In this document: one piece after another, positions 1-60,314 of the stretch
Layout of the letters: every line of letters starts with the position of its first letter
Numbering within the stretch: the first letter of the stretch is position 1
Assembly (NCBI GenBank): GCA_963169325.1
Contig: CAUJEY010000294.1
Coordinates: 1 to 60,314, forward strand
Direction of reading: 5' to 3'
DNA: 60,314 nucleotides
Origin: Bacteroidota bacterium
GTDB lineage: Bacteria; Bacteroidota; Bacteroidia; Chitinophagales; Saprospiraceae
Translations under genes and position numbers: made by a program
The notes under the pieces: generated by a model
What the model saw: the letters and a program-made list of their open reading frames with translations, nothing else
What the model was told of the DNA's origin: nothing
Database searches by the model: none

Positions 1-165
1 TCAAAGGGCTATCTAAATACCATTGACCAAATGGCTTTGGGTATGATGAAGGGGGAAATCTATAAGTACAACAACCTGCTTTATGGAAAAGGAAGGTTCG
101 GTACTTTAAAACCTTTGGACGAACTGATGAAAGATGAACAAAGCCTAATGCAAATTTTTGAATAA
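1..165 (+). CDS. 3' end of an unrecognised protein (partial)
   Basis: An open frame enters from the left edge and runs to TAA at 163-165, giving 54 C-terminal residues that end in SLMQIFE. The tail is rich in Met, Lys and Leu and shows no signal, membrane segment or recognisable motif. The next gene starts 43 bp downstream on the same strand, so the two may be co-transcribed. Function cannot be assigned from this fragment. Confidence 0.5.
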   Translation, partial: SKGYLNTIDQMALGMMKGEIYKYNNLLYGKGRFGTLKPLDELMKDEQSLMQIFE

Positions 166-208
166 CTCAATAAATTCGGTTCGATTGCGGTTAGTCATTT
201 AAGATAAA

Positions 209-790
209 ATGAAGCGAAAGGAATATACAGCAGATGAAGCCTTTAGGAATGAGGATTATACTCAAACGCAGCTGCCCCCTGGCGAGTACGAAAACTGCAC
301 ATTTACAAACTGCACGTTTTCAAACGCCGACTTATCGGAAATTAAATTCTCAACCTGCGAATTCGTGGATTGCGATTTCAGCATGGCTAAATTGAACGAG
401 ACGGCGTTTCAGGAGGTTAAATTTAAAAACTGCAAAATGCTGGGCCTGCATTTTGATGACTGCAATCCTTTTTTGCTATCGTTTGATTTTCAGTCCTGCA
501 TCCTGAATTTTTCTTCCTTCTACCGGCTGAAATTAAAAAACATCCGGTTTGAGGATTGCAAACTGGAAGAAGCGGAGTTTGTGGAAACGGATTTAACCGG
601 CGCCATTTTCAAAAACTGCGATCTGCGCGGAGCGGTTTTTGAAGGCGCCATTTTAGAACATGCAGACCTGCGTTCCGCTTTCCATTTTTCCATTGACCCG
701 GAAAAAAACAGAATTAGTAAAGCGAAGTTTGCCATTTACAATGTGGTAGGGCTTTTGAATAAGTATAATATTTTTATAGAGCAGGGATAG
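209..790 (+). CDS. Pentapeptide-repeat protein, Qnr/McbG-like
   Basis: This 193-residue protein consists almost entirely of pentapeptide repeats with aromatic or aliphatic residues at the centre (CTFTN, CTFSN, ADLSE, CEFVD, CDFSM, AIFKN, CDLRG, AVFEG, AILEH, ADLRS). They fall in two blocks, residues about 28-108 and 111-157, which suggests a right-handed quadrilateral beta-helix. The length and the Cys-rich repeats resemble the Qnr/MfpA/McbG families, some of which mimic DNA and protect gyrase. Many pentapeptide proteins have no known role, so gyrase protection is only a possibility. There is no signal peptide, so it is probably cytosolic. GC content is lower than in the genes to the right. 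Confidence 0.85.
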   Translation: MKRKEYTADEAFRNEDYTQTQLPPGEYENCTFTNCTFSNADLSEIKFSTCEFVDCDFSMAKLNETAFQEVKFKNCKMLGLHFDDCNPFLLSFDFQSCILNFSSFYRLKLKNIRFEDCKLEEAEFVETDLTGAIFKNCDLRGAVFEGAILEHADLRSAFHFSIDPEKNRISKAKFAIYNVVGLLNKYNIFIEQG

Positions 791-801
791 TAAATTACCA
801 A

Positions 802-2196
802 TTATAATTCCCCCGCCAACAACCTTAACTCCAGCTCCGCCGTTTTCAAATTATACAACACCACATTTTGCCGCAGCAGCGCCTGTTCGAGCGTGTTCTG
901 CGCCACCTGCACCTCCAGGGCATTGGTTTGCCCCAACCGGAAACGTTCGGTACTGACGTTGAGGCTTTCGCGGGCGTTTTTCACATTGTCGGCTTCGAGC
1001 GTGAGCAGTTGTTGCTGGGTTTGGAAGAAGGCCAGTTGGTTGTCGAGTGCAGTTTCGAAGGAAAGGCGCTGGGCGTCGAGGCGGATGGCGGCTTGTTCGG
1101 CCGACACGCGGGCTACATCCACCTGGCGGCGGATATTGCCGCCGGTGTAGAGCGGAATGACGAGGGAAACGCCGGCGGTGAGTCCGGATTGCGTGTTATT
1201 AAGCAAAAAGCCGGCACCGTTGTCGGTGCGTTGAATGTTGTACTGGCCGTTTCCGGTGATCCGGGGTTTGTTTAGTTTTTGGTTTTCCTGCACTACCAGG
1301 GCGGCCACGTCGGTACTTTTTTGCAGGGATAGCAGGGCGGGGTTTTGCGCCAGCAGGTTTTGCAGCAGGCGGGTCCGGTCGGGTGCGTAGGTATTAGTGA
1401 GGTCTTCCGCCACCTCGAACGGGGTTTCCGGCGTGCGGGCCAGCAACAGGTTCAGGTTGCGTTTAGCGGCGATGGTGGCGTTTTGCAGGCTCAGCAGGTT
1501 GGCGCGTTGCTGGTTGAGGTCGATGCGGGCCTGCAGGGCGTCGGTTTGGGCGGCAAATCCCGCAGCCAGCCGGGCTTCGGCAATGCGCAGACGCTCTTCG
1601 TTGAGGGTGATCACTTCCCGGGTGGAGCGTTCCAGCAGGCGGTTGTACACGATGCCATAGTAGCCCTGAAGCACGTTGGCGGTAGTTTGCTGTACGGCGT
1701 TTTTGAGGTTGATCTGGCCCAGGGCTTCGATTTCTTCCAGGCGTTTTTTAGTGATTTGCATCCGTCCGCCGTCGAACAGGGTCCAGCCGAGTTGTACCGC
1801 AACGTTGATATTATTATTGAAACGACCATAAGCTTCGATTACGCGGCCGTCGGCCAGGTTTTGCTGTTGGAATGCACTGAGACCGGCGGTTTCTCCGGCC
1901 ACTAAATTGACGGTCGGTAACATGCCGGCGTTGGCTTTGGTATTATTCAGGCGGGCAATTTCGGCATCGCCGCGGATGATGCGGATATCGTAGTTGTTTT
2001 CCAGGGCGATGCGCACGGCCTCCTCGGGGGTGAGGAGTTCGGAGTTCGAAGTTTGAAGTTTGAAGTTTGGAGTTTGAAGTTTGGAGTTTGATCCCGAGGC
2101 CTCGGGATGAATTCCGGCGTTTGAAGCGGGGGTTTGCGCGTATACGGCTACGGAAATAATACTACCAAGCAACCAGAGGGGAAGTTTTTTTATCAT
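802..2196 (-). CDS. TolC-family outer-membrane efflux protein
   Basis: A TolC/OprM-like protein of 464 residues, the outer-membrane channel of tripartite efflux or type I secretion. ATG at 2196 is preferred over an upstream TTG because it places a clean signal peptide (MIKKLPLWLLGS to VYA) at the N terminus. Two internally duplicated helical halves follow, with the family's coiled-coil features (ALENNYDIRI near the start, VSTERFRLGQTNALEVQVAQ near the end). No inner-membrane pump or adaptor gene is adjacent, so the partner is unknown. Directly after the signal peptide the mature N terminus carries a low-complexity stretch (SKLQTPNFKLQTSNSELL) encoded by a DNA tandem repeat, listed separately. 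Convergent with the pentapeptide gene; the stops are 11 bp apart. Confidence 0.93.
   Translation of the reverse strand: MIKKLPLWLLGSIISVAVYAQTPASNAGIHPEASGSNSKLQTPNFKLQTSNSELLTPEEAVRIALENNYDIRIIRGDAEIARLNNTKANAGMLPTVNLVAGETAGLSAFQQQNLADGRVIEAYGRFNNNINVAVQLGWTLFDGGRMQITKKRLEEIEALGQINLKNAVQQTTANVLQGYYGIVYNRLLERSTREVITLNEERLRIAEARLAAGFAAQTDALQARIDLNQQRANLLSLQNATIAAKRNLNLLLARTPETPFEVAEDLTNTYAPDRTRLLQNLLAQNPALLSLQKSTDVAALVVQENQKLNKPRITGNGQYNIQRTDNGAGFLLNNTQSGLTAGVSLVIPLYTGGNIRRQVDVARVSAEQAAIRLDAQRLSFETALDNQLAFFQTQQQLLTLEADNVKNARESLNVSTERFRLGQTNALEVQVAQNTLEQALLRQNVVLYNLKTAELELRLLAGEL
2038..2108. repeat. In-frame GAAGTTTG-type tandem repeat plus 18-bp perfect palindrome
   Basis: About six copies of a 7-10 nt word (GAAGTTTG / GGAGTTTG) at 2041-2090 are followed directly by the perfect palindrome ATCCCGAGGCCTCGGGAT at 2091-2108. 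Both lie inside the tolC-like gene just behind the signal peptide and keep the frame open, encoding a polar, probably disordered linker. The word is close to the GGTTTGGAGG and GGTTTGAGGG words found between genes elsewhere in the window. Confidence 0.8.
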
Positions 2197-2364
2197 AACG
2201 GATATCAATATAGGAGATAAAATCAAAGGTCGGACAGGGTAAACAAGAAAAAGACCATCAGGTTACAAAACCGGAATCCGGCAAATTTAGGTCAGGCAGA
2301 TAAAACGGCTGCATTTCTTTTTTTAAGGAATCCGGAGGTTAGCGGCAGGTTCCCTGGAAAAGCA

Positions 2365-2396
2365 TTTGGCGCTTTCCTTACCGCGCCATACTTTTC
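2365..2396 (+). promoter_or_regulatory. Candidate Bacteroidota promoter for the threonine dehydrogenase gene
   Basis: TTTG at 2365-2368 is followed by 20 bp and TACTTTTC at 2389-2396, a 7/8 match to the TAnnTTTG -7 box. Transcription would begin about 30 bp before the ATG at 2429. No experimental support; the match was made by eye. Confidence 0.5.
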
Positions 2397-2428
2397 GCCC
2401 GTCAAACCACAGCCCTCACCATGCACGC

Positions 2429-3367
2429 ATGAAACAAGACAATATTCTGATCATCGGCGCCGGCGGCCAAATCGGCGCCGTACTCACCGAAGCCCTGCGC
2501 GACGTATACGGCGACGACCATGTCGTTGCCTCCGACCTGAAACCCCTGGACAACCAATCGGGGCCCACCGAAGTCCTGAACGCTCTCGACGGGGAGGCCC
2601 TGGAAGCCATCGTTAAAAAATGGCGTATCAACCAAATTTACCACCTGGCCGCCATCCTCAGCGCTACCGGCGAAAAAGACCCGATGTGGGCCTGGAACAT
2701 CAACATGACCAGTTTGTTCAACGTGTTGGAAATTGCCCGGCAGCGCAGCCTGAACAAGGTGTATTACCCGTCGTCCATCGCCGTGTTCGGCCAGGAAGCC
2801 CACCACCAGAACACCCCGCAATACGAAGTGCTTATCCCGGAAACCGTGTACGGTATCAGCAAGGTGGCCGGCGAAAACTGGGCGAACTACTACTACCGCC
2901 GCTACGGCGTGGATGTGCGCTCGGTGCGCTACCCCGGCATCATCGGCTACCAAAGTATGCCCGGCGGCGGTACCACCGACTACGCCGTCGAAATCTACCA
3001 TTACGCCATCCAGCAAAAAAACTTCGAGTGTTTCCTGCGCGCCGACACACGCTTGCCGATGCTCTACATGCCCGACGCTATTCGCGGAACGCTCGAACTG
3101 ATGGAAGCCCCGGCCAACCGGCTGTCCGTACGCACCAGCTACAACCTCGCCGGCATGAGTTTTACCCCCGAAGAAGTAGCGGAGAGTATCCGGAAACTGA
3201 TGCCAAATTTCAAAATCAGCTATAAACCCGATTTCCGGCAAGCCATCGCCGATTCCTGGCCCGCCAGTATCGACGATTCCGCTGCCCGCCACGACTGGAA
3301 CTGGCGTCCGGAATATGACCTGGATGCCATGACGAAAGATATGCTGCATCATTTGGCAATGACGTAA
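2429..3367 (+). CDS. NAD-dependent L-threonine 3-dehydrogenase, SDR type
   Basis: A 312-residue extended short-chain dehydrogenase. It carries the Rossmann glycine motif GAGGQIG (10-16), the catalytic Ser region YYPSSIAVFG (about 113-121) and YGISK with Tyr141/Lys145. The segment HLAAILSATGEKDPMWAWN and the region around PGIIGY match the epimerase-like threonine dehydrogenases of bacteria and animals, which oxidise threonine to 2-amino-3-ketobutyrate for cleavage to glycine and acetyl-CoA. The start at 2429 is chosen because the extra 21 upstream residues are not family-like and the Rossmann strand begins at MKQDNILIIG. It is followed after 11 bp by a sugar permease gene; the two may share a transcript although the pathways are not obviously linked. 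Confidence 0.92.
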   Translation: MKQDNILIIGAGGQIGAVLTEALRDVYGDDHVVASDLKPLDNQSGPTEVLNALDGEALEAIVKKWRINQIYHLAAILSATGEKDPMWAWNINMTSLFNVLEIARQRSLNKVYYPSSIAVFGQEAHHQNTPQYEVLIPETVYGISKVAGENWANYYYRRYGVDVRSVRYPGIIGYQSMPGGGTTDYAVEIYHYAIQQKNFECFLRADTRLPMLYMPDAIRGTLELMEAPANRLSVRTSYNLAGMSFTPEEVAESIRKLMPNFKISYKPDFRQAIADSWPASIDDSAARHDWNWRPEYDLDAMTKDMLHHLAMT

Positions 3368-3378
3368 AATGACATAAA

Positions 3379-4689
3379 ATGACAAACCACTCCTCCCCCC
3401 GCAACCCCTATCTCCTGCCTTTCGCCCTCGTATGCAGCCTCTTTTTTCTCTGGGGTATTGCCAACAGCCTGAACGGCTCACTGATCCGCCACTTCCAGTT
3501 TGCGCTCGATTTGAAGCGCTGGCAGGCAGGTATTGTGGATTCCGCTTTTTATTTCGGCTATTTTGTGATGGCCATTCCGGCGGGCATTTTTATGCGAAAA
3601 TTCGGCTACAAACGCGGCATTCTCGCGGGTTTGCTGTTGTATGCCGGCGGCGCGCTGTTATTTTACCCGGCGGCCGACTTCCGGGTGTACGCGTTTTTTC
3701 TGTTTGCCTTGTTTACCATCGCTTCGGGTTTGGCTTTTCTGGAAACAGCCGCCAACCTGTACGTGACGGTTTTGGGCGATAAAAAAGACGCCGAGTGGCG
3801 CATCAATTTTGCGCAATCGTTCAACGGGATCAGTATCATTCTCGGGCCGGTGATCGGGAGTTTGTTTATTTTTTCCAAAACGGAGTACACGGCGGAGTTG
3901 CTGTCCACCATGACCGCTGAGCAAATCGATGCTGTGCGGTTGGAGGAGGCGCATTCCGTGCAGGGGCCTTACCTGGTGGTGGCCGGTGTGGTGTTGCTGG
4001 TGGCGTTGTTGTTCTGGCTCACCAAAATGCCGGAAGTGGGGCGTGAGGAGGAATTGGCCGAAGGACGGGTGGGGGTGCTGGAACCCTTGCGCAAATACCG
4101 CCATTTGGCACTGGGGGTGATCGCCCAGTTTGCCAACGTGGGCGCCCAGGCCACGCTATGGGGCTATTTTGTAGATTTTAAAATAGATTTTGCCAAAGAC
4201 GACCATGTCGGATTGGTCAATATGGTGTACCAGGTGAAAGAAGGTATGACGCCCGACCAGATTGCCGGGTTCCATGCTTCGGCCGCTTTGGTGTTGTTTA
4301 TGCTGGGCCGTTTTCTGGGTACCTACCTGATGAGCAAAACGGAGCCGCGGAAAGTCCTGTTGTGGTATAGCTTAGCCTCGGTGGCGCTGGTGGCGCTCGC
4401 TTTTGCCATGGGCGGGCTTACCGGCATCGTCTGTATCATGCTCACCTATTTCTGTCAGAGCATTATGTTCCCCACCATTTTTGCTTTAGCTACCAAAGGT
4501 ATGCCGCCGGCCGAGCAAAAACTGGCTTCTTCCTTAGTCATCATGGCTATCGTGGGTGGCGCCGTCATGCCGCCGCTTGCCGGATTACTGTCAGGAGCGG
4601 GGGGGATGCAAATGGCGTTGCTGATTCCGTTTGTATGTTTTTCGTACGTGGTGTATTATGTGATGCAGGGGTATAAGATCAGGGTTTAG
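3379..4689 (+). CDS. FucP-like sugar:proton symporter (MFS)
   Basis: A 436-residue, 12-helix major facilitator protein with the FucP/GluP signature layout: an early FFLWGIANSLNG segment in TM1, FYFGYFVMAIPAG in TM2, GFKRG-like loop KFGYKRG, ETAANLYVT in TM4, and late QSIMFPTIFALATKG. This family imports L-fucose, glucose/galactose or N-acetylglucosamine in Bacteroidota. Substrate cannot be fixed from sequence alone. The gene lies 11 bp behind the threonine dehydrogenase. GH43 and GH97 hydrolase genes several kb away could supply sugars, but they are not in the same transcript. Confidence 0.92.
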   Translation: MTNHSSPRNPYLLPFALVCSLFFLWGIANSLNGSLIRHFQFALDLKRWQAGIVDSAFYFGYFVMAIPAGIFMRKFGYKRGILAGLLLYAGGALLFYPAADFRVYAFFLFALFTIASGLAFLETAANLYVTVLGDKKDAEWRINFAQSFNGISIILGPVIGSLFIFSKTEYTAELLSTMTAEQIDAVRLEEAHSVQGPYLVVAGVVLLVALLFWLTKMPEVGREEELAEGRVGVLEPLRKYRHLALGVIAQFANVGAQATLWGYFVDFKIDFAKDDHVGLVNMVYQVKEGMTPDQIAGFHASAALVLFMLGRFLGTYLMSKTEPRKVLLWYSLASVALVALAFAMGGLTGIVCIMLTYFCQSIMFPTIFALATKGMPPAEQKLASSLVIMAIVGGAVMPPLAGLLSGAGGMQMALLIPFVCFSYVVYYVMQGYKIRV

Positions 4690-4754
4690 TCCTTGAGATT
4701 AAACTTTTACAAGATCAAGTCCGTACCGCATGAACCAAATTTCAAAAAAAGGCA

Positions 4755-5753
4755 ATGAAGGAAATCTTAATAGGTATAGCCATTGGAGATGGTTTTGGAG
4801 CTGGGATTGAATTTCAAGATAGAGACTGGATAAGAGAAAAGGTAGATTTTACGGAATTTATAAATGCACGGGCTCAAATCCAGGTACCAAAAGAGAAAAA
4901 GGAATTATTCACGAAAAACTATACAGCGTGGGACTATACAGATGATACGGAAATGACAATAGGACTGATGAAATCATTAATTTCAGAGGAGCCATTTACA
5001 GAATCTTTATTGGTGAGAAAATGGAAAGAAGAATATGAAAAGGGGATAGAAGAAAAAGGATATGGAAGAAATGGCCATGGCTCGATGAGTTGGTATTATT
5101 CAGGAGAAAAGACAATAGAAGAAATAAGAAATTTCCAGAAGCACAGGAATAACCCGGGAAATGCGCCAGCAATGAGATCTGTACCTTTAGGATTAATACC
5201 AGAAGACTTGATAAATGAATATGCCTCAATAAATGCCAAGGCAACACATCCGAATATTAATGCAGTTATATCGAGTCAATGCATAGCAAGAGCTGCGGAG
5301 TATCTAATAAGGAAAAAAGGAGATCAAGCATCTATAATATCCTATTGTAAGAAAAAAGTGCTGCTAAATAAAGAATATGAACTATATCTGAATGAAATAA
5401 ATGCCTTGGGAGATTACGACGATCTTAAAGACAAAGATTTTGAAATATTATGTGGCAGCCAACCGATAAAAGAGCCATATTTTTTACCGGGAATTAAAGG
5501 CGTACCATCTGATTCGAAATATACGACAGGATGTGTACTTTACATTTTGAAGAATAGTAAAAGTGCACTAGATGCGTTACAAAAATCGGTAAGGTTAGGA
5601 GGAGATGTCGATTCGATTGCCTCTATCACAACAGGAATTATGGCAGGTTTGTACGGTTTGGAAAGTATACCTAAATATATGTTAGACAGGGTAGAAGGAA
5701 TGAAATATTTAATAGAAATTGGAGCGGAATTTGAAAAAAAATATAAAAACTGA
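4755..5753 (+). CDS. ADP-ribosylglycohydrolase (DraG/ARH family)
   Basis: A 332-residue protein with the ARH fold motifs: GIAIGDGFGAGIEF at the N terminus, the metal site YTDDTEMT (about 57-64), GNAPAMRSVPLG, and the second metal site GGDVDSIAS near residue 278. The usual second site reads GGDTDTIA, so a Val replaces Thr but both acidic ligands remain. The family removes ADP-ribose from Arg, Ser or nucleic-acid bases, and members act as nitrogenase regulators or as antidotes to ADP-ribosylating toxins. No ADP-ribosyltransferase is visible next to it. The gene is markedly AT-rich and lysine/isoleucine-rich compared with its upstream neighbours, which suggests horizontal acquisition. ATG at 4755 places the motif at the expected distance from the start. 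Confidence 0.9.
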   Translation: MKEILIGIAIGDGFGAGIEFQDRDWIREKVDFTEFINARAQIQVPKEKKELFTKNYTAWDYTDDTEMTIGLMKSLISEEPFTESLLVRKWKEEYEKGIEEKGYGRNGHGSMSWYYSGEKTIEEIRNFQKHRNNPGNAPAMRSVPLGLIPEDLINEYASINAKATHPNINAVISSQCIARAAEYLIRKKGDQASIISYCKKKVLLNKEYELYLNEINALGDYDDLKDKDFEILCGSQPIKEPYFLPGIKGVPSDSKYTTGCVLYILKNSKSALDALQKSVRLGGDVDSIASITTGIMAGLYGLESIPKYMLDRVEGMKYLIEIGAEFEKKYKN

Positions 5754-5773
5754 AGATAACAAATTCTAAAACG

Positions 5774-5925
5774 TTATACCTCGCGTTGGCAAGTTTTCAG
5801 CATTAATGTATTAGCGGTCAGACGACTTTGAGTCGTCAGGCCGCACGGTATATTGGTCAGACGACTCAAAGTCGTCTGACCAATATGCAAATGCCATGCT
5901 GAAAACTTGCTGACGCGAGGTATAA
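5774..5925. repeat. 152-bp long-armed palindromic (MITE-like) element
   Basis: The outer arms 5774-5803 and 5896-5925 are 30-bp inverted repeats with two mismatches, beginning TTATACCTCGCG. Inside lie two near-palindromes built on GGTCAGACGACT / AGTCGTCTGACC, at about 5816-5842 and 5855-5881. The whole block can fold as a cruciform. It occupies most of the 234-bp gap between the ADP-ribosylglycohydrolase and the next gene. No transposase is present. I checked for integron attC core ends (GTTRRRY) and did not find a convincing pair. Confidence 0.8.
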
Positions 5926-5987
5926 TTGCGGCTATGCACCACAACAGCGTTTAGAAAAACCTTTACTCAGGAAGAAAAAATAAAAAA

Positions 5988-6479
5988 ATGTGGAAGAAAG
6001 TTGGATACCAACCTGTTGGCGGGTTAAGGGAGATTGGATTCATTGAGAATTCAGATTTCTTAATGGTTTTAGGAGGGAGAGGTCGAACTATCTTTAACTG
6101 TCTGACTACTGAAAAAATCGCAAGAGATCGAAAGGATTACTATTCAGAAAATTGGGATTCAGAAACAGGCGTAGTCGAAGGAATTGAAAATTTCAAAGGT
6201 GTAAGTATAGTATGTGGTGGATTTGAATATCCTGATGTTATTCCAAAACAAACTCAAGACAATTGGAGAATTTTAGTTAAAGATGAAAAAAGACAAGATT
6301 ATAAGAAAGACTTAGAGCAGGCGGAGGTAATGTACCTTGTTAACAAAGTAACTAAAGAAGAAATAGAAGTAGAAGTTTACCACTACAAAATCGTGAGAGG
6401 ATATGGTTTTTCAAAAACTGGAAAATCTTTCATTACTGCACACGCACACGGCATAAATTTTTGGGTAAGAAATGAATGA
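5988..6479 (+). CDS. Hypothetical cytosolic protein (163 aa)
   Basis: I do not recognise this protein. It has 163 residues, no signal peptide or membrane helix, alternating beta-rich segments (GFIENSDFLMVLGGRGRTIF, about residues 18-37) and a basic/acidic centre (VKDEKRQDYKKDLEQAE). An A-rich stretch with GAAGAAAA lies just upstream of the ATG. It overlaps the next gene by 8 bp (ATGAATGA), so the two are probably translated together. Small overlapping AT-rich gene pairs of this kind are often toxin-immunity or defence cargo, but nothing in the sequence proves this. Confidence 0.7.
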   Translation: MWKKVGYQPVGGLREIGFIENSDFLMVLGGRGRTIFNCLTTEKIARDRKDYYSENWDSETGVVEGIENFKGVSIVCGGFEYPDVIPKQTQDNWRILVKDEKRQDYKKDLEQAEVMYLVNKVTKEEIEVEVYHYKIVRGYGFSKTGKSFITAHAHGINFWVRNE

Positions 6480-6834
6480 AGTGCTAAAACAAATTATTAT
6501 TGACAACATGCAGTCATTGCACGAAAGAATTGGAGAGACCGTATTTGTTGAAGATTGGATTTCGATAGGAGGAAGAAACTATGATAGACATCAAACAACA
6601 TACGGAAGGCAAATATTGAAAATCCAAGACTTTAGAATCAGGCTTAGTGGCTCAATAGCAACAATTCGAGATGATAATCAGCAAATTGAATTCAGAACGG
6701 ATTCTATTAAATACATCGAACACAAAGACGAACAATTAACAATCGAAATAAATATGAAAGACGATATTTGGAGAAGGATAAAGATTTCAAAAATAAACCC
6801 GGCCGATAACAAAGGCTATGACGGTGCGACGTGA
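6472..6834 (+). CDS. Hypothetical cytosolic protein (120 aa)
   Basis: I do not recognise this 120-residue protein. The N-terminal third is probably helical (EVLKQIIIDNMQSLHERIG) and the rest is predicted beta-rich, ending in NKGYDGAT. Translation likely couples to the preceding gene through the 8-bp overlap. Composition is AT-rich like the rest of the island. It could be the partner of the 163-aa protein in a two-gene module; this is inference from the overlap only. Confidence 0.68.
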   Translation: MNEVLKQIIIDNMQSLHERIGETVFVEDWISIGGRNYDRHQTTYGRQILKIQDFRIRLSGSIATIRDDNQQIEFRTDSIKYIEHKDEQLTIEINMKDDIWRRIKISKINPADNKGYDGAT

Positions 6835-6911
6835 AGCCGCTCAACATACTGTCGAACGTTCCATCCGGAAGATTACACGTGCCCGTTTGCAACAACGAAA
6901 AAAATAAAATT

Positions 6912-7187
6912 ATGATAGAAATAAAAATCAAAAAGCCCCTTCCGTCAAGAATTCTAACTTTTGTGTTTATCGCACTTCATATTCCTTCCTGCTATGGTCA
7001 AGTAAATGAAAATGTAGGAAAGGGGGAAAATGCTTCCCAAAACCAAGCCCCTGTCTTGAAACTAAGTACAACATTTCCGCAAATTCACACCAATTTAAAT
7101 GGCATGGTAAGGGAATTTGTCAGGACTATGTATCAGGATACAAAAGGGAACTATTGGTTTGGAACAAATGGAAATGGGATTATCTAA
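6912..7187 (+). pseudogene. Truncated two-component-type propeller sensor, N-terminal fragment
   Basis: ATG at 6912 opens a 91-residue frame with a signal peptide (SRILTFVFIALHIPSCYG) and then one blade-like segment, REFVRTMYQDTKGNYWFGTN. That segment matches the 'regulator propeller' (Reg_prop) repeat found at the start of hybrid two-component sensors of over 1000 residues in Bacteroidota. The frame stops at TAA 7185-7187 directly after the first blade, so the remaining blades and the kinase are missing. I read it as the 5' remnant of a much larger gene, cut at the right border of the AT-rich island. A small free-standing secreted protein cannot be excluded. A GTG at 6831 would add residues that do not look like signal sequence. 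Confidence 0.55.
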
Positions 7188-7241
7188 AATAACAATAACT
7201 GTTGTTAATCACGGCTTTTATTCAAGAACAATCGAAACCGT

Positions 7242-8984
7242 ATGCGTCTTATTTGCCTTTTGATCTGTTTTACGGCTGTGCTAATCCCAAATTTAAGGGC
7301 ACAACCGCGGGACTTTGTCCAATTAACCCAAACATTTTTGCCAACGGCAAAAGCATCTTTTACATCCCCCGTGTTCGAAATACCACTGCACGAAACAGCG
7401 CATTTCGTCGCCTTGGCGATGCGTTGCGTCGGCGAAGCGGGCGGGGTTCAATTTGATGTACGATCTGCCACAAAAGACGGTCAATGGGGTGCCTGGCAAA
7501 CCCTGGCAGACGATCACCATGCCATGCCCATGCCCGGACAGCGGCAGTTTGAAATGGTTTTTTTACCGGCTGATGCCCGCCGGATACAGGTTCAAGCCAC
7601 TGGTTTAATAGCGCCTGTGGATGCGGAATTATTTTTTTTCTCCCCGGTTGGAGTGCCGGACAAGGACCCCGCCCCGATAGCACCCATTGCGGACCGCTCC
7701 GCCTGTCCCTGTCCGCAACCGGCCTACGTGAACCGCGTCGGCTGGGGCGGCCCAGCCGGTCAGCAACCCGGTTGCACCCCGGCGTACACCAATGTCACAC
7801 ATTTAGTCGTACACCACCAGGCCGGCGCGGCCAATCCGCCGTATTCGGCTACGGTACAAGCCATCTGGCAATTGCACGTAAATACCAATGGCTGGTGCGA
7901 TATCGGTTACAACTGGCTGATTGCGCCCGACGGAACGGTATTTGAAGGCCGCGCCGGTGGCAACAACGTTATAGGAGCGCATTTCAGCGGCAACAACTCC
8001 AATACGATGGGTGTCTGTTTTCTGGGCAATTTTCAAAACGATCAGCCCACCGCCGCCGCGCTGGCCAGCCTGGAAAAACTGCTGGCCTGGAAATGTTGCG
8101 ACAGCAATATTGAACCCACCGGAACCTCGTTGCACGCCGGCTCCGGCCTGATGCTGAACCATATCTGCGGGCACCGCGACGGCGGCTCCACCCTGTGTCC
8201 GGGCGATAACCTGTACGCGAAACTGCCTGTCATCCGCCCCGACACCGACAGTCTGTACCACGATCCCAGCGGTTGCGACGGCATTTGGCCGCCGGCCAAT
8301 GATGCCTGCGCCGACGCTTCGCTGCTCGTGAGCGCCGAAACCTGCGAACCCGTCGCGGCCACCACCGACGGCGCATCGGCCTCCGGTGTGCCCATTCCGG
8401 CCTGCAGCGGATTCACCAGCGGCAGTGCGCTGGATGTGTGGTTCCGGTTTACGGCAATAGATTCGAAACACCGCGTGACGGTGACGCCACTGGGCCCGGC
8501 GCCGGATGGCCTCGATCCAGTGGTGGCTCTGTACGACGCCAACTGTGCCGCCCCACAACTGATCCAATGTATCGATGCGCCGGGCGGCCCGGGCGGGCTC
8601 ACTATCCTCAACCTGGAAAACCTGACCCCGGGACAACAATACCGCATCCGCGTTTTCGATTTTGGCAATGCACCGGCCGCCAACGGGCGTTTTAATATTT
8701 GCGTGTTGACCGGCGCCAGCGTGGGTATTGCCGAAGCCGGCGTATCCGGCGCCTGGCATATTTACCCTAATCCGGCCACCGGATGGGTGACGGTGCAATT
8801 GTCGGAAACCTTTTATCGTGACGGTCTTTTACGGGTGCTGAATATCGGTGGAATTCCGGTCCGGGAGCAACGCCTCACCCAACGGGAAACCCGGATCGAT
8901 TTGTCGGGTTTGCCGGCAGGCCTTTACCTGGTGGAACTACAAACGGAAGCAGGGGCGGAGTGGAGGCGGGTGGTGCTGCGGTAG
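7242..8984 (+). CDS. T9SS-secreted N-acetylmuramoyl-L-alanine amidase (PGRP/Amidase_2)
   Basis: A 580-residue exported protein. The signal peptide is about residues 1-20, followed by a beta-rich region (to about 150). A peptidoglycan-recognition/amidase_2 domain spans about 160-340: VVHHQ near 189 and CGHRDGG...TLCPGD near 309-320 give the zinc ligands, with GYNWLIAPDGTVFEGRAG between them. A prepeptidase-like beta domain follows (about 352-492). The T9SS sorting domain runs from about 505, with YPNPATG and LPAGLYLVEL. It should cleave the amide between muramic acid and the stem peptide at the cell surface or outside, in wall turnover or attack on other bacteria. It lies alone between the AT-rich island and the convergent GH43 gene. 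Confidence 0.92.
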   Translation: MRLICLLICFTAVLIPNLRAQPRDFVQLTQTFLPTAKASFTSPVFEIPLHETAHFVALAMRCVGEAGGVQFDVRSATKDGQWGAWQTLADDHHAMPMPGQRQFEMVFLPADARRIQVQATGLIAPVDAELFFFSPVGVPDKDPAPIAPIADRSACPCPQPAYVNRVGWGGPAGQQPGCTPAYTNVTHLVVHHQAGAANPPYSATVQAIWQLHVNTNGWCDIGYNWLIAPDGTVFEGRAGGNNVIGAHFSGNNSNTMGVCFLGNFQNDQPTAAALASLEKLLAWKCCDSNIEPTGTSLHAGSGLMLNHICGHRDGGSTLCPGDNLYAKLPVIRPDTDSLYHDPSGCDGIWPPANDACADASLLVSAETCEPVAATTDGASASGVPIPACSGFTSGSALDVWFRFTAIDSKHRVTVTPLGPAPDGLDPVVALYDANCAAPQLIQCIDAPGGPGGLTILNLENLTPGQQYRIRVFDFGNAPAANGRFNICVLTGASVGIAEAGVSGAWHIYPNPATGWVTVQLSETFYRDGLLRVLNIGGIPVREQRLTQRETRIDLSGLPAGLYLVELQTEAGAEWRRVVLR

Positions 8985-9002
8985 CATCGTGTCAACCATA
9001 AC

Positions 9003-10742
9003 TTACCTGCACTTAACCGCCGGACTCATCTGCGACACCCCACTTTCATTAAACGCCTCAATCGCAAAATAATAGTCCTGTCCAACATTTAAAGCGCGGA
9101 TATCCAGTGTGTTGCCGGCATCAGCCCATACCTGCCAGGTTTGGTATAGTTTGTCCGGCGCAATACCCCAGCGAATATTGTAGCCCACCGTACCCGGTAC
9201 GGGTTTCCAGGTCACGGAACAGTTGCGCGGGTCGGGATCGCGGCGCGCCTGCAATCCTACCGGTACGGCCGGCAAGGCGCCGTTGGCGCTGCCGAATACG
9301 CGGATATCGCTGATAGCCAGGTTGCGGGCGCCGACGTAGCGGTGTTCAAAACGGATAAAACGGGTTTTCACCGCGCTGGGTAATTCCAGGTAGGCATTGG
9401 GACGGTCGGTGCGGTTGTTCCAAAGATCGGCCAGGGTATCCCAGTGAATGGCATCGGTGGAGTGCAGCATCCGGAACTGTGTGCACACGCTGGAATCGCT
9501 GGCGAAAACCCCTGATTGATAATCAGTATAGTTCACTTGCACGGCCCGCACCTCACAGCGGCGCTGCAAATCCACCTGGAGCCACTCCCCCGGATTTTTA
9601 GTTTGCGCCACCCAGTAGCTACGCGGATTTTCGTCTGTCACGCGGATAGCATCAAAGGTGTCGCGCACGGAGGAGGCTGTTGCGGGTTTGCGGTACGACA
9701 GCAGCATCCAGCCGGTAAACAGGTCGTTGGCATCGCTCCAGGTATCCGGGGGCATATACTGTGGAAAATCGCCGAAACGGGTATTGCTGAACATTTGCCC
9801 GTCAGCATCGAATCCGGCGGGGAACATGGCCATACGGCGTTCGAAGTTCCAGTTGACGGCGATCCAGGGCGTGCCGGTGTTCCAGTAGTTGCCGTGGTTA
9901 TCCTGAAACGTGTTGCCGTGACCGGCGCCCACTACAAAGCCCCCGGGTTTGTAGGAAACGGGGTTGTATGCTGCATAGGTGAAGGGACCCAGCGGATCGT
10001 CGCCCACGTAGGTGCCGTTGGCGTACACATTGTACTCGGTGCCGGGCGCGCCGTATTGCAGGTAATATTTGCCGTTGTGTTCAGTCATCCAGGCGCCTTC
10101 CATAAAGGGTTTAATGGTATCCGTGTGGTTGAGCCCGAAGCGTTCCCAGCCGTGTTGTTCGGGGTGCAGGTAAAACAGTTTTTTCGCATCTCCCTTGTAT
10201 GCCAGCCGTTTGGCCGGGTCCAGTTCAATGCCGTATAGCGGATACACATTCGAGGAGCCGAAGTACATATACCAGCGCCCGGTGCGGTTGTCGTGGAAGA
10301 GGGCGGGGTCCCAGGGGCCCAGGGCATCGCCGGGCATACGCGGCAGCCAGCGGTTATAGAAATGCAGTTCGCCCGTCTCGGGTGCGGTGCTGTATAGTAT
10401 GGGCCGCTGTTCGAAGGTGGACTGGAACAACAGCAACGTATCCCCCATCGACCAGGCGGCAGGTGCGCAGTTGTCTTCGAAAGGCCAGCGGCTGGGTTTT
10501 ATATAGTGCCATTGCAACAGGTCTTTCGAATGCCAGTAGCCGCCCGAGATTGTGGCAAACAGATAGTATTCGCCTTTGTGATTGATAATGACCGGGTCGG
10601 CGCCGGAGCGGTAGGAGATGTTTTGATTGAGTTGTTCGAAGTTGTATTGATAGTTGAGGTCAACGGGGTTGCAGTAGGTGCGTTGGGCCGCAGCGACAAA
10701 AGGTAATGTAATGAAGGCGATAAAAACGAAGGGTTTGAACAT
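9003..10742 (-). CDS. Secreted GH43-type glycoside hydrolase with discoidin-like and FnIII modules
   Basis: A 579-residue protein with a signal peptide (MFKPFVFIAF to AAA, about 1-19). The five-bladed propeller catalytic domain spans about 40-350 and shows the expected acidic triad: Asp49 (SGADPVI), Asp145 (GPWDPALF) and Glu215 (FMEGAWM). A coagulation-factor 5/8 C (discoidin) carbohydrate-binding module follows (about 365-480, with WLQVDLQRRCEVRAVQVN), then a fibronectin III domain (about 490-575). The family hydrolyses arabinan, xylan or related side chains; substrate is not determinable here. There is no YPNP sorting domain, so it may be periplasmic. It is divergent from the Rpn-like gene to its right and convergent with the amidase. 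Confidence 0.88.
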   Translation of the reverse strand: MFKPFVFIAFITLPFVAAAQRTYCNPVDLNYQYNFEQLNQNISYRSGADPVIINHKGEYYLFATISGGYWHSKDLLQWHYIKPSRWPFEDNCAPAAWSMGDTLLLFQSTFEQRPILYSTAPETGELHFYNRWLPRMPGDALGPWDPALFHDNRTGRWYMYFGSSNVYPLYGIELDPAKRLAYKGDAKKLFYLHPEQHGWERFGLNHTDTIKPFMEGAWMTEHNGKYYLQYGAPGTEYNVYANGTYVGDDPLGPFTYAAYNPVSYKPGGFVVGAGHGNTFQDNHGNYWNTGTPWIAVNWNFERRMAMFPAGFDADGQMFSNTRFGDFPQYMPPDTWSDANDLFTGWMLLSYRKPATASSVRDTFDAIRVTDENPRSYWVAQTKNPGEWLQVDLQRRCEVRAVQVNYTDYQSGVFASDSSVCTQFRMLHSTDAIHWDTLADLWNNRTDRPNAYLELPSAVKTRFIRFEHRYVGARNLAISDIRVFGSANGALPAVPVGLQARRDPDPRNCSVTWKPVPGTVGYNIRWGIAPDKLYQTWQVWADAGNTLDIRALNVGQDYYFAIEAFNESGVSQMSPAVKCR

Positions 10743-10815
10743 ACTGATATCAGACAGTTATGGTAAGAAAAAGGGAAGCGTGAATAATAAACAAAAAATG
10801 TTTTTAATAAAATAT

Positions 10816-10847
10816 TTTGTTTTAAAAATACAAGAGCCATATCTTCG
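10816..10847 (+). promoter_or_regulatory. Candidate promoter of the first Rpn-like nuclease gene
   Basis: TTTG at 10816-10819, a 20-bp spacer, and TATCTTCG at 10840-10847 (7/8 to TAnnTTTG). It would give a leader of only about 15 nt before the ATG at 10869. The upstream AT-rich segment is similar to that of the second Rpn-like gene at 16.9 kb. Confidence 0.45.
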
Positions 10848-10868
10848 CCTTCTGAAAATAACCCACCC

Positions 10869-11900
10869 ATGCCTACTGAAAAACATTCCCGCCCCGGCAA
10901 AAAAGAAAAAGCGCACGATGCTGTATTCAAGGCATTTTTCAGCGATGCAAAAATTGCTAAAAATTATTTGTTGAACTACAGTCCGGCGGAGATTCACCGC
11001 TACCTTGATTTCAATTTTTTTCGGAAATGTGACACTGCATTTGTGAGCGGGCGTTTCGGAATTTCCTTTAGCGATGTGCTTTATGAAACCCGATTGATGA
11101 ATGGAGCGCTTGCCCGCTTGCTTTTTTTGTTTGAGCATAAAAGCTATTTACCTACGGTACCCATTTATTTGCAGTTATTGGACTATCTTTTGCAGATTTG
11201 GGAAGACGATATCAAAAATAAACGACCACTTTCTATCATTATCCCGGTTGTCGTTTATCACGGGGAACAAGGATGGGAGCAAAAGCCCTTTGCAGATTAT
11301 TTTGCTGTTTTGCCTGAAGATTGGCGCGCGTTTATTCCGAATTTTCATTACCTGCTGACTGATCTGAGCCAGATTCCACAACAGGTGATTCAGGCCAAAG
11401 AGGAAAGCGAATACCTGCGGAATTTGTTTTTAGCTTTAAAATTTGCCAGAAATAAACAATTTTTAAAGGGAAACTGGAGAGAAATCCTTACTTTTGAAGG
11501 GGCGTTTTACAGAAGTGATCGTGAGGCTCTGCTCCTTCAAACCCTTACTTTTTACATTATTAAGATTTCTAAAATGGAGGCAACTGAAATAAAAGAACTT
11601 AAGAAACAACTTCCCGAGCCTACCCGGAAGGTTATTGAAATCGCGCGTGAAATTTTTGGCGATGAGATACCCAAATTTGTAAAGGACGAATGGGAGAAAA
11701 AGGCACTCCGAAAAGGCCACAAAAAAGGTCGTCAGGAAGGCCGTCAGGAAGGCCGTCAGGAAACAACCCAAGATTTCACTATTAAAATCATCCAAAAGTT
11801 CCCGGACTGGAGCGATGCCGAGGTAGCCGGATTCGTGGGTGTCACGCCGGAATATGTGCAACAAGTGCGGCTTATTATAGCCGAACAAAAATCACAGTGA
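10869..11900 (+). CDS. Rpn-family recombination-promoting nuclease / PD-(D/E)XK 'transposase'
   Basis: A 343-residue protein that begins with KKEKAHDAVFKAFFSD, typical of RpnA/YhgA-like proteins. The PD-(D/E)XK core is visible as Asp69 (SFSDVLYETRL) and FEHKS with Glu89-x-Lys91. Family members cleave DNA and promote RecA-independent recombination, and short internal products can inhibit them. Near the C terminus a charged repeat GRQEGRQEGRQE (three copies, 9 bp scale) links to a helix-turn-helix-like tail (DWSDAEVAGFVGVTPEYVQQ). The gene is AT-rich relative to its neighbours and probably mobile. No terminal inverted repeats or target duplication are seen. A related gene sits at 15892-16827. 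Confidence 0.85.
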   Translation: MPTEKHSRPGKKEKAHDAVFKAFFSDAKIAKNYLLNYSPAEIHRYLDFNFFRKCDTAFVSGRFGISFSDVLYETRLMNGALARLLFLFEHKSYLPTVPIYLQLLDYLLQIWEDDIKNKRPLSIIIPVVVYHGEQGWEQKPFADYFAVLPEDWRAFIPNFHYLLTDLSQIPQQVIQAKEESEYLRNLFLALKFARNKQFLKGNWREILTFEGAFYRSDREALLLQTLTFYIIKISKMEATEIKELKKQLPEPTRKVIEIAREIFGDEIPKFVKDEWEKKALRKGHKKGRQEGRQEGRQETTQDFTIKIIQKFPDWSDAEVAGFVGVTPEYVQQVRLIIAEQKSQ

Positions 11901-11956
11901 TGTCCCCTCTCTTGTGTTTCGGATACTGCGTAAATCAGAAATACAAGTATACCCGA

Positions 11957-12640
11957 CTAAGGTATTTTTTGCACCAAAATTGACTGAACCGCTTTACCGG
12001 TATTGTCCTCCAACATAACCGTATACATGCCCGGCGGCAAACTGGCCGGCATATAAACCTGACCGGGCGCCGCGGCAAGCCGGAGTGCCTCCCGGCCGTC
12101 GGCCTGAATAAAACGCAGATGTGCCACCCCGTCAGCACCCTCCAGGCGGAAAGTAGATGAAAAAGGATTGGGGTATAACCGGATATTTGATTGGGGCATT
12201 GGATGAATCGCCGTGCTTGTGCAGTTATTGATCTCGTACAGCGCTGAAGTAGAATCCGCCGGGTTATTTTGGTTAATGACGCTTATACGAACCAGCGCAC
12301 AGCCCGGATCTTCCGAATAATTGAAGTAGACGATCGACATTTCTCCGCTATCGCCCGGCATCAGGGAAAAATTAAAGGTGTTTCGACTGGGTAAATGGCT
12401 GAGATAAGGATCCAGCACCGCTGTCATGGCGGTAGGTGGCTGGATGGCCAGCACCTCCCTGATCCAGGTAAGCGCGAGTGGCTGATTGGTCAGATTGGTG
12501 ATAACGCCCCTGGCCACCGTATCACTGTTCGGGCTAACCTGGGCGTAAGAGATTGCCGGCGATATAGAAAAACTTGCTTGCGCATCCGTTTGTCCGGAAA
12601 TGCCGATGCATAACAACGCGGAAAAAAAGAGTGATTTCAT
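11957..12640 (-). CDS. Secreted T9SS-sorted protein of unknown function
   Basis: A 227-residue protein with a signal peptide (MKSLFFSALLCIGISG), one beta-sandwich-like region (about 21-140; VARGVITNLTNQPLALTWIR resembles an Ig/CARDB-type domain), and a T9SS C-terminal domain from about 152 (LYPNPFSS ... LPPGMYTVML). There are no catalytic motifs. It is downstream of the GH97 gene on the same strand after 80 bp and may belong to that transcript. Confidence 0.8.
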   Translation of the reverse strand: MKSLFFSALLCIGISGQTDAQASFSISPAISYAQVSPNSDTVARGVITNLTNQPLALTWIREVLAIQPPTAMTAVLDPYLSHLPSRNTFNFSLMPGDSGEMSIVYFNYSEDPGCALVRISVINQNNPADSTSALYEINNCTSTAIHPMPQSNIRLYPNPFSSTFRLEGADGVAHLRFIQADGREALRLAAAPGQVYMPASLPPGMYTVMLEDNTGKAVQSILVQKIP

Positions 12641-12720
12641 CTTGAGTTTTTATAGTTATAAATCAATGGTTATATTACCGGGATAATATCACTATTCCGG
12701 AATCATCCGGAGCGAAGAGG

Positions 12721-14688
12721 TTATTTCAGTTGCCGCAGTACCGCCACAAAACCGCCACCCGGCGCTAAGTCAATTTTCAGTTGGTCGCTGTTTTTTACCC
12801 GTTTCACGTCGCGGCGGAAGTCCTGCGCATTCCGGTTAGCGTTGATACCGTCTTCGTAAAACTCCATTTCGAAGTCGCCGGCCGGCAGGAAATCGAGTTT
12901 TAAAAACAGCCGGCGCGCATCCCAGTCGGTCATGGCGCCAAGATACCACAGATTATCGCTTCCCAATCGCGCCACCGCCACGTAATCGCCCACACTTCCG
13001 TCGAGCGCCACGGTTTTTTCCCAGGTAGCCGGCACATGGGCCAGGAAGCGCAGGCATTCGGGTTCTTTTCGGTAGTTACTGGGGCTGTCGGCCAGCATTT
13101 GGAGCGGACTTTCAAACACGATGTATTTGGCCAGTTCGTGGCAGCGGGTGCCGAGCGAGGCCGGGCGATTGAAGGCAGGCGACCAGTCGTCGCGCTGGTA
13201 GTTGAGCATGGCGCCGGGGGTGTAATCCATCGGTCCGGCTACCATACGAATAAAGGGCAGGGTGACATTGTGCTCGGGGTCAATACGTTTGTCTTTGTCC
13301 CATTTCGATTGTTCCAGACCGTACACGCCTTCGAAACTGAGCACGTTTGGCCAGGTTCGGTGCAGCCCTGCCGGTTTGTGCGCCCCGTGGAAATCGAGCG
13401 TGAGGCGATTAGCCGCGGCTTTTTCAGCCATTTTCCAATAGTAATTTACGGCGGGCTGGTCGTCGCGTTGCATGAAGTCAATTTTCAGGCCTTTGACGTC
13501 CCATTTTTTCAGATTGGGCAGCAGGGCGTCGAATTGTTTGTCGATGGAGGTCCAGGTAACCCACAGGATAAGGCCCACGTTTTTTGACCGGGCATAAGTG
13601 GCCAGTTCGTCCATGTTCAGTCCGGGCGGCACAGCGAGCAGGTCGGCGGGGTTGGACCAGCCTTCGTCGAGGATGATATAGTCCAGCCCGTTTTCGGCAG
13701 CGAAATCGACGAAGTGTTTGTAGGTGGCCGTGTTGATACCGGCGTGAAAATCGACGCCGGTAATATTCAGGTTGTTCCACCAATCCCAGGCGACTTTGCC
13801 GGGCCGGATCCAACCGGTTTCCGTCAGGCGGCTCGGTTCTGCCAGCAGCCAGGGCATTTGGTTGGTGAGCAGGTCGGCGTCGCGTTCGGCCACCAGAAAC
13901 AAGCGCCAGGGGTAGCTGCGTTGTCCGGAAGTGCGCGCCAGGAAGGGCTCGCGGTCGGTCACTTTGATGTCGCGATCGGAGGTTTCGAGCGTGTATTTGG
14001 GATATTGCGGGAACACACCCCGGAGTTTGGCGCCGGCTGCGCCGCGCAACCAGAGGCCGGGGTAATCCTGGAGATCCGTTTCCGTGAGGAGTACTTTTAC
14101 GCCGTTCTCAGCGGCCAGCAGGGCGGGGAGACTGGCGAGTTTGGTCTCGTTCAGGTCGGCCGGGGCGTAGGGGATGCAGACTCGTTCGTTGTGCGAGTAA
14201 AAACTTTCTTCTTCCGGGAAAAAGACGGTTTTGCCGTTGGCCATTTGAACATGGTAGGTTTCATTGACCACCGTTACCGGCACGCGGTTTTTAAACCGGG
14301 TGAAAAAGCAGTAGGCCACACCTTCGTCGTAAGCGCGAAAACGCACGCCCCAATCGCCGTCACAGTGCAGGGTCAGTTCGTTATAACGTTCCGGTATTTC
14401 CGCACTTTTCTGGTGTACAGGCGGGCGTTGTACCTCGTTCACGGTTCGTTTCTCCGTGCTCCTGACCTTTACTTGTTGTCCCAAAATACCGGCGCCTTCT
14501 ATTTCCAAGGCAATGGCGGCCGTGTTGAGCAGGGGTTGGCCGCGCAGGTTGAGCCGCCACGACAGATTCGGCGTGGTTTCGACGGCGATTTGTAAGGCGC
14601 CGTTGGGGGAGGAAAGGGTGTAAGCGGTTTGGGTGAAACCGGCAAGGGGCAGCAGGCAAAAAGCAAGCGGCAAAAGGCGAGTGCGCAT
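12721..14688 (-). CDS. GH97 family glycoside hydrolase (alpha-galactosidase/alpha-glucosidase)
   Basis: A 655-residue exported enzyme; the ATG at 14688 gives the signal peptide RLLPLAFCLLPLAGFTQ. The N-terminal beta-sandwich (about 25-280) is followed by a catalytic (beta/alpha)8 barrel with YIILDEGWSNPADLL, WDVKGLKIDFMQRDDQ and LTLDFHGAHKPAGLHRTWPN. In GH97 the Asp of KIDFM acts as nucleophile in retaining (BtGal97b-like) enzymes and is absent in inverting SusB-like ones. Its presence (about residue 402), with glutamates about 50 residues later in LSFEGVYGLE, points to a retaining alpha-galactosidase-type enzyme. It follows the M29 aminopeptidase by 61 bp on the same strand. Confidence 0.93.
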   Translation of the reverse strand: MRTRLLPLAFCLLPLAGFTQTAYTLSSPNGALQIAVETTPNLSWRLNLRGQPLLNTAAIALEIEGAGILGQQVKVRSTEKRTVNEVQRPPVHQKSAEIPERYNELTLHCDGDWGVRFRAYDEGVAYCFFTRFKNRVPVTVVNETYHVQMANGKTVFFPEEESFYSHNERVCIPYAPADLNETKLASLPALLAAENGVKVLLTETDLQDYPGLWLRGAAGAKLRGVFPQYPKYTLETSDRDIKVTDREPFLARTSGQRSYPWRLFLVAERDADLLTNQMPWLLAEPSRLTETGWIRPGKVAWDWWNNLNITGVDFHAGINTATYKHFVDFAAENGLDYIILDEGWSNPADLLAVPPGLNMDELATYARSKNVGLILWVTWTSIDKQFDALLPNLKKWDVKGLKIDFMQRDDQPAVNYYWKMAEKAAANRLTLDFHGAHKPAGLHRTWPNVLSFEGVYGLEQSKWDKDKRIDPEHNVTLPFIRMVAGPMDYTPGAMLNYQRDDWSPAFNRPASLGTRCHELAKYIVFESPLQMLADSPSNYRKEPECLRFLAHVPATWEKTVALDGSVGDYVAVARLGSDNLWYLGAMTDWDARRLFLKLDFLPAGDFEMEFYEDGINANRNAQDFRRDVKRVKNSDQLKIDLAPGGGFVAVLRQLK

Positions 14689-14749
14689 GGATAGGGTATT
14701 TTTGGGTAAAAATAGACAGGATTTGCAGGATTTGAATCCATCCAAAAAT

Positions 14750-15850
14750 CTAAATCAAAAACTTCCCGTCCCGGTAAATCACTTCCCCATCGGCGGTAAT
14801 TTCTCCGCCGCGGGTCATGTCGGTGATCATGTCCCAGTGCACAGAGGATTCGTTTTTGCCGCCGCATTGCAGGTAACTTTGCCCGATGGCCATGTGAATG
14901 GAGCCGCCGATTTTTTCATCGAACAGGATATTTTTGGTGATACGGCTGATGTCGTAGTTGGTGCCGATGGCGGCTTCGCCGAAACGGCGTGTGCCTGGGA
15001 TGGTGAAGATTTGGTCAAGGAAATCCTGACCGCGGCGCGCTTCCCATTTTTCGATAAAACCTTCTTTTACCCACAGCGTGACGCCTTCTACCTCGTTGCC
15101 CTGGTAGATACAAGGAAAAGAAAAGTGTACCGTGCCATTTACGCTGTCCTCCACCGGGCTGGTGAACACCTCGCCGGAGGGCATGTTGTTTTGGCCGTCG
15201 GAGTTGATCCAGGTGCGGCCTTTGGTATTGAACGTGATATCGGTGCCTTCGGCGGTATAACGTATAGATGTACAGGCGTTGAGGTGATCCACGATACGTT
15301 GCTGACTGGCGCGCACCTGCAACCAGGCCTGCATGGGATCGTCTTCGAAAAGTTTACAGGCGCCGAATACAAAGTTTTCGTACTCGCTGAGGCTCATGCC
15401 CGCTTCCTGGGCTGCCGCATCGGTGGGATACTGGCAAAGGTTGCGGCGCAGGCGTTTGTCGGCAATGCGCTCGAAGTAGGCCTTGTTGATGGGCGCCAGG
15501 GTTTCCTGTCTGATTTTGGAACGATCGGACGGCGCGTTCTGCATTTCCCGCAGGTTGAACGGCGCCCGGATGTTGAGGTAACAATCGAAGGTTTCCATAC
15601 CCAGTTTCGTCAGGGTGGGCGGGGTTTGTAAGGCCTGGTTGGAGCCGTTTTGCAGGAGGATCAGTTCGCGCTCGCGGAAGGCCAAGTCGCATTCGACTAA
15701 CGCAGCGCCGGCGGACAGGGCTTCGCGGTATACTTCGCGCACCAGCGGTTCGGCCAGTGTGGTGCTGCTGATAAGAATTTTGTCGCCAGGCGTCACGCGC
15801 AGGCAGTAATGGGTAAGCAGGGAAGCGTAGCGGGAAAGAATAGAAGGCAT
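14750..15850 (-). CDS. M29 family aminopeptidase (aminopeptidase T/II type)
   Basis: A 366-residue cytosolic metallopeptidase with no signal peptide. All family metal ligands are visible: Glu in NMPSGEVFTSP, Glu in FGEAAIGTN, His and Tyr in GGSIHMAIGQSY, and the His and Asp of SSVHWDMI. It should remove N-terminal residues from peptides. The length matches the family (about 360-410). It follows the second Rpn-like gene by 41 bp and precedes GH97, all on the minus strand. Confidence 0.93.
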   Translation of the reverse strand: MPSILSRYASLLTHYCLRVTPGDKILISSTTLAEPLVREVYREALSAGAALVECDLAFRERELILLQNGSNQALQTPPTLTKLGMETFDCYLNIRAPFNLREMQNAPSDRSKIRQETLAPINKAYFERIADKRLRRNLCQYPTDAAAQEAGMSLSEYENFVFGACKLFEDDPMQAWLQVRASQQRIVDHLNACTSIRYTAEGTDITFNTKGRTWINSDGQNNMPSGEVFTSPVEDSVNGTVHFSFPCIYQGNEVEGVTLWVKEGFIEKWEARRGQDFLDQIFTIPGTRRFGEAAIGTNYDISRITKNILFDEKIGGSIHMAIGQSYLQCGGKNESSVHWDMITDMTRGGEITADGEVIYRDGKFLI

Positions 15851-15891
15851 GGTTGTTTTTTGGGGTAAAAGTAATGTGGTGGGGCGAATTT

Positions 15892-16827
15892 TTAATTCGC
15901 CTGGTTGTCGGAAAGCTCGTCGTGAATTTTTTGGACTAAATCCTCCGGCACTGCCAACATATCAACAACTTGCTGAACGCTGGAACCGTTTCGGAGCAAA
16001 TGCTCAATAATTCTACGAAGTGTCAATTCTTCACCTTGTTTTAAACCTTGTTTTAAACCTTCTTCTAAACCTTGTTTTAAACCTTCTTCTTTAATTTTTC
16101 CTTCAACTAATTCTAGAATGCCCATTTTTTTGCGTTTTGGATGAATTTCTTCTTCGAGTTGATGATAAAATTCCGACCGCTCAAATTTCGAATAATATTT
16201 GATAAATGCCAACAATTTGTGTATCCTTTGACGATTAAAATTCCGTTTAAGCAGCATTTTCACCAATTGAATTTTAAAGACGTATTTTTGTTCATCCGTT
16301 CGGCTGTTTTGCTTCAAGCCGTACCATGCGGTGGCTAAAGCCAATGCAAACGGATTATCAGACGCTTCCAATTCCTGAATTTTAAAATCCCTGATTTTGC
16401 AAATTCGAAATTGATAGGACACCGTTGTTCCCATGAAAGAATGCTGGTAAGTATTCGGCCGGAAACGAGGACTATCATCGGCGAGAATTGCCAAGGCGGT
16501 GATGTCGCGCCGGCGCAGGTCCCGAATCCTGTACTGGTAAATGTACATCCGTTCTGCAAAATCCGGGTCGGGGTAGTTTTGCGCCTCCACATGCAGCAAA
16601 AACCAACTATCCTCGCCACTTTTCAACCAAACCTTTACCAATTTGTCTGCAAACCGTTGCTGTTCCGCCGATTCCGGATAAATTTTAAGCAATTCTTTGT
16701 CCAGAAACTCGAATGGCTTTTCAAAATCAATCAAATGCAGATAAGGTTCGTAAAACCAGCGCAGAAAATCATCAAACAGGTCTTCAAGGATCGCTTTCCA
16801 GAGCTGATCCCGGGTAAATTCCACCAT
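15892..16827 (-). CDS. Rpn/PDDEXK-like putative transposase-nuclease
   Basis: A 311-residue protein of the broad Rpn/'YhgA-like' PD-(D/E)XK group. The core is Asp61 (RFADKLVKVW) and HVEAQ with Glu81-x-Gln83, where Gln replaces the usual Lys, then the aromatic QYRIRDLRRRD helix. The C terminus has the repetitive linker GLKQGLEEGLKQGLKQGEE encoded by near-identical 18-24 bp DNA units, then a small helical tail (SSVQQVVDMLAVPEDLVQ) resembling that of the other Rpn-like gene. It is AT-rich compared with the flanking M29 and pcrA genes. The ExQ variant occurs in this family, so activity cannot be judged from it. Confidence 0.8.
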   Translation of the reverse strand: MVEFTRDQLWKAILEDLFDDFLRWFYEPYLHLIDFEKPFEFLDKELLKIYPESAEQQRFADKLVKVWLKSGEDSWFLLHVEAQNYPDPDFAERMYIYQYRIRDLRRRDITALAILADDSPRFRPNTYQHSFMGTTVSYQFRICKIRDFKIQELEASDNPFALALATAWYGLKQNSRTDEQKYVFKIQLVKMLLKRNFNRQRIHKLLAFIKYYSKFERSEFYHQLEEEIHPKRKKMGILELVEGKIKEEGLKQGLEEGLKQGLKQGEELTLRRIIEHLLRNGSSVQQVVDMLAVPEDLVQKIHDELSDNQAN

Positions 16828-16873
16828 TTGTTTTCATGGTTATGAATGTGACTCTGGCTGCTTTTTTCAAAAA

Positions 16874-16904
16874 CAAAAGTGAGGATTTATGATTTAAACA
16901 CAAA
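16874..16904 (-). promoter_or_regulatory. Candidate promoter of the second Rpn-like gene
   Basis: Read on the minus strand: TTTG (16904-16901), 19 bp, CACTTTTG (16881-16874; 7/8 to TAnnTTTG). Transcription would start about 40 nt before the ATG at 16827. Confidence 0.4.
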
Positions 16905-16918
16905 ACATTTTATTTTAT

Positions 16919-16950
16919 AATTTTACTCCCGCTCAAACTTTCTATTTTTG
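16919..16950 (+). promoter_or_regulatory. Candidate pcrA promoter (perfect -7 box, weak -33)
   Basis: TATTTTTG at 16943-16950 matches TAnnTTTG fully. The -33 position (about 16919-16922) reads AATT and is not a consensus TTTG. If used, the transcript would start near 16957, just before the foldback repeat, which would form a long hairpin in the leader. Confidence 0.35.
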
Positions 16951-16960
16951 CCGGATATAG

Positions 16961-17090
16961 GGTTTGGAGGTTTGGAGGTTTGGGGGATGGACAACCAGAA
17001 ACCTTCTAACCAGAAACCTTCAAACCAGAAACCCCCAACCCCCCAACCCCCCAACCCCCCAAACCTCCAAACCCCCAAACCTCCAAACCA
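16961..17090. repeat. Foldback of GGTTTGGAGG / CCAGAAACC words ahead of pcrA
   Basis: The left arm 16961-16986 (GGTTTGGAGG words) is matched by the reverse complement of 17056-17081 with one mismatch in 26. Between the arms are three copies of a word ending in AACCAGAAACC and several CCCCCAA units. The repeat is open in frame with the helicase from an upstream ATG at 16948, but its product would be a QKPSNQKPSN-type low-complexity tail unlike PcrA N termini. Confidence 0.85.
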
Positions 17091-17106
17091 TCCAACCATC
17101 CGCACC

Positions 17107-19446
17107 ATGTCTCACTATCTCGACGAACTCAATCCCGTGCAACGCGCGGCCGTCACCACCACCGAGGGACCGGTGATGGTAATTGCCGGGCCCGGCTCGG
17201 GCAAAACGAAGGTGCTCACCTATCGTATCGCGCATCTGTTGGAAAAAGGCGTGCCGCCCTGGCAAATTCTGGCGCTCACGTTTACCAATAAAGCTGCGCG
17301 GGAAATGAAAGAGCGTATTGAAAAAGTAGTGGGCCCCAAGGCACAGCAGGTATGGGCGGGCACTTTTCACTCCATTTTTTCCCGGATACTGCGTATGGAA
17401 GCGGATAAAATCGGCTTTCCGTCCAGTTTTTCCATCTATGATACCGACGATACCCAAAGTCTGCTGCGCTCGATCATCAAGGAAATGAGCCTCGACCCGC
17501 AGACCTACAGCGCCGGCGCCATCCGCTCGCGCATCTCGCTGGCCAAAAGCAACCTGATAACGCCGAAAGCCTACCGCGACAACGCCCAGATGATGCAGGA
17601 GGACCGCCAGGCCAAACGGCCCTACATCGCCGATATTTATGAAAAATACATGGCCCGTTGCCAACGCTCCGGCGCCATGGACTTCGACGACCTGCTGCTG
17701 CAACTCTACCGCCTCCTGCGCGACCACAACGACGTGGCGGAGAAATACCAGCAAAAGTTCCGCTACGTCCATGTAGACGAATTTCAAGATACCAATTTTC
17801 TGCAATACGCCATTTTGCGGCGCTTAGTGAAATACCCCGGCAGCCCGGAAAACGTGTTCATCGTGGGCGACGACGCGCAAAGTATCTACGCTTTCCGGGG
17901 GGCCACCATCGACAATATCCTCGATTTTGAAAAGGACTATCCTGCCCTGCAGGTGTTCAAACTGGAGCAAAACTACCGCAGCACCCACCATATCGTATCG
18001 GCCGCCAATGAGGTAATTACTTACAACCGGCGCCAGTTGAACAAAACCATCTGGACCGATAAGGAAGACCGGCATAAAATTAAACTCGTGAAGTGCGTCA
18101 CCGACGACGAAGAGGGACGCCGCGTAGCCGACCTCATCCTGGAGCAAAAGCACCGGCACCACCTGTATAATTCGGACATTGCCATCCTCTACCGCACCAA
18201 CGCCCAAAGCCGCAAGTTTGAAGAGCACCTGCGCCGGCTCAACCTGCTCTACCGGGTATTCGGCGGGTTGTCGTTCTACCAGCGCAAGGAGGTCAAAGAT
18301 TTGGTCGCTTACCTGCGCCTGGCCGTCAACTCCCGGGATGAAGAAGCACTGCGGCGGGTCATCAATTTCCCGACCCGGGGGATCAGCGACGCCACCGTGG
18401 ATAAACTGAGTCAGTACGCCGGCATGCACAATATGACCATGTGGGATGCCATGCTTTTTGCCGATCTGACCGACCGCGTCCGGAAAGCCCTGGCGGGTTT
18501 CCGCAATCTGGTGGAAAACTGGCAAAAACGGGCTGCTACGGAGAGCGCCTACAAATTGGCTTCCGATATCCTGCGCCAATCGGGCCTGCTCGACACCCTG
18601 AAAAGTGATAACAGCCCTGAAGGGATCAGTCGCCTGGAGAACGTGAACGCCGTGCTCGACGCCATCAGCGAATTCGCCGATATGCAGTCCAATGACGAAT
18701 TGACGAATGACGAATTGACGAATGACCCAATGACGAATGTCCCAATGACGAATGACGCAACGCCCAATGACGAAATAACAAACGACAAATCCCTCGCCGC
18801 TTACCTGCAAACCATCAGCCTGCTCACCGATGCCGATGAGTCCGCCGGCGAACGCGACTACATCACCCTGATGAGTACGCACGCGGCAAAGGGCCTGGAA
18901 TTCAAAAGCGTATTCGTGACCGGCCTGGAAGAAAACCTCTTTCCGTCGTTTATGGCGCTGGAAGACCCCAACGGCTTAGACGAAGAGCGGCGGCTGTTCT
19001 ATGTGGCCATCACCCGCGCCAAGGAACTGCTCACCATCACGTACGCCCAGAACCGCTACCGTTACGGACAGATCCGCACGAGCGAACCCTCGCGTTTCCT
19101 GGAAGAAATCGACGCGCAGCATTTCGACCTGATCACCGGCTACGGATCGGGCCGGCAATCGGCGCCCCCGGCCGTCAACCCGCGGGCGAGCGTGAGTGGC
19201 AACTTCGCCAATCCACGTACCCGCACACCATCCCAGGCGCCCATGGTCGTGCCCGCCGACTTCAAACCCTCGCCGCCCGAAGCCATCGTGAGCGGCGTGA
19301 CCGTGTTGCACCTGAAATTTGGAGAAGGCAAAGTGGTGAGCGTGGAAGGACCGAAAGACAACAAGGTAGCGGCTATTCAATTTAAAGGCGACGAATTGCC
19401 GGAGCGGCGGCTGGTGTTGAAGTTTGCGAAGTTACAGGTGGTGTGA
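17107..19446 (+). CDS. pcrA: ATP-dependent 3'-5' DNA helicase PcrA/UvrD
   Basis: An SF1A helicase of 779 residues. ATG at 17107 begins MSHYLDELNPVQRAAV, the canonical start just before the Q motif. Walker A AGPGSGKT is at 27-34, motif Ia TFTNKAA at 58-64, motif II VDEFQDTN near 223, QSIYAFRGA shortly after, LEQNYRST, HAAKGLEFKSVF near 597 and FYVAITRAK near 630. A C-terminal Tudor-like domain (FGEGKVVSVEGPKDNKV) closes the protein. It should unwind DNA in repair and clear recombinase or stalled polymerase. It is longer than typical PcrA (about 720-740), partly because of a 33-residue repeat insert at about 529-561. Confidence 0.95.
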   Translation: MSHYLDELNPVQRAAVTTTEGPVMVIAGPGSGKTKVLTYRIAHLLEKGVPPWQILALTFTNKAAREMKERIEKVVGPKAQQVWAGTFHSIFSRILRMEADKIGFPSSFSIYDTDDTQSLLRSIIKEMSLDPQTYSAGAIRSRISLAKSNLITPKAYRDNAQMMQEDRQAKRPYIADIYEKYMARCQRSGAMDFDDLLLQLYRLLRDHNDVAEKYQQKFRYVHVDEFQDTNFLQYAILRRLVKYPGSPENVFIVGDDAQSIYAFRGATIDNILDFEKDYPALQVFKLEQNYRSTHHIVSAANEVITYNRRQLNKTIWTDKEDRHKIKLVKCVTDDEEGRRVADLILEQKHRHHLYNSDIAILYRTNAQSRKFEEHLRRLNLLYRVFGGLSFYQRKEVKDLVAYLRLAVNSRDEEALRRVINFPTRGISDATVDKLSQYAGMHNMTMWDAMLFADLTDRVRKALAGFRNLVENWQKRAATESAYKLASDILRQSGLLDTLKSDNSPEGISRLENVNAVLDAISEFADMQSNDELTNDELTNDPMTNVPMTNDATPNDEITNDKSLAAYLQTISLLTDADESAGERDYITLMSTHAAKGLEFKSVFVTGLEENLFPSFMALEDPNGLDEERRLFYVAITRAKELLTITYAQNRYRYGQIRTSEPSRFLEEIDAQHFDLITGYGSGRQSAPPAVNPRASVSGNFANPRTRTPSQAPMVVPADFKPSPPEAIVSGVTVLHLKFGEGKVVSVEGPKDNKVAAIQFKGDELPERRLVLKFAKLQVV
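18691..18790 (+). repeat. In-frame tandem repeat (AATGACGAATTG words) inside pcrA
   Basis: A 100-bp stretch of 9-12 nt words (AATGACGAATTGACG, AATGACCCAATGACG) encodes NDELTNDELTNDPMTNVPMT and continues to ITND. It sits between DAISEFADMQS and KSLAAYLQTISLL, a 2B/2A junction loop that is normally short in PcrA. The complementary word set (GTCATTATTCGTCATTGGG) forms the intergenic array at 50280-50442. Confidence 0.9.
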
Positions 19447-19473
19447 GTGGGACCACGCTACTGGAACCTTTTC

Positions 19474-19549
19474 ATTTCACACAAAGGCACGAAGACACAA
19501 AGTGGAGAGTACAATTAATTTCGCGCAAAGGCGCAAAGGCGCAAAGTAA
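19474..19549. repeat. CACAAAGGCACGAAG / GCGCAAAGGCGCAAAG repeat words
   Basis: Two related clusters of CAAAGG(C)-type words lie in the 367-bp pcrA-CHAT gap: TTCACACAAAGGCACGAAG from about 19476, and a tandem GGCGCAAAGGCGCAAAG from about 19524. No gene is visible in this gap; its contents are these words, the foldback at 19600-19736 and a short leader. Confidence 0.65.
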
Positions 19550-19599
19550 GAGGGGGCTAACCCTTTGCTTTCCCTGGATGGCTTCCTGCTTTAGCATAT

Positions 19600-19736
19600 T
19601 TTTTTAACCACAAAGATCACATAGTACACATGAGCAATATATCCTAAGTACTAATAGACTTGCGGAATGTTATCTATGTTGAAAGTCAACGCGCCGCAAG
19701 TCTAATGTGTACTATGTGAACTTCGTGGTTCAAAAA
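19600..19736. repeat. 137-bp long-armed palindromic element
   Basis: The outer arms 19600-19631 and 19705-19736 are inverted repeats with a few mismatches (ACCACAAAGATCACATAGTA against TACTATGTGAACTTCGTGGT). A second perfect stem TAGACTTGCGG (19655-19665) pairs with CCGCAAGTCTA (19694-19704). The left arm holds a 23-nt unpaired insert between the two stems. There is no coding capacity. It resembles MITE or REP-type units. Confidence 0.8.
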
Positions 19737-19813
19737 ATACGCTAAAGTGGCTACGTGACTCTCAAAACGCTCAAATAGTCCTACCTTAGCCCGGAAACAC
19801 AATCCAAAACCCA

Positions 19814-21550
19814 ATGGACACACTCCTCCTCACCTTCGCCAATCAGTCTGCCGATCTGCTGCCCACCCTGCAGGAAGAAGACGATACCCTCAACCGTGTG
19901 CTCTCGCCCCGGGCCAAAGCGCGGCATTTCCTGTTGCACCGCGATTCGTTCGTCACCCTGGAAAAACTACCCGCCTACATCACCTTGTACCGCGACGAGC
20001 TGGTACTGTTTGTGTTCAGCGGCCATGCCGGGCGCGACCGGTTGGTGCTGGGCGACGGCGCCGCGCAAGCCGGCGGCCTGGCGCAGATGCTGGGACAATG
20101 CCCGAAGTTGAAATTAGTATTTCTGAACGGCTGTTCCACCCAAGGACAAGTGGCGCAACTGCTGGCCGCCGGCGTCCCCGTGGTAATTGCCACCAGCGCG
20201 CCGGTGAGCGACCGGAAAGCAACCTTTTTTTCCATCCGTTTTTTTGAAGCGCTGCAACAACAATTCACCCTGCGCGAAGCTTTTAACATGGCTAAAGCCG
20301 CGCTGGAAACCGCATTCGCCGGTATACAAGTGACCGAACATCGCGATATCGGTTTTGAAGTCGAAATGGAGGAAGAGCCCGCATGGGGACTCTTTTTTAC
20401 AGAAAAAAACGAACATATCCTCGACTGGAAATTGCCCGTTCAGGCGATTGCAGAAACTGAAACCTTCGCAAATTTTACGCCCAACCAATACCTGATCGAC
20501 ACGCTCTTCAAAGCCCTGGCCGAAGACAGCGAAGACATCCGCAAACTGAACCAGCAAATCCAGCGCGGCGTACAGATTTCCATCCCCAAAAAACGTATGG
20601 CCGTGCTCAATGCCCTGCCGGCCCCCCTGGCCGAACCCCTGCGCAAACTCATGGTGCCGGTGGAAAAAGAAAACGAAGGTTTCGATAAGGTCAGCGAAGC
20701 CCGGCTCCGGCAAATATCCCAGGCCTACATCACCTCCATGGAACTGCTCACCTTCACAATGCTGGCAGAACTGTGGGAAGCGCACGACAACCTGGGGCGG
20801 CTGGATATTCAGGAGAACCAGACTGAAATGCTCCGGGCGTTTTTCCGCCTGTCGCGCACCGACCGGGAAATTTTTGATTTTTTTCCCTTGGTCGGAACGC
20901 TGAAAGCCATCTTCAATCAGAACAAAATCAACTATTTCGTCCGGGAACTGGAAGACATCTGGCGGCTCACGCAGGAGGATCAGACCTTTCAGGAATCCCT
21001 GCATTTCCTCAACGGCCTGCGTTTGCAAGTACGCCACGATCAATTGGATAAATCGGCGCTCGGCTACCTGTGCAAACGCGGCGAAGAAAGCTTAGCCTGC
21101 CTGTATGATCACCTGGGTTTTATGGCCCGCTATAAACTCGCGACCATCCAGGGCATCGACGTGGAAAAATACCGCCACCGCCGCAACCCGAGTTACAACC
21201 ACGCCACCGTGATGTTGCACGATCTGCTCGGCGGCTTCGACGTGTCGGCTGTGCTGCTCAACAAATCGCTCGACAACCATTCCGTGCTGCTGATCAACGA
21301 GGAGACCTGGGAGTATCTCAGTTTGTCGCCTTTTCTGATCGATGAAAATGCTTTTCAGGGGCACGCCGAAATTTGCAAACTGTACCTGTTTTCCCATTAC
21401 GTCAGAGCCGCTGATATCTATTGTTTTAAATACGTCAATAAACCCGACGATCCCTACCTGGAAATTTCGGCGGAAAATCACGCCATCGTCAAAGAGCAAT
21501 TTGAAGCCTTTGCCGAAATCATCCTCCACCAACCGATGCATACGCCGTGA
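19814..21550 (+). CDS. CHAT-domain (caspase-like) protease
   Basis: A 578-residue protein with no signal peptide. Its first about 200 residues form a compact CHAT fold: LVLFVFSGHAGRD supplies His71 and LVFLNGCSTQG supplies Cys107, the expected catalytic dyad of the caspase/separase clan. VPVVIATSAPVSD and the FTLREAFNMAKAA helix complete the domain. Residues about 230-578 are mostly helical, without recognised repeats, and may sense or bind the partner. The stop overlaps the start of the STAND ATPase by 4 bp, so translation is coupled. CHAT proteases are known effectors in conflict systems, where NTPase or CRISPR partners trigger cleavage. Here the signal and substrate are unknown. Confidence 0.88.
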   Translation: MDTLLLTFANQSADLLPTLQEEDDTLNRVLSPRAKARHFLLHRDSFVTLEKLPAYITLYRDELVLFVFSGHAGRDRLVLGDGAAQAGGLAQMLGQCPKLKLVFLNGCSTQGQVAQLLAAGVPVVIATSAPVSDRKATFFSIRFFEALQQQFTLREAFNMAKAALETAFAGIQVTEHRDIGFEVEMEEEPAWGLFFTEKNEHILDWKLPVQAIAETETFANFTPNQYLIDTLFKALAEDSEDIRKLNQQIQRGVQISIPKKRMAVLNALPAPLAEPLRKLMVPVEKENEGFDKVSEARLRQISQAYITSMELLTFTMLAELWEAHDNLGRLDIQENQTEMLRAFFRLSRTDREIFDFFPLVGTLKAIFNQNKINYFVRELEDIWRLTQEDQTFQESLHFLNGLRLQVRHDQLDKSALGYLCKRGEESLACLYDHLGFMARYKLATIQGIDVEKYRHRRNPSYNHATVMLHDLLGGFDVSAVLLNKSLDNHSVLLINEETWEYLSLSPFLIDENAFQGHAEICKLYLFSHYVRAADIYCFKYVNKPDDPYLEISAENHAIVKEQFEAFAEIILHQPMHTP

Positions 21551-23493
21551 ACAGCCCCTTTAAGTTTCTCGACGCCTACACCATCGACGACCGGCAGGCT
21601 TTTTTCGGACGCGAGGAAGAAGTGGCCGCCCTGTACGACATGGTGACCCGGAACCGGCTGATACTCGTGTACGGCCAGTCGGGCACCGGAAAAACCAGCC
21701 TGATCCAGTGCGGCCTGGCGGCCCGCTTCGACGCGACGGACTGGTACCCCCTGTTCATACGCCGGCAAACGGATATCAACCAATCCCTGGCACAGCGCCT
21801 GCGCCAGGCTTCGGGCCTCGACGATTACGGCACGGCTGTAGATGCCCTTGAAGAAATTTACGTGGCCGGTCTGCGCCCCGTGTATTTCATTTTTGATCAG
21901 TTGGAGGAACTATTTATCCTCGGTAAGCCGGACGAACGCGCCACATTTATCCAAACCATCCGGGATATCTTGAGCAGCAGTTTGCCCTGTCGCATCCTGT
22001 TCGTGATGCGCGAGGAGTACCTGGCTTACCTGTATGGTTTTGAAAAAACGATACCCACCTTCTTCGACCGGCGCCTGCGCGTGGAGCCTATGAGCACGAC
22101 CAAGGTGAAATCGGTGCTAGAGGGTTCTTTCCGGCAGTTCAATATCCGCGTGCAGGCGCCTGAAGCCGAAAACCTGCTGCGCATCATCGATAATATCAGC
22201 GGTGGGCGCGCGGGCATTCAGTTGCCGTATTTGCAGGTTTATCTGGACTCCCTGTACCGCGAAGATTTTACCCGCACGTATCCCAACCGCGAAAACCCGG
22301 CAGGGGAGTGGTTGCCGCTCGAATTTACCCGTCCGGAAATAGATGTGATGGGTAAAATAGAAAACGTCCTGGAGAAATTTTTACAGGAACAACAACTCGA
22401 AATCCAGCGCCGTCTGGAGCGGCAATTCCCGAAAACAGCCGGCGACGCCGTACAAAAAGTGCTGGATGCTTTCGTCTCGGAAGAGGGCACCAAACGCCCC
22501 GTGGGCTTCGAGCGCCGCGGCGACGATCTGATCGTGGAAAAACGCTGGGCCGACCTCTTCCGCCCCCTGTCGCCCCAGGCGTTGGGCGCCTGCTGCCAAC
22601 TGCTCGAACAGGCCCGCCTGCTCCGCGTGGCCGACGAACACCTGGAACTGGCCCACGATGCGCTGGCTATTCTGATCGACAAGCAGCGCTCCGGCCAGCA
22701 GCGCCGCCTCAACGAAACGCTGCGCCGCCTGCAACACAACTACCGCGAATTTGCCGACACCGGCGAATACCTGACCCGCCGGCAACTCAACGCCGCGGAA
22801 GAACTCCTGCCCCTGCTGGAAGACCGGCTTGACGACGACATCAAAAAATACGTGGCCGACAGCCTCCGCCATGCCGAAAAAACCGAACACGCCGAACTGG
22901 AGGAAGAACGCCGGAAGCGCAAACAGGCGCGGCGGGTTGCCATCGTCGGGCTCACCCTGGCGGCTATTGCGCTGATCGGTTTTGTCTTGGCCTGGGTGCA
23001 GTTTCTGGCTGCCAATCGCGCGAAGATCGAAATTGCCCGCAATGCCATGCAGGCCCAGCGCAACATCGCCACCGCGCTGAAAATGGATGGTAAATACGCC
23101 GAAGCGCTCCAGCAATTGCAGGGTACGGAACAATTTGTTTCTGTGTTGAAAACGTCGGAACAAACGGAAATTCAACAACTTCGGGGCAAGTGGCAACAGG
23201 TGCAACGCTACATGACCGCCGGCGACAGCCTGACTGCCGGCGGCGACCTGCGCGCCGCGCTGGCCCAATACGGGGAAGCCCAAAAAACGGACCGGGACGA
23301 CCGGATCGACAACAGGATTGCGCAAACGACACGCGATATCGAGACCAAATTCCAGGAATACCGGCTGTTTGGCGACGCGTTGTACAACGCGAAAAAGTAC
23401 GACCTGGCGATGCAGAACTTTGAAAAAGCCTTGCGGCTCAAACCGGGAGATGCAGAGGTGGCGCGGAAACTGGAATTGTGCCGGCAACGGTGA
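21547..23493 (+). CDS. Membrane-anchored STAND ATPase with TPR-like tail
   Basis: A 648-residue protein starting at GTG 21547, overlapping the CHAT stop (GTGA). FFGREEEV (19-26), Walker A GQSGTGKT (43-50) and Walker B VYFIFDQLEELF (Asp117) identify an nSTAND-type P-loop ATPase. LELAHDALAILI near 365 is the conserved winged-helix end of this family. A charged region and one transmembrane helix (about 463-487, LTLAAIALIGFVLAW) follow. The C-terminal 150 residues contain coiled-coil and TPR-like helices (YNAKKYDLAMQNFEKALRLK). STAND ATPases oligomerise on signal binding and activate an effector; the coupled CHAT protease is the obvious candidate. Most relatives carry WD40 or longer TPR sensors; this one has a short tail outside the membrane helix. 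Confidence 0.88.
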   Translation: MNSPFKFLDAYTIDDRQAFFGREEEVAALYDMVTRNRLILVYGQSGTGKTSLIQCGLAARFDATDWYPLFIRRQTDINQSLAQRLRQASGLDDYGTAVDALEEIYVAGLRPVYFIFDQLEELFILGKPDERATFIQTIRDILSSSLPCRILFVMREEYLAYLYGFEKTIPTFFDRRLRVEPMSTTKVKSVLEGSFRQFNIRVQAPEAENLLRIIDNISGGRAGIQLPYLQVYLDSLYREDFTRTYPNRENPAGEWLPLEFTRPEIDVMGKIENVLEKFLQEQQLEIQRRLERQFPKTAGDAVQKVLDAFVSEEGTKRPVGFERRGDDLIVEKRWADLFRPLSPQALGACCQLLEQARLLRVADEHLELAHDALAILIDKQRSGQQRRLNETLRRLQHNYREFADTGEYLTRRQLNAAEELLPLLEDRLDDDIKKYVADSLRHAEKTEHAELEEERRKRKQARRVAIVGLTLAAIALIGFVLAWVQFLAANRAKIEIARNAMQAQRNIATALKMDGKYAEALQQLQGTEQFVSVLKTSEQTEIQQLRGKWQQVQRYMTAGDSLTAGGDLRAALAQYGEAQKTDRDDRIDNRIAQTTRDIETKFQEYRLFGDALYNAKKYDLAMQNFEKALRLKPGDAEVARKLELCRQR

Positions 23494-23525
23494 TTTGCCG
23501 GCGATTCTCGGTTTGTCGGGAATGG

Positions 23526-23675
23526 CCGGTTTTTGAGGTGTCGTCTGCGAGGCACGAGCAGGTGACATCTCAAAAACAGTTGCAACGACACCTTTTTCAA
23601 TCTCAAATGGTGTATTCTTGGCTGGTTTTCGAGATGTCGCCTGCTCGTACCTCGCAGACTACACCTCGAAAACCG
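23526..23675. repeat. 150-bp long-armed palindromic element with 53-bp arms
   Basis: The arms 23526-23578 and 23623-23675 are inverted copies with few mismatches, each containing TCTGCGAGG(C/T)ACGAGCAGG flanked by GAGGTGT and GACATCTC. The arms are each partly palindromic. It lies between the STAND stop and the promoter of the giant secreted-protein operon, and could act as a strong hairpin ending the CHAT-STAND message. The remaining gap to 23946 holds an AT-rich promoter and a 155-nt leader. Confidence 0.85.
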
Positions 23676-23750
23676 GGTAGATCGTACAAACCGAAAATTG
23701 CTGGTGATTTGTTGAAAATTGGGCTTATTTTATTATTAACTTCAAAATTG

Positions 23751-23785
23751 TTTGTTGTTCACTCCAATATTGCAAAGTATATTTG
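23751..23785 (+). promoter_or_regulatory. Candidate promoter of the giant surface-protein operon
   Basis: TATATTTG at 23778-23785 matches TAnnTTTG fully. Upstream, GTTG lies at 20-bp spacing (23754-23757) and an exact TTTG at 23-bp spacing (23751-23754). It would produce a leader of about 155 nt and make this operon independent of CHAT-STAND. Confidence 0.5.
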
Positions 23786-23946
23786 CCGACATTATTTGAC
23801 CTTTCCATTAATCCGGTAATCCCCTGGCCGGGGCCGCCTTTTCCCGCCGCTTTCCTGCCGCATTCAATATTCGCTTCACGACCCACATTGCCGGCTGGCT
23901 GCTGTTGCAGTTTATCCGAATTATTCATTTTAAAAAACCAACATGT

Positions 23947-26900
23947 ATGCGCAGACTTTTTACTCCTTTCGCAATCGCTTTGTTGATTAATCTGATTTTC
24001 GCACAGAAAATCTCGGCTCAAGGCCCTACACCATGCGAGCTGTTCACGTGGATACAATGCGGCGATCAGCTGATTGATTCTACAAAATACGGCGATTCCC
24101 TGTACAACAACTATAATAACGTAAATAACTATCCCTGTATCGACGATGATACGGCCAATCTGGTGAATGGTTACGACAAGCAGTATAAGATCACTATCGG
24201 GGGGCCGACGAATATCCGGTTTGTGCTGGATATCTTGAATAACACGGACCTGGATATGTTTTTGCTTGATTCCTGCGCTTTTGTCCAGAGATGTTATTAT
24301 ACCAATGAATATAATTTAGCCAACGGTATTTCCCGCGAAGTGCTCGATGTTTACCTCACGGTACCGGGCACTTACAGCCTGATTGTGGATAATAAAGATT
24401 GGTTTGGTATTGGAAAATATCAACTTACGGTAGACTGTACCTGCAATTGTATAGAGCCCGGGAACGACTCGCCTACCGGCGAAACCATTTTTTGCGATGA
24501 TTTTGAAAATTATCTGTCCGGAAAAGCCCTGACCCCACAATCCTCGCGGTGGGAATCGTGGGACAGCCTTTCCGTAGATGCCGTAGTGACGACGGCGGGG
24601 TTTTCCGGTAAGGGGGCCCATATAAAAACACAAGGCTCCAGCAAACCGCGTGTGGTATATACCCTGGAAAAAGACGAGCCGCTGCCGGGTTCCGGCCGCT
24701 TCCGGTTGTCGTGGAAAATGAATGTGGCGCCCGGCAAACAAGCCCGGTACAATTTGCTACACCGGGGCCCCGGCACGGGGTTTGTCAACTGGGGCTACCA
24801 TGTCCGGTTCAACGCAAACGGCACAGGTGAGGTGCGGCTCGGCAATCCGGCCAATGCGCCCATTGCCACGTTTCCCTATCCGCAGGGTATATGGATGAAT
24901 GTGGTGCAGATCAACGACATGACGAAAAATGTTGCAGAACTTTGGATCAACAACAATTTTGTGACCTCCTGGGTATTCAGTACCGGTTATACGCAGGCCG
25001 GGGTGAATTTTAACCTGAACCGGATGAACGCCATAGAATTTGTGGCGGAGGATAATGCCGATTTTCGGATAGATAATATCTGCGTTTGGAAAAAAACAAA
25101 CGATTGTAGCGGCGGCGGCGCACCGGTGTGCGTGGAAAACGGCGCCAATTACCCCAGTACCGCCGCCGCCCGTTGCGACCTGTACACGTCTGCGGAGTGG
25201 GGCGGCTGTAATTCAGTTTGCGATTATGGGGGGACGTTTATTTATCGCGGGGATGAATATACCGGTGATCTGGATGGCTCCGACTATGCGCCCGAATTGA
25301 TCAGGCTCGATCCCTGCGTTATCAGTGCCTACGGCGGCAATGTGCCCTCGCCGCTTTACGCCGATGTGTATGTTTTCTCCAAAAACGACAATGACATCCT
25401 TGATTTGAATTTTAACCCCACCAGTAACCTGGCGAAAGCCAAAGCGTTCGTTTTTGCCTGCAATACTATGGGGCCGGGCGGCGCTTGCAACAATGGCCAG
25501 CAATGTCTCCAGGAAATAGGCAACTCCGGCATTTACACCCCCTATACCTGCGACAGCTTTTACTACATTGTGATCACCGGCACCGTCAATACTACTTATT
25601 CCCTGTCGGTTAAGCCGGACGGCCCCTGCAATGCCAACTTTGAAGTTTTGAACCTGGATTGTTTGGAGCAGGGCACAGAAATCATAGTACAGAACGTGGT
25701 CTCAGACATCTCCGTGTTTGATACCTCGGCTGCCAACAGCCCTTACCGGCAATGTTACGGTGGCGCCCGTCCTTATTCCGGCGGTGAAAAAATTTATAAA
25801 ATAACCCTGGACCGGCCCAGTATTATTTCCGTGGCGCTTAAGGCCCTTGTTCCGATGGGCCTGTTTCTCAGTTCGTATGAATGTGGAAAAGAGTGCCTGA
25901 ATTATGCTGAAACGACGGTGACCGATAGTGTCGCAGTGCTGAGTGAATGGCTGCCGGAGGGGAACTATTTTCTTATTATCGATAAGGCTTTTCCAACAGG
26001 GGCCAAGAATTTTGATTTGTTTGCCGTTTGCGAACCGAAGCCCTTTTTTATAAAGTTTACGGAAGGGTGCAATATACTGTCGGTACCTAAACCTGCCCCA
26101 GTTATTCCACAGGCGCCTTCCGGGAAAAAACTGTTGATACAATCCGAGTCCTGCGGTTGTGCGTTGTACGATACGTTATTGCCGCATACGGTGCGGATGT
26201 TGAAGGGTTTGTACGATTTTTCTCCCAATGATATCATATCTTTTTATTTCCGCGACAGTGTCAACAATCTCTCGAGCAACGAGGTGAAATACAGCTTCTT
26301 CTATGATACGGCTGCAGCGACCGGGATGATTTTTCCCCTGAATAAAAATGCCCCGGACGACTCCACCAAATGCTATTATTACAACGGCGACAGCCTGTTT
26401 ATCTGGTTGGCCCAAACGGGCGCCGGCAGCCGGAATTTCCGGGAAATGCTGGTACAATATTCCGATACCGTACCCCCCGCTATCACGGCTACCAATGTCT
26501 TCGGGGCGGCTGCCAACAGCGAAATAAAGGGTATTACGTTGTCAAATCCGATCACATTCGGTGGCTCCAGTTATCGCGTACGTACACGTTATACCGCGGA
26601 GACTCGTACGGTCAATTTTCTCGCCAGTATTCCCTGGCACCTCGAAATTGTGGCCGACGATGACAGTTGGCTGGCCGTAACGCCGGACGCCGGCACCGGG
26701 GGGGGAGTGTATCCCATCCGAATACAGTTAGAGCCAAACACTTCACCGCTGCCCCGCTATGCCGTGCTGCGTTTCGTCGCCGAATACCGGCCTGATTTCT
26801 TCCGCTATGAGGTGCTCATTGAACAGGATGGCATCTGTATCCCCGCTACGGTGGAGATCGTACCCAGCGTCACCGAGTTTTGCGAAGGCGACTCGATTAC

Positions 26901-29900
26901 CCTGACCGCTGATGTCGGCGTCAATCCGCTGGATCCGACTCAAAGCCTGGCGTCCATCTATAATTATAAATGGAGTGATAACAGTACGTTGCCTGATATA
27001 AAATTCCTGCCCAGCGTAGGGTCGCAAACCTATACGGTAACTATTACAAATAAAGACGCCAACTGCCCGGAAACGGACATGGATGATATTTCGTTCACCC
27101 CTGGCCAGCGGCCTGCAACGCCGGCCCTGGTAAGTCCACCCGAAATCCGGATTTGCAATAATGATCCGGCGCCAAACCTGACAGTCAGCGTCCTTGCCGG
27201 ACAAGTGGTGAATTGGTACGATATGCCCGCCGGCGGCAATATATTGCTGCCGAATTCCCCGGTCTATACGCCTATGCCTCCTGTCTCGGGTTCCTATTAT
27301 GCCGAAGCACAAATTCCCGGCGGCTGTGCCAGTCTTACCCGTCGTAAAATCGACCTCACGGTAGATCCGGCGCCGAATATTATTATTTCAGATACGATAT
27401 GTGCGCCCGATTTTCTGACCTACTCTTTTTCGGTAAACACCAATGGTGATAATGTTGAATCCGAGCCGGGTACGGAAGAATTTGTAAACGGCGTATGGCT
27501 CATTCGTAATGTCCCTATCGGCAGTCAGGCTGTCGTGACCGCCTTTAATGATCTGTGTCAAAGCACCCTGACAGTAACCCCGCCCACCTGTGTCTGCAAC
27601 GTCAGTATCCCGGTCAGCGGCGGAGACCGAACCGTGTGCGATACGGAGACGCCTGTGCTGACCGCCACGGTGCCAGGGCCCAACGAAACCGTGGACTGGT
27701 ACAATGTTCCAACCGGCGGTATGGTACTGTCGCAAGGGCAAAATACCCCGAACTTCTCGCCTTCGGCAAGTGGTCTTTATTTTGCAGAAGGCCGAAATAC
27801 CCTGAACAATTGTGTAAGTACGGAACGAACGCCGGTACAACTTACCATTCACCCCACCCCGGTACTGACCCTGACGGATACGGTATGCGCGCCGAACCTG
27901 TCGGTATACGATTTGGCGGTACAAACTACCCCGGGCGCCGTATTGGCGGCGAGCACCGGTGTGGTTTCCGGGACAAACGGCCAATTTATAGTTACCGGTA
28001 TTCAGGCAGCTCAGGACGTAATACTGACTGTTTCCGATACGGTTACCGGCTGTTTCCGAAGTCAGACGGTGTTGGCGCCCGATTGCGCCTGCCTCACTAT
28101 TCCGTCGCCGGTTTCCGGAGGCGATGCCGCTATTTGCCCCGGCGCGCCCTTACCGGTGCTGTCTGTAACCGTTGCGCCTGGTTTGACGGCGGACTGGTTC
28201 AATGCCAATAACGTAAATGTGGCGCCCGACACGCTTTTCTTCAAGCCGTTCTCGCCGGGAACCTATTTCGTACAGGCCCGGAATCCGGATGACGGCTGCA
28301 CAAGTGCCGTCAAAACACCCGTTTCGCTGAGTATTTATGCCCTGCCGTCTATTTCGGTTTCCTTGCCACTATGCGCACCCAATCGGTTGACCTATAGCCG
28401 GGAAGTCATTGTGAACCCGGACGTGGTGATTGTTGCCGGCCCCGGTGTTGTTACCGGCGGCAACGGCAGTTTCACCGTCAGTGCAATTCCGGTGAATACG
28501 CCGCTGGCGATCACCATCACAGATACGCTTACTGGCTGTTCCCGCGATACGCTGTTGGAAGGAATACCTTGTCCTTGTGTTCAGGCGATAGATCCGCCGG
28601 TTGTTTTGGGCATCAATCCTGTCGAAATATGTGCAGGGGAAACTATTCCGATACTTCAGGTAAATGTCGGGCCCAATCAAACAGCCAACTGGTACGACGC
28701 CTCCGGTACATTGGTGGCGCCGCTGACCACCTTTTTCCAGCCATCCGGCCCGGGGATTTTCAACGTGGAAGCCCTGGATACGATCAGTAATTGTAAAAGC
28801 GCCGGTTTAACGGCCGCACAACTGATCATTCATCCGCTACCGGCATTTCAGGTCAGCGGCAAAACCTGCGACAGCACCCTGACCACTTACAGTCTTATAG
28901 TGACTACGGCCCCCGGTAACACGGTTGCCGCGAGCCAGGGCACGCCGTCCGGTTCAAATGGCTCGTTCTTGTTGAGCGGTTTATTGGCCGGGCAGGATGT
29001 TCAGGTGACCGTGACAAATCCACAAACAACCTGTAGTTTGAGTCAATTGGTCATATCTCCTGTTTGCAGCTGCGATACGACCATTGCGCCGCCGGTTTCG
29101 GGGGGCGACACCACGATATGCAGCGGGCAAACATTCCCGAATCTTACCGTCAAAGTAGGGCCCGATCAAACGGCCTATTGGTACAATCAGTTTGGGATAA
29201 AAGTTGGGGAGGGCTTGAGCCTGACCCCACCCGAAGCGGGTACCTATTGCGCCGAAACCCGCAATAATGTGGACAACTGTCCAAGCCTTTCCTGCACCGA
29301 GGTGACGCTGAGCATACAACCCCTTCCCACGTTGTTATTTACCGATACGATTTGTTCCGACGACCTGAAAACATATAGCCTTCAGGTGCTGACTGATGGT
29401 ACCGGTATTATCACGTCGCCGGTTTATACTTACATCCCGATCACGCAGGGCGAATATGTGATTCTGAATATCCCTGTCGGCACAACCGTTCAAATCACTG
29501 CGCAAGATGCAAATACCACCTGTGCCTTCACGCGTACCGTGGCCGTTAACAATTGTCCCTGCCCGCCGGTAGCCGCCCCGATCAACCCGGTGAGCCGGGA
29601 AATTTGCCAGGGCGATGCTATACCGTTTCTGAACGTTTCGGTAGTCAATCCGGCCACACAGACGGTGGACTGGTTCACGGCAGGCGGCGCCCTTATTCTG
29701 AACGGCGGTGTGGGCACCTTGAGTTATAAACCGCCGGTAGCCCAGACGGCAACCTTTTACACCCAAACCCGGGACATCGTCACGCAATGTATCAGCGCCA
29801 ACCGTACCCCGGTCATGCTTACCGTGCGCGATTCGGTGATAGTGAATGCCGGTGTGGATCGAATTGTTTGCGCCGGAGAGCAGGTGTCGCTTACGGTGAG

Positions 29901-31545
29901 TCTGGGTGGGACGGATGGTGGAACATGGAGCGCCGATGTACCCGACGGCGTCTTTTTCCCGAACAATAATGCGCTGAGCGCACAGTATTACGTGCCGCCC
30001 GCCGGTGTGAGTTCGGTGACGCTCACCCTCCAGGGCAACGATCCCCCGGGGCCCTGTCCGGCCGTGACAGATCAAATGCTGATTACAGTAAAACCCCTCC
30101 CCGCTGCACATCTCGACTCTGCCTATTGCGCTGCAAATTTGAAAACCTGGTCGGCTGAATTTACCACCGATGCCATTAACGTGACGCCGGACAAGGGAAC
30201 CTTCACGCCGCTCGGCAACGACCGTTACCGCGTCAGCGGCATAATAAAAGGGCAGGACCTTTCGGTTAGCCTGGAAAATGCGGCCGACTGTTCGGACACC
30301 ATAGCATTCCCGGCCCCCGACTGCGCCTGTCCGGATGTGGCGCCGCCTCAACTACCGGTGTCGATCGAAATTTGTGCAAATGAGGCTATCCCGTTGCTCA
30401 ATACGCAGGTCGGGGCAGATGAAACGGTCGACTGGTACGACGCTCCGACAGGTGGCCTGCTGCTTGCCGGGGATACAACGGCCTACCAACCTACCGGTCC
30501 CGGTGAAATATTTGCCCAAACCCGCAACCGGATCAACGATTGTTTATCGGCCAGGGTGAAAGTAACAGTGATCATCAGGTCGTTACCGGCCGCTAATGCC
30601 GGCGTTGCTATGGCTGTTTGCGCGGGTAACTCTGCTACACTGACGGCCACTGCCGGCGCGGGCTATGCCTACCTGTGGAGCACGGGCGAAACGACACAAA
30701 ATATCGTGGTGACACCGCTTGAAACGACCGTTTATTACCTCACGGTGACGGCAAATGCCTGCGCCGCCACCGATTCGGTACAGGTAAAGGTAAACCCTGC
30801 GTTGCAGACCGCGATCTCGCTGGTCAGCCCCGTGCGTTGCTTTGGTGAATCCAACGGCGCCATTCAAACCGTGGTAACCGGTGGCACACCGGGCTTCAGC
30901 TATCTGTGGTCTAATAATTCCGTGTTGCCGGCCATTAACGGTTTGCCGGCCGGCGCCTATAGCGTGACTGTTATCGACGATGCTAATTGCCAGGGCACTG
31001 CAGCATTCGTTCTATCGCAACCCGATCCGCTCGTACTGACCAATTCGGTCATCATAAATGCCAGCGGCGGTCAGTCCGACGGCTCCATTCAGGTAACGGT
31101 GCAGGGCGGAAACGGGAAATACGGTTTTCAATGGTATCAAAACGATACCTTGTTGACCGGCGAAAAACAAGCGCTACTGGATTCCGTGCCTGCCGGCTTT
31201 TACGCAGTGATTGTGACGGATACCTTGGGCTGTACGGTATCTTCCGCCGTCCTGGCTATCGGCACGATCGGTATCGATGATCAGTCTGGAAAACACCGGG
31301 TGCTGCTATACCCCAATCCGACCAGCGGCCGGATATACCTGCAACTGGAACTCGAAACCTATTCAGCGGTGGAAACCTCGGTGTTGGATATATTGGGGCG
31401 CAGCGTACATTTTCAACAACACGGGATGCTGCAACAAGGAACCCTGGTATTGGATATATCCGACCAGCCGGCCGGTATGTACCTGGTGCAGATACGACTC
31501 AAGGATGCTATTATGGTGTATAAGGTAAATGTTTCTAAAAAATAG
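23947..31545 (+). CDS. Giant T9SS-secreted protein with Ig-like repeat array (2532 aa)
   Basis: ATG at 23947 is chosen because it opens a signal peptide (RRLFTPFAIALLINLIFAQK). Order: a prepeptidase-C-like domain (about 45-150), a concanavalin/LamG-like domain (about 180-400), further beta domains, a BACON-like domain (SIPWHLEIVADDDSWLAVTP, about 895-960), then seven copies of a roughly 160-residue unit from about 1060 to 2220. Each unit starts with a Cys-x-Cys/PVSGGD segment, continues to (V/A)(D/N/Y)WY or WF, and ends with (I/V)CAP-type cysteines. Two SprB-type repeats (SVTVIDDANCQG) and the T9SS domain (LYPNPTSG, QPAGMYLVQI) close the protein. It is probably a cell-surface adhesin or gliding-type filament. 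First gene of a four-gene operon. Confidence 0.9.
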   Translation: MRRLFTPFAIALLINLIFAQKISAQGPTPCELFTWIQCGDQLIDSTKYGDSLYNNYNNVNNYPCIDDDTANLVNGYDKQYKITIGGPTNIRFVLDILNNTDLDMFLLDSCAFVQRCYYTNEYNLANGISREVLDVYLTVPGTYSLIVDNKDWFGIGKYQLTVDCTCNCIEPGNDSPTGETIFCDDFENYLSGKALTPQSSRWESWDSLSVDAVVTTAGFSGKGAHIKTQGSSKPRVVYTLEKDEPLPGSGRFRLSWKMNVAPGKQARYNLLHRGPGTGFVNWGYHVRFNANGTGEVRLGNPANAPIATFPYPQGIWMNVVQINDMTKNVAELWINNNFVTSWVFSTGYTQAGVNFNLNRMNAIEFVAEDNADFRIDNICVWKKTNDCSGGGAPVCVENGANYPSTAAARCDLYTSAEWGGCNSVCDYGGTFIYRGDEYTGDLDGSDYAPELIRLDPCVISAYGGNVPSPLYADVYVFSKNDNDILDLNFNPTSNLAKAKAFVFACNTMGPGGACNNGQQCLQEIGNSGIYTPYTCDSFYYIVITGTVNTTYSLSVKPDGPCNANFEVLNLDCLEQGTEIIVQNVVSDISVFDTSAANSPYRQCYGGARPYSGGEKIYKITLDRPSIISVALKALVPMGLFLSSYECGKECLNYAETTVTDSVAVLSEWLPEGNYFLIIDKAFPTGAKNFDLFAVCEPKPFFIKFTEGCNILSVPKPAPVIPQAPSGKKLLIQSESCGCALYDTLLPHTVRMLKGLYDFSPNDIISFYFRDSVNNLSSNEVKYSFFYDTAAATGMIFPLNKNAPDDSTKCYYYNGDSLFIWLAQTGAGSRNFREMLVQYSDTVPPAITATNVFGAAANSEIKGITLSNPITFGGSSYRVRTRYTAETRTVNFLASIPWHLEIVADDDSWLAVTPDAGTGGGVYPIRIQLEPNTSPLPRYAVLRFVAEYRPDFFRYEVLIEQDGICIPATVEIVPSVTEFCEGDSITLTADVGVNPLDPTQSLASIYNYKWSDNSTLPDIKFLPSVGSQTYTVTITNKDANCPETDMDDISFTPGQRPATPALVSPPEIRICNNDPAPNLTVSVLAGQVVNWYDMPAGGNILLPNSPVYTPMPPVSGSYYAEAQIPGGCASLTRRKIDLTVDPAPNIIISDTICAPDFLTYSFSVNTNGDNVESEPGTEEFVNGVWLIRNVPIGSQAVVTAFNDLCQSTLTVTPPTCVCNVSIPVSGGDRTVCDTETPVLTATVPGPNETVDWYNVPTGGMVLSQGQNTPNFSPSASGLYFAEGRNTLNNCVSTERTPVQLTIHPTPVLTLTDTVCAPNLSVYDLAVQTTPGAVLAASTGVVSGTNGQFIVTGIQAAQDVILTVSDTVTGCFRSQTVLAPDCACLTIPSPVSGGDAAICPGAPLPVLSVTVAPGLTADWFNANNVNVAPDTLFFKPFSPGTYFVQARNPDDGCTSAVKTPVSLSIYALPSISVSLPLCAPNRLTYSREVIVNPDVVIVAGPGVVTGGNGSFTVSAIPVNTPLAITITDTLTGCSRDTLLEGIPCPCVQAIDPPVVLGINPVEICAGETIPILQVNVGPNQTANWYDASGTLVAPLTTFFQPSGPGIFNVEALDTISNCKSAGLTAAQLIIHPLPAFQVSGKTCDSTLTTYSLIVTTAPGNTVAASQGTPSGSNGSFLLSGLLAGQDVQVTVTNPQTTCSLSQLVISPVCSCDTTIAPPVSGGDTTICSGQTFPNLTVKVGPDQTAYWYNQFGIKVGEGLSLTPPEAGTYCAETRNNVDNCPSLSCTEVTLSIQPLPTLLFTDTICSDDLKTYSLQVLTDGTGIITSPVYTYIPITQGEYVILNIPVGTTVQITAQDANTTCAFTRTVAVNNCPCPPVAAPINPVSREICQGDAIPFLNVSVVNPATQTVDWFTAGGALILNGGVGTLSYKPPVAQTATFYTQTRDIVTQCISANRTPVMLTVRDSVIVNAGVDRIVCAGEQVSLTVSLGGTDGGTWSADVPDGVFFPNNNALSAQYYVPPAGVSSVTLTLQGNDPPGPCPAVTDQMLITVKPLPAAHLDSAYCAANLKTWSAEFTTDAINVTPDKGTFTPLGNDRYRVSGIIKGQDLSVSLENAADCSDTIAFPAPDCACPDVAPPQLPVSIEICANEAIPLLNTQVGADETVDWYDAPTGGLLLAGDTTAYQPTGPGEIFAQTRNRINDCLSARVKVTVIIRSLPAANAGVAMAVCAGNSATLTATAGAGYAYLWSTGETTQNIVVTPLETTVYYLTVTANACAATDSVQVKVNPALQTAISLVSPVRCFGESNGAIQTVVTGGTPGFSYLWSNNSVLPAINGLPAGAYSVTVIDDANCQGTAAFVLSQPDPLVLTNSVIINASGGQSDGSIQVTVQGGNGKYGFQWYQNDTLLTGEKQALLDSVPAGFYAVIVTDTLGCTVSSAVLAIGTIGIDDQSGKHRVLLYPNPTSGRIYLQLELETYSAVETSVLDILGRSVHFQQHGMLQQGTLVLDISDQPAGMYLVQIRLKDAIMVYKVNVSKK

Positions 31546-31551
31546 GCAAAC

Positions 31552-33288
31552 ATGCGAATCGCCCCCGTTATACTTGTTTTTCTCCTGTTGGTCAGTGGGT
31601 GTCTCGATCACAACCTGGAAGAACTGGAGTTTTTGACCGTGGTAACGGAACCGCCGGCCCAAACAGATGTGGGAACTATCCTATTTCAGGGCAGGATCGA
31701 CGGGCTGAACCGGCAGCGCGCGGACGCCTGCGGTTTTGTCTGGTCTGAAAATGAAAAAGCCGTTCGCGACCTCTCGCCCGGCCTGGCGGACATTACCGTG
31801 TCGCCTCCGGCCGGGAACGGCGATATATCCGCATCGTTTCCGATGAAACAGGGTCAGATCATTTTTTACCGGGCTTATGCCCGTTTAGGCGAACGGTTGG
31901 TATACGGCGAAACGGAGCCCTACAGCCTGGATCAGATTGTGGTGATGTCAATGGGGTTTGCATCGGTGGTAAATGACAGTGCAGCGCTCACCGGACGCTT
32001 AGTGGGCGTGACAGCCCAGAACGAACCGATACGCGCTTTCGGCCATGTATTTTCCACTACTAATCAAATGCCGGCTATCGGGGCCGCCGGCTGCGATACC
32101 ACCAACCTGGGCACTACCAAGGTCGATATGGTATTTACCAGTTCATTGGTGGGTTTGCCGTTCAACACCACCTACTATGTGCGCGCTTATGCCATTGGAG
32201 AAAATGATATTTTCTACAGCCAGTTGGTCGATACCTTTCGGGTCAGGGACGGCTGGAAAATCGGCGCGCCGTTTCAAGCGTACAGAGAAGGGCTGGGAGT
32301 GGGCCTGAACGGATGGGGCTATGCGGGTTTTGGATGTAACTCGGTAGCCGAATGTTTCCAGGCCACACAGTCGAATGTTTTTTGGCAGTTCGATCCGTCG
32401 GGTAACAGTGGAGCCGGGAGTTGGAGCAATCTTGCCCCGTTTCCAACGGATATTGGACTGAACCGCACGAATGCACTGTCGTTTGTAATACCGGGCCTGG
32501 ATACGGTGTATGTCATTTTTGGCGATTTCGTGCCGCCTGCCGGCGGATATTTATCAACGGTGGATTTTTGGAAATACGCTATCGCAAGTAATACCTGGGA
32601 AAAAGGGGAAGATATTCCATTTTTAAGCGGCTTGCCTGCGCCTTTTCGTACCGGGGCAACAGGGTTTTCAGTGCAGGGCAAAGCGTATGTAGGCGCCGGC
32701 GCTACGCTGGCTTTAGGTGGCCAACCGGATCAATACAGAAATGACTTTTGGGAGTACGATCCTAATACAGGCGGCTGGCGGAAAGTGGCGTCTCTTCCTT
32801 TGCGTATCAGTACATTCGATTCAAAAGTTTACCAACTCGGACGTTATGAGGCCTCCGCTTTTGCCGTGGCAGACACCGGCTATGCCGGCGGTGGCGAAAC
32901 CTTTGGTGGACAACAACTCCGGGACTTTTGGAAATTTATTCCTCCAAGCAGCGCGCAGGATACCGGCCGATGGGAGCTGGCCGGCTTTTTCCCGGGGCTT
33001 TCCCGCATCGGTGCGGTGAGTTTTTCAATCGGGAACAAAGCCTTCTACGGCACCGGCTACAACACCTTTTCGGGGTATCTCAGCGATTGGTGGGAATTTG
33101 ACCCCTATTCCGCTACCTGGAGTGCCCAGACGGAGTTCCCAGGAGAAAAAAGAGCGGACGCGCTTGGGTTTTCCGTGCAGGGCCGGGGTTTTCTCGGTAC
33201 CGGCCGCGGGATTAAGCTGAAGAGTAACGGGCAGGGTTTTGACCCGGATATCTATAGTGATTTTTGGATTTATACACCTGAAAACTAA
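31552..33288 (+). CDS. Kelch-repeat surface lipoprotein
   Basis: A 578-residue protein with a lipoprotein signal (MRIAPVILVFLLLVSGC; lipobox VSGC, Cys17). The first 230 residues hold two FnIII-like domains (GFVWSENEKAV, GHVFSTTNQMP), and the C-terminal 340 residues form a Kelch-type beta-propeller with repeated DFWKY / DFWEYDPNTGGW / DWWEFDPYSATW and GFSVQGKAYVGAG strands. It likely binds protein or carbohydrate at the outer membrane. The start lies 6 bp after the giant protein, so the two are co-expressed; it may anchor or assist it. Confidence 0.9.
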   Translation: MRIAPVILVFLLLVSGCLDHNLEELEFLTVVTEPPAQTDVGTILFQGRIDGLNRQRADACGFVWSENEKAVRDLSPGLADITVSPPAGNGDISASFPMKQGQIIFYRAYARLGERLVYGETEPYSLDQIVVMSMGFASVVNDSAALTGRLVGVTAQNEPIRAFGHVFSTTNQMPAIGAAGCDTTNLGTTKVDMVFTSSLVGLPFNTTYYVRAYAIGENDIFYSQLVDTFRVRDGWKIGAPFQAYREGLGVGLNGWGYAGFGCNSVAECFQATQSNVFWQFDPSGNSGAGSWSNLAPFPTDIGLNRTNALSFVIPGLDTVYVIFGDFVPPAGGYLSTVDFWKYAIASNTWEKGEDIPFLSGLPAPFRTGATGFSVQGKAYVGAGATLALGGQPDQYRNDFWEYDPNTGGWRKVASLPLRISTFDSKVYQLGRYEASAFAVADTGYAGGGETFGGQQLRDFWKFIPPSSAQDTGRWELAGFFPGLSRIGAVSFSIGNKAFYGTGYNTFSGYLSDWWEFDPYSATWSAQTEFPGEKRADALGFSVQGRGFLGTGRGIKLKSNGQGFDPDIYSDFWIYTPEN

Positions 33289-33296
33289 AAGGTAAG

Positions 33297-34190
33297 ATGA
33301 AAAAATTTGCAGTTATGGTGGTCTGCTGCTTGTCCGGGTGGATGACAGTTGTAGCCCAAAATCTCTATCCCCTCCATACCACCGCCGACAGCCTACTCTT
33401 CCGGATAACAACCGCCAACCGCCAGTTATCCCTCAACTGGCAATCCCCCCCAACCCTCCTCCACGCCAAAAACGGCGACTTCCCCGTCATCACCGCCATC
33501 ACCCTGCAGGAGGGCGACCTCGTGCTGACCTACGAACCGGGCAAAACGAAAAACGACTTGTCCTACGAAATCAACCTCGGTCTCCGCGCGCCCAACGGCG
33601 ATTCCATCGCGCCAAAACCCTACGAACTCACGGAAACACCCCCGACGGCCGGCGGTAAAGAAATCCGCCAACGCGTGTGGCTGAATTTTGCCGAACAGCT
33701 CCCGGACTTCGGCGCCGTCTACACCCTGTACGTGCAGCGCTCGCTTATGGGCGCCGTCAATTGCGAAAGCGGGCGCCCGGCATTTACCCTGCAAAAACAA
33801 TTGCCGCATTACGCCGCCGGCGCGGCAGGCGTGGTGCTGATCGGGCTGGGTCAGGTGTACAACAAGCAGAAAAAAGACGCTTACGAGCAATACCAACTTG
33901 CCTGGGCAGCCGGTAATCCCCGGGAAGAAGCCGATGACCCGTTTTTCCAAACCGCCGAAGACAAACGAAAAGCAGCGCGGATTTGCACCTATGCCGGCTG
34001 GGCACTGCTCGGCGCCGATGCCCTGTGGTATACTTTCCGTTGGATGAAAATTCGGAAACGGCAAAAGGTGTACGACAAATTTTGCACCCAGCCCGCCTTG
34101 TCTTCCCTGCAACTGCGGCCGGCGATGCTGCCGCAAAGCCCTTATCCGGGTATCGGTATTTCCTTCACTTTCTCAAACGGCCGGCCATGA
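33297..34190 (+). CDS. Exported membrane protein of unknown function (297 aa)
   Basis: The signal peptide is MKKFAVMVVCCLSGWMTVVAQ. Residues 22-165 look beta-rich, and two hydrophobic segments follow at about 175-192 (YAAGAAGVVLIGLGQVY) and 230-248 (CTYAGWALLGADALWYTF), separated by a charged loop. The tail is basic. I do not recognise the family. The gene begins 8 bp after the Kelch lipoprotein, and its stop overlaps the next start (ATGA), so it is tightly co-translated with the WD40 protein and may hold that protein at the membrane. Confidence 0.72.
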   Translation: MKKFAVMVVCCLSGWMTVVAQNLYPLHTTADSLLFRITTANRQLSLNWQSPPTLLHAKNGDFPVITAITLQEGDLVLTYEPGKTKNDLSYEINLGLRAPNGDSIAPKPYELTETPPTAGGKEIRQRVWLNFAEQLPDFGAVYTLYVQRSLMGAVNCESGRPAFTLQKQLPHYAAGAAGVVLIGLGQVYNKQKKDAYEQYQLAWAAGNPREEADDPFFQTAEDKRKAARICTYAGWALLGADALWYTFRWMKIRKRQKVYDKFCTQPALSSLQLRPAMLPQSPYPGIGISFTFSNGRP

Positions 34191-35947
34191 AACGAATCAA
34201 CCTACCGATCTGCACAGCCCTATTCTGGATGTGTTGTTGCTCCCTGAATGCCCAGGCTGAATACAAGTGCCAGGAGTTGCTCGACGATGGCTTGCGGCTC
34301 ATGAAACAAAAAAATTACGGCGAGGCCGGCAGTCTTTTTTGGGCGGCGCTCATTACCTGCAAAGAAAAACCGCCGGGTTACGATCTTACCGAGCTGATCC
34401 GGCAGTGCCAGTCCAACCAGTTGAAAGACCTGGAGGTCGCCGTTCAAAAAGAAAAAGAAGCGTATCAAAAAGCTTTAGCCGCGCAGCGCGAAGCCGAAAC
34501 GGCCAAGGTTTCGGAAGAAAAAGCCCGCAAAGAAGCGGAGGCGAACGCCAAACTCGCCCGCGAACGGGGCATAAAAGCCGAGTCGCTGCGGCTGGCCCTG
34601 CTCAGCGATATGATTCGGCAGAAAGGCCGGAAATCCGACGCCCTGGTGCTGGCATACTTAGCCCTGCAAATGGCCGGCCCCGATACGATGGGGGTGATGA
34701 TGCGCGCGTTCGGTGAAGCCGTGCGCGATTCACTGACCGAATACTGGTTTGACAGCCCGAACGCCGTCGAATCCATGCAACAGGTTGCCGGCGGACAAAC
34801 GGTGCTGGTAAAAACCTCGGACGGGTCGTTTTATAGCATAAAAAGGTCCGGTGAGGCCGGTTCTGCTGCCCGGGTCACACAATTAGACGCTAAGTTTACC
34901 CACGTGGTTCCGGCGCCGGGCGGAGACCTGTTCGTTGCCTGGGGCCGGGATAACACCGCTCAACTGCTCGACGCCGCCGGCACCGGTGCAGTCCCCCTGA
35001 GCGGTCACACCGAGGCGATCCGCTGCGCGGCATTTTCGCCCGATGGAAACCTGGTCGCCACCGGCTCGCGCGATAACACGGCCCGCTTGTGGGATCGCAG
35101 CGGAAAATCAGTCGCTTTACTGACCGGACATACCGCCAATATTCAGGAACTGATCTTTTCGCCGGACGGTACTTTCCTGCTCACCCGCTCCGCCGATGGC
35201 ACTGCCCGCAGCTGGGATACCCGGGGCAACCCGCTGGCGACGCTGGAACAGGACGGCAAGTTTCTGCACCGGGTCTGGATCATTCCCATCCATCACCGCA
35301 TTGCCGGGCTCTTCTCCGACGGCAGCGCTGCTTTGTGGTCGCACCAAGGCAAATTGATAGCCACCATCAAACCGGCTGCGGGGGAAATAAAAGACCTGAT
35401 TTTTTCCACTACATATGCCGGTTTTGCCGCCCGGCTCAGCACCGGCCGGGTGGAGTTGTATAACAGCGACGGTTTGTTGCACCACGCCCTGGCGCCGGCC
35501 GGTACCACAACAGGCCTTGCCCGGAGCGCCGACGGGGTTTATTCCCTCACCTGGGGTAAAGACCGGGTCGCGCGCCTTTGGGATGCCCAGGGGACCTTAA
35601 AACAGGAATTCTCCGGGCACCAGCAAGATATTATATGGGCCGATTTGCCGGCAGACAATGGGTTTGTGTTGACTGCTTCAAAGGATGGAACCGCAAAATT
35701 GTGGGACAGCGGTGGCAATATCCTGACCGAATGGATACCCGGATCCAATGCGCCGGTACAATTCAGCCTCGACAGGCCTGGCGTATTGCTCGCGCTGAAC
35801 AGCGGGCGCTCCCTGGCTTTTTCGCCGTTTCCGGGAAATATTTATCAAAGTATAGATCGCGAAAAAATGCTTTCGGGGGCGGAAGTATCCCGGTTGATCG
35901 GGGAGTTTAACGTGCAGTTTTCGGAGGGGATATTGGAGGCGAAGTAG
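34187..35947 (+). CDS. Exported coiled-coil/WD40-repeat protein
   Basis: ATG at 34187 overlaps the previous stop and opens a signal peptide (INLPICTALFWMCCCSLNAQA). Of 586 residues, about 25-75 are helical, 80-140 form an Ala/Glu/Lys coiled coil (EKEAYQKALAAQREAETAKV), and 145-185 contain ESLRLALLSDMIRQKGRKSD followed by ALVLAYLALQM. The rest is WD40 blades with classic FSPDGNLVATGSRDNTARLW, SPDGTFLLTRSADGTARSW and TASKDGTAKLWD. The coiled coil followed by 'LALLS...AL.LA..AL' and WD40 is the arrangement found just after the ATPase core in many STAND-WD40 proteins, yet here it is a separate secreted protein. Partner and ligand are unknown. Confidence 0.85.
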   Translation: MKRINLPICTALFWMCCCSLNAQAEYKCQELLDDGLRLMKQKNYGEAGSLFWAALITCKEKPPGYDLTELIRQCQSNQLKDLEVAVQKEKEAYQKALAAQREAETAKVSEEKARKEAEANAKLARERGIKAESLRLALLSDMIRQKGRKSDALVLAYLALQMAGPDTMGVMMRAFGEAVRDSLTEYWFDSPNAVESMQQVAGGQTVLVKTSDGSFYSIKRSGEAGSAARVTQLDAKFTHVVPAPGGDLFVAWGRDNTAQLLDAAGTGAVPLSGHTEAIRCAAFSPDGNLVATGSRDNTARLWDRSGKSVALLTGHTANIQELIFSPDGTFLLTRSADGTARSWDTRGNPLATLEQDGKFLHRVWIIPIHHRIAGLFSDGSAALWSHQGKLIATIKPAAGEIKDLIFSTTYAGFAARLSTGRVELYNSDGLLHHALAPAGTTTGLARSADGVYSLTWGKDRVARLWDAQGTLKQEFSGHQQDIIWADLPADNGFVLTASKDGTAKLWDSGGNILTEWIPGSNAPVQFSLDRPGVLLALNSGRSLAFSPFPGNIYQSIDREKMLSGAEVSRLIGEFNVQFSEGILEAK

Positions 35948-36608
35948 GGGATGGAGTTTTTGCGGTGTGTTTATGGGGCATGTTAATACAGCGTCCGGAT
36001 ACGCTTTCCTTCAGATCGAAACCGGCCAAGCGCATAAGGGTCAGGCTAATCCGATCGGCTTCCTGCTCGTCGGCGTCGCGGTAGGCCGGGTCTATGCCTA
36101 GCGCCAGGCGTTCAAAATTTTCCATACCTGCCCAGGCCCGGGCGCTGAAGGGCGAGCGCGACGGCAAGTCCTGCTTTCGGTTCCGGGGCTGGTGACCCGA
36201 TAATACGTGACCGATGGCATGCCCGACGACATAAGCCAGTTGGTCGGCGCGATCGACAGAACGGGCCAAACCTTCGAAAACGGCGATCCTGCCGTCGGGC
36301 AAAGCAAAACAGTTTCTTTCATCACCCTGGACGACATGATATTCCCATTTGTAGCGGATAAATTTTTCGGCCCATCCCATGCGTTGACAATACCGGCCGG
36401 CCGTACCGATCATTCGAATGGCAATGTTGTACCCGCAGGCGTCAGCCAGGCCGGGTTGGTCGGGTGGAGCGCTTCGTGGTGTTTCCAGAATGGCAGCGGA
36501 CGGTTGAGTATCCACGTAGACGGCATCGGAATCGGATTGTGCTGGAGCCGATAGGTGCAGGCAAAAAATGGCCAGGACGATCACCGGCGAGTGCAGTGCG
36601 TTTTTCAT
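35907..36608 (-). CDS. Degenerate M48-type metallopeptidase-like protein
   Basis: A 233-residue frame from ATG 36608 with signal peptide (NALHSPVIVLAIFCLHLSA). CFALPDGRIAVFEGLARSV, AYVVGHAIGHVLSGH and EQEADRISLTLMRLAGFD match the M48 core in order. The zinc motif HExxH reads HAIGH: the catalytic Glu codon is GCC (Ala). The usual C-terminal part after the third ligand is missing and is replaced by a short Pro/Thr-rich tail that overlaps the convergent WD40 gene by 41 bp. Both points suggest loss of protease activity, either decay or a binding-only role. It is the next gene after the RHS giant on the same strand, across a repeat-bearing gap. Confidence 0.65.
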   Translation of the reverse strand: MKNALHSPVIVLAIFCLHLSAPAQSDSDAVYVDTQPSAAILETPRSAPPDQPGLADACGYNIAIRMIGTAGRYCQRMGWAEKFIRYKWEYHVVQGDERNCFALPDGRIAVFEGLARSVDRADQLAYVVGHAIGHVLSGHQPRNRKQDLPSRSPFSARAWAGMENFERLALGIDPAYRDADEQEADRISLTLMRLAGFDLKESVSGRCINMPHKHTAKTPSPTSPPISPPKTAR

Positions 36609-36833
36609 GTTGGTGTACGTTAAATGGTTTTTGAATGAAGAAATGAGAGATTCCGAGCCCCACACGTGCGTCCACGGATTGAGGATTATGCGGTGGCGTG
36701 AGTGCGTGTTTTGCCTGGAGCAGGCCGGCCGGCTATACGAATCGTTTCATATTTGGTGTGCTTTAAAAAAGTGAGTGATTACGGTGATGGTGGTTTTTTT
36801 GGGGTGTGGCAGACAGCGCGCGGGTCGGGTCGG

Positions 36834-36953
36834 AGACCCTCCCGAGCAGATCACGGGTTGTTGAAGACTATAGACCAGCGGTGATTAAAGAAGACGATGT
36901 GCCAGCGGGGGACCCTCCCGAGCAGATTGTGGGTTATGGAAGACTATGGGCCA
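36834..36953. repeat. Two imperfect direct repeats in the RHS-M48 gap
   Basis: Two copies of a roughly 44-bp unit (GACCCTCCCGAGCAGAT then GGGTT...GAAGACTAT) at about 36834-36876 and 36910-36953, period 76 bp. The 349-bp gap has no convincing gene. The second copy ends a few bases before the stop codon of the RHS gene, so transcripts from the RHS gene run through both copies. Confidence 0.65.
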
Positions 36954-36957
36954 CGAG

Positions 36958-39900
36958 TTACATTTCAGAATCCCAACCAGTACGTGAGCTAATCGGCCGT
37001 GATAGACGCTGACCCGGAACTCCTATTTCTATACGATCGTTTGGTGTGGAGGACGATGGTAAATCAGGAGTAAACGTTCCCTTAGCTGGCTGGCCCTTTT
37101 CAGGAAGAGTTGCGTTCAAAAATTGCTTTGACCCTTCCTTGGCGAAACCAGTGACAAGAGATTTTGAAACGCCATCTAAATTCAGGCCGTTTTTCCCAGA
37201 TGCCACTTTCACAACGTGTTTCACAAGTAATTGTAAGGATCTACTAATGCCTTTCTCTATATTTCCATCTTTAAATGCTGCAACGGCCTCAAAACCATCC
37301 GCAAAATCCCCAAGCATACTAATCGCGGTCTTAAGTTTTCCACTCGGAAGAGCTGCGTTAAAAAATATTCCAGCCGCAGATCCGATATGATATACATCAG
37401 ATTTTGTATTTATCACTTCGTTGTTACCCAGCAATTTATTTATACGTGTTGCATAACCTCCAGTGTACTTATCGGCAAAAGCAACCGAAAAATCTGCTGT
37501 CGATTGTAATATTTTAATAGCGCTTCTTCCATCCGGATCCACCATCACCACCGGATTCAACAACGTATAATTATACGGGCTCCATCCCGCATACTTCTCC
37601 GCCAATGGGTCCACGCTCGCCCACATCGAAATTTTGGGATCGTAGTAGCGCGCACCGTAGTAGTACAACCCCGTTTCGGTATCTAATTCTTTGGCGTTGA
37701 ACAGGTAGGGTTGCACATCGCTGTTGCTGTGCTCGTCCACGAAGGTTTCGCCGAAGGGCAGGTATTCGAGGTGCTGGCGTACGGTACCGTTGATGTCGGT
37801 AATGTAGCTGGAGCTGCCGAGGTGGTCGGGGTGGTAGAAAAACTGGTTGCCTTCGAAGTTGAACTGACCATCGCCGAAGAAGGCGTAACCGGCGGGTACC
37901 GTTTCGTTGGTCACCGCGGAGTTGTAGGGCAACGTAGGCGCGCCGGGCGCCGGGCCGGGTGCCTGGCCGACAGGGGGTTGCGGCCAGCCCGCAGGCGCGT
38001 AGATGTAAGCCGAATCCAGCCCCGGTTGCGGGATCGGGGCGCCGGTGATCTCCGGCTGGGCGTAATAGCCCGGCAGCGTGGGCGGCCCCGGCGCGATGTG
38101 CAGGGAACCGTAATAATACGCATTGGCGGCCTTCTGGAGCTCCTGCATACGTTGCGTGTAGTTGCGCCCGCCGGCCGTGATGCCGCGATTGAACCAGTGC
38201 TGGTTGTAAAATTTCCCCGTGCCGGTTTTGCTGGCGATGCGCTGGCCTTCCACGTAGTAGTGTTTGGTAAAACTATGTTCCCGCGCCACTAAATAGGGGC
38301 TGATATACGCCGTGTAATTGTTGCGGTGATTCACCACGCCCGCCGGCGCGCCGTCGATGAATACGCCCTGGATACCGCCGTGGCTTTTGAGCACCCGCTC
38401 GCCGCCGGCGTCATAGGTGTAGCGGCTGAGGTAACCGTTGTTGGACACGCCCATGAGCCGGTTTTCTTCGTCCCAGATCATTTGCTGAAAATCGAAATAG
38501 TTCTCGCCGCGTTGCTCAGTCAGATTGCCGTTGAGGTCGTAGGTAAAAAGCATTCCGCCCACTTTTCCGGGGGTATGCGGGCGGGCGCCGGCGTACAGGT
38601 AGGTGTTGTCGTAATGGGTCTCGGGTTGCGGCATGGAGTCGCGCAGGTGCAGCTGGTTTTTGCGGGTGATGTTGTGCAGGCTGTCGTAGGTCATGCTCAG
38701 TGCAAACGTATCCCGCCGGTTGGTGCCCGTCCACACGCCTTTTGCTCCGCTGAGCCGGTAGAGATTATCGTAGGTGAATTCGTACCGGGAGGAGCCGCCC
38801 AATTGCAGGTGCGAGGGCACGGGCGCCTTATTCGTTATGCCCGATATGTTGTTCACCAGATCGTATGCGTAGTCATTATCGATAAAGGTTCGGCCCGCCA
38901 GGTTGCGCGTGTCGAGATGGCTGAGGCGGCGGCGGCTGGGTTCGTACTCGTAGCGGGTTTCGGTGTTGTTGCCGTTTTCCAGGAACACCCGTTGTTCAAA
39001 TTTATCGTAGCCCAGTTGCGCGACGTAGGTGTAAGAATCGCCCTGTTTCACACCGCTCATGCGTTGCAGTTTGCCGGCGGGGTTGTAGAAATATTCCACC
39101 TTTTCGCCGTCAGGATAGTACATGGCCTGGATGCGGTTCCAGGTGTCGTAATCGTATTGCGACACGAAGGTTTGCACATTGGCTTCGTTGATGAGTACGG
39201 TCCGTATATTTTTGATCACTTCTCCCAAGGGCCCGTAAAAAAACTCCTGCCCGCCGCTGGCATCTTCCTGCAATACGATACGGCCTACCCGGTTGAACAA
39301 AGCGCTCGAATCGCCGTAGTGGAATTGCACCTTGTTCTGGAAGTGCTTCGGATAGTCGATTTTGATCAGCCGTTCATGATCGTAGGTGTACAGTATGGCT
39401 CCGCCGGCCGGAATAACCGTCCGGATGTACTCCGTTATCTTCTTCGTCATATTCCCGGCCAGGTCGTATTCGAACCCGGTCGTGCCGGCGTCCGGATGGC
39501 TTACGCTGCGTTTGCGGCCGAAGTTGTCGTAGGTGTAGGCAATGACGTTTCCCCCATGATCGGTTATATCCTGGAGTTCTGAAATGCCATTGTAGCGATA
39601 GGTCGTCCAGATGTCGCCCAAGGGGCCGTTGTCTTTGGTGGCCCGCGTACGTCCGCGCACGTCGGTGTAGGCCTCCTTTTCGTTGGCCAGGGCGTCGGTG
39701 ACGGTCGTTTTGAAGGCCATTCCGCCGCCGGGTGGCGTGCCGAATCCGTATTGCATCATCGTAGTGGCGCCATCCGGCAGCACGGTTGAGCGCTGGCGAT
39801 CTAAAATGTCGTACGTCGTTTTTGTCTCAGGCACGGTATCAAAAGCCGTATTGAACGTCGCGGCGCTGCCGGTCGTTTCTGTAATCGGATACCAGCCGGC

Positions 39901-42900
39901 GGTGGTCCGGCCGAACGCATCGAAAACAACCCTGCCGGATACGATTATTACGGGCGAATCTGCCTGACCGGCGGCGGTGAAAAGCGACCCGGTTTTTTTT
40001 ACTTGTACCGGGCGCATCAGTCCGTCCATAAAGGTGAACGTTTCGATATCGCCGTCGGTTTCCGGGTCGTAGTGTTTGGTTCCGGCATAGGGTACCGGGG
40101 CATCGGGGTGGTAATCGAAAGCAATGGTGTAGGGTTTACCGGCCGCGATTTCATAGGGCCCGGTGATAGTGGACAGCCGGCCTTTGGCATCGATGGCATA
40201 CACCATCTTTTGCTGGTTCATATCCATCGTTTCCAATACCTGGCCGAAGAGGTATTCGTAGGTGCTTTTCGATGTATAACCGTATCCATCGTGTACCTGG
40301 GTGACGTAAGTTTGAACCTGATCGTCGTATGTATAATCAAAAAACAGGCGCTGGTTCCGGTGGTTGAGCGGGCGGGTGATCTTAGTCAGGTTCCCATAAT
40401 TGTCATATTCCAGGTCGAACTCAGCCGGCGCGCCGCCGGCTAAATATTGCCGGACCTGAACAACGTTGCCAAAAGGGTTGATGGAAGTTTCGCGGTGCCG
40501 CGCGATACCGGCCCCGATACTGACACTAATGGACGCCGGCATGGATTTGAAATATTTTGGATCGTTGTCGTGGTATTGGATATCGGCTTGTACCCAATCG
40601 TCCGGGCTGCCGTCGCCGAAATCCTTATAGGTTTTTACATTGCCGAGCGCGTCGTATTCATAAGTCATCGAAGTTTGAAGACCCGGCGTAGTTTGCCCTT
40701 CATAAAACAGTTTCCGGGTCTGAATCAGGGCAGGAAATGCGGCGGCATGGTCCAGATCGGCAAAGGAAGCCGGCAGAGCTGCGCCGTTGTTAATATCCTT
40801 GAGTTCGAATGAGTCGCGGGTATCAGTGAATACATTTCCCATACCGTCCTGCACGATGGTATGGAGCAGCAGGCCTTTGCGGTAATAGCTGGTATTGTCG
40901 AAGGTGAATACGGTGCCACGATAAACCGCGCCGTTGTTTTGCGTATCTAATTGGTCGGCTTTGACTGTTTTAAAACCGTAAAATTCCCGTTCATGGCGGT
41001 TGTGAAAACCGTCCTGATAATCGAAGGCATATCGCATGTGATCGGCGCCATCCCCGGCCAGGCCGTCTTCGATATCCACTTCGGTCAGTACCCAGCGGCT
41101 GTTGGGCATTTCGTAGGTATTGCCCCTTAGTTCGTAATCCAGTGTAAAGGAAGCATTGAAGGGCCGGATTACTTTTTTCAACAGGTTGGTCCGGCCAATG
41201 GTAGAGCGATTTACCGTCAGGTTGTCGTCTTTTTCCGAACGCAATACATCGGGGTATCCGTCGCCGTCGATATCGCTGATTTGGCTGATTTGGCGGCTGG
41301 AGCCACCGCCTGCGAAGAGCTGTCCGTTAAAACAAACCCGGAATATCGGAAAAACATACAAGCAGTATGTTGACGCTGTGTTATAGGAAGTGGAGGAGGA
41401 GCGTCCTTCATCCAGGCCTTCCGGTCCGTCCCAGGGGATGGGATCAGCGAAACCCACACCGGTATTGATCCGTACCATCATGTCCTTATCCGGAATGATC
41501 AATTCGTCGACCAAGCCGTCGCCGTTCACGTCCTGCATAGCGTGAATGGCCTTATTTGAAGAATTGGATTTACTGTACCCAAAAGACCAGCTCAGGTTGA
41601 TATAATTCAGGCCAAAGCCAAAACTGTCATCATTTGAATCGCCTTTTCGAATCGCGCCCTGCCCCCATTTTTCAAATGCAGCGAACCGGTATCCGAGGTT
41701 GAGGGCTACGCTGTCTTTGTACACGATGTCGGGCAGGCCATCGCCGTTGACATCGAGCCAGGTTTTTTCCGTTTGGTCCGTCCCGTCATTAAATGATCCG
41801 CTGGCGCTGATCCCGATCGAACTTATAGCCGTTCCTTGCGCGTCGTTGCTGTTGTTGCCTAATTTGTCCACCATAGAACCGAGGCTGGTGGAAATCCGGA
41901 ATGAACCCTGGCCCGAGGTTGCACCTGCGTTCGCCGATTTTGACAGCACGGTTGTGCCGCCCAGGGTGAATCCCCCGGATTCGCCGGTAGTGAAATGGCT
42001 ACCCAATTTATACGGTACGAGGTTTTGTTCCAACCCGCCGAGCATAGTTGTGTATTGAATCGAGCTATCGCCTATGCCGTCCGGGTAGCGGTCGCCGTTG
42101 GCGTCGAAAGCGTCCAGAATATTCCATAAGGTATTGGAAGAAGTACTAATGCTGCTCCCTCCCACACCTCCGGAAGTACTGTTTGTTTCGGAGGCTGATA
42201 TTTTTGTGAAAGCGTTCAGGCCGGTCCCAAAAAAGTCGGTATAACTGAGCGTGATATCGTCTTTCCCCATCCGCGAACTGCTCATAACCCCGGACTTAAT
42301 AAAAGTCTGGCTGTCATATCCGCTCCAGAGGCCCTTTTTAGCATCCGGAAACATCAGGATAAATTTTGCTTTCGAAGGGTCCACTACATTGCTCAGGCCG
42401 CTGGTATCCAGAATATTAGGGTAATTATTCACTTGCGCCAGGAAGGCATTATCAAAAGTTAATTCATCTTCATGGATGGGTTCATAGGCCCTGTTCCGGT
42501 TTCCATTGTAGGCAAACTGCCCCCAGCCGCGGTAAAGCGGTCCGTACAAAAAAGTGTCGATCGGGCTGAACAGGCCGGTTTGCATCGCTTCGGTATTGCC
42601 GTTTAAGGTGACCGAAGCCTGGGCAAGGGTTATGGCTTCCGCCAGCGATTTGTTGGACACGTGGTACTCCAGGTACAGGGATTCGTTTGCCGGAACGGCA
42701 AGCGGGGTAATAAAAGCCGGCAAAGTAGCCGGCAAAACCCCGGCATCTACATAAAAGGAGGTTGCGCCATACCATTCATTCACCCCTTTCAGCGAGAGCG
42801 TGACGGTTCCGCTGGGCGGTGGGTTTTGTGGCGCGATTTGCAATACAGGCCCGACGGTGACCTGCCCGGATACCGTTGGCGTCCAAACGGGCGTTTTTTC

Positions 42901-45900
42901 AACGAGATAATTGAACATCGTGTAATCCACCACGGGGCACATCACGATTAAGGAGTCTCCATTGGGGGCAATAACTGTGGCGCCGTTGTCGGCGGAGATA
43001 TAAGTCACCCGAGGCGTCCATTTCAATCCCGGCCAATCGACATTGGTGGGGCAAACGATCCGGAAAATCAGGGCCTCCGTGGCCAATACGGTGGGAGCGG
43101 GGCTTAAAACAATCGGATCATTGACCGGGCTCGAATCCCAGGTGTACGGCTTGGAATACATAGGAACGGTATCGCCATCTGTTTCTATCTTCAGTATTTC
43201 CAGTGTTATGTTATCCGAGGTGACCGGTTTGGTGAAATTACCGTCAATATGAATTTTTCCGTCCAAAAAAAGTACGGTTCGTTGTGGACCGGCAACGATA
43301 AAATCTTCGGATGCCTTATACTGGTATATGGTTTTATTGTTGGCGTCGACCTCGTTTACAGGCACGGCGTTATAGGTAATTACGGGGTCCCACTGCACCC
43401 GGTCGAGAGCGCCGTCGAAGCGTGATTGAAGCCTGAAATACAAGCGGTCGCCTTTTAATACCGGCCTGTTGTTGATTTGTAATTGTTTTGTTGTATAATC
43501 GTTGGCTGGAATACTATCGCGTAACAGTTCCGTGCCATTGTGTTGAATGGTAGCGCGTATACCGTCTTCTTTGGAATACTGTTGTGCCGCCGGGTCGTCG
43601 ATGATATTTATTGGGGCGCTGATGTCAATATTTCCATCAAAGGGGGCTATCCACAACCGCACCACATCGTGCAGGGGGTATTTGTCAATCAAATTTTCTT
43701 TCGCAGCGGGGTCGATCGTAATAACCGATTGATTCAGCGGCGCCCCGTCGAAGATTTGACTTGGCGTATCCGTACTCAATTTTGAAAATACGGGGTTTCC
43801 ATTTTCAATATGGTTAAAAAATACAACCCCATCGCAGGCGATATCGATAAGCCCGTCGCCGTTGTAATCGGCAAAATAGGTGGTAAAATAGGTGGTGGAT
43901 TCAGAATCGTGATTGCCTATATAACCCGGAAAAGGATTGAACTCCAGGATCGTGGTGTTTCCGTCGGATTGGGACTTACTAAACTTGGTTATCCCCGATA
44001 TAGGCTCCATTCCGCCAAACATGCCTGTTCCTACCAGGGAGGTAGACAAGTTTTTGCGATAGTATAATTTATCCTGTTTTTTAAACACTTTATCCGGTTT
44101 TCCATCGCCGGTAATGTCCACCAGGGCAACCAGTCCTTCGCTGTCCGACCCTGAGAGGGTGCCGCCGCCGCCGGCGGTAAAACTTTTGGAACCGAAATCG
44201 CCGAAAGCGAGGCCGAAGGTTACGACGAGGCCTCCACCGAAACTACTGGAAGTATTGGTTCCGAAAACGGAGGATTCATCGCCCACGTCGGGCGCTACCT
44301 GCCAGGGCTCCAAACTTTTATACGGCTTATAATTGTTTCCCTGCCTTACATCGTCATAATATTCAAAGGCATGGGTATAAAACGCCGCGTTGTTTTTATC
44401 TTTTTCCGTAACCGATTTCAATAAGGTTTTGTGAAAAGCGCCTTCCGTGTACTCCAATTCGTAACTCCGGATGAGTTGCTCCATATAATAGACCTTTACC
44501 TGTCGCAGCAGGTCGGCATTGACCTGTTTGAAACCCAGTCTGCAATTGATGGTTGCGTCCGTCCGCTTTTGCCAGTTGGGCAGTTGACGGTCGCGAATAA
44601 AATTAACGCTGTATTTTCCGAGCGTACTGCCATGTCCGGTATATCTGATGCCGGCAATGTAAAGTTGTTGCCCGTCCACGGCGCCGTCTTTCATGCCTTT
44701 ATCTTTCACCAAAGTGTAATTATAACGGATCAGGTTGTCATTCCGGTCCCGCACTTCGCGCAAAGCCCAGTGGCCGATATTGCCAAGTTCGTCTCTCAAA
44801 ACGGCCGAGTTGTCTAAGCCGGATGCTGCCAGGGCGCCATAAAAACTCCGGGTACCATCTTTGCTGACTATTTCCCACCAGTAATCCTTAGGGCTGTTGC
44901 CGTGCCGGATAATCCGGTTAAACGAGCCTTCCACCCGCAGGTGGAATATTTTGTCGGCAGTCCTGCTTTGCAGTGGCCCGCGGTGCGCTACGGGCCACAT
45001 TTGTTCGCCGTGCATGGTGTACGTTTCCGTTTCCAGCGTTGAGTCGTACCTCGGCGCCCCCCAACGGGTTTCCAAACCGATGTAAGGAATCGACAAGTCC
45101 CAGCCTAGCCCCATCCATCCGTTTCCGCCTTCGCTGTTGTATTGCATCGCCAAAGCGGGTTGCATACCTTGCCGGCCGGCGGGCAATTTTAACGGAAACG
45201 ACAGGTTGGCCGAGCCCATAGTGTTGGCCGCCGGCGGGGCGATGGTCACAATCCCGGCAGAAGGGTCGGCCGCTTTTAAGTCCTTGATAGAAGTGGGCGT
45301 GTAACCCTGGGTTTGCGGCGACTCCGGAACCTTGATAATCCCGTTGATAAAATCGGTAAAATGTGTGGTTTTAGAACCGATAAGCGCATACGTTTCCATC
45401 ACCGTATCTCTTGGCAGCGCCACCCAGGTTCTCGATGTTTCATTAAAATACCAGGTGCGTACGTCATCCGGCGAAAACCCTTCCGGAATAAGGGCGGGGT
45501 CATAACCGATCTGAAGGTTTGCTGGCCGGACAAAAGTGGTTCCATGCGGTAAAAAACGGTAAGCTTTATGACCTTTGGTCACGTTCACCATGTCCGGGTT
45601 CAGCGGCGGGATATCCACATCCCGTAAAGCGGTGATGGAAATCAGGCTTTGCGCCGGCAAAGCGCCTTCCGGCACCGTGATTTGCGCCCCGGATAAGGTT
45701 AAGGTCTCCGATAGTTGAGGGCTGAATATCCTTTCGGAATAAACGCCCTTTTCAGCGATGGTACGGACCACTTCGCCAGGCTGTTCAAGCGAAAAGTTTA
45801 CTTCTTTTTTCAACACCCGGCCATCCGGAAAAACGGCCCGGACTTCCGATTTCCAGGGGCCCGTCATATCGCGCGGTCTGTCCAATACGTATTCAAATTC

Positions 45901-46620
45901 TCCTTTTACGAGGTCAACCGGCTGTCTGTCAATATACAAACTTACCCCATCCGTTCCGGCGCCGGTCAAATATCCTTTTATATAAGCCTTATCGCCATAG
46001 TAATTTGGTGCGGGTTGATTAATAACAATATCCTGATCCGTTGTTTTAAGCGTTGGATTGGACGGTTCCACGCAGAGCGTCAGCTTGCGAACCTGATAAC
46101 TATAGTCCGCGTTTTCGGGCAAAGCAAAATGTATGATATTATCGCCTTTTCGAAGCCAGGCAGCATCGAGGTATTCCTGCTGTTCGCGCCAATCCTCGTT
46201 TTTTTGAATGATATAACCGCCGACGGACTGCCGCTCGTTGATACTCCGGGCAACGGCGGTGTGATCCTGAACCCCTTTTAGCTCGTAAGAAAGCCATACC
46301 CGGTCTGCCTGCCGGGGCAGTTCTGCCAGGTAAATATGAAAAACGTTGTCAAACGGATCGTCTACCGGGGCATTTTTATTGATCCCGATAAGGCCGGTTG
46401 AAATATCCGCCTGATAGATATGCACCTCCCCAACGGGTGCAGCAGCCGGCGGCTCTGTGGGCCGGGCAGGTTTTTCCGGTGCGGCATTTGCTTCTACCCG
46501 GCATATTTCACTTACCCGCCGGGCGATGCCTTTTGAAGATTCCGGAAAAATATAACAGAGGCTACCTCCTCCGATCAATATTTGGGCTATTACGACAGCG
46601 GCAGAAAAAAACGTTTTCAT
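36958..46620 (-). CDS. Giant SpvB/TcdB-RHS repeat protein, putative polymorphic toxin (3220 aa)
   Basis: ATG at 46620 is preferred to an upstream TTG and gives an N-terminal hydrophobic export segment (FFSAAVVIAQILIGGGS). A ZU5/Ig-like region (ITVPEGALPAQSLISITALR, about 310-370) precedes a SpvB domain (about 460-720, MQYNSEGGNGWMGLGWDLS). FG-GAP/VCBS-like blades follow (DITGDGKPDKVF, DINGDGYPDVLRSE-type), then many YD/RHS repeats (YTYDNFGRKRSV, FEYDLAGNMTKK). The RHS core GLYYYGARYYDPKISMW is near 2980 and ends at DPDGR (about 3030). The last 190 residues are a variable C-terminal domain of unknown activity. The layout is a fused TcB/TcC-like shell that encloses and auto-cleaves a C-terminal effector. 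No obvious immunity gene follows. Confidence 0.92.
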   Translation of the reverse strand: MKTFFSAAVVIAQILIGGGSLCYIFPESSKGIARRVSEICRVEANAAPEKPARPTEPPAAAPVGEVHIYQADISTGLIGINKNAPVDDPFDNVFHIYLAELPRQADRVWLSYELKGVQDHTAVARSINERQSVGGYIIQKNEDWREQQEYLDAAWLRKGDNIIHFALPENADYSYQVRKLTLCVEPSNPTLKTTDQDIVINQPAPNYYGDKAYIKGYLTGAGTDGVSLYIDRQPVDLVKGEFEYVLDRPRDMTGPWKSEVRAVFPDGRVLKKEVNFSLEQPGEVVRTIAEKGVYSERIFSPQLSETLTLSGAQITVPEGALPAQSLISITALRDVDIPPLNPDMVNVTKGHKAYRFLPHGTTFVRPANLQIGYDPALIPEGFSPDDVRTWYFNETSRTWVALPRDTVMETYALIGSKTTHFTDFINGIIKVPESPQTQGYTPTSIKDLKAADPSAGIVTIAPPAANTMGSANLSFPLKLPAGRQGMQPALAMQYNSEGGNGWMGLGWDLSIPYIGLETRWGAPRYDSTLETETYTMHGEQMWPVAHRGPLQSRTADKIFHLRVEGSFNRIIRHGNSPKDYWWEIVSKDGTRSFYGALAASGLDNSAVLRDELGNIGHWALREVRDRNDNLIRYNYTLVKDKGMKDGAVDGQQLYIAGIRYTGHGSTLGKYSVNFIRDRQLPNWQKRTDATINCRLGFKQVNADLLRQVKVYYMEQLIRSYELEYTEGAFHKTLLKSVTEKDKNNAAFYTHAFEYYDDVRQGNNYKPYKSLEPWQVAPDVGDESSVFGTNTSSSFGGGLVVTFGLAFGDFGSKSFTAGGGGTLSGSDSEGLVALVDITGDGKPDKVFKKQDKLYYRKNLSTSLVGTGMFGGMEPISGITKFSKSQSDGNTTILEFNPFPGYIGNHDSESTTYFTTYFADYNGDGLIDIACDGVVFFNHIENGNPVFSKLSTDTPSQIFDGAPLNQSVITIDPAAKENLIDKYPLHDVVRLWIAPFDGNIDISAPINIIDDPAAQQYSKEDGIRATIQHNGTELLRDSIPANDYTTKQLQINNRPVLKGDRLYFRLQSRFDGALDRVQWDPVITYNAVPVNEVDANNKTIYQYKASEDFIVAGPQRTVLFLDGKIHIDGNFTKPVTSDNITLEILKIETDGDTVPMYSKPYTWDSSPVNDPIVLSPAPTVLATEALIFRIVCPTNVDWPGLKWTPRVTYISADNGATVIAPNGDSLIVMCPVVDYTMFNYLVEKTPVWTPTVSGQVTVGPVLQIAPQNPPPSGTVTLSLKGVNEWYGATSFYVDAGVLPATLPAFITPLAVPANESLYLEYHVSNKSLAEAITLAQASVTLNGNTEAMQTGLFSPIDTFLYGPLYRGWGQFAYNGNRNRAYEPIHEDELTFDNAFLAQVNNYPNILDTSGLSNVVDPSKAKFILMFPDAKKGLWSGYDSQTFIKSGVMSSSRMGKDDITLSYTDFFGTGLNAFTKISASETNSTSGGVGGSSISTSSNTLWNILDAFDANGDRYPDGIGDSSIQYTTMLGGLEQNLVPYKLGSHFTTGESGGFTLGGTTVLSKSANAGATSGQGSFRISTSLGSMVDKLGNNSNDAQGTAISSIGISASGSFNDGTDQTEKTWLDVNGDGLPDIVYKDSVALNLGYRFAAFEKWGQGAIRKGDSNDDSFGFGLNYINLSWSFGYSKSNSSNKAIHAMQDVNGDGLVDELIIPDKDMMVRINTGVGFADPIPWDGPEGLDEGRSSSTSYNTASTYCLYVFPIFRVCFNGQLFAGGGSSRQISQISDIDGDGYPDVLRSEKDDNLTVNRSTIGRTNLLKKVIRPFNASFTLDYELRGNTYEMPNSRWVLTEVDIEDGLAGDGADHMRYAFDYQDGFHNRHEREFYGFKTVKADQLDTQNNGAVYRGTVFTFDNTSYYRKGLLLHTIVQDGMGNVFTDTRDSFELKDINNGAALPASFADLDHAAAFPALIQTRKLFYEGQTTPGLQTSMTYEYDALGNVKTYKDFGDGSPDDWVQADIQYHDNDPKYFKSMPASISVSIGAGIARHRETSINPFGNVVQVRQYLAGGAPAEFDLEYDNYGNLTKITRPLNHRNQRLFFDYTYDDQVQTYVTQVHDGYGYTSKSTYEYLFGQVLETMDMNQQKMVYAIDAKGRLSTITGPYEIAAGKPYTIAFDYHPDAPVPYAGTKHYDPETDGDIETFTFMDGLMRPVQVKKTGSLFTAAGQADSPVIIVSGRVVFDAFGRTTAGWYPITETTGSAATFNTAFDTVPETKTTYDILDRQRSTVLPDGATTMMQYGFGTPPGGGMAFKTTVTDALANEKEAYTDVRGRTRATKDNGPLGDIWTTYRYNGISELQDITDHGGNVIAYTYDNFGRKRSVSHPDAGTTGFEYDLAGNMTKKITEYIRTVIPAGGAILYTYDHERLIKIDYPKHFQNKVQFHYGDSSALFNRVGRIVLQEDASGGQEFFYGPLGEVIKNIRTVLINEANVQTFVSQYDYDTWNRIQAMYYPDGEKVEYFYNPAGKLQRMSGVKQGDSYTYVAQLGYDKFEQRVFLENGNNTETRYEYEPSRRRLSHLDTRNLAGRTFIDNDYAYDLVNNISGITNKAPVPSHLQLGGSSRYEFTYDNLYRLSGAKGVWTGTNRRDTFALSMTYDSLHNITRKNQLHLRDSMPQPETHYDNTYLYAGARPHTPGKVGGMLFTYDLNGNLTEQRGENYFDFQQMIWDEENRLMGVSNNGYLSRYTYDAGGERVLKSHGGIQGVFIDGAPAGVVNHRNNYTAYISPYLVAREHSFTKHYYVEGQRIASKTGTGKFYNQHWFNRGITAGGRNYTQRMQELQKAANAYYYGSLHIAPGPPTLPGYYAQPEITGAPIPQPGLDSAYIYAPAGWPQPPVGQAPGPAPGAPTLPYNSAVTNETVPAGYAFFGDGQFNFEGNQFFYHPDHLGSSSYITDINGTVRQHLEYLPFGETFVDEHSNSDVQPYLFNAKELDTETGLYYYGARYYDPKISMWASVDPLAEKYAGWSPYNYTLLNPVVMVDPDGRSAIKILQSTADFSVAFADKYTGGYATRINKLLGNNEVINTKSDVYHIGSAAGIFFNAALPSGKLKTAISMLGDFADGFEAVAAFKDGNIEKGISRSLQLLVKHVVKVASGKNGLNLDGVSKSLVTGFAKEGSKQFLNATLPEKGQPAKGTFTPDLPSSSTPNDRIEIGVPGQRLSRPISSRTGWDSEM

Positions 46621-46637
46621 TATATAAACGATTTTGA

Positions 46638-48626
46638 TCAATTGACCAGAAGGGGGAGCGTCTGCATGACCTGTTCGGAACGCAGGTTTATCGTATAGGC
46701 GCCGGCGGCTTGCAGTTGCCCGGTATACCGGTAGCGGTCTGCACCAGTGAGCGTTTTACCGGTGATGAACCGGCCGGCCGCATCGAATATCCGGACTTCC
46801 ACATCGGCCGTCCTGTGTAAATCTACGGCAAGGGTAAACTGGCCGTCGGCAGTAGGATTTGGATATAGCATCACTTCTTCAAAAACATTCTGCTGATATT
46901 GGGTAACCACAATTTTTTGCCGGGATATACACCCGGCCTGCTCTAAGGTAAGTTGGTAAGTACCCGGGACGGATATGGTAACCGCAGGCGCATTGATTTC
47001 AAATCCATCGGGGCCCGACCAATGACAGGATACACCGGTTATCTGTATTCCTGCAAAAGCGTCCAGGCGTAATAACTGGCCGGGCTTAAGTTCATATTGC
47101 TTGTTCAAACCACAAACAGGAGCGTCCGAACTTTGAACAAAAAGCGCTTCCTGGTACCCGTGCGCATCTGCATCACGGATACTAAGACGGTAATCGCCGG
47201 GGGCGATGTCATCGATGGTTTGCAGTGTGTTAGATGTGGCAATCCATTCTCTGATGATAACCGAATCGCGGTTTGTCAGCACAAAATGGTATGGTGGCCG
47301 GCCACCTTCTGCTCCGATGTGCAATTGGCCATCCGAAGGAGGTGTACAGATTGGTGCAGTTACCCACACTTTTGGTATCATTGGCGACCCTGTGCCAAAG
47401 GTGAAAACATCCGTCCCCGAGTGGTCGGTATCCCACTGAATGCCTTCAAAAAATAATTGGCCTTTCTCCGATGTTTCCCGCGCAGGATAATAAGAGACGG
47501 CGCCCAACGGATATTGTCCGGTTCCACTGTGGTCTATGATTAACCACCACAACTCTCCTCGTTTAGCCTGCTGCGCTACCTGTCCGGGGTCAAATTTCAA
47601 TACCGTTTTCAGGTCAGACGCCTGGCCATAAGTAGCCATCAACCATTTGCGTTGCAGGCGTTTGGACTGGCCTTGTTCTTTTGGCTCAAAATCCAGGGGG
47701 GCATTATTGTCACCCCAAATATGGAAACTGTTATTTTCAATTTGGCTATGGTTTTTCGTGTTATCCGGGAATATGGCCCCGATGCCCAACACCAAAAGGC
47801 CGGGAGTATAACTGCTTTCGGATTGTTTTTGATAGAAACCGGACAAATCATCTCTGCCGACGCCGGCAATATTATAGGAATACTGCCGGTTGGTTTTAAA
47901 ATCCCAGATATGTTCTCCGGATGCGTTCAAATACGCTTCCGTTCCGAGTGGTGAAAGGGTGAGGCCGTATTTCAGGGCCAGGTAAGACTCCACCCGAGCG
48001 CGTTCGGCATTGGTCAGCACCCGGTTGTACAGGATCAGCTCCGGAATAATCCCTCTGAACGGGGTGGCCGGCAATACGGGAAGGCCTGGCCGATTTCCAA
48101 CCCACAATACCTGCGGTTTCGACGAATTACCTTTTTCTTTAAACTGCGTGTAAGTATTTATCGCAGGCTTACCGGCAGGCCGGTTGGCAAAATTCATGTA
48201 TTTTATGTCGGCTAAATCGGCAATGCGCCGGTCTGTCAGCACTAAATTTCCCAACGTATTTTCTTCCTGGCTCCATACGACCATTTCAGACAAAGTATCT
48301 TCAGGTTGATACACCGAGAAGCAGGTTGATTTGGAATAATCATCCCCGCCAAGGGGCAATTGGATACCGTTTTGCCCACCCCCAAAAAAGAGGGCGGGAT
48401 TAAAGTTGAGCAAACGGCCGGCAGCAGGCGAGGGGCTATTGGAAGGCAAAACAAAATCCGGCTTGCCGGAAAGTTTGTCCATCCATCCGGTCAGCTGATC
48501 CGCTGATTTTTCAGTGGCGAACCAGATTTTTGCCCCTCCGACGCCGCCGGGCAGGGGCGATTGTGCCGGGCTATGCCCTGATATAAAACCTGCCAGTGTA
48601 CATATAAATAAATATTTGATCCGCAT
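46638..48626 (-). CDS. T9SS-sorted surface protein with LamG-like N-terminal half
   Basis: ATG at 48626 gives the signal peptide IKYLFICTLAGFISGHSPAQ (662 residues). The N-terminal half has a concanavalin-like domain with LYNRVLTNAERARVESYLAL and KYGLTL, the element found before DUF8202-type domains in Bacteroidota surface proteins. HIWDFKTNRQYSYNIAGVGR and IWGDNNAPLDF follow. A SprB-like beta domain (GDYRLSIRDADAHGYQ) and an Ig-like domain precede the T9SS sorting signal (MLYPNPTADGQF). It ends 17 bp before the RHS gene, so both are in one operon. It is probably displayed at the surface together with, or as a carrier for, the RHS protein; that link is inference. Confidence 0.88.
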   Translation of the reverse strand: MRIKYLFICTLAGFISGHSPAQSPLPGGVGGAKIWFATEKSADQLTGWMDKLSGKPDFVLPSNSPSPAAGRLLNFNPALFFGGGQNGIQLPLGGDDYSKSTCFSVYQPEDTLSEMVVWSQEENTLGNLVLTDRRIADLADIKYMNFANRPAGKPAINTYTQFKEKGNSSKPQVLWVGNRPGLPVLPATPFRGIIPELILYNRVLTNAERARVESYLALKYGLTLSPLGTEAYLNASGEHIWDFKTNRQYSYNIAGVGRDDLSGFYQKQSESSYTPGLLVLGIGAIFPDNTKNHSQIENNSFHIWGDNNAPLDFEPKEQGQSKRLQRKWLMATYGQASDLKTVLKFDPGQVAQQAKRGELWWLIIDHSGTGQYPLGAVSYYPARETSEKGQLFFEGIQWDTDHSGTDVFTFGTGSPMIPKVWVTAPICTPPSDGQLHIGAEGGRPPYHFVLTNRDSVIIREWIATSNTLQTIDDIAPGDYRLSIRDADAHGYQEALFVQSSDAPVCGLNKQYELKPGQLLRLDAFAGIQITGVSCHWSGPDGFEINAPAVTISVPGTYQLTLEQAGCISRQKIVVTQYQQNVFEEVMLYPNPTADGQFTLAVDLHRTADVEVRIFDAAGRFITGKTLTGADRYRYTGQLQAAGAYTINLRSEQVMQTLPLLVN

Positions 48627-48669
48627 AAGCTTATGATTTTCAAGTTGAATATCCAAGTTAAGCATCGTG

Positions 48670-49440
48670 TCAGTTCGGGTCATCAACCGGGACGGTATAA
48701 CCGAGCGTTAATTGAAAGGAGACACTGGGATTGCGGTTCTCAATAAAATTATAGCCATTTGCCAGGGTTTGCACCGTATCAACGAAGCCCAGATTAGCCC
48801 GGCATTCGAGGCTGAACGGGTATTCTCCGGGGAGTTGATAACCCAGTCCCAAGGCAACCGAAACATCGGTTCTTCCCTTCAAAACCCCTCTGAGGTTTTG
48901 CTGAATTTGCAAATCGGGGCCGATGTACGGCTTATTGGACACGTAGGTGATATTTGCAGGCGCTATATTGATACTAAGTTGTGGGCCGATCAGGACGTGC
49001 AACTGATTCAGGAAATTATCCTGGTTTAAAAAAGGATATATTTTGAACAGGGGAAGAATATTGATGTACTGGTATTTGAATTTCATCGTATAGTCAAGCC
49101 CAACAGTATCAGTATCGGATATTAGTATAGAATCCGTATAATGCAACTGACTTCCCTGCATGGAAAAAGTGACTTCTGGTTGGATCGCAACTGCTGAGTT
49201 GGGGAACCTGTAGTAAAAAGCAACGCCCCCGGTAAAGCCCCAGTTATATTTTTCTTCCAGCATGTAAGTTGAGTCGGGGTGCCATTCCCGTATAATCGTG
49301 GTTTTTAAATCTCCAATTTTTGCGGTGATTCCACCGGCTTTTATCCCGATGCCCCATTTTCCGGTTTTAGAAAAAAATCCGTTCTGGGCTTGGCCGGAGA
49401 AGGTTAAAATCAGGAGTATAGAAGGAAAAAGGTATTTCAT
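48670..49440 (-). CDS. Outer-membrane beta-barrel protein (PorT-like)
   Basis: A 256-residue protein with signal peptide (KYLFPSILLILTFSGQAQ) and alternating amphipathic strands with glycine-rich starts (WGIGIKAGGITAKIGD, WGFTGGVAFYYRF, DVSVALGLGYQLPGEYPFS), ending in an aromatic-rich strand. This is typical of the 8-10-strand PorT/OmpW-like barrels of Bacteroidota. It is the first gene of the three-gene operon leading to the RHS giant. A structural or export-assisting role in the outer membrane is likely; it is not one of the core T9SS genes as far as I can tell. Confidence 0.82.
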   Translation of the reverse strand: MKYLFPSILLILTFSGQAQNGFFSKTGKWGIGIKAGGITAKIGDLKTTIIREWHPDSTYMLEEKYNWGFTGGVAFYYRFPNSAVAIQPEVTFSMQGSQLHYTDSILISDTDTVGLDYTMKFKYQYINILPLFKIYPFLNQDNFLNQLHVLIGPQLSINIAPANITYVSNKPYIGPDLQIQQNLRGVLKGRTDVSVALGLGYQLPGEYPFSLECRANLGFVDTVQTLANGYNFIENRNPSVSFQLTLGYTVPVDDPN

Positions 49441-49564
49441 AACAGTTGTGTTTTACCCTTTATTCCAATCCATTGAAAAATGTTACCCTCCTTCCACCAC
49501 TTTTTTTTAAATCCCGCACATTTCGCCTGAAAAACAACGCTGCCGGCTAGTACAGGCGCTAAAA

Positions 49565-50158
49565 ATGGAAGAACACAGCCAAATTAACCGGACGCTGGCT
49601 TTGGCTTATTATCAGTCGCCGGATTTTTCGGGCGCCTATACTACCCACGCCGAAGAAAATGCCCCGCAAATATTGATGGAACACGCCGGCCGGCTATACA
49701 TGCTGGCTTTTGAAATGAAAGAAGACGCTATGCCGCGGGCTATAACGTTGTTCAGGCAGGTAGTGAACGTGCTGGCCGGATTGATGAGCAAGAATAATAG
49801 CGCTGTGTACGCAAACTTTACCAACCGAACTCCTTCAATTTTCCGGCCGCTTGAGCAGGCGCCAACGGCTGTAAAACCACGCCGCTCGAAATTCCCTGCG
49901 CATCCGTGCCCCGGGAATAAGTATGTCCTTGTTGGTCGTGGTAGAGGTAAAACCGGTCAGCGGCGTAGTCGCGGGTCAGCCGGTTGTTTAGTACGTCGCG
50001 GACGGTGTGCCCGGACAAGCGCGTACCCAGATTGGTCTCTTCCGCGCGGAGTTGTTGTTCGATCAGGCGGGTACACTGACGGCCGGTATCGAAGTATTTT
50101 ACCCGCATTTGCCAGGTATCGCCGGTTTCGCCGCTGCGGATCAAAGCATGGTGTTTGA
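49565..50158 (+). CDS. Uncertain ORF; N-terminal half may be real or a remnant
   Basis: The first about 90 residues (MEEHSQINRTLALAYYQSPD to LMSKNNSAVYANF) have plausible composition and codon use, with an A/G-rich region ahead of the ATG. From about 49818 the frame runs antisense through a better-supported secreted-protein gene and turns Arg/Pro/Gly-rich, which is a shadow composition. I think it is either a short gene that lost its stop or the remnant of a decayed gene. There is no recognised domain. Confidence 0.25.
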   Translation: MEEHSQINRTLALAYYQSPDFSGAYTTHAEENAPQILMEHAGRLYMLAFEMKEDAMPRAITLFRQVVNVLAGLMSKNNSAVYANFTNRTPSIFRPLEQAPTAVKPRRSKFPAHPCPGNKYVLVGRGRGKTGQRRSRGSAGCLVRRGRCARTSAYPDWSLPRGVVVRSGGYTDGRYRSILPAFARYRRFRRCGSKHGV

Positions 50159-50261
50159 CTGTTCCGGCCGTAAACCAGATTTCGTAAACGGTTTGGGCAG
50201 CGAGGGGTATGGTTGGAAACCAAACGGTGAGGAGCAGGAAGGGAAAGGCAAGATTTTTCAT
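49818..50261 (-). CDS. Small secreted protein of unknown function (147 aa)
   Basis: Signal peptide MKNLAFPFLLLTVWFPTIPLAAQ, then about 124 residues: VYEIWFTAGTVKHHALIRSG, a central region with RQCTRLIEQQLRAEETNLG, and YAADRFYLYHDQQGHTYSRG. I do not recognise the family. It has a single cysteine and no lipobox. The ATG lies directly beside the GTCATT repeat array at 50280, which would therefore lie in or next to its promoter or leader. Confidence 0.62.
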   Translation of the reverse strand: MKNLAFPFLLLTVWFPTIPLAAQTVYEIWFTAGTVKHHALIRSGETGDTWQMRVKYFDTGRQCTRLIEQQLRAEETNLGTRLSGHTVRDVLNNRLTRDYAADRFYLYHDQQGHTYSRGTDAQGISSGVVLQPLAPAQAAGKLKEFGW

Positions 50262-50279
50262 GATGGGATGATTTTAGTA

Positions 50280-50442
50280 GTGTCATTGGGTCATTATTCG
50301 TCATTGGGCGTCATTATTCGTCATTGGGTCATTATTCGTCATTGGGTCATTATTCGTCATTGTTCGTCATTGTTCGTCATTAAGGGTCATTGGGGTGACC
50401 AATGAAATGACCCAATGACGAACAATGACGATTTCAATGACC
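50280..50442. repeat. GTCATTATTC / GTCATTGGG word array with foldback
   Basis: About 15 tandem words of 8-10 nt alternate GTCATTATTC, GTCATTGGGTC and GTCATTGTTC. After 50396 the same words appear in reverse complement (CCCAATGACGAACAATGAC), so the right end folds on the array. The complement of these words forms the in-frame insert in pcrA. It sits immediately upstream of the small secreted-protein gene. Confidence 0.9.
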
Positions 50443-50447
50443 TAATA

Positions 50448-50497
50448 AAAAGAAGGGCAGCAGGCGAAGGGGATCGTGGTCTGCTGCCCGTTCTTTT
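50448..50497. terminator. Strong symmetric hairpin, possible bidirectional terminator
   Basis: GGGCAGCAG (50455-50463) pairs with CTGCTGCCC (50481-50489). The stem is extended by AAAAGAA on the left and TTCTTTT on the right, so an uridine-rich tail follows the stem on both strands. No gene ends nearby on either strand, so its role is unclear. Confidence 0.5.
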
Positions 50498-50574
50498 GCA
50501 TTGCCGGGTATTGGTTTTACAGGGGGAAAATTGATCCCGGGTACTGGTTGTTCCGGGGTGGGAACTGGTTTTAA

Positions 50575-50661
50575 GGGGGCGGCTCGTCGGCCTACTGCCT
50601 ACTGCCAACTGGTTTAATGGGGGCGGCTCGTCGGCCTACTGCCTACTGCCAACTGGTTTAA
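50575..50661. repeat. 44-bp tandem duplication (GCCTACTGCCTACTGCC word)
   Basis: Two almost identical 44-bp units start at 50575 and 50619 (GGGGGCGGCTCGTCGG, then ACTGCCTACTGCC and AACTGGTTTAA). They are part of the 982-bp stretch 50262-51243, in which I see no protein gene, only repeats. Confidence 0.8.
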
Positions 50662-50820
50662 GGGGGCTGGTTTTTATGGGGCGGCATTTGGGGCTTTTGG
50701 AAGTTCACGGGATTAAGGTTCAGTGGGCGCATAGTTTGGTTTTTAAGGGGTTTAATTTCCGGCGGTCGTTTTCAACGTCTTTTTGGGATGAGGCTTCAGG
50801 GTATTGTAGGGGATGCTCTT

Positions 50821-51076
50821 TTGTTGATTTGTTGATTTGAAGGTTTAGTCGCAGGGCGTAAAAAAGTGTCAATCGGGGTGTTGATTTGTTGATTTGAAGG
50901 TTTAGTCGCAGGGGGGAAAAAAGTGTCAATCGGGGGTATTGATTTGGTGATTTGTGATTTGAAGGTTTAGTCGCAGGGGGTAAAAAAGTGTCAATTGCGG
51001 ATGTTGATTTGAAGGTTTAGTCGCAGGGGGTAAAAAAATATCAATCGGGGTGTTGATTTGTTGATTTGAAGGTTTG
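50821..51076. repeat. Minisatellite of 52-62 bp units upstream of nrdJ
   Basis: Four full copies and one partial copy of a unit made of TTGATTTGTTGATTTG, GAAGGTTTAGTCGCAGG, then a poly-G/A run and AAAAAGTGTCAATCGGGG. Copies begin at about 50821, 50881, 50939, 51001 and 51052. The copies differ mainly in the number of TTGATTTG words and in G/A run length. The array ends about 170 bp before the nrdJ start. Two copies of TTTACATTTTGACTTT (near 51110 and 51133) lie in the remaining leader. Confidence 0.9.
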
Positions 51077-51243
51077 CAAAAATGTAGAAGCGCCTTTCCT
51101 GCGGTCACCTTTACATTTTGACTTTTTCATTTTACATTTTGACTTTAATTCCGCCGAAACCCCTATGTTTGCTCAAATCCTTTCCCTTCCCTGCCTGTCG
51201 GATTTTTTTACTGAAACACGATTACTAAGCCAATACATTTTCC

Positions 51244-53817
51244 ATGAACGCACTCGAATCACCCGCTATCGCCCCCGCGACGGAAGCGGCCGAACGCCCA
51301 ACTTATACCCACGAAGAAGCGCTGGCAGGCGCCATTGAATATTTCGACGGAGACACCCTGGCAGCCGGGGTTTGGGTCAATAAATACGCCCTCAAAGACT
51401 CGTACGGTAAAATATACGAACGGACGCCCGAGCAGATGCACCGGCGTATCGCCGCTGAAATAGCCCGGATGGAAGTTAAACATGCCAACCCGGTATCGGA
51501 AGAAGACATATACCGGCTCCTCAGCCGGTTCCGGTATCTGGTGCCGCAAGGCAGCCCGATGGCCGGTATCGGCAACCCGTTTCAGTTCGTGTCTTTGTCC
51601 AACTGTTTCGTCATCGGCGTGGAAGGCAGCGCCGACTCTTATGGCGCTATCCTGAAAATGGATGAGGAACAGGTGCAGCTCATGAAACGCCGGGGCGGCG
51701 TGGGCCACGACCTGTCGCACCTGCGGCCCGGCGGCACCCCGGTAATGAACAGCGCCCTCACCAGCACGGGTATTTTGCCCTTCATGGAACGTTATTCCAA
51801 CTCCACCCGCGAAGTGGCGCAGGACGGCCGCCGCGGCGCCCTCATGCTGACGCTGGCCGTGCAACACCCCGATTCGCCGGCCTTTGTGGATGCCAAAATG
51901 GATAACACCAAGGTGACGGGCGCCAATATTTCCCTGCGACTCGACGACGAATTTATGCGCGCCACCCAGAGCGGCGAACCCTACCGCCTGCGTTTTCCGG
52001 TAGGTTCTAAAAAACCGACCCTGACCAGAGAGATCGACGCCGTCGCGCTGTGGAAAAAAATCGTTCACAACGCCTGGAAAAGCGCCGAACCGGGGCTGCT
52101 GTTCTGGGATACGGTGTTGCGGGAGTCGGTGCCGGATTGTTATGCGGACCTGGGCTTTCGGACGGTGTCGACAAATCCATGCGGCGAAATTCCCTTGTGC
52201 CCATATGATAGTTGCCGGCTATTAGCCATCAACCTCTTTTCCTACGTCCAAAACCCTTTCACGCCCGAGGCAAAATTCGATGCGGAACTGTTCCAAAAAC
52301 ACGCGCAAATGGCTCAGCGCGTCATGGACGATATCATCGACCTGGAATTGGAAAAAATTGAAGGAATCCTGACTAAAATTGACAAAGACCCAGAGCCCGA
52401 ACCGGTCAAAGCCACCGAGCGTGAGTTGTGGCAGAAAATTCAGGAAAAATGCCTGCAAGGACGTCGAACCGGCATCGGTATAACTGCTGAGGGCGATATG
52501 CTGGCCGCTTTGGGTATCCGCTACGGCTCCCCCGAATCGCTCGATTTTTGTGAAAATCTGCACCGGATGCTGTCGCTGGCCGTGTACCGCGGTTCGGTGA
52601 ACCTGGCCCGCGAGCGCGGCGCTTTCCCCATTTATGATGCCGCCCGCGAGGAAGGTAATCCGTTCATACAGCGCCTGCGCGATGCCGACCCCGCCTTGTA
52701 CGCCGACATGGTGAAATACGGACGCCGCAACATCGCCCTGCTCACCATCGCCCCCACCGGCACCACCAGCCTGATGACCCAGACGACCTCGGGCTTGGAA
52801 CCGGTGTTCCGGATTTCGTACAAGCGCCGGAAAAAAGTGAACCCCAACGACAAAAACGCCCGCGTCACCTTCACCGACGAAGTGGGCGACAGCTGGGAGG
52901 ATTACCACGTGTTCCACGTGCCCTTCAAACAATGGTTGGAGGCCAACGGCTACAACCCCGAAGCGGTGGATAAACTGCCGGAAGCGGAACTCAACGCCAT
53001 CATCGAACAATCACCCTGGTTTCGCGCCACGGCGGAAGATGTGGACTGGGTAAGCAAAGTACATCTCCAGGGCCGGGTGCAAAAATGGGTGGATCACAGC
53101 ATCAGCGTCACGGTGAATGTGCCGGAAGACGCCACGGAAGCGCTCATCGAAAAAATATATCGCACCGGCTGGGAAGTCGGTTGCAAGGGTATGACCGTGT
53201 ACCGCGAAGGATCGCGCAGCGGCGTATTGGTGAGCGACAAAAAGAAGGATGAGAAAAAAGAAACGTTTACCGAAACGGCGGCCCCCAAACGTCCCAAAGT
53301 GCTGGATGCCGTGGTGGTTACCTTCACGAACAACGACGAACGCTGGGTGGCCGTTGTGGGAGTGTACCAGGGCCGGCCTTACGAAATATTCAGTGGCCGC
53401 GCCGTCGACTCTTTCTCGGTTTTAACTCAGGTTTCCAAAGGAAAAGTCCTTAAAATTAAAGAAAACGGCAAAAACCGCTACGATTTTCAATATCAGGACA
53501 AGGACGGCTACAACGTGACCATCGAAGGCCTGTCGCGCACGTTCAACAAAGAATACTGGAACTACGCCCGGCTCATCTCCGGTATCCTGCGCCACGGTAT
53601 GCCGCTGCCTTATGTGGTGGAAGTGGTGGATCACCTGAACCTGGAAACAGCGTCGCTCAACAACTGGAAAAACGGCATCGTGCGGGCGCTGCGCAAGTTT
53701 ATTCCCGACGGCACCGAGCCCTCGCACAATACTTGCCCTTCGTGTAAAACGGATAGTTTAGTGTACCAGGAGGGGTGTTTGCATTGCAAAAATTGCGGGC
53801 ATTCGGAGTGTAATTAA
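51244..53817 (+). CDS. nrdJ: Adenosylcobalamin-dependent (class II) ribonucleotide reductase
   Basis: An 857-residue enzyme that makes deoxyribonucleotides using coenzyme B12. LSNCFVIGV supplies the first redox cysteine (Cys121), NPCGEIPL the active-site Asn/Cys/Glu (about 311-315), and TIAPTGTTSLM the phosphate-binding loop. GHDLSHLRPGGTP, RRGALMLTL and GRRTGIGITAEGDMLA are family segments. The C terminus has a zinc-ribbon-like tail with CPSCKTD and CLHCKNCGHSEC, as in many class II enzymes, where cysteines re-reduce the active site. There is no signal peptide. I looked for a cobalamin riboswitch upstream and saw none. A minisatellite lies 170 bp upstream. Confidence 0.96.
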   Translation: MNALESPAIAPATEAAERPTYTHEEALAGAIEYFDGDTLAAGVWVNKYALKDSYGKIYERTPEQMHRRIAAEIARMEVKHANPVSEEDIYRLLSRFRYLVPQGSPMAGIGNPFQFVSLSNCFVIGVEGSADSYGAILKMDEEQVQLMKRRGGVGHDLSHLRPGGTPVMNSALTSTGILPFMERYSNSTREVAQDGRRGALMLTLAVQHPDSPAFVDAKMDNTKVTGANISLRLDDEFMRATQSGEPYRLRFPVGSKKPTLTREIDAVALWKKIVHNAWKSAEPGLLFWDTVLRESVPDCYADLGFRTVSTNPCGEIPLCPYDSCRLLAINLFSYVQNPFTPEAKFDAELFQKHAQMAQRVMDDIIDLELEKIEGILTKIDKDPEPEPVKATERELWQKIQEKCLQGRRTGIGITAEGDMLAALGIRYGSPESLDFCENLHRMLSLAVYRGSVNLARERGAFPIYDAAREEGNPFIQRLRDADPALYADMVKYGRRNIALLTIAPTGTTSLMTQTTSGLEPVFRISYKRRKKVNPNDKNARVTFTDEVGDSWEDYHVFHVPFKQWLEANGYNPEAVDKLPEAELNAIIEQSPWFRATAEDVDWVSKVHLQGRVQKWVDHSISVTVNVPEDATEALIEKIYRTGWEVGCKGMTVYREGSRSGVLVSDKKKDEKKETFTETAAPKRPKVLDAVVVTFTNNDERWVAVVGVYQGRPYEIFSGRAVDSFSVLTQVSKGKVLKIKENGKNRYDFQYQDKDGYNVTIEGLSRTFNKEYWNYARLISGILRHGMPLPYVVEVVDHLNLETASLNNWKNGIVRALRKFIPDGTEPSHNTCPSCKTDSLVYQEGCLHCKNCGHSECN

Positions 53818-53828
53818 AGCGCAGGTGA

Positions 53829-54494
53829 TTATTTTTGAGCTTCAGCAATCAGTGTTTCAATCCATCGGCGAAAACGAGGGCATTTTTCTAAAATTGGTTC
53901 AATTCCAATTTCCAAAGCAATCGTATTACCATCAACTACCTTTTGATAATCCGGAATAATACTCAACAAACGTTTGGAAGGGGCAGTTACGGGGCTATCA
54001 TTGATCTCTTCCGGGTTTGGATATTGAATTAAAATTTGAGCAGTTTTTTCAGACACATTTTTTTCAAAACAGTACTCAAAACCTTTGTTGGAAGAAAATA
54101 GCAACGCTTCAAATTCATACTGTTGAACGTATGGAATGAAAAACGGCCATTCCACCGCCTCGGAAATATTGCTCTTCAATCCTTGCTGAAGACAATCGAT
54201 TTTCTCAGATACTGAAACCAACCTCATGCATTCTGCATATCCAGGAAGGTCGTTTGGAATCCGAAAATAGTCTACTAAAGTCGTTACTAACACGCCCGGT
54301 TCTTCCTTTAAAAGCCGCACGACCAACTTTTTCATGTGGCTGTAATTCACAAAACCTCCTTTGTGCCCTTTACTTGTTTCAATAAGTATGGCCCGAACAT
54401 CATAAATACCGTTTTCCTGAAAATAGGGCGCTATTACTTCCCGGACAAACTCGGCTTCTGTCTGTCCTTCCACAACGAAATAGACCCGTCTCAT
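53829..54494 (-). CDS. DUF4276 (TOPRIM-like) protein, partner of the AAA ATPase
   Basis: A 221-residue protein whose N terminus VYFVVEGQTEAEFVREVI carries the conserved TOPRIM-type Glu9, with Asp75 in TTLVDYFRIP and the family block FIPYVQQYEFEALLFS (about 123-138). DUF4276 proteins are predicted TOPRIM-fold nucleases that nearly always follow an AAA/ABC-type ATPase gene. That is the case here: the start overlaps the ATPase stop by 4 bp (ATGA). OLD-, PARIS- and RloAB-type defence modules share this ATPase-plus-TOPRIM logic. A defence role is inferred from that analogy only. Confidence 0.85.
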   Translation of the reverse strand: MRRVYFVVEGQTEAEFVREVIAPYFQENGIYDVRAILIETSKGHKGGFVNYSHMKKLVVRLLKEEPGVLVTTLVDYFRIPNDLPGYAECMRLVSVSEKIDCLQQGLKSNISEAVEWPFFIPYVQQYEFEALLFSSNKGFEYCFEKNVSEKTAQILIQYPNPEEINDSPVTAPSKRLLSIIPDYQKVVDGNTIALEIGIEPILEKCPRFRRWIETLIAEAQK

Positions 54495-55564
54495 GGTTGA
54501 CCTCCGATTACGTTTTTATTCCATAATTCTCCGAGTGAGAAGTCTTCAAGCCAATTTTGAAGCGTTTCGTTATCAAGTCGTTCAAATACAGACTGGCCGT
54601 CTTTTCTGTCAACCGTGATAATGTCTTCCGGCTCAAAATTACTGACTAACCCAACTGATTGTGTGGAAACGATTAATTGGCTATGGATGGAAGCCTTTTT
54701 CATCAGTCCTGCCAATTTATTGATCGCCATTGGATGTAAGCCCAGTTCCGGCTCGTCAATGATAATAGTTTTAGGTGGATGAGGTTGCATTAACAACGTC
54801 GTCAGCGCCATGAAACGCAGGCTCCCATCCGAAAGACTGTATGCGTCCATGTATAAATCCGAGCCGCGTTCCTTCCATTCCAGATTAATTTGATTTGTAT
54901 CTAATTGGCTGGGAGCCAGTCTAAACCGGTCAAAGAAAGGAGCAATGGAACGTATTGTCATTTCGATGCGACGAAAATGGGTGGGGTGTTTTTGCTGCAA
55001 CAGATAAAGGAGGGCAGCCATATTACCCGCATCTTCCTCAAGATAACGGTTGTTATTCAAGGGGCCGGTATTCTTCATTGCCGAAGTGCGGCTGGTATCA
55101 TGGAAGTGGTAAACCCGGAAACTATCCAGGTAAGCAGCGAGGTATTTTTCCCGATTGTCGCGCCAAGGGTTGTTTGAAGCCTTCCAATGCCACTTATTGT
55201 AATCTTTGTCTTTCCTTCGTTGTGGGTCGTCATTGTAGTAATCTCCAGATTCTGCAATGCGAAGCGATTGGAAATTGCGGGTCGGTGTCAATTCAAACTT
55301 ATAGGCGTTGGTATTTTCAAAGTCCAGAAGCCCGGAAATATATTCCGATACCTTGATGCCGCCATGCAGTAGAGTGCCCGCGCCGCCATGATCCATCGTG
55401 TATTCCCCGATCTCATCCTGATATACCTGTTTGGCCAACTCAAAAAACGAAATGAAGTTACTCTTTCCTGCGCCGTTTGCGCCAATCAATATATTGATCG
55501 GGCTAAGTCGAAAATCAATTTGCCGGATGGATTTATAATTTTCAATAATAATGCGCTCAATCAT
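54491..55564 (-). CDS. AAA_15/AAA_21-type ABC-like ATPase (OLD/RecF-like)
   Basis: A 357-residue cytosolic ATPase: Walker A GANGAGKS (28-35), signature LSDGS (244-248), Walker B TIIIDEPELGLHP (from 266), and the D/H-loop region QLIVSTQSVGLV near 295. The start MIERIIIENYKSIRQI is the typical N terminus of SMC-like/OLD AAA proteins. It shares a coupled overlap with the DUF4276 gene. Both genes are AT-rich compared with nrdJ and dnaJ on either side and lie just past the 3' end of tRNA-Leu, a frequent entry site for mobile islands. Confidence 0.9.
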   Translation of the reverse strand: MIERIIIENYKSIRQIDFRLSPINILIGANGAGKSNFISFFELAKQVYQDEIGEYTMDHGGAGTLLHGGIKVSEYISGLLDFENTNAYKFELTPTRNFQSLRIAESGDYYNDDPQRRKDKDYNKWHWKASNNPWRDNREKYLAAYLDSFRVYHFHDTSRTSAMKNTGPLNNNRYLEEDAGNMAALLYLLQQKHPTHFRRIEMTIRSIAPFFDRFRLAPSQLDTNQINLEWKERGSDLYMDAYSLSDGSLRFMALTTLLMQPHPPKTIIIDEPELGLHPMAINKLAGLMKKASIHSQLIVSTQSVGLVSNFEPEDIITVDRKDGQSVFERLDNETLQNWLEDFSLGELWNKNVIGGQP

Positions 55565-55661
55565 TGCTTTGTCGTTTTTGCCGTTTGGCGGCGGAAAAAT
55601 ACAAAATCAGCGTATTTGCCGCACATCTATTTTCCGCGTCACCAAAGGGGAACCAGGGGGA

Positions 55662-55700
55662 ATAAAAAAGGACCTCCCAGATTTACAATCTGAAAAGTCC
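55662..55700 (-). terminator. Rho-independent terminator of the tRNA-Leu gene
   Basis: On the minus strand GGACTTTTCAGATT pairs with AATCTGGGAGGTCC around a short loop and is followed by a T run (55669-55664). It begins 8 nt past the tRNA 3' end. Confidence 0.75.
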
Positions 55701-55707
55701 GTTTAAG

Positions 55708-55790
55708 TGACCACGACTGGAGTCGAACCAGCACATCCGAAGGACACTACCCCCTCAAAGTAGCGCGTCTACCAATTCCGCCACGTGGCC
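55708..55790 (-). tRNA. tRNA-Leu (anticodon GAG)
   Basis: The minus-strand sequence folds as an 83-nt class II tRNA. The 7-bp acceptor stem is GGCCACG with CGTGGTC (one G-T pair), discriminator A at 55708. The D arm reads GCGGAATTGGTAGACGCGC. Anticodon stem CTACT/GGTAG holds loop TTGAGGG, anticodon GAG at 55754-55756. A variable arm (TGTCCTTCGGATGT) and T arm GGTTCGACTCC follow. CCA is not encoded. Confidence 0.95.
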
Positions 55791-55828
55791 ATTTTATCAC
55801 TTCTGAAAGGGAATCTCAAAAGCGGGTG

Positions 55829-55858
55829 CAAAGATAAGCGCATGTCGCTTATTTCAAA
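55829..55858 (-). promoter_or_regulatory. Candidate tRNA-Leu promoter
   Basis: On the minus strand: TTTG (55858-55855), 18 bp, TATCTTTG (55836-55829), an exact match to TAnnTTTG. Transcription would start about 30 nt before the tRNA 5' end. Confidence 0.55.
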
Positions 55859-55885
55859 ATACACAGGCTAAAGTTTTTTGATTAA

Positions 55886-55948
55886 AAGAGGTTTGAGGGT
55901 TGGTCCTCTCAAACCAGAAACCTTTCTAACCAGAAACCCTCAAACCCA
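55886..55948. repeat. Short foldback of GGTTTGAGGG / CCAGAAACC words after dnaJ
   Basis: AGGTTTGAGGGTT near 55889 pairs with AACCCTCAAACCC near 55936. The interior holds two copies of AACCAGAAACC. It directly follows the dnaJ stop and may act as its 3' hairpin. Confidence 0.75.
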
Positions 55949-55950
55949 CT

Positions 55951-57123
55951 CTATCCAAAAATATCTTTCACTTTATCAAAGAAACTGCGGTCTTCCTTGC
56001 CGGGTGTGGGTTGGAAATTGGGCATTTCGCGCAGTTTTTCGAGCAGGCGCCGTTCTTCGTCGTTCAGTTTCTTTGGCGTCCATACGTTGATGTGAATGAG
56101 CAGGTCGCCGCGGTGATAACTTTGGAGCGCGGGCAGGCCTTTTTCGCGCAGGCGGAAAATTTTGCCTGATTGTGTTCCAGCAGGCACTTTGATGCGCGCG
56201 CGGCCGTCGAGGGTAGGCACTTCCACCTGGGCGCCGATAGCGGCGTCGGCGATATTGACGAAGAGTTCGAACATGATGTTGTTGCCTTCGCGGGTAAATT
56301 CCTCGTGCGGGGCTTCTTCGATGGTGATGATCAGGTCGCCCGGAGGGCCGCCTTTGGCGCCGGCATTGCCTTTGCCCGACATCGAGAGTTGGATGCCTTC
56401 GTGTACGCCGGCTGGAATATCCACATCGAGGGTTTCTTCCCCGAATACCCGGCCGTCGCCTTTACAAACGTTGCAGGCGTTGCGGATTGTTTGGCCGCTG
56501 CCGTTGCAGGTGGGGCAGGCGGTGGTGGTTTGCATGGCGCCGAAGGGGGTTTGGGACACCCGGCTCACCACACCGGAGCCGCGGCAGGTGCCGCAGGTAT
56601 CTACCGAACTGCTGTCGCGTGCGCCGCTGCCGTTGCAGGTGGTGCAGGCGACTTGTTTGCGCACCTTTATTTTTTTATTAACCCCCGTGGCGATTTCTTC
56701 CAGGGTCATTTTGACTTTAATGCGCAGGTTGGTGCCACGTTCGCCGCGTGGGCGGGCGCCTCCCCGGAAGCCGCCGCCACCGCGTCGTCCGCCGCCGAAA
56801 AATTCGGAAAAAATATCGTCGCTGTCAAAGCCGAACCGGCGCAGGATATCGTCCATCGACATGCCTTCATAATGGCCCGGGCCGCCACCGCTCATACCAT
56901 CCACGCCGGCATGCCCATAGCGATCGTAGCGGGCGCGCTTATCGGCATCGCCCAATACCTCATAGGCTTCGGCCGCTTCTTTGAACTTTTCCTCCGCCGT
57001 TTTATCGCCCGGGTTTTTGTCCGGGTGATGTTCAACAGCCTTTTTGCGATAGGCCTTTTTTATCTCGTCGGCGCCGGCGCCTTTTGGCACCCCCAGCACC
57101 TCGTAATAATCTCTTTTTGCCAT
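55951..57123 (-). CDS. dnaJ: Chaperone protein DnaJ
   Basis: A 390-residue type I Hsp40. The J domain has His33-Pro34-Asp35 (EHHPDKNPG). A long Gly-rich segment follows (about 70-125, [13 protein letters not shown]). Four zinc-binding CxxCxGxG repeats are visible ([32 protein letters not shown]), then the client-binding C-terminal domains ([22 protein letters not shown]). It delivers clients to DnaK and stimulates its ATPase. It is downstream of grpE on the same strand, separated by a 145-bp foldback repeat. dnaK is not in the window. Confidence 0.97.
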
Positions 57124-57126
57124 TGT

Positions 57127-57261
57127 AAAAGGTTACTGGTTAGAAGGTTTGAGGGTTACTGGTTAGAAGGTTTCTGGTTTGAGGGTTTCTGGTTTGAGGG
57201 TTGGCCGTAACCAGAAACCTTCCAACCAGTAACCCTCAAACCCTCTAACCAGTAACCTTTT
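57127..57261. repeat. 53-bp-arm foldback of GGTTTGAGGG / GGTTACTGG words between grpE and dnaJ
   Basis: The left arm 57127-57179 and the reverse complement of 57209-57261 agree at 51 of 53 positions. Both arms are chains of 8-11 nt words (GGTTACTGGTTAGAAGG, GGTTTGAGGG, GGTTTCTGG). The grpE-dnaJ message would contain this very stable hairpin just ahead of the dnaJ start. Confidence 0.95.
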
Positions 57262-57268
57262 AACCTTT

Positions 57269-57802
57269 TTATCTACCTACCACCACTTTTGCAAACCGGA
57301 TAATCCGGTCGCCGAGTTGGTAGCCTTGTTCTAAGATGTCTACGATTTTGCCTTTCAACTCCTCGGAAGCAGCCGGTATTTCGGCAACAGCTTCCTGGGT
57401 GTCCGGATTGAACTCGTCGCCGGCTTTGGCGTCGAGGGCTGTCAGGCCTTTACTTTGTAGCGTATGCGCTATTTTCTGGTGAATCAGCACCATTCCCTCG
57501 CTGAGGGAATCATTTTTGGCGGCCCTGTCAAAATCGTCCAAAACCGGCAGCAAGGCTGTCACGATGTCACGCCCGGCTGTTTGATGCAGTTCGAGACGTT
57601 CTTTAGCGACGTTGCGTTTGAAGTTTTCAAAGTCGGAAAACAAGTACAGGTACTTGTTGCGGGCTTCGTCGAGTTGTTCTGTCAACGCTGCTACCTTTTC
57701 TTCTAATTCGGCCATATTATTCTTTTCTGCTGTGTTGCCGGCTTGTTCAGTGGCAGGGTCCACTACTTCTTCTTCTGTTGAGTCCGGGCGATTATTTTTC
57801 AT
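57269..57802 (-). CDS. grpE: Nucleotide exchange factor GrpE
   Basis: A 177-residue protein. An acidic disordered N terminus (about 1-30) is followed by a long coiled coil (ELEEKVAALTEQLDEARNKY) and LYLFSDFENFKRN, then the beta-wing domain with LPVLDDFDRAAK and the conserved C-terminal block GYQLGDRIIRFAKVVVG. It releases ADP from DnaK. It is first in the grpE-dnaJ order. No CIRCE-like operator was seen upstream. Confidence 0.96.
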   Translation of the reverse strand: MKNNRPDSTEEEVVDPATEQAGNTAEKNNMAELEEKVAALTEQLDEARNKYLYLFSDFENFKRNVAKERLELHQTAGRDIVTALLPVLDDFDRAAKNDSLSEGMVLIHQKIAHTLQSKGLTALDAKAGDEFNPDTQEAVAEIPAASEELKGKIVDILEQGYQLGDRIIRFAKVVVGR

Positions 57803-57912
57803 ATTCAGGCTGTTTTACAGCGTTTTTCTGATCGTAAGATGTAATCTCCGGCCATTATGCAATTATTATGCCTTGCCTGAATACATGCCAAATTGGCAGC
57901 GGGGTTGGACAA

Positions 57913-57947
57913 TAAAAAAAGGCCATTCGGTTTACACCGGCATGGCC
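57913..57947 (-). terminator. Rho-independent terminator for an unidentified minus-strand transcript
   Basis: GGCCAT (57947-57942 on the minus strand) and ATGGCC (57926-57921) enclose an inner CCGGT/ACCG stem and are followed by seven T (57920-57914). It lies upstream of grpE, so it cannot end grpE. It points to a short transcript made from the 57948-58318 gap. Confidence 0.65.
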
Positions 57948-58318
57948 CTATTCATGTGCAAATGTGTGTATCTTAAAAAACCGTTCCGGAAAAGGAATAG
58001 GTCTTGTATGGCAAATTTGTTCGTGGGGGTTTCCGGTTACGAGGCCTTTTTTTCTGGCGGATACCACAAATGGGAGCAACCGCCGGCGCTTTTAAACGCT
58101 AGGTCAAAAGTCGACCTTTTTAGTGCAGACTTGTTCTCCCTGAAATCCGCGATATTCTTCCCTGATTTCCGGTATATTGGATTTGCCATTCTCCCTGGTA
58201 TCCGGGGAGTCTTTCCCGCGAAGCCGCTATTTTTATAAATAGATATCGTTTGGGCCGGTTTTTTGCGTTTAGGGATGCAATTTTGCGGTGCTTCCATTAA
58301 CCAGGGTTAATACATGCT
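57948..58318 (-). other. Gap with possible small RNA; no convincing protein gene
   Basis: An 86-codon minus-strand frame (58037-58297) exists but has Arg/Lys/Ser-rich composition and no clear start context. The strong minus-strand terminator at 57913-57947 suggests that something in this gap is transcribed leftward. A small RNA is possible, but I recognise no known RNA family. The gap also holds three phased TTCTCCCTG sites. Confidence 0.3.
58134..58198 (+). promoter_or_regulatory. Three phased TTCT(T)CCCTG direct repeats upstream of the histidine kinase
   Basis: TTCTCCCTGA at 58134, TTCTTCCCTGA at 58155 and TTCTCCCTGG at 58189. Spacings are about 22 and 33 bp, roughly two and three helical turns, so the sites face the same side of the DNA. 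They lie 120-185 bp before the kinase start. This looks like an operator for a dimeric or oligomeric regulator; the regulator is unknown. Confidence 0.4.
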
Positions 58319-60226
58319 ATGAAAAATTTGTGGGTGTTTTTATTGGCTTTGCCGTGCTGCCTGATGTGGAGTGTCGGCGCCATGGCCCAATTAGTATTGT
58401 CGGCGGATAGTCTGACGGCGTCGTGGGAACCGTATCCGGAACAATACATGGAGTATGTGAAGCAGCCGCGCGATTCTTTTTGGGATCTGGAGGAGGTGCA
58501 ATCGCTGGAGGATTCGGATTGGCGGCCGCTTGCCGGAAACTATGGCGCTTTTTTTGGCCTTTCGACGGCCGGTTATTGGTTGCGTTTTCAGGTTCAAAAC
58601 GAGCAGGACCACCCGCGATCCATTTTGCTGGAATGCAACAATCCGAATTTAGACACGCTGATTTTTTATTGCGACGGCCCCCGCAGCCCGGAATTATCAA
58701 AAATTTTCGGGTTTAATCTGCCGCCGGAGACACGGGAGGTTAATTATCTGAACCCTGTATTCGCCTGGCAATTGCCTGCCAATGAGACCCATACCGTGTA
58801 TTTGTATGCGCGTTCGATGTATTACCCGGCTAATTTCTCCGTTTCGGTCGGTGATGAAGAACGCTGGAAGTTGAAAATCAAATTAGTTGAAATTGCTGCC
58901 GGTATTCTGTTTTTTGCATTTATTCTGGTTTACCTGTTTACGCTCACTATATTGTTTTCGATAGTAGGCGAGCGCCATTTATGGTTGTTTTACAGCTATG
59001 TATTACTTACCGCCGTGTTTATTGCCAATGACCTGGGTATCTGGTACTGGTTCTGGCCGGGTTGGGATTACCGCGTACTGACGCCATCGGTCATCAATCT
59101 GAGCATCGTATGCGGGCTACTGTTTATCCGCTACCATTTCAAGACGAAAAGGCGGTATAAGTATTTCGACTGGAGCCTGGTTTTGCTTAGCGTCATGGCC
59201 CTGACCACCGCAGGATTGAGTTTGTTACTATTCAACCGGCCGGAAGCCTTTATGATACTTAATAAAGTATTGATTATTAATTTATTAATTACTTGCGGCG
59301 CGGTGACCGGATTGATGCTTTACAGCTATTACCGGCAACGTAATTCGGAAAAAATCTGGTTTGTCATTGCCTTTACCCCGCATGGGGTGGCTACCGTGCT
59401 CACTTGTTTTCATCAACTGGGCTATACACAGCCGGTGCTTTCCGGTATCCTGTACGCCTCGCCTTTTGGCGTACAATTGAGTACACCCTGGCTGCTGCTG
59501 GGCGGCATTTTATGGGAAATGATGATCGTATCCATCCTATTCGTGCTGCGGATCAGGGATTTTTATGAATCCAGCAACCGCATTCTGGCCGAGCGGCGCA
59601 ACGCCCTCGTATTGGGCGTGGAAACGGAACGGAAGCGGGTAGCTCAGGAAATACACGACGGGATAGGTGTGCTTTTATCCTCTACAAAAATGAAACTGGC
59701 GGCCCTGCGCGACCGTATTAAAGATCAAACGGAGCTGTATCAGGAAACCGGCGACCTGCTGAGTAATATCGACCTGGCACACGAAGAAATGCGCGAACTA
59801 GCCTATAACCTGATGCCGAAATCGCTGGAAAAACTCGGCTTGTCTCAAGCCATTGAAGGCGCCGTCAGCCGCCTGCGCCGCAACCACCCGGGCGTCCAGT
59901 GGCATTATTACTGCAATTTCCAAAACGGCCACATGGACGAACTCACCAAGATCAATCTTTTCCGCATCGCTCAGGAAATGTTACACAATGTGCTTCAGCA
60001 TGCCAACGCCACCGAAGCACACCTGCAACTGCTGCGGCAGGACAAACAAATCATGCTTTCCATGGAAGATAATGGCAGTGGATTTCAGCCCAAACCGCAC
60101 ACTCTGCGGACCGGCATCGGCCTGAGTAATATCCGCTATCGCGCCGAAGACGTGATGAAAGGCCGTGTCAGTATCGAATCCAGCCCGGGGAAAGGGACTT
60201 TTATTGCAGTGGTGGTGCCGGGGTGA
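58319..60226 (+). CDS. 7TMR-DISM sensor histidine kinase (NarL-type output)
   Basis: A 635-residue membrane kinase. Signal peptide (about 1-22) and a periplasmic DISMED2-type beta-sandwich (about 35-180, GYWLRFQVQNEQDHPRSILL) precede seven transmembrane helices (about 195-420). The HisKA_3 dimerisation domain carries the phospho-acceptor His in VAQEIHDGIGVLL (about 445), and the HATPase_c domain has FRIAQEMLHNVLQHANA (N box), DNGSGF and GIGLSNIRYRAE. This kinase class phosphorylates LuxR/NarL-type response regulators; none is adjacent within the window. The periplasmic domain probably binds a carbohydrate or similar ligand. Confidence 0.93.
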   Translation: MKNLWVFLLALPCCLMWSVGAMAQLVLSADSLTASWEPYPEQYMEYVKQPRDSFWDLEEVQSLEDSDWRPLAGNYGAFFGLSTAGYWLRFQVQNEQDHPRSILLECNNPNLDTLIFYCDGPRSPELSKIFGFNLPPETREVNYLNPVFAWQLPANETHTVYLYARSMYYPANFSVSVGDEERWKLKIKLVEIAAGILFFAFILVYLFTLTILFSIVGERHLWLFYSYVLLTAVFIANDLGIWYWFWPGWDYRVLTPSVINLSIVCGLLFIRYHFKTKRRYKYFDWSLVLLSVMALTTAGLSLLLFNRPEAFMILNKVLIINLLITCGAVTGLMLYSYYRQRNSEKIWFVIAFTPHGVATVLTCFHQLGYTQPVLSGILYASPFGVQLSTPWLLLGGILWEMMIVSILFVLRIRDFYESSNRILAERRNALVLGVETERKRVAQEIHDGIGVLLSSTKMKLAALRDRIKDQTELYQETGDLLSNIDLAHEEMRELAYNLMPKSLEKLGLSQAIEGAVSRLRRNHPGVQWHYYCNFQNGHMDELTKINLFRIAQEMLHNVLQHANATEAHLQLLRQDKQIMLSMEDNGSGFQPKPHTLRTGIGLSNIRYRAEDVMKGRVSIESSPGKGTFIAVVVPG

Positions 60227-60227
60227 T

Positions 60228-60314
60228 TTGTTGAGTTGTTGATTTGTTGATTTGTTGATTTGTTGAGTTGACTCTCGTAGATCAACTCAACAACTCAACA
60301 AATCAACAAATCAA
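60228..60314. repeat. TTGATTTG / TTGAGTTG word foldback after the histidine kinase
   Basis: The left arm (TTGATTTGTTGATTTG words, ending about 60271) and the right arm (AATCAACAAATCAA words, to the window edge) agree at 32 of 33 positions around the loop CTCTCGTAGA. It follows the kinase stop directly and could end its transcript. The same TTGATTTG word is part of the minisatellite at 50821-51076. Confidence 0.9.

Follow-up and report, generated by a model that had tools for sequence, protein, structure and literature searches.

Introduction

In the apoptosome and in NLRs, including NAIP-NLRC4 and the helper NLRs, an ATPase forms an oligomer that switches on a caspase through proximity. In the Avs1 system, the protease is fused to the STAND protein itself. 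This STAND-linked protease turns on an adjacent pro-nuclease by cleaving it (PMC12799240). In the two-gene nSTAND2 systems described in PMC8195603, an inactive STAND module is part of the effector protein, and a conflict system composed of nSTAND1, EAD8 and trypsin and diversified by a DGR is presented in PMC10907252.

Here we analysed a stretch of 60,314 nucleotides from a member of the Saprospiraceae (contig CAUJEY010000294.1), hereafter called the window, which carries a CHAT protease gene directly followed by an nSTAND1 ATPase gene. The pair did not classify as Avs, as it reached 19.3 bits with the NCBIfam Avs4 model against a cut-off of 1500 and an E value of 0.0022 with the PADLOC Avs4 model. 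No published account of a CHAT_C-nSTAND1 pair, CHAT_C being the C-terminal part of the CHAT protein, was found in the literature searched, in which subscription journals were thinly covered.

Results and Discussion

The gene pair of the window

The features of the two genes are collected in Table 1. A first-pass annotation had described a CHAT protease with His71 and Cys107 whose stop overlaps the start of an nSTAND ATPase with Walker A and B motifs, a transmembrane (TM) helix and a TPR-like tail. Both the overlap and the domain composition were confirmed, the latter by Pfam searches and motif alignment.

Table 1. Position of the genes, domains and motifs of the CHAT-nSTAND1 pair in the window.
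Feature	Positions	Strand	Remarks
Gene 1, CHAT protease and CHAT_C fusion	19814..21550	+	578 aa, ATG start
CHAT (caspase-like) protease region, residues 1-215	19814..20458	+	Pfam match at residues 70-164
Predicted catalytic His71 codon	20024..20026	+	His in 81/81 CHATs; aligns with GH of 8tl0
Predicted catalytic Cys107 codon	20132..20134	+	Cys in 81/81 CHATs; aligns with NxC of 8tl0
CHAT_C, residues 216-578, undescribed domain common to effector variants	20459..21547	+	102 ORFs
Stop/start overlap GTGA (4 nt), coupling gene 1 to gene 2	21547..21550	+	Read from sequence
Gene 2, nSTAND1 ATPase carrying a TM helix and a tail	21547..23493	+	648 aa, GTG start
Walker A GQSGTGKT, residues 43-50	21673..21696	+	K49 in 90/90
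Walker B Asp117 codon	21895..21897	+	D in 90/90
ELAHDALA, residues 367-374, HD motif; the split subfamily breaks the protein before it	22645..22668	+	Alignment
Predicted TM helix, residues 464-482, N side basic	22936..22992	+	Hydropathy
Tail, 166 aa, predicted extracytoplasmic	22993..23490	+	TPR-like repeat at 23362-23451

The CHAT domain matched Pfam PF12770 with 28.3 bits against a curated cut-off of 24, and a profile of 17 family proteins aligned with the solved CHAT protein 8tl0, presumably the SAVED-CHAT protein, with an E value of 6e-17. The Gly-His and Asn-x-Cys motifs of 8tl0 correspond to GH71 and NGC107 of the window protein, and the His and Cys pair is conserved in all 81 aligned CHAT domains, i.e., the window and 80 survey domains spanning both motifs, with the partial domain of L079 excluded. 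The AlphaFold2 model of the CHAT protein, calculated from an alignment of two sequences only, showed a pLDDT of 35, and the active site, whose absence from a predicted fold had been named beforehand as an argument against the proposal, was assessed from the sequence.

The partner protein matched PF20703 (nSTAND1) over residues 4-375 with 127.1 bits, the curated cut-off being 27.1, and both Walker motifs are present. K49, D117, E120, E121, R155 and E156 are conserved in 90/90 STANDs, namely those covering most of the nSTAND1 model, including the window and excluding partial sequences. The predicted TM helix has a mean Kyte-Doolittle value of 2.72 and is flanked by seven Lys and Arg residues in the 15 positions before it and two in the 15 after it, while the tail contains one TPR repeat (TPR_2, 27.3 against a cut-off of 27 for the whole protein and 34.1 bits for the tail alone).

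The nearest relative, in genome G040, shares 79% identity with the CHAT protein (dN 0.128, dS 0.95) and 82% with the STAND protein (dN 0.109, dS 1.0), corresponding to dN/dS values of 0.11-0.13. Since the pair recurs across the family and is under purifying selection with respect to this relative, it is not a chance arrangement.

Recurrence and distribution of the pair

Conserved CHAT-STAND adjacency, whose absence had been chosen beforehand as an argument against the proposal, was seen in the survey: an nSTAND lies downstream of 97/102 CHAT_C ORFs, and of 74/79 in the 76 regions selected by a CHAT_C match alone. The exact 4-nt overlap occurs in 43 of 95 family gene pairs. In one region picked by its CHAT match, L079, the family models recognised neither CHAT_C nor STAND.

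Eleven CHAT_C loci are present in the window genome and nine in G524. The distribution is patchy, with any match in 6 of 41 genomes of the same genus. In a sample of the phylum, matches were obtained in 3/395 genomes, the window genome included, a value conditional on at most four candidates being scored per genome.

CHAT_C is a new domain at the level of sequence comparison

The initial suggestion that the roughly 350 C-terminal residues of the CHAT protein may hold a new domain was borne out. This region of about 360 residues, which we named CHAT_C, has no Pfam or convincing PDB relative. Searches of 23 members against Pfam at E values up to 1 returned no assignable family and none of the death-fold type, with matches recurring in at most two members (best E value 0.0027). 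Among PDB sequences, four matches were retrieved at E values up to 1 (best 0.039), which were designed or other helical chains and were taken as chance. CHAT_C was also considered as an inactive nSTAND1 and rejected, as hhalign returned a profile-profile probability of 0.1% over one aligned column; no inactive STAND module, such as the effector proteins of the nSTAND2 systems have, was recognised by this comparison with the nSTAND1 profile.

CHAT_C and the STAND core diverge together, with a Mantel r of 0.835 over 90 loci compared with at most 0.134 in 2000 permutations, but the nearest neighbour is identical for the two in only 54/90 loci. This co-inheritance suggests that CHAT_C and nSTAND are in contact.

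Both ends of the system are exchanged

CHAT is fused to CHAT_C in 77/102 ORFs. EAD11 was found at 12 other family loci, fused in seven and encoded by an upstream ORF in five; of the 31 EAD11 loci, ten were annotated with Pfam as such, and four more of the 31 were covered because they adjoin CHAT_C or belong to the C34 cluster. A cyclase-CHAT_C fusion occurs in L157, a TIR-CHAT_C reading frame interrupted by a stop in L080, and a trypsin-type ORF precedes L201. Neither window protein gave a Pfam match to an EAD, and the window pair is thus not assigned to the EAD systems. On the tree, the starred branches require the EAD11 label to change at least three times, and the cyclase fusion is grouped with two CHAT forms in a 99* clade. 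Effector labels are clustered, with 8 changes versus a shuffled mean of 17.4, indicating that effector exchange is infrequent.

The sensor end varies as well. In two paralogue pairs, identity amounts to 72-100% in each 50-residue block up to residue 450 and is followed by unrelated tails, a comparison that points to recent sensor swaps located around the TM helix. DNA repeats able to move sensor cassettes were only weak or short in L168 and L169, the longest being 92 nt at 71%. Among the tails of the window and of 46 of the 49 listed proteins (L146, L198 and L200 excluded), matches to TPR, FGE-type, WG, LRR or WD40 families were obtained, as judged from 25 of the 50 families matched. Tail lengths range from 72 to 1,126 residues, so that the small sensor of the window is not the rule.

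A TM-like segment is present in 57/90 family STAND ORFs, and Lys and Arg are more abundant on its N side in 53 of these 57. This positive-inside pattern fits the envelope sensing proposed in the first-pass annotation, i.e., sensing across the membrane. At the threshold used, 33/90 ORFs lack such a segment; 17 of them have at most 430 aa, and most of these represent a split form with the TM helix on a separate gene, while the others, double-STAND forms among them, appear to be soluble. The membrane anchor is therefore common in the family and can be called unusual, as it had been, only relative to soluble STANDs. In the split subfamily the STAND protein is broken before the HD motif, and extra sensor genes are arranged in arrays or found at other genomic sites.

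A variable effector, a constant NTPase and a variable sensor correspond to the tripartite organisation of NLRs, the effector here residing on a separate protein. Judged from the protein sequences, the family consists of a constant middle, CHAT_C and the STAND core, with both ends exchanged, much like those of the immune receptors of animals and plants.

Proposed mechanism and alternative explanations

These data suggest, with a probability that we place at about 0.6, that the pair is a two-protein NLR-like conflict switch whose protease is tethered through CHAT_C. The nSTAND1 protein would be inserted in the inner membrane, with the ATPase in the cytosol and the variable tail outside. The tail would sense a ligand or a disturbance, and the ATPase would then leave its closed state and form an ATP-bound oligomer. 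By docking on the nSTAND core, CHAT_C would gather the fused effector, and in the window the CHAT cysteine protease would be switched on by induced proximity. The active protease might cleave a substrate, leading to arrest or death of the cell or to activation of a further effector, and the switch would have a putative immune role. In other members the same core would gather EAD11, cyclase or TIR, and EAD11 would in turn draw in additional effectors through like-with-like interactions. Composition, coupling, adjacency, the His and Cys pair, the new domain and the charge pattern all agree with the conflict module initially envisaged, while a sensor that is generally small and an enrichment in defence islands were not supported, and its suicide or surveillance function is a putative one.

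More tentatively, and with odds somewhat against it, CHAT_C might be a docking domain that makes nSTAND a general hub, and the hub of the split form might serve several trans-encoded envelope sensors, each with its own HD motif (MHD-like by analogy), as in sensor-helper NLR networks. Any CHAT_C-fused effector and any sensor with an HD motif and a TM helix could then be plugged into it.

The neighbourhood was inspected by a PADLOC scan of 10 window genes. The UvrD/PcrA-type helicase adjoining the pair matches helicase models generically, and at a distance of about 31 kb there is an HEC-01A-like gene; among these 10 genes no clear defence island surrounds the pair, and the expected enrichment was not borne out at the window. 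At most loci there is no third gene, and therefore no general substrate is visible: the largest cluster beyond CHAT/CHAT_C and STAND occurs in 14/98 regions and is largely a C14 caspase.

The CHAT protease might operate at the top of a caspase cascade, cleaving a Peptidase_C14 executioner encoded nearby or elsewhere, an explanation that we consider possible but doubtful. C14-like genes occur in 15 of the 98 surveyed regions (1.07 Mb), compared with about 1.4 expected from 89 C14 genes in 12 whole genomes (about 67 Mb), but the expectation rises to about 2.8 if the window genome, with 21 C14 genes in 8.07 Mb, is taken as reference, regions and genomes were counted with different models, and the 12 genomes, G204 included, were hand-picked. 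In G586 the only C14 gene adjoins the CHAT gene; G053, G557, G045 (two) and G076 likewise have C14 genes next to CHAT, and in G000:C4 one precedes CHAT by 12 nt in the same orientation. However, 83/98 regions have no C14 gene according to the family-built model, which in L061, at least, overlooked a C14 gene recognised at Pfam level, and the window contig has none; moreover, several of the 15 regions belong to related branches, and three of them (L148, L168 and L169) were used to build the model itself.

It is improbable that the pair is instead a switch by which the cell controls its own development or envelope-stress response, rather than an anti-phage or conflict system. Such a role would agree with the likely extracytoplasmic tails, no phage is known to trigger the pair, and in one scan of viral contigs none of 12 pattern matches was confirmed as a relative. 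However, a patchy distribution, many paralogous copies per genome, effectors exchanged between TIR, EAD11, cyclase and protease, and the rapid swapping of sensors fit a conflict system better than a housekeeping one.

Least probable of all is that CHAT_C is the sensor that binds the trigger, with the STAND protein only amplifying the signal and the tail serving as anchor or regulator. In its favour, CHAT_C has a higher dN (0.148) than CHAT (0.094) between the window and G040, about equal to that of the tail (0.140), and in seven STANDs no more than 72-84 residues follow the TM helix, but in the two recent paralogue pairs CHAT_C is 80-100% identical in every 50-residue block while the tails are replaced outright, and CHAT_C stays constant across different effectors while its divergence parallels that of the ATPase, which is what a docking module should show.

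The conflict switch tethered through CHAT_C, our preferred reading, brings together a newly named domain and a two-gene core whose NLR-like parts, effector, switch and sensor, can be exchanged or encoded apart. Should the sensors indeed act in trans, bacterial sensor-helper networks would become testable gene by gene, and a simple cell would offer the means to study how a signal passes from a membrane-spanning sensor to a caspase-like protease. CHAT and C14 together represent a concrete candidate protease cascade.

Comparison with known systems

TPR-CHAT (Craspase) and SAVED-CHAT share with the window a CHAT protease with a His and Cys pair, whereas the window has no CRISPR or SAVED part and its putative switch is the STAND partner. 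The conflict systems of Kaur et al. (2020, PMC7159879; 2021, PMC8195603) resemble the family in their STAND NTPases, EADs, TIR and caspase-type effectors, effector exchange and many copies per genome, but neither CHAT_C nor a two-gene CHAT_C-nSTAND1 core appears in the text examined. In the main text, "CHAT" and "nSTAND" occur 0 times in PMC7159879 and 0 times as whole words in PMC8195603; at word starts, the latter contains "chat" three times, "nstand" three times and "nstand1" once. The system of PMC10907252 likewise includes nSTAND1, a C-terminal FGE-type sensor and an effector whose recruitment is attributed to an adaptor, but this adaptor is an EAD8 fused to the STAND protein, and CHAT_C is not mentioned in the part of that paper considered. 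Avs1 also links a STAND ATPase to a protease, which is trypsin-like and thus of a family other than CHAT (PMC12799240).

With respect to the apoptosome and NLRs, the protease here is joined via a separate protein, a membrane anchor is present and CHAT_C has no death-fold match. By analogy, the split subfamily would come closest to NAIP-NLRC4 and the helper NLRs, as several sensors appear to face one ATPase.

The two-gene core and its co-inheritance

The first-pass annotation had placed a CHAT protease gene and an nSTAND ATPase gene in the window; both positions proved right and all the motifs it named are present. The two genes overlap at GTGA. Gene 1 matched the Pfam CHAT model with 28.3 bits (cut-off 24) and gene 2 the nSTAND1 model with 127.1 bits (cut-off 27.1). 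Against PADLOC and NCBIfam, at E values up to 0.1, gene 1 returned no match and gene 2 weak matches only, every NCBIfam match falling under its cut-off. A profile of 17 CHAT proteins matched PDB 8tl0 with an E value of 6e-17, His and Cys being aligned between the two.

The C-terminal domain of the gene 1 protein, CHAT_C, was found in 102 ORFs from 98 fetched regions, and 97 of these ORFs are followed by a same-strand nSTAND gene. The first 22 regions had been chosen in part through CHAT or STAND matches; the 76 chosen through CHAT_C alone gave 74/79 ORFs. The 102 include two ORFs from one broken locus (L080, the first being counted via the same STAND, 841 nt further on) and one identical-copy pair on two contigs of one genome (L145/L146). 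The STAND match starts at most 300 nt after the CHAT_C stop in 95 pairs, with an exact 4-nt overlap in 43; in L172 it starts 998 nt past the stop, within an ORF beginning 20 nt after it. Among the five STAND-less ORFs, three (L142, L184, L195) reach the contig end or nearly so, L205 is a 389-aa ORF and L206 a 142-aa fragment.

Across 90 loci, the distances for CHAT_C and those for the STAND core were correlated (r 0.835); none of 2000 permutations exceeded 0.134. For 54 of the 90 loci the nearest neighbour was the same by both. This correlation, compared with the permuted values, shows at the level of sequence distances that CHAT_C and the STAND core are co-inherited as a unit; co-inheritance alone does not prove that the two make contact.

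Coordinates of the features and forms of the CHAT_C ORFs without CHAT in the same ORF
Feature	Locus	Coordinates (strand)	n	Remark
Gene 1 (CHAT)	window	19814-21550		
Gene 2 (nSTAND1)	window	21547-23493		
HEC-01A-like gene	window	54491-55564 (-)		PADLOC candidate defence model, E 3.8e-139, best among 83 models matched
221-aa gene	window	53829-54494 (-)		directly adjoins HEC-01A-like gene
SIR2-EAD11 gene and nSTAND1-FGE gene	L063 (window genome, contig C34)	9899-13950		flanked by two CHAT-STAND pairs
EAD11 fused to CHAT_C	L066, L166, L167, L178, L185, L190, L199		7	
EAD11 as small ORF upstream of CHAT_C	L065, L067, L160, L187, L200		5	
CHAT as ORF separate from CHAT_C	L077, L078		2	
TIR-CHAT_C frame interrupted by stop	L080			two ORFs
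Adenylate/guanylate cyclase fused to CHAT_C	L157			
Trypsin-type ORF upstream of CHAT_C	L201			truncated at contig end
No effector recognised	L197, L198, L203		3	
Truncated at contig end	L173, L194		2	
Unpartnered	L205, L206		2	

Distribution of the family

In the window genome (8.07 Mb in 349 contigs), 11 CHAT_C loci were found, window pair included, with 13 of 20 candidates scored. A search with the CHAT protein matched 18 of 100 genomes, many of them in the CHAT part only. The CHAT_C profile was found in 38/150 genomes of the same family, 8/149 of the order sample and 3/395 of the phylum sample, fewer candidates being scored per genome in larger searches (at most 4 in the phylum sample, where the window genome showed 4 of its 11); all four counts include the window genome. 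The closest relative of the window pair, in genome G040 (JAKLJF010000014.1), shares 79% identity in CHAT and 82% in STAND, with dN/dS values of 0.13 and 0.11. That record (L011) is labelled Thermoanaerobaculia, yet the genome is placed in the window's genus and the label may be wrong. T9SS-type sorting tails, typical of Bacteroidota, were also noticed in the window, from a weak profile match and, by eye, at the end of ORF 23905-31545.

Exchange at the effector end

CHAT lies in the same ORF as CHAT_C in 77 of the 102 cases; the table lists the other 25. On a CHAT_C tree of 91 rows, made by a quick method and leaving out L080 and L201 as too short, the effector labels require 8 changes, where shuffled labels averaged 17.4. 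For the EAD11 label, no fewer than 3 changes follow from the starred branches, and the cyclase form falls in a starred clade (99) together with two CHAT forms.

EAD11, an effector-associated domain (EAD), gave 31 matches in the window genome, 29 above cut-off. Ten annotated loci carry CHAT (1), SIR2 (2), TIR (1), protein kinase (1), TPRs (2), CARDB (1) or nothing else (2). Since EAD11 occurs with SIR2, TIR, protein kinase and CHAT, the EAD11-CHAT_C loci could draw in further effectors in the way set out for EADs in PMC8195603. L063 is a cluster of related conflict genes, the EAD11 of its SIR2-EAD11 gene scoring 25.4 bits (cut-off 26). More distant nSTAND-like matches on contigs C219, C93, C133, C229 and C230 of the window genome each directly adjoin an EAD11 match, which is SIR2-EAD11 in C219 and C93.

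Membrane segment and tails

A TM-like segment (Kyte-Doolittle over 1.6) was found in 57 of 90 STAND ORFs, starting at residue 437-521 in nearly all; of the 33 without it, 17 are at most 430 aa, mostly of the split form. K+R content is higher on the N side of the segment in 53 of the 57, equal in 2 and lower in 2, and this charge pattern, given a cytosolic ATPase, puts the STAND tail outside. Up to 13 of 47 scanned tails match one TPR model; others match FGE-sulfatase (5), WG (4), LRR (3) and WD40 (2).

The C192/C138 STAND pair and the two C34 STANDs retain 72-100% identity in every 50-residue block through residue 450 (the former still 68% in the block to residue 500), and past the conserved blocks identity is 0-31% in both. 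The swap point lies just after the TM in C192/C138, and at the TM or just before it in C34. A second STAND module is fused behind the first in L073, L074, L137, L139, L140, L143, L144, L147, L165 and L173.

Split relatives and orphan sensor cassettes

The most surprising result was a split subfamily with separate sensor cassettes, which concerns relatives of the window pair, the window's own STAND being fused. At least 13 loci, with 18 such ORFs, encode the HD motif, TM and tail in an ORF of their own; L191 and L177/L239 also fit, judged by eye. The adjacent ATPase ORF, of about 350-460 aa, stops ahead of the HD motif, and the sensor ORF carries E-x-x-HD close to its start. Cassettes stand in tandem in L168 (three), L169 (three) and L134 (two), while L148 and L189 have one each, upstream of CHAT.

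A cassette profile was searched in 15 genomes, many weaker matches being fused STANDs. Only one strong family ATPase (E at most 1e-128) was found per genome in G594, G507, G526 and G525, which carry 5, 3, 3 and 2 cassettes, respectively. The G507 ATPase (L182) has no cassette within the fetched surrounding 12.5 kb, and all three lie on other contigs; four of those in G594 are about 95-100 kb away, adjoining a C14 caspase. Cassettes without an adjoining ATPase gene occur in L227 (four close together, distant from any family ATPase), L228, L229, L230, L232, L233 and L235. This count leaves out L231, which ends close to a contig end, L236, whose STAND is at a contig edge, and L234, since part of the STAND is kept. 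Orphan cassettes may, as we infer, serve a distant family ATPase, with the caveat that most of the assemblies concerned are fragmented.

Neighbouring genes

A Peptidase_C14 gene was present in 15 of the 98 regions (1.07 Mb in total), as identified with a model made from four C14 proteins, of which three came from those same regions. The expected number is about 1.4 at the density seen in 12 genomes (89 C14 genes) and about 2.8 at that of the window genome; the two counts come from different models, and several of the 15 are kin by descent. The window contig has no C14 gene. C14 is a candidate substrate or partner, outside the core. The HEC-01A-like gene and its neighbour are a possible second defence locus in the window.

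Proposed mechanism and comparison with known systems

We read the window pair and its family as a split NLR, with a probability of about 0.6, and hold an anti-phage use specifically with less confidence. The sensor tail would be outside and the ATPase inside, CHAT_C would act as the dock and CHAT as the effector. Of this scheme the sequences show composition, coupling, conserved motifs, modular exchange and topology by charge; binding, oligomerisation, protease activation, the substrate and the immune outcome are presumed parts.

In the literature covered, consisting of main texts and few subscription papers, we found no account of CHAT_C, of the two-gene CHAT_C-nSTAND core or of trans HD-sensor cassettes. 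Conflict systems with STAND, EAD, caspase-type and TIR modules, and the exchange of these modules, have been described (PMC7159879, PMC8195603, PMC10907252). CHAT_C is therefore a new domain, joined to module types whose nature and exchange were already known.
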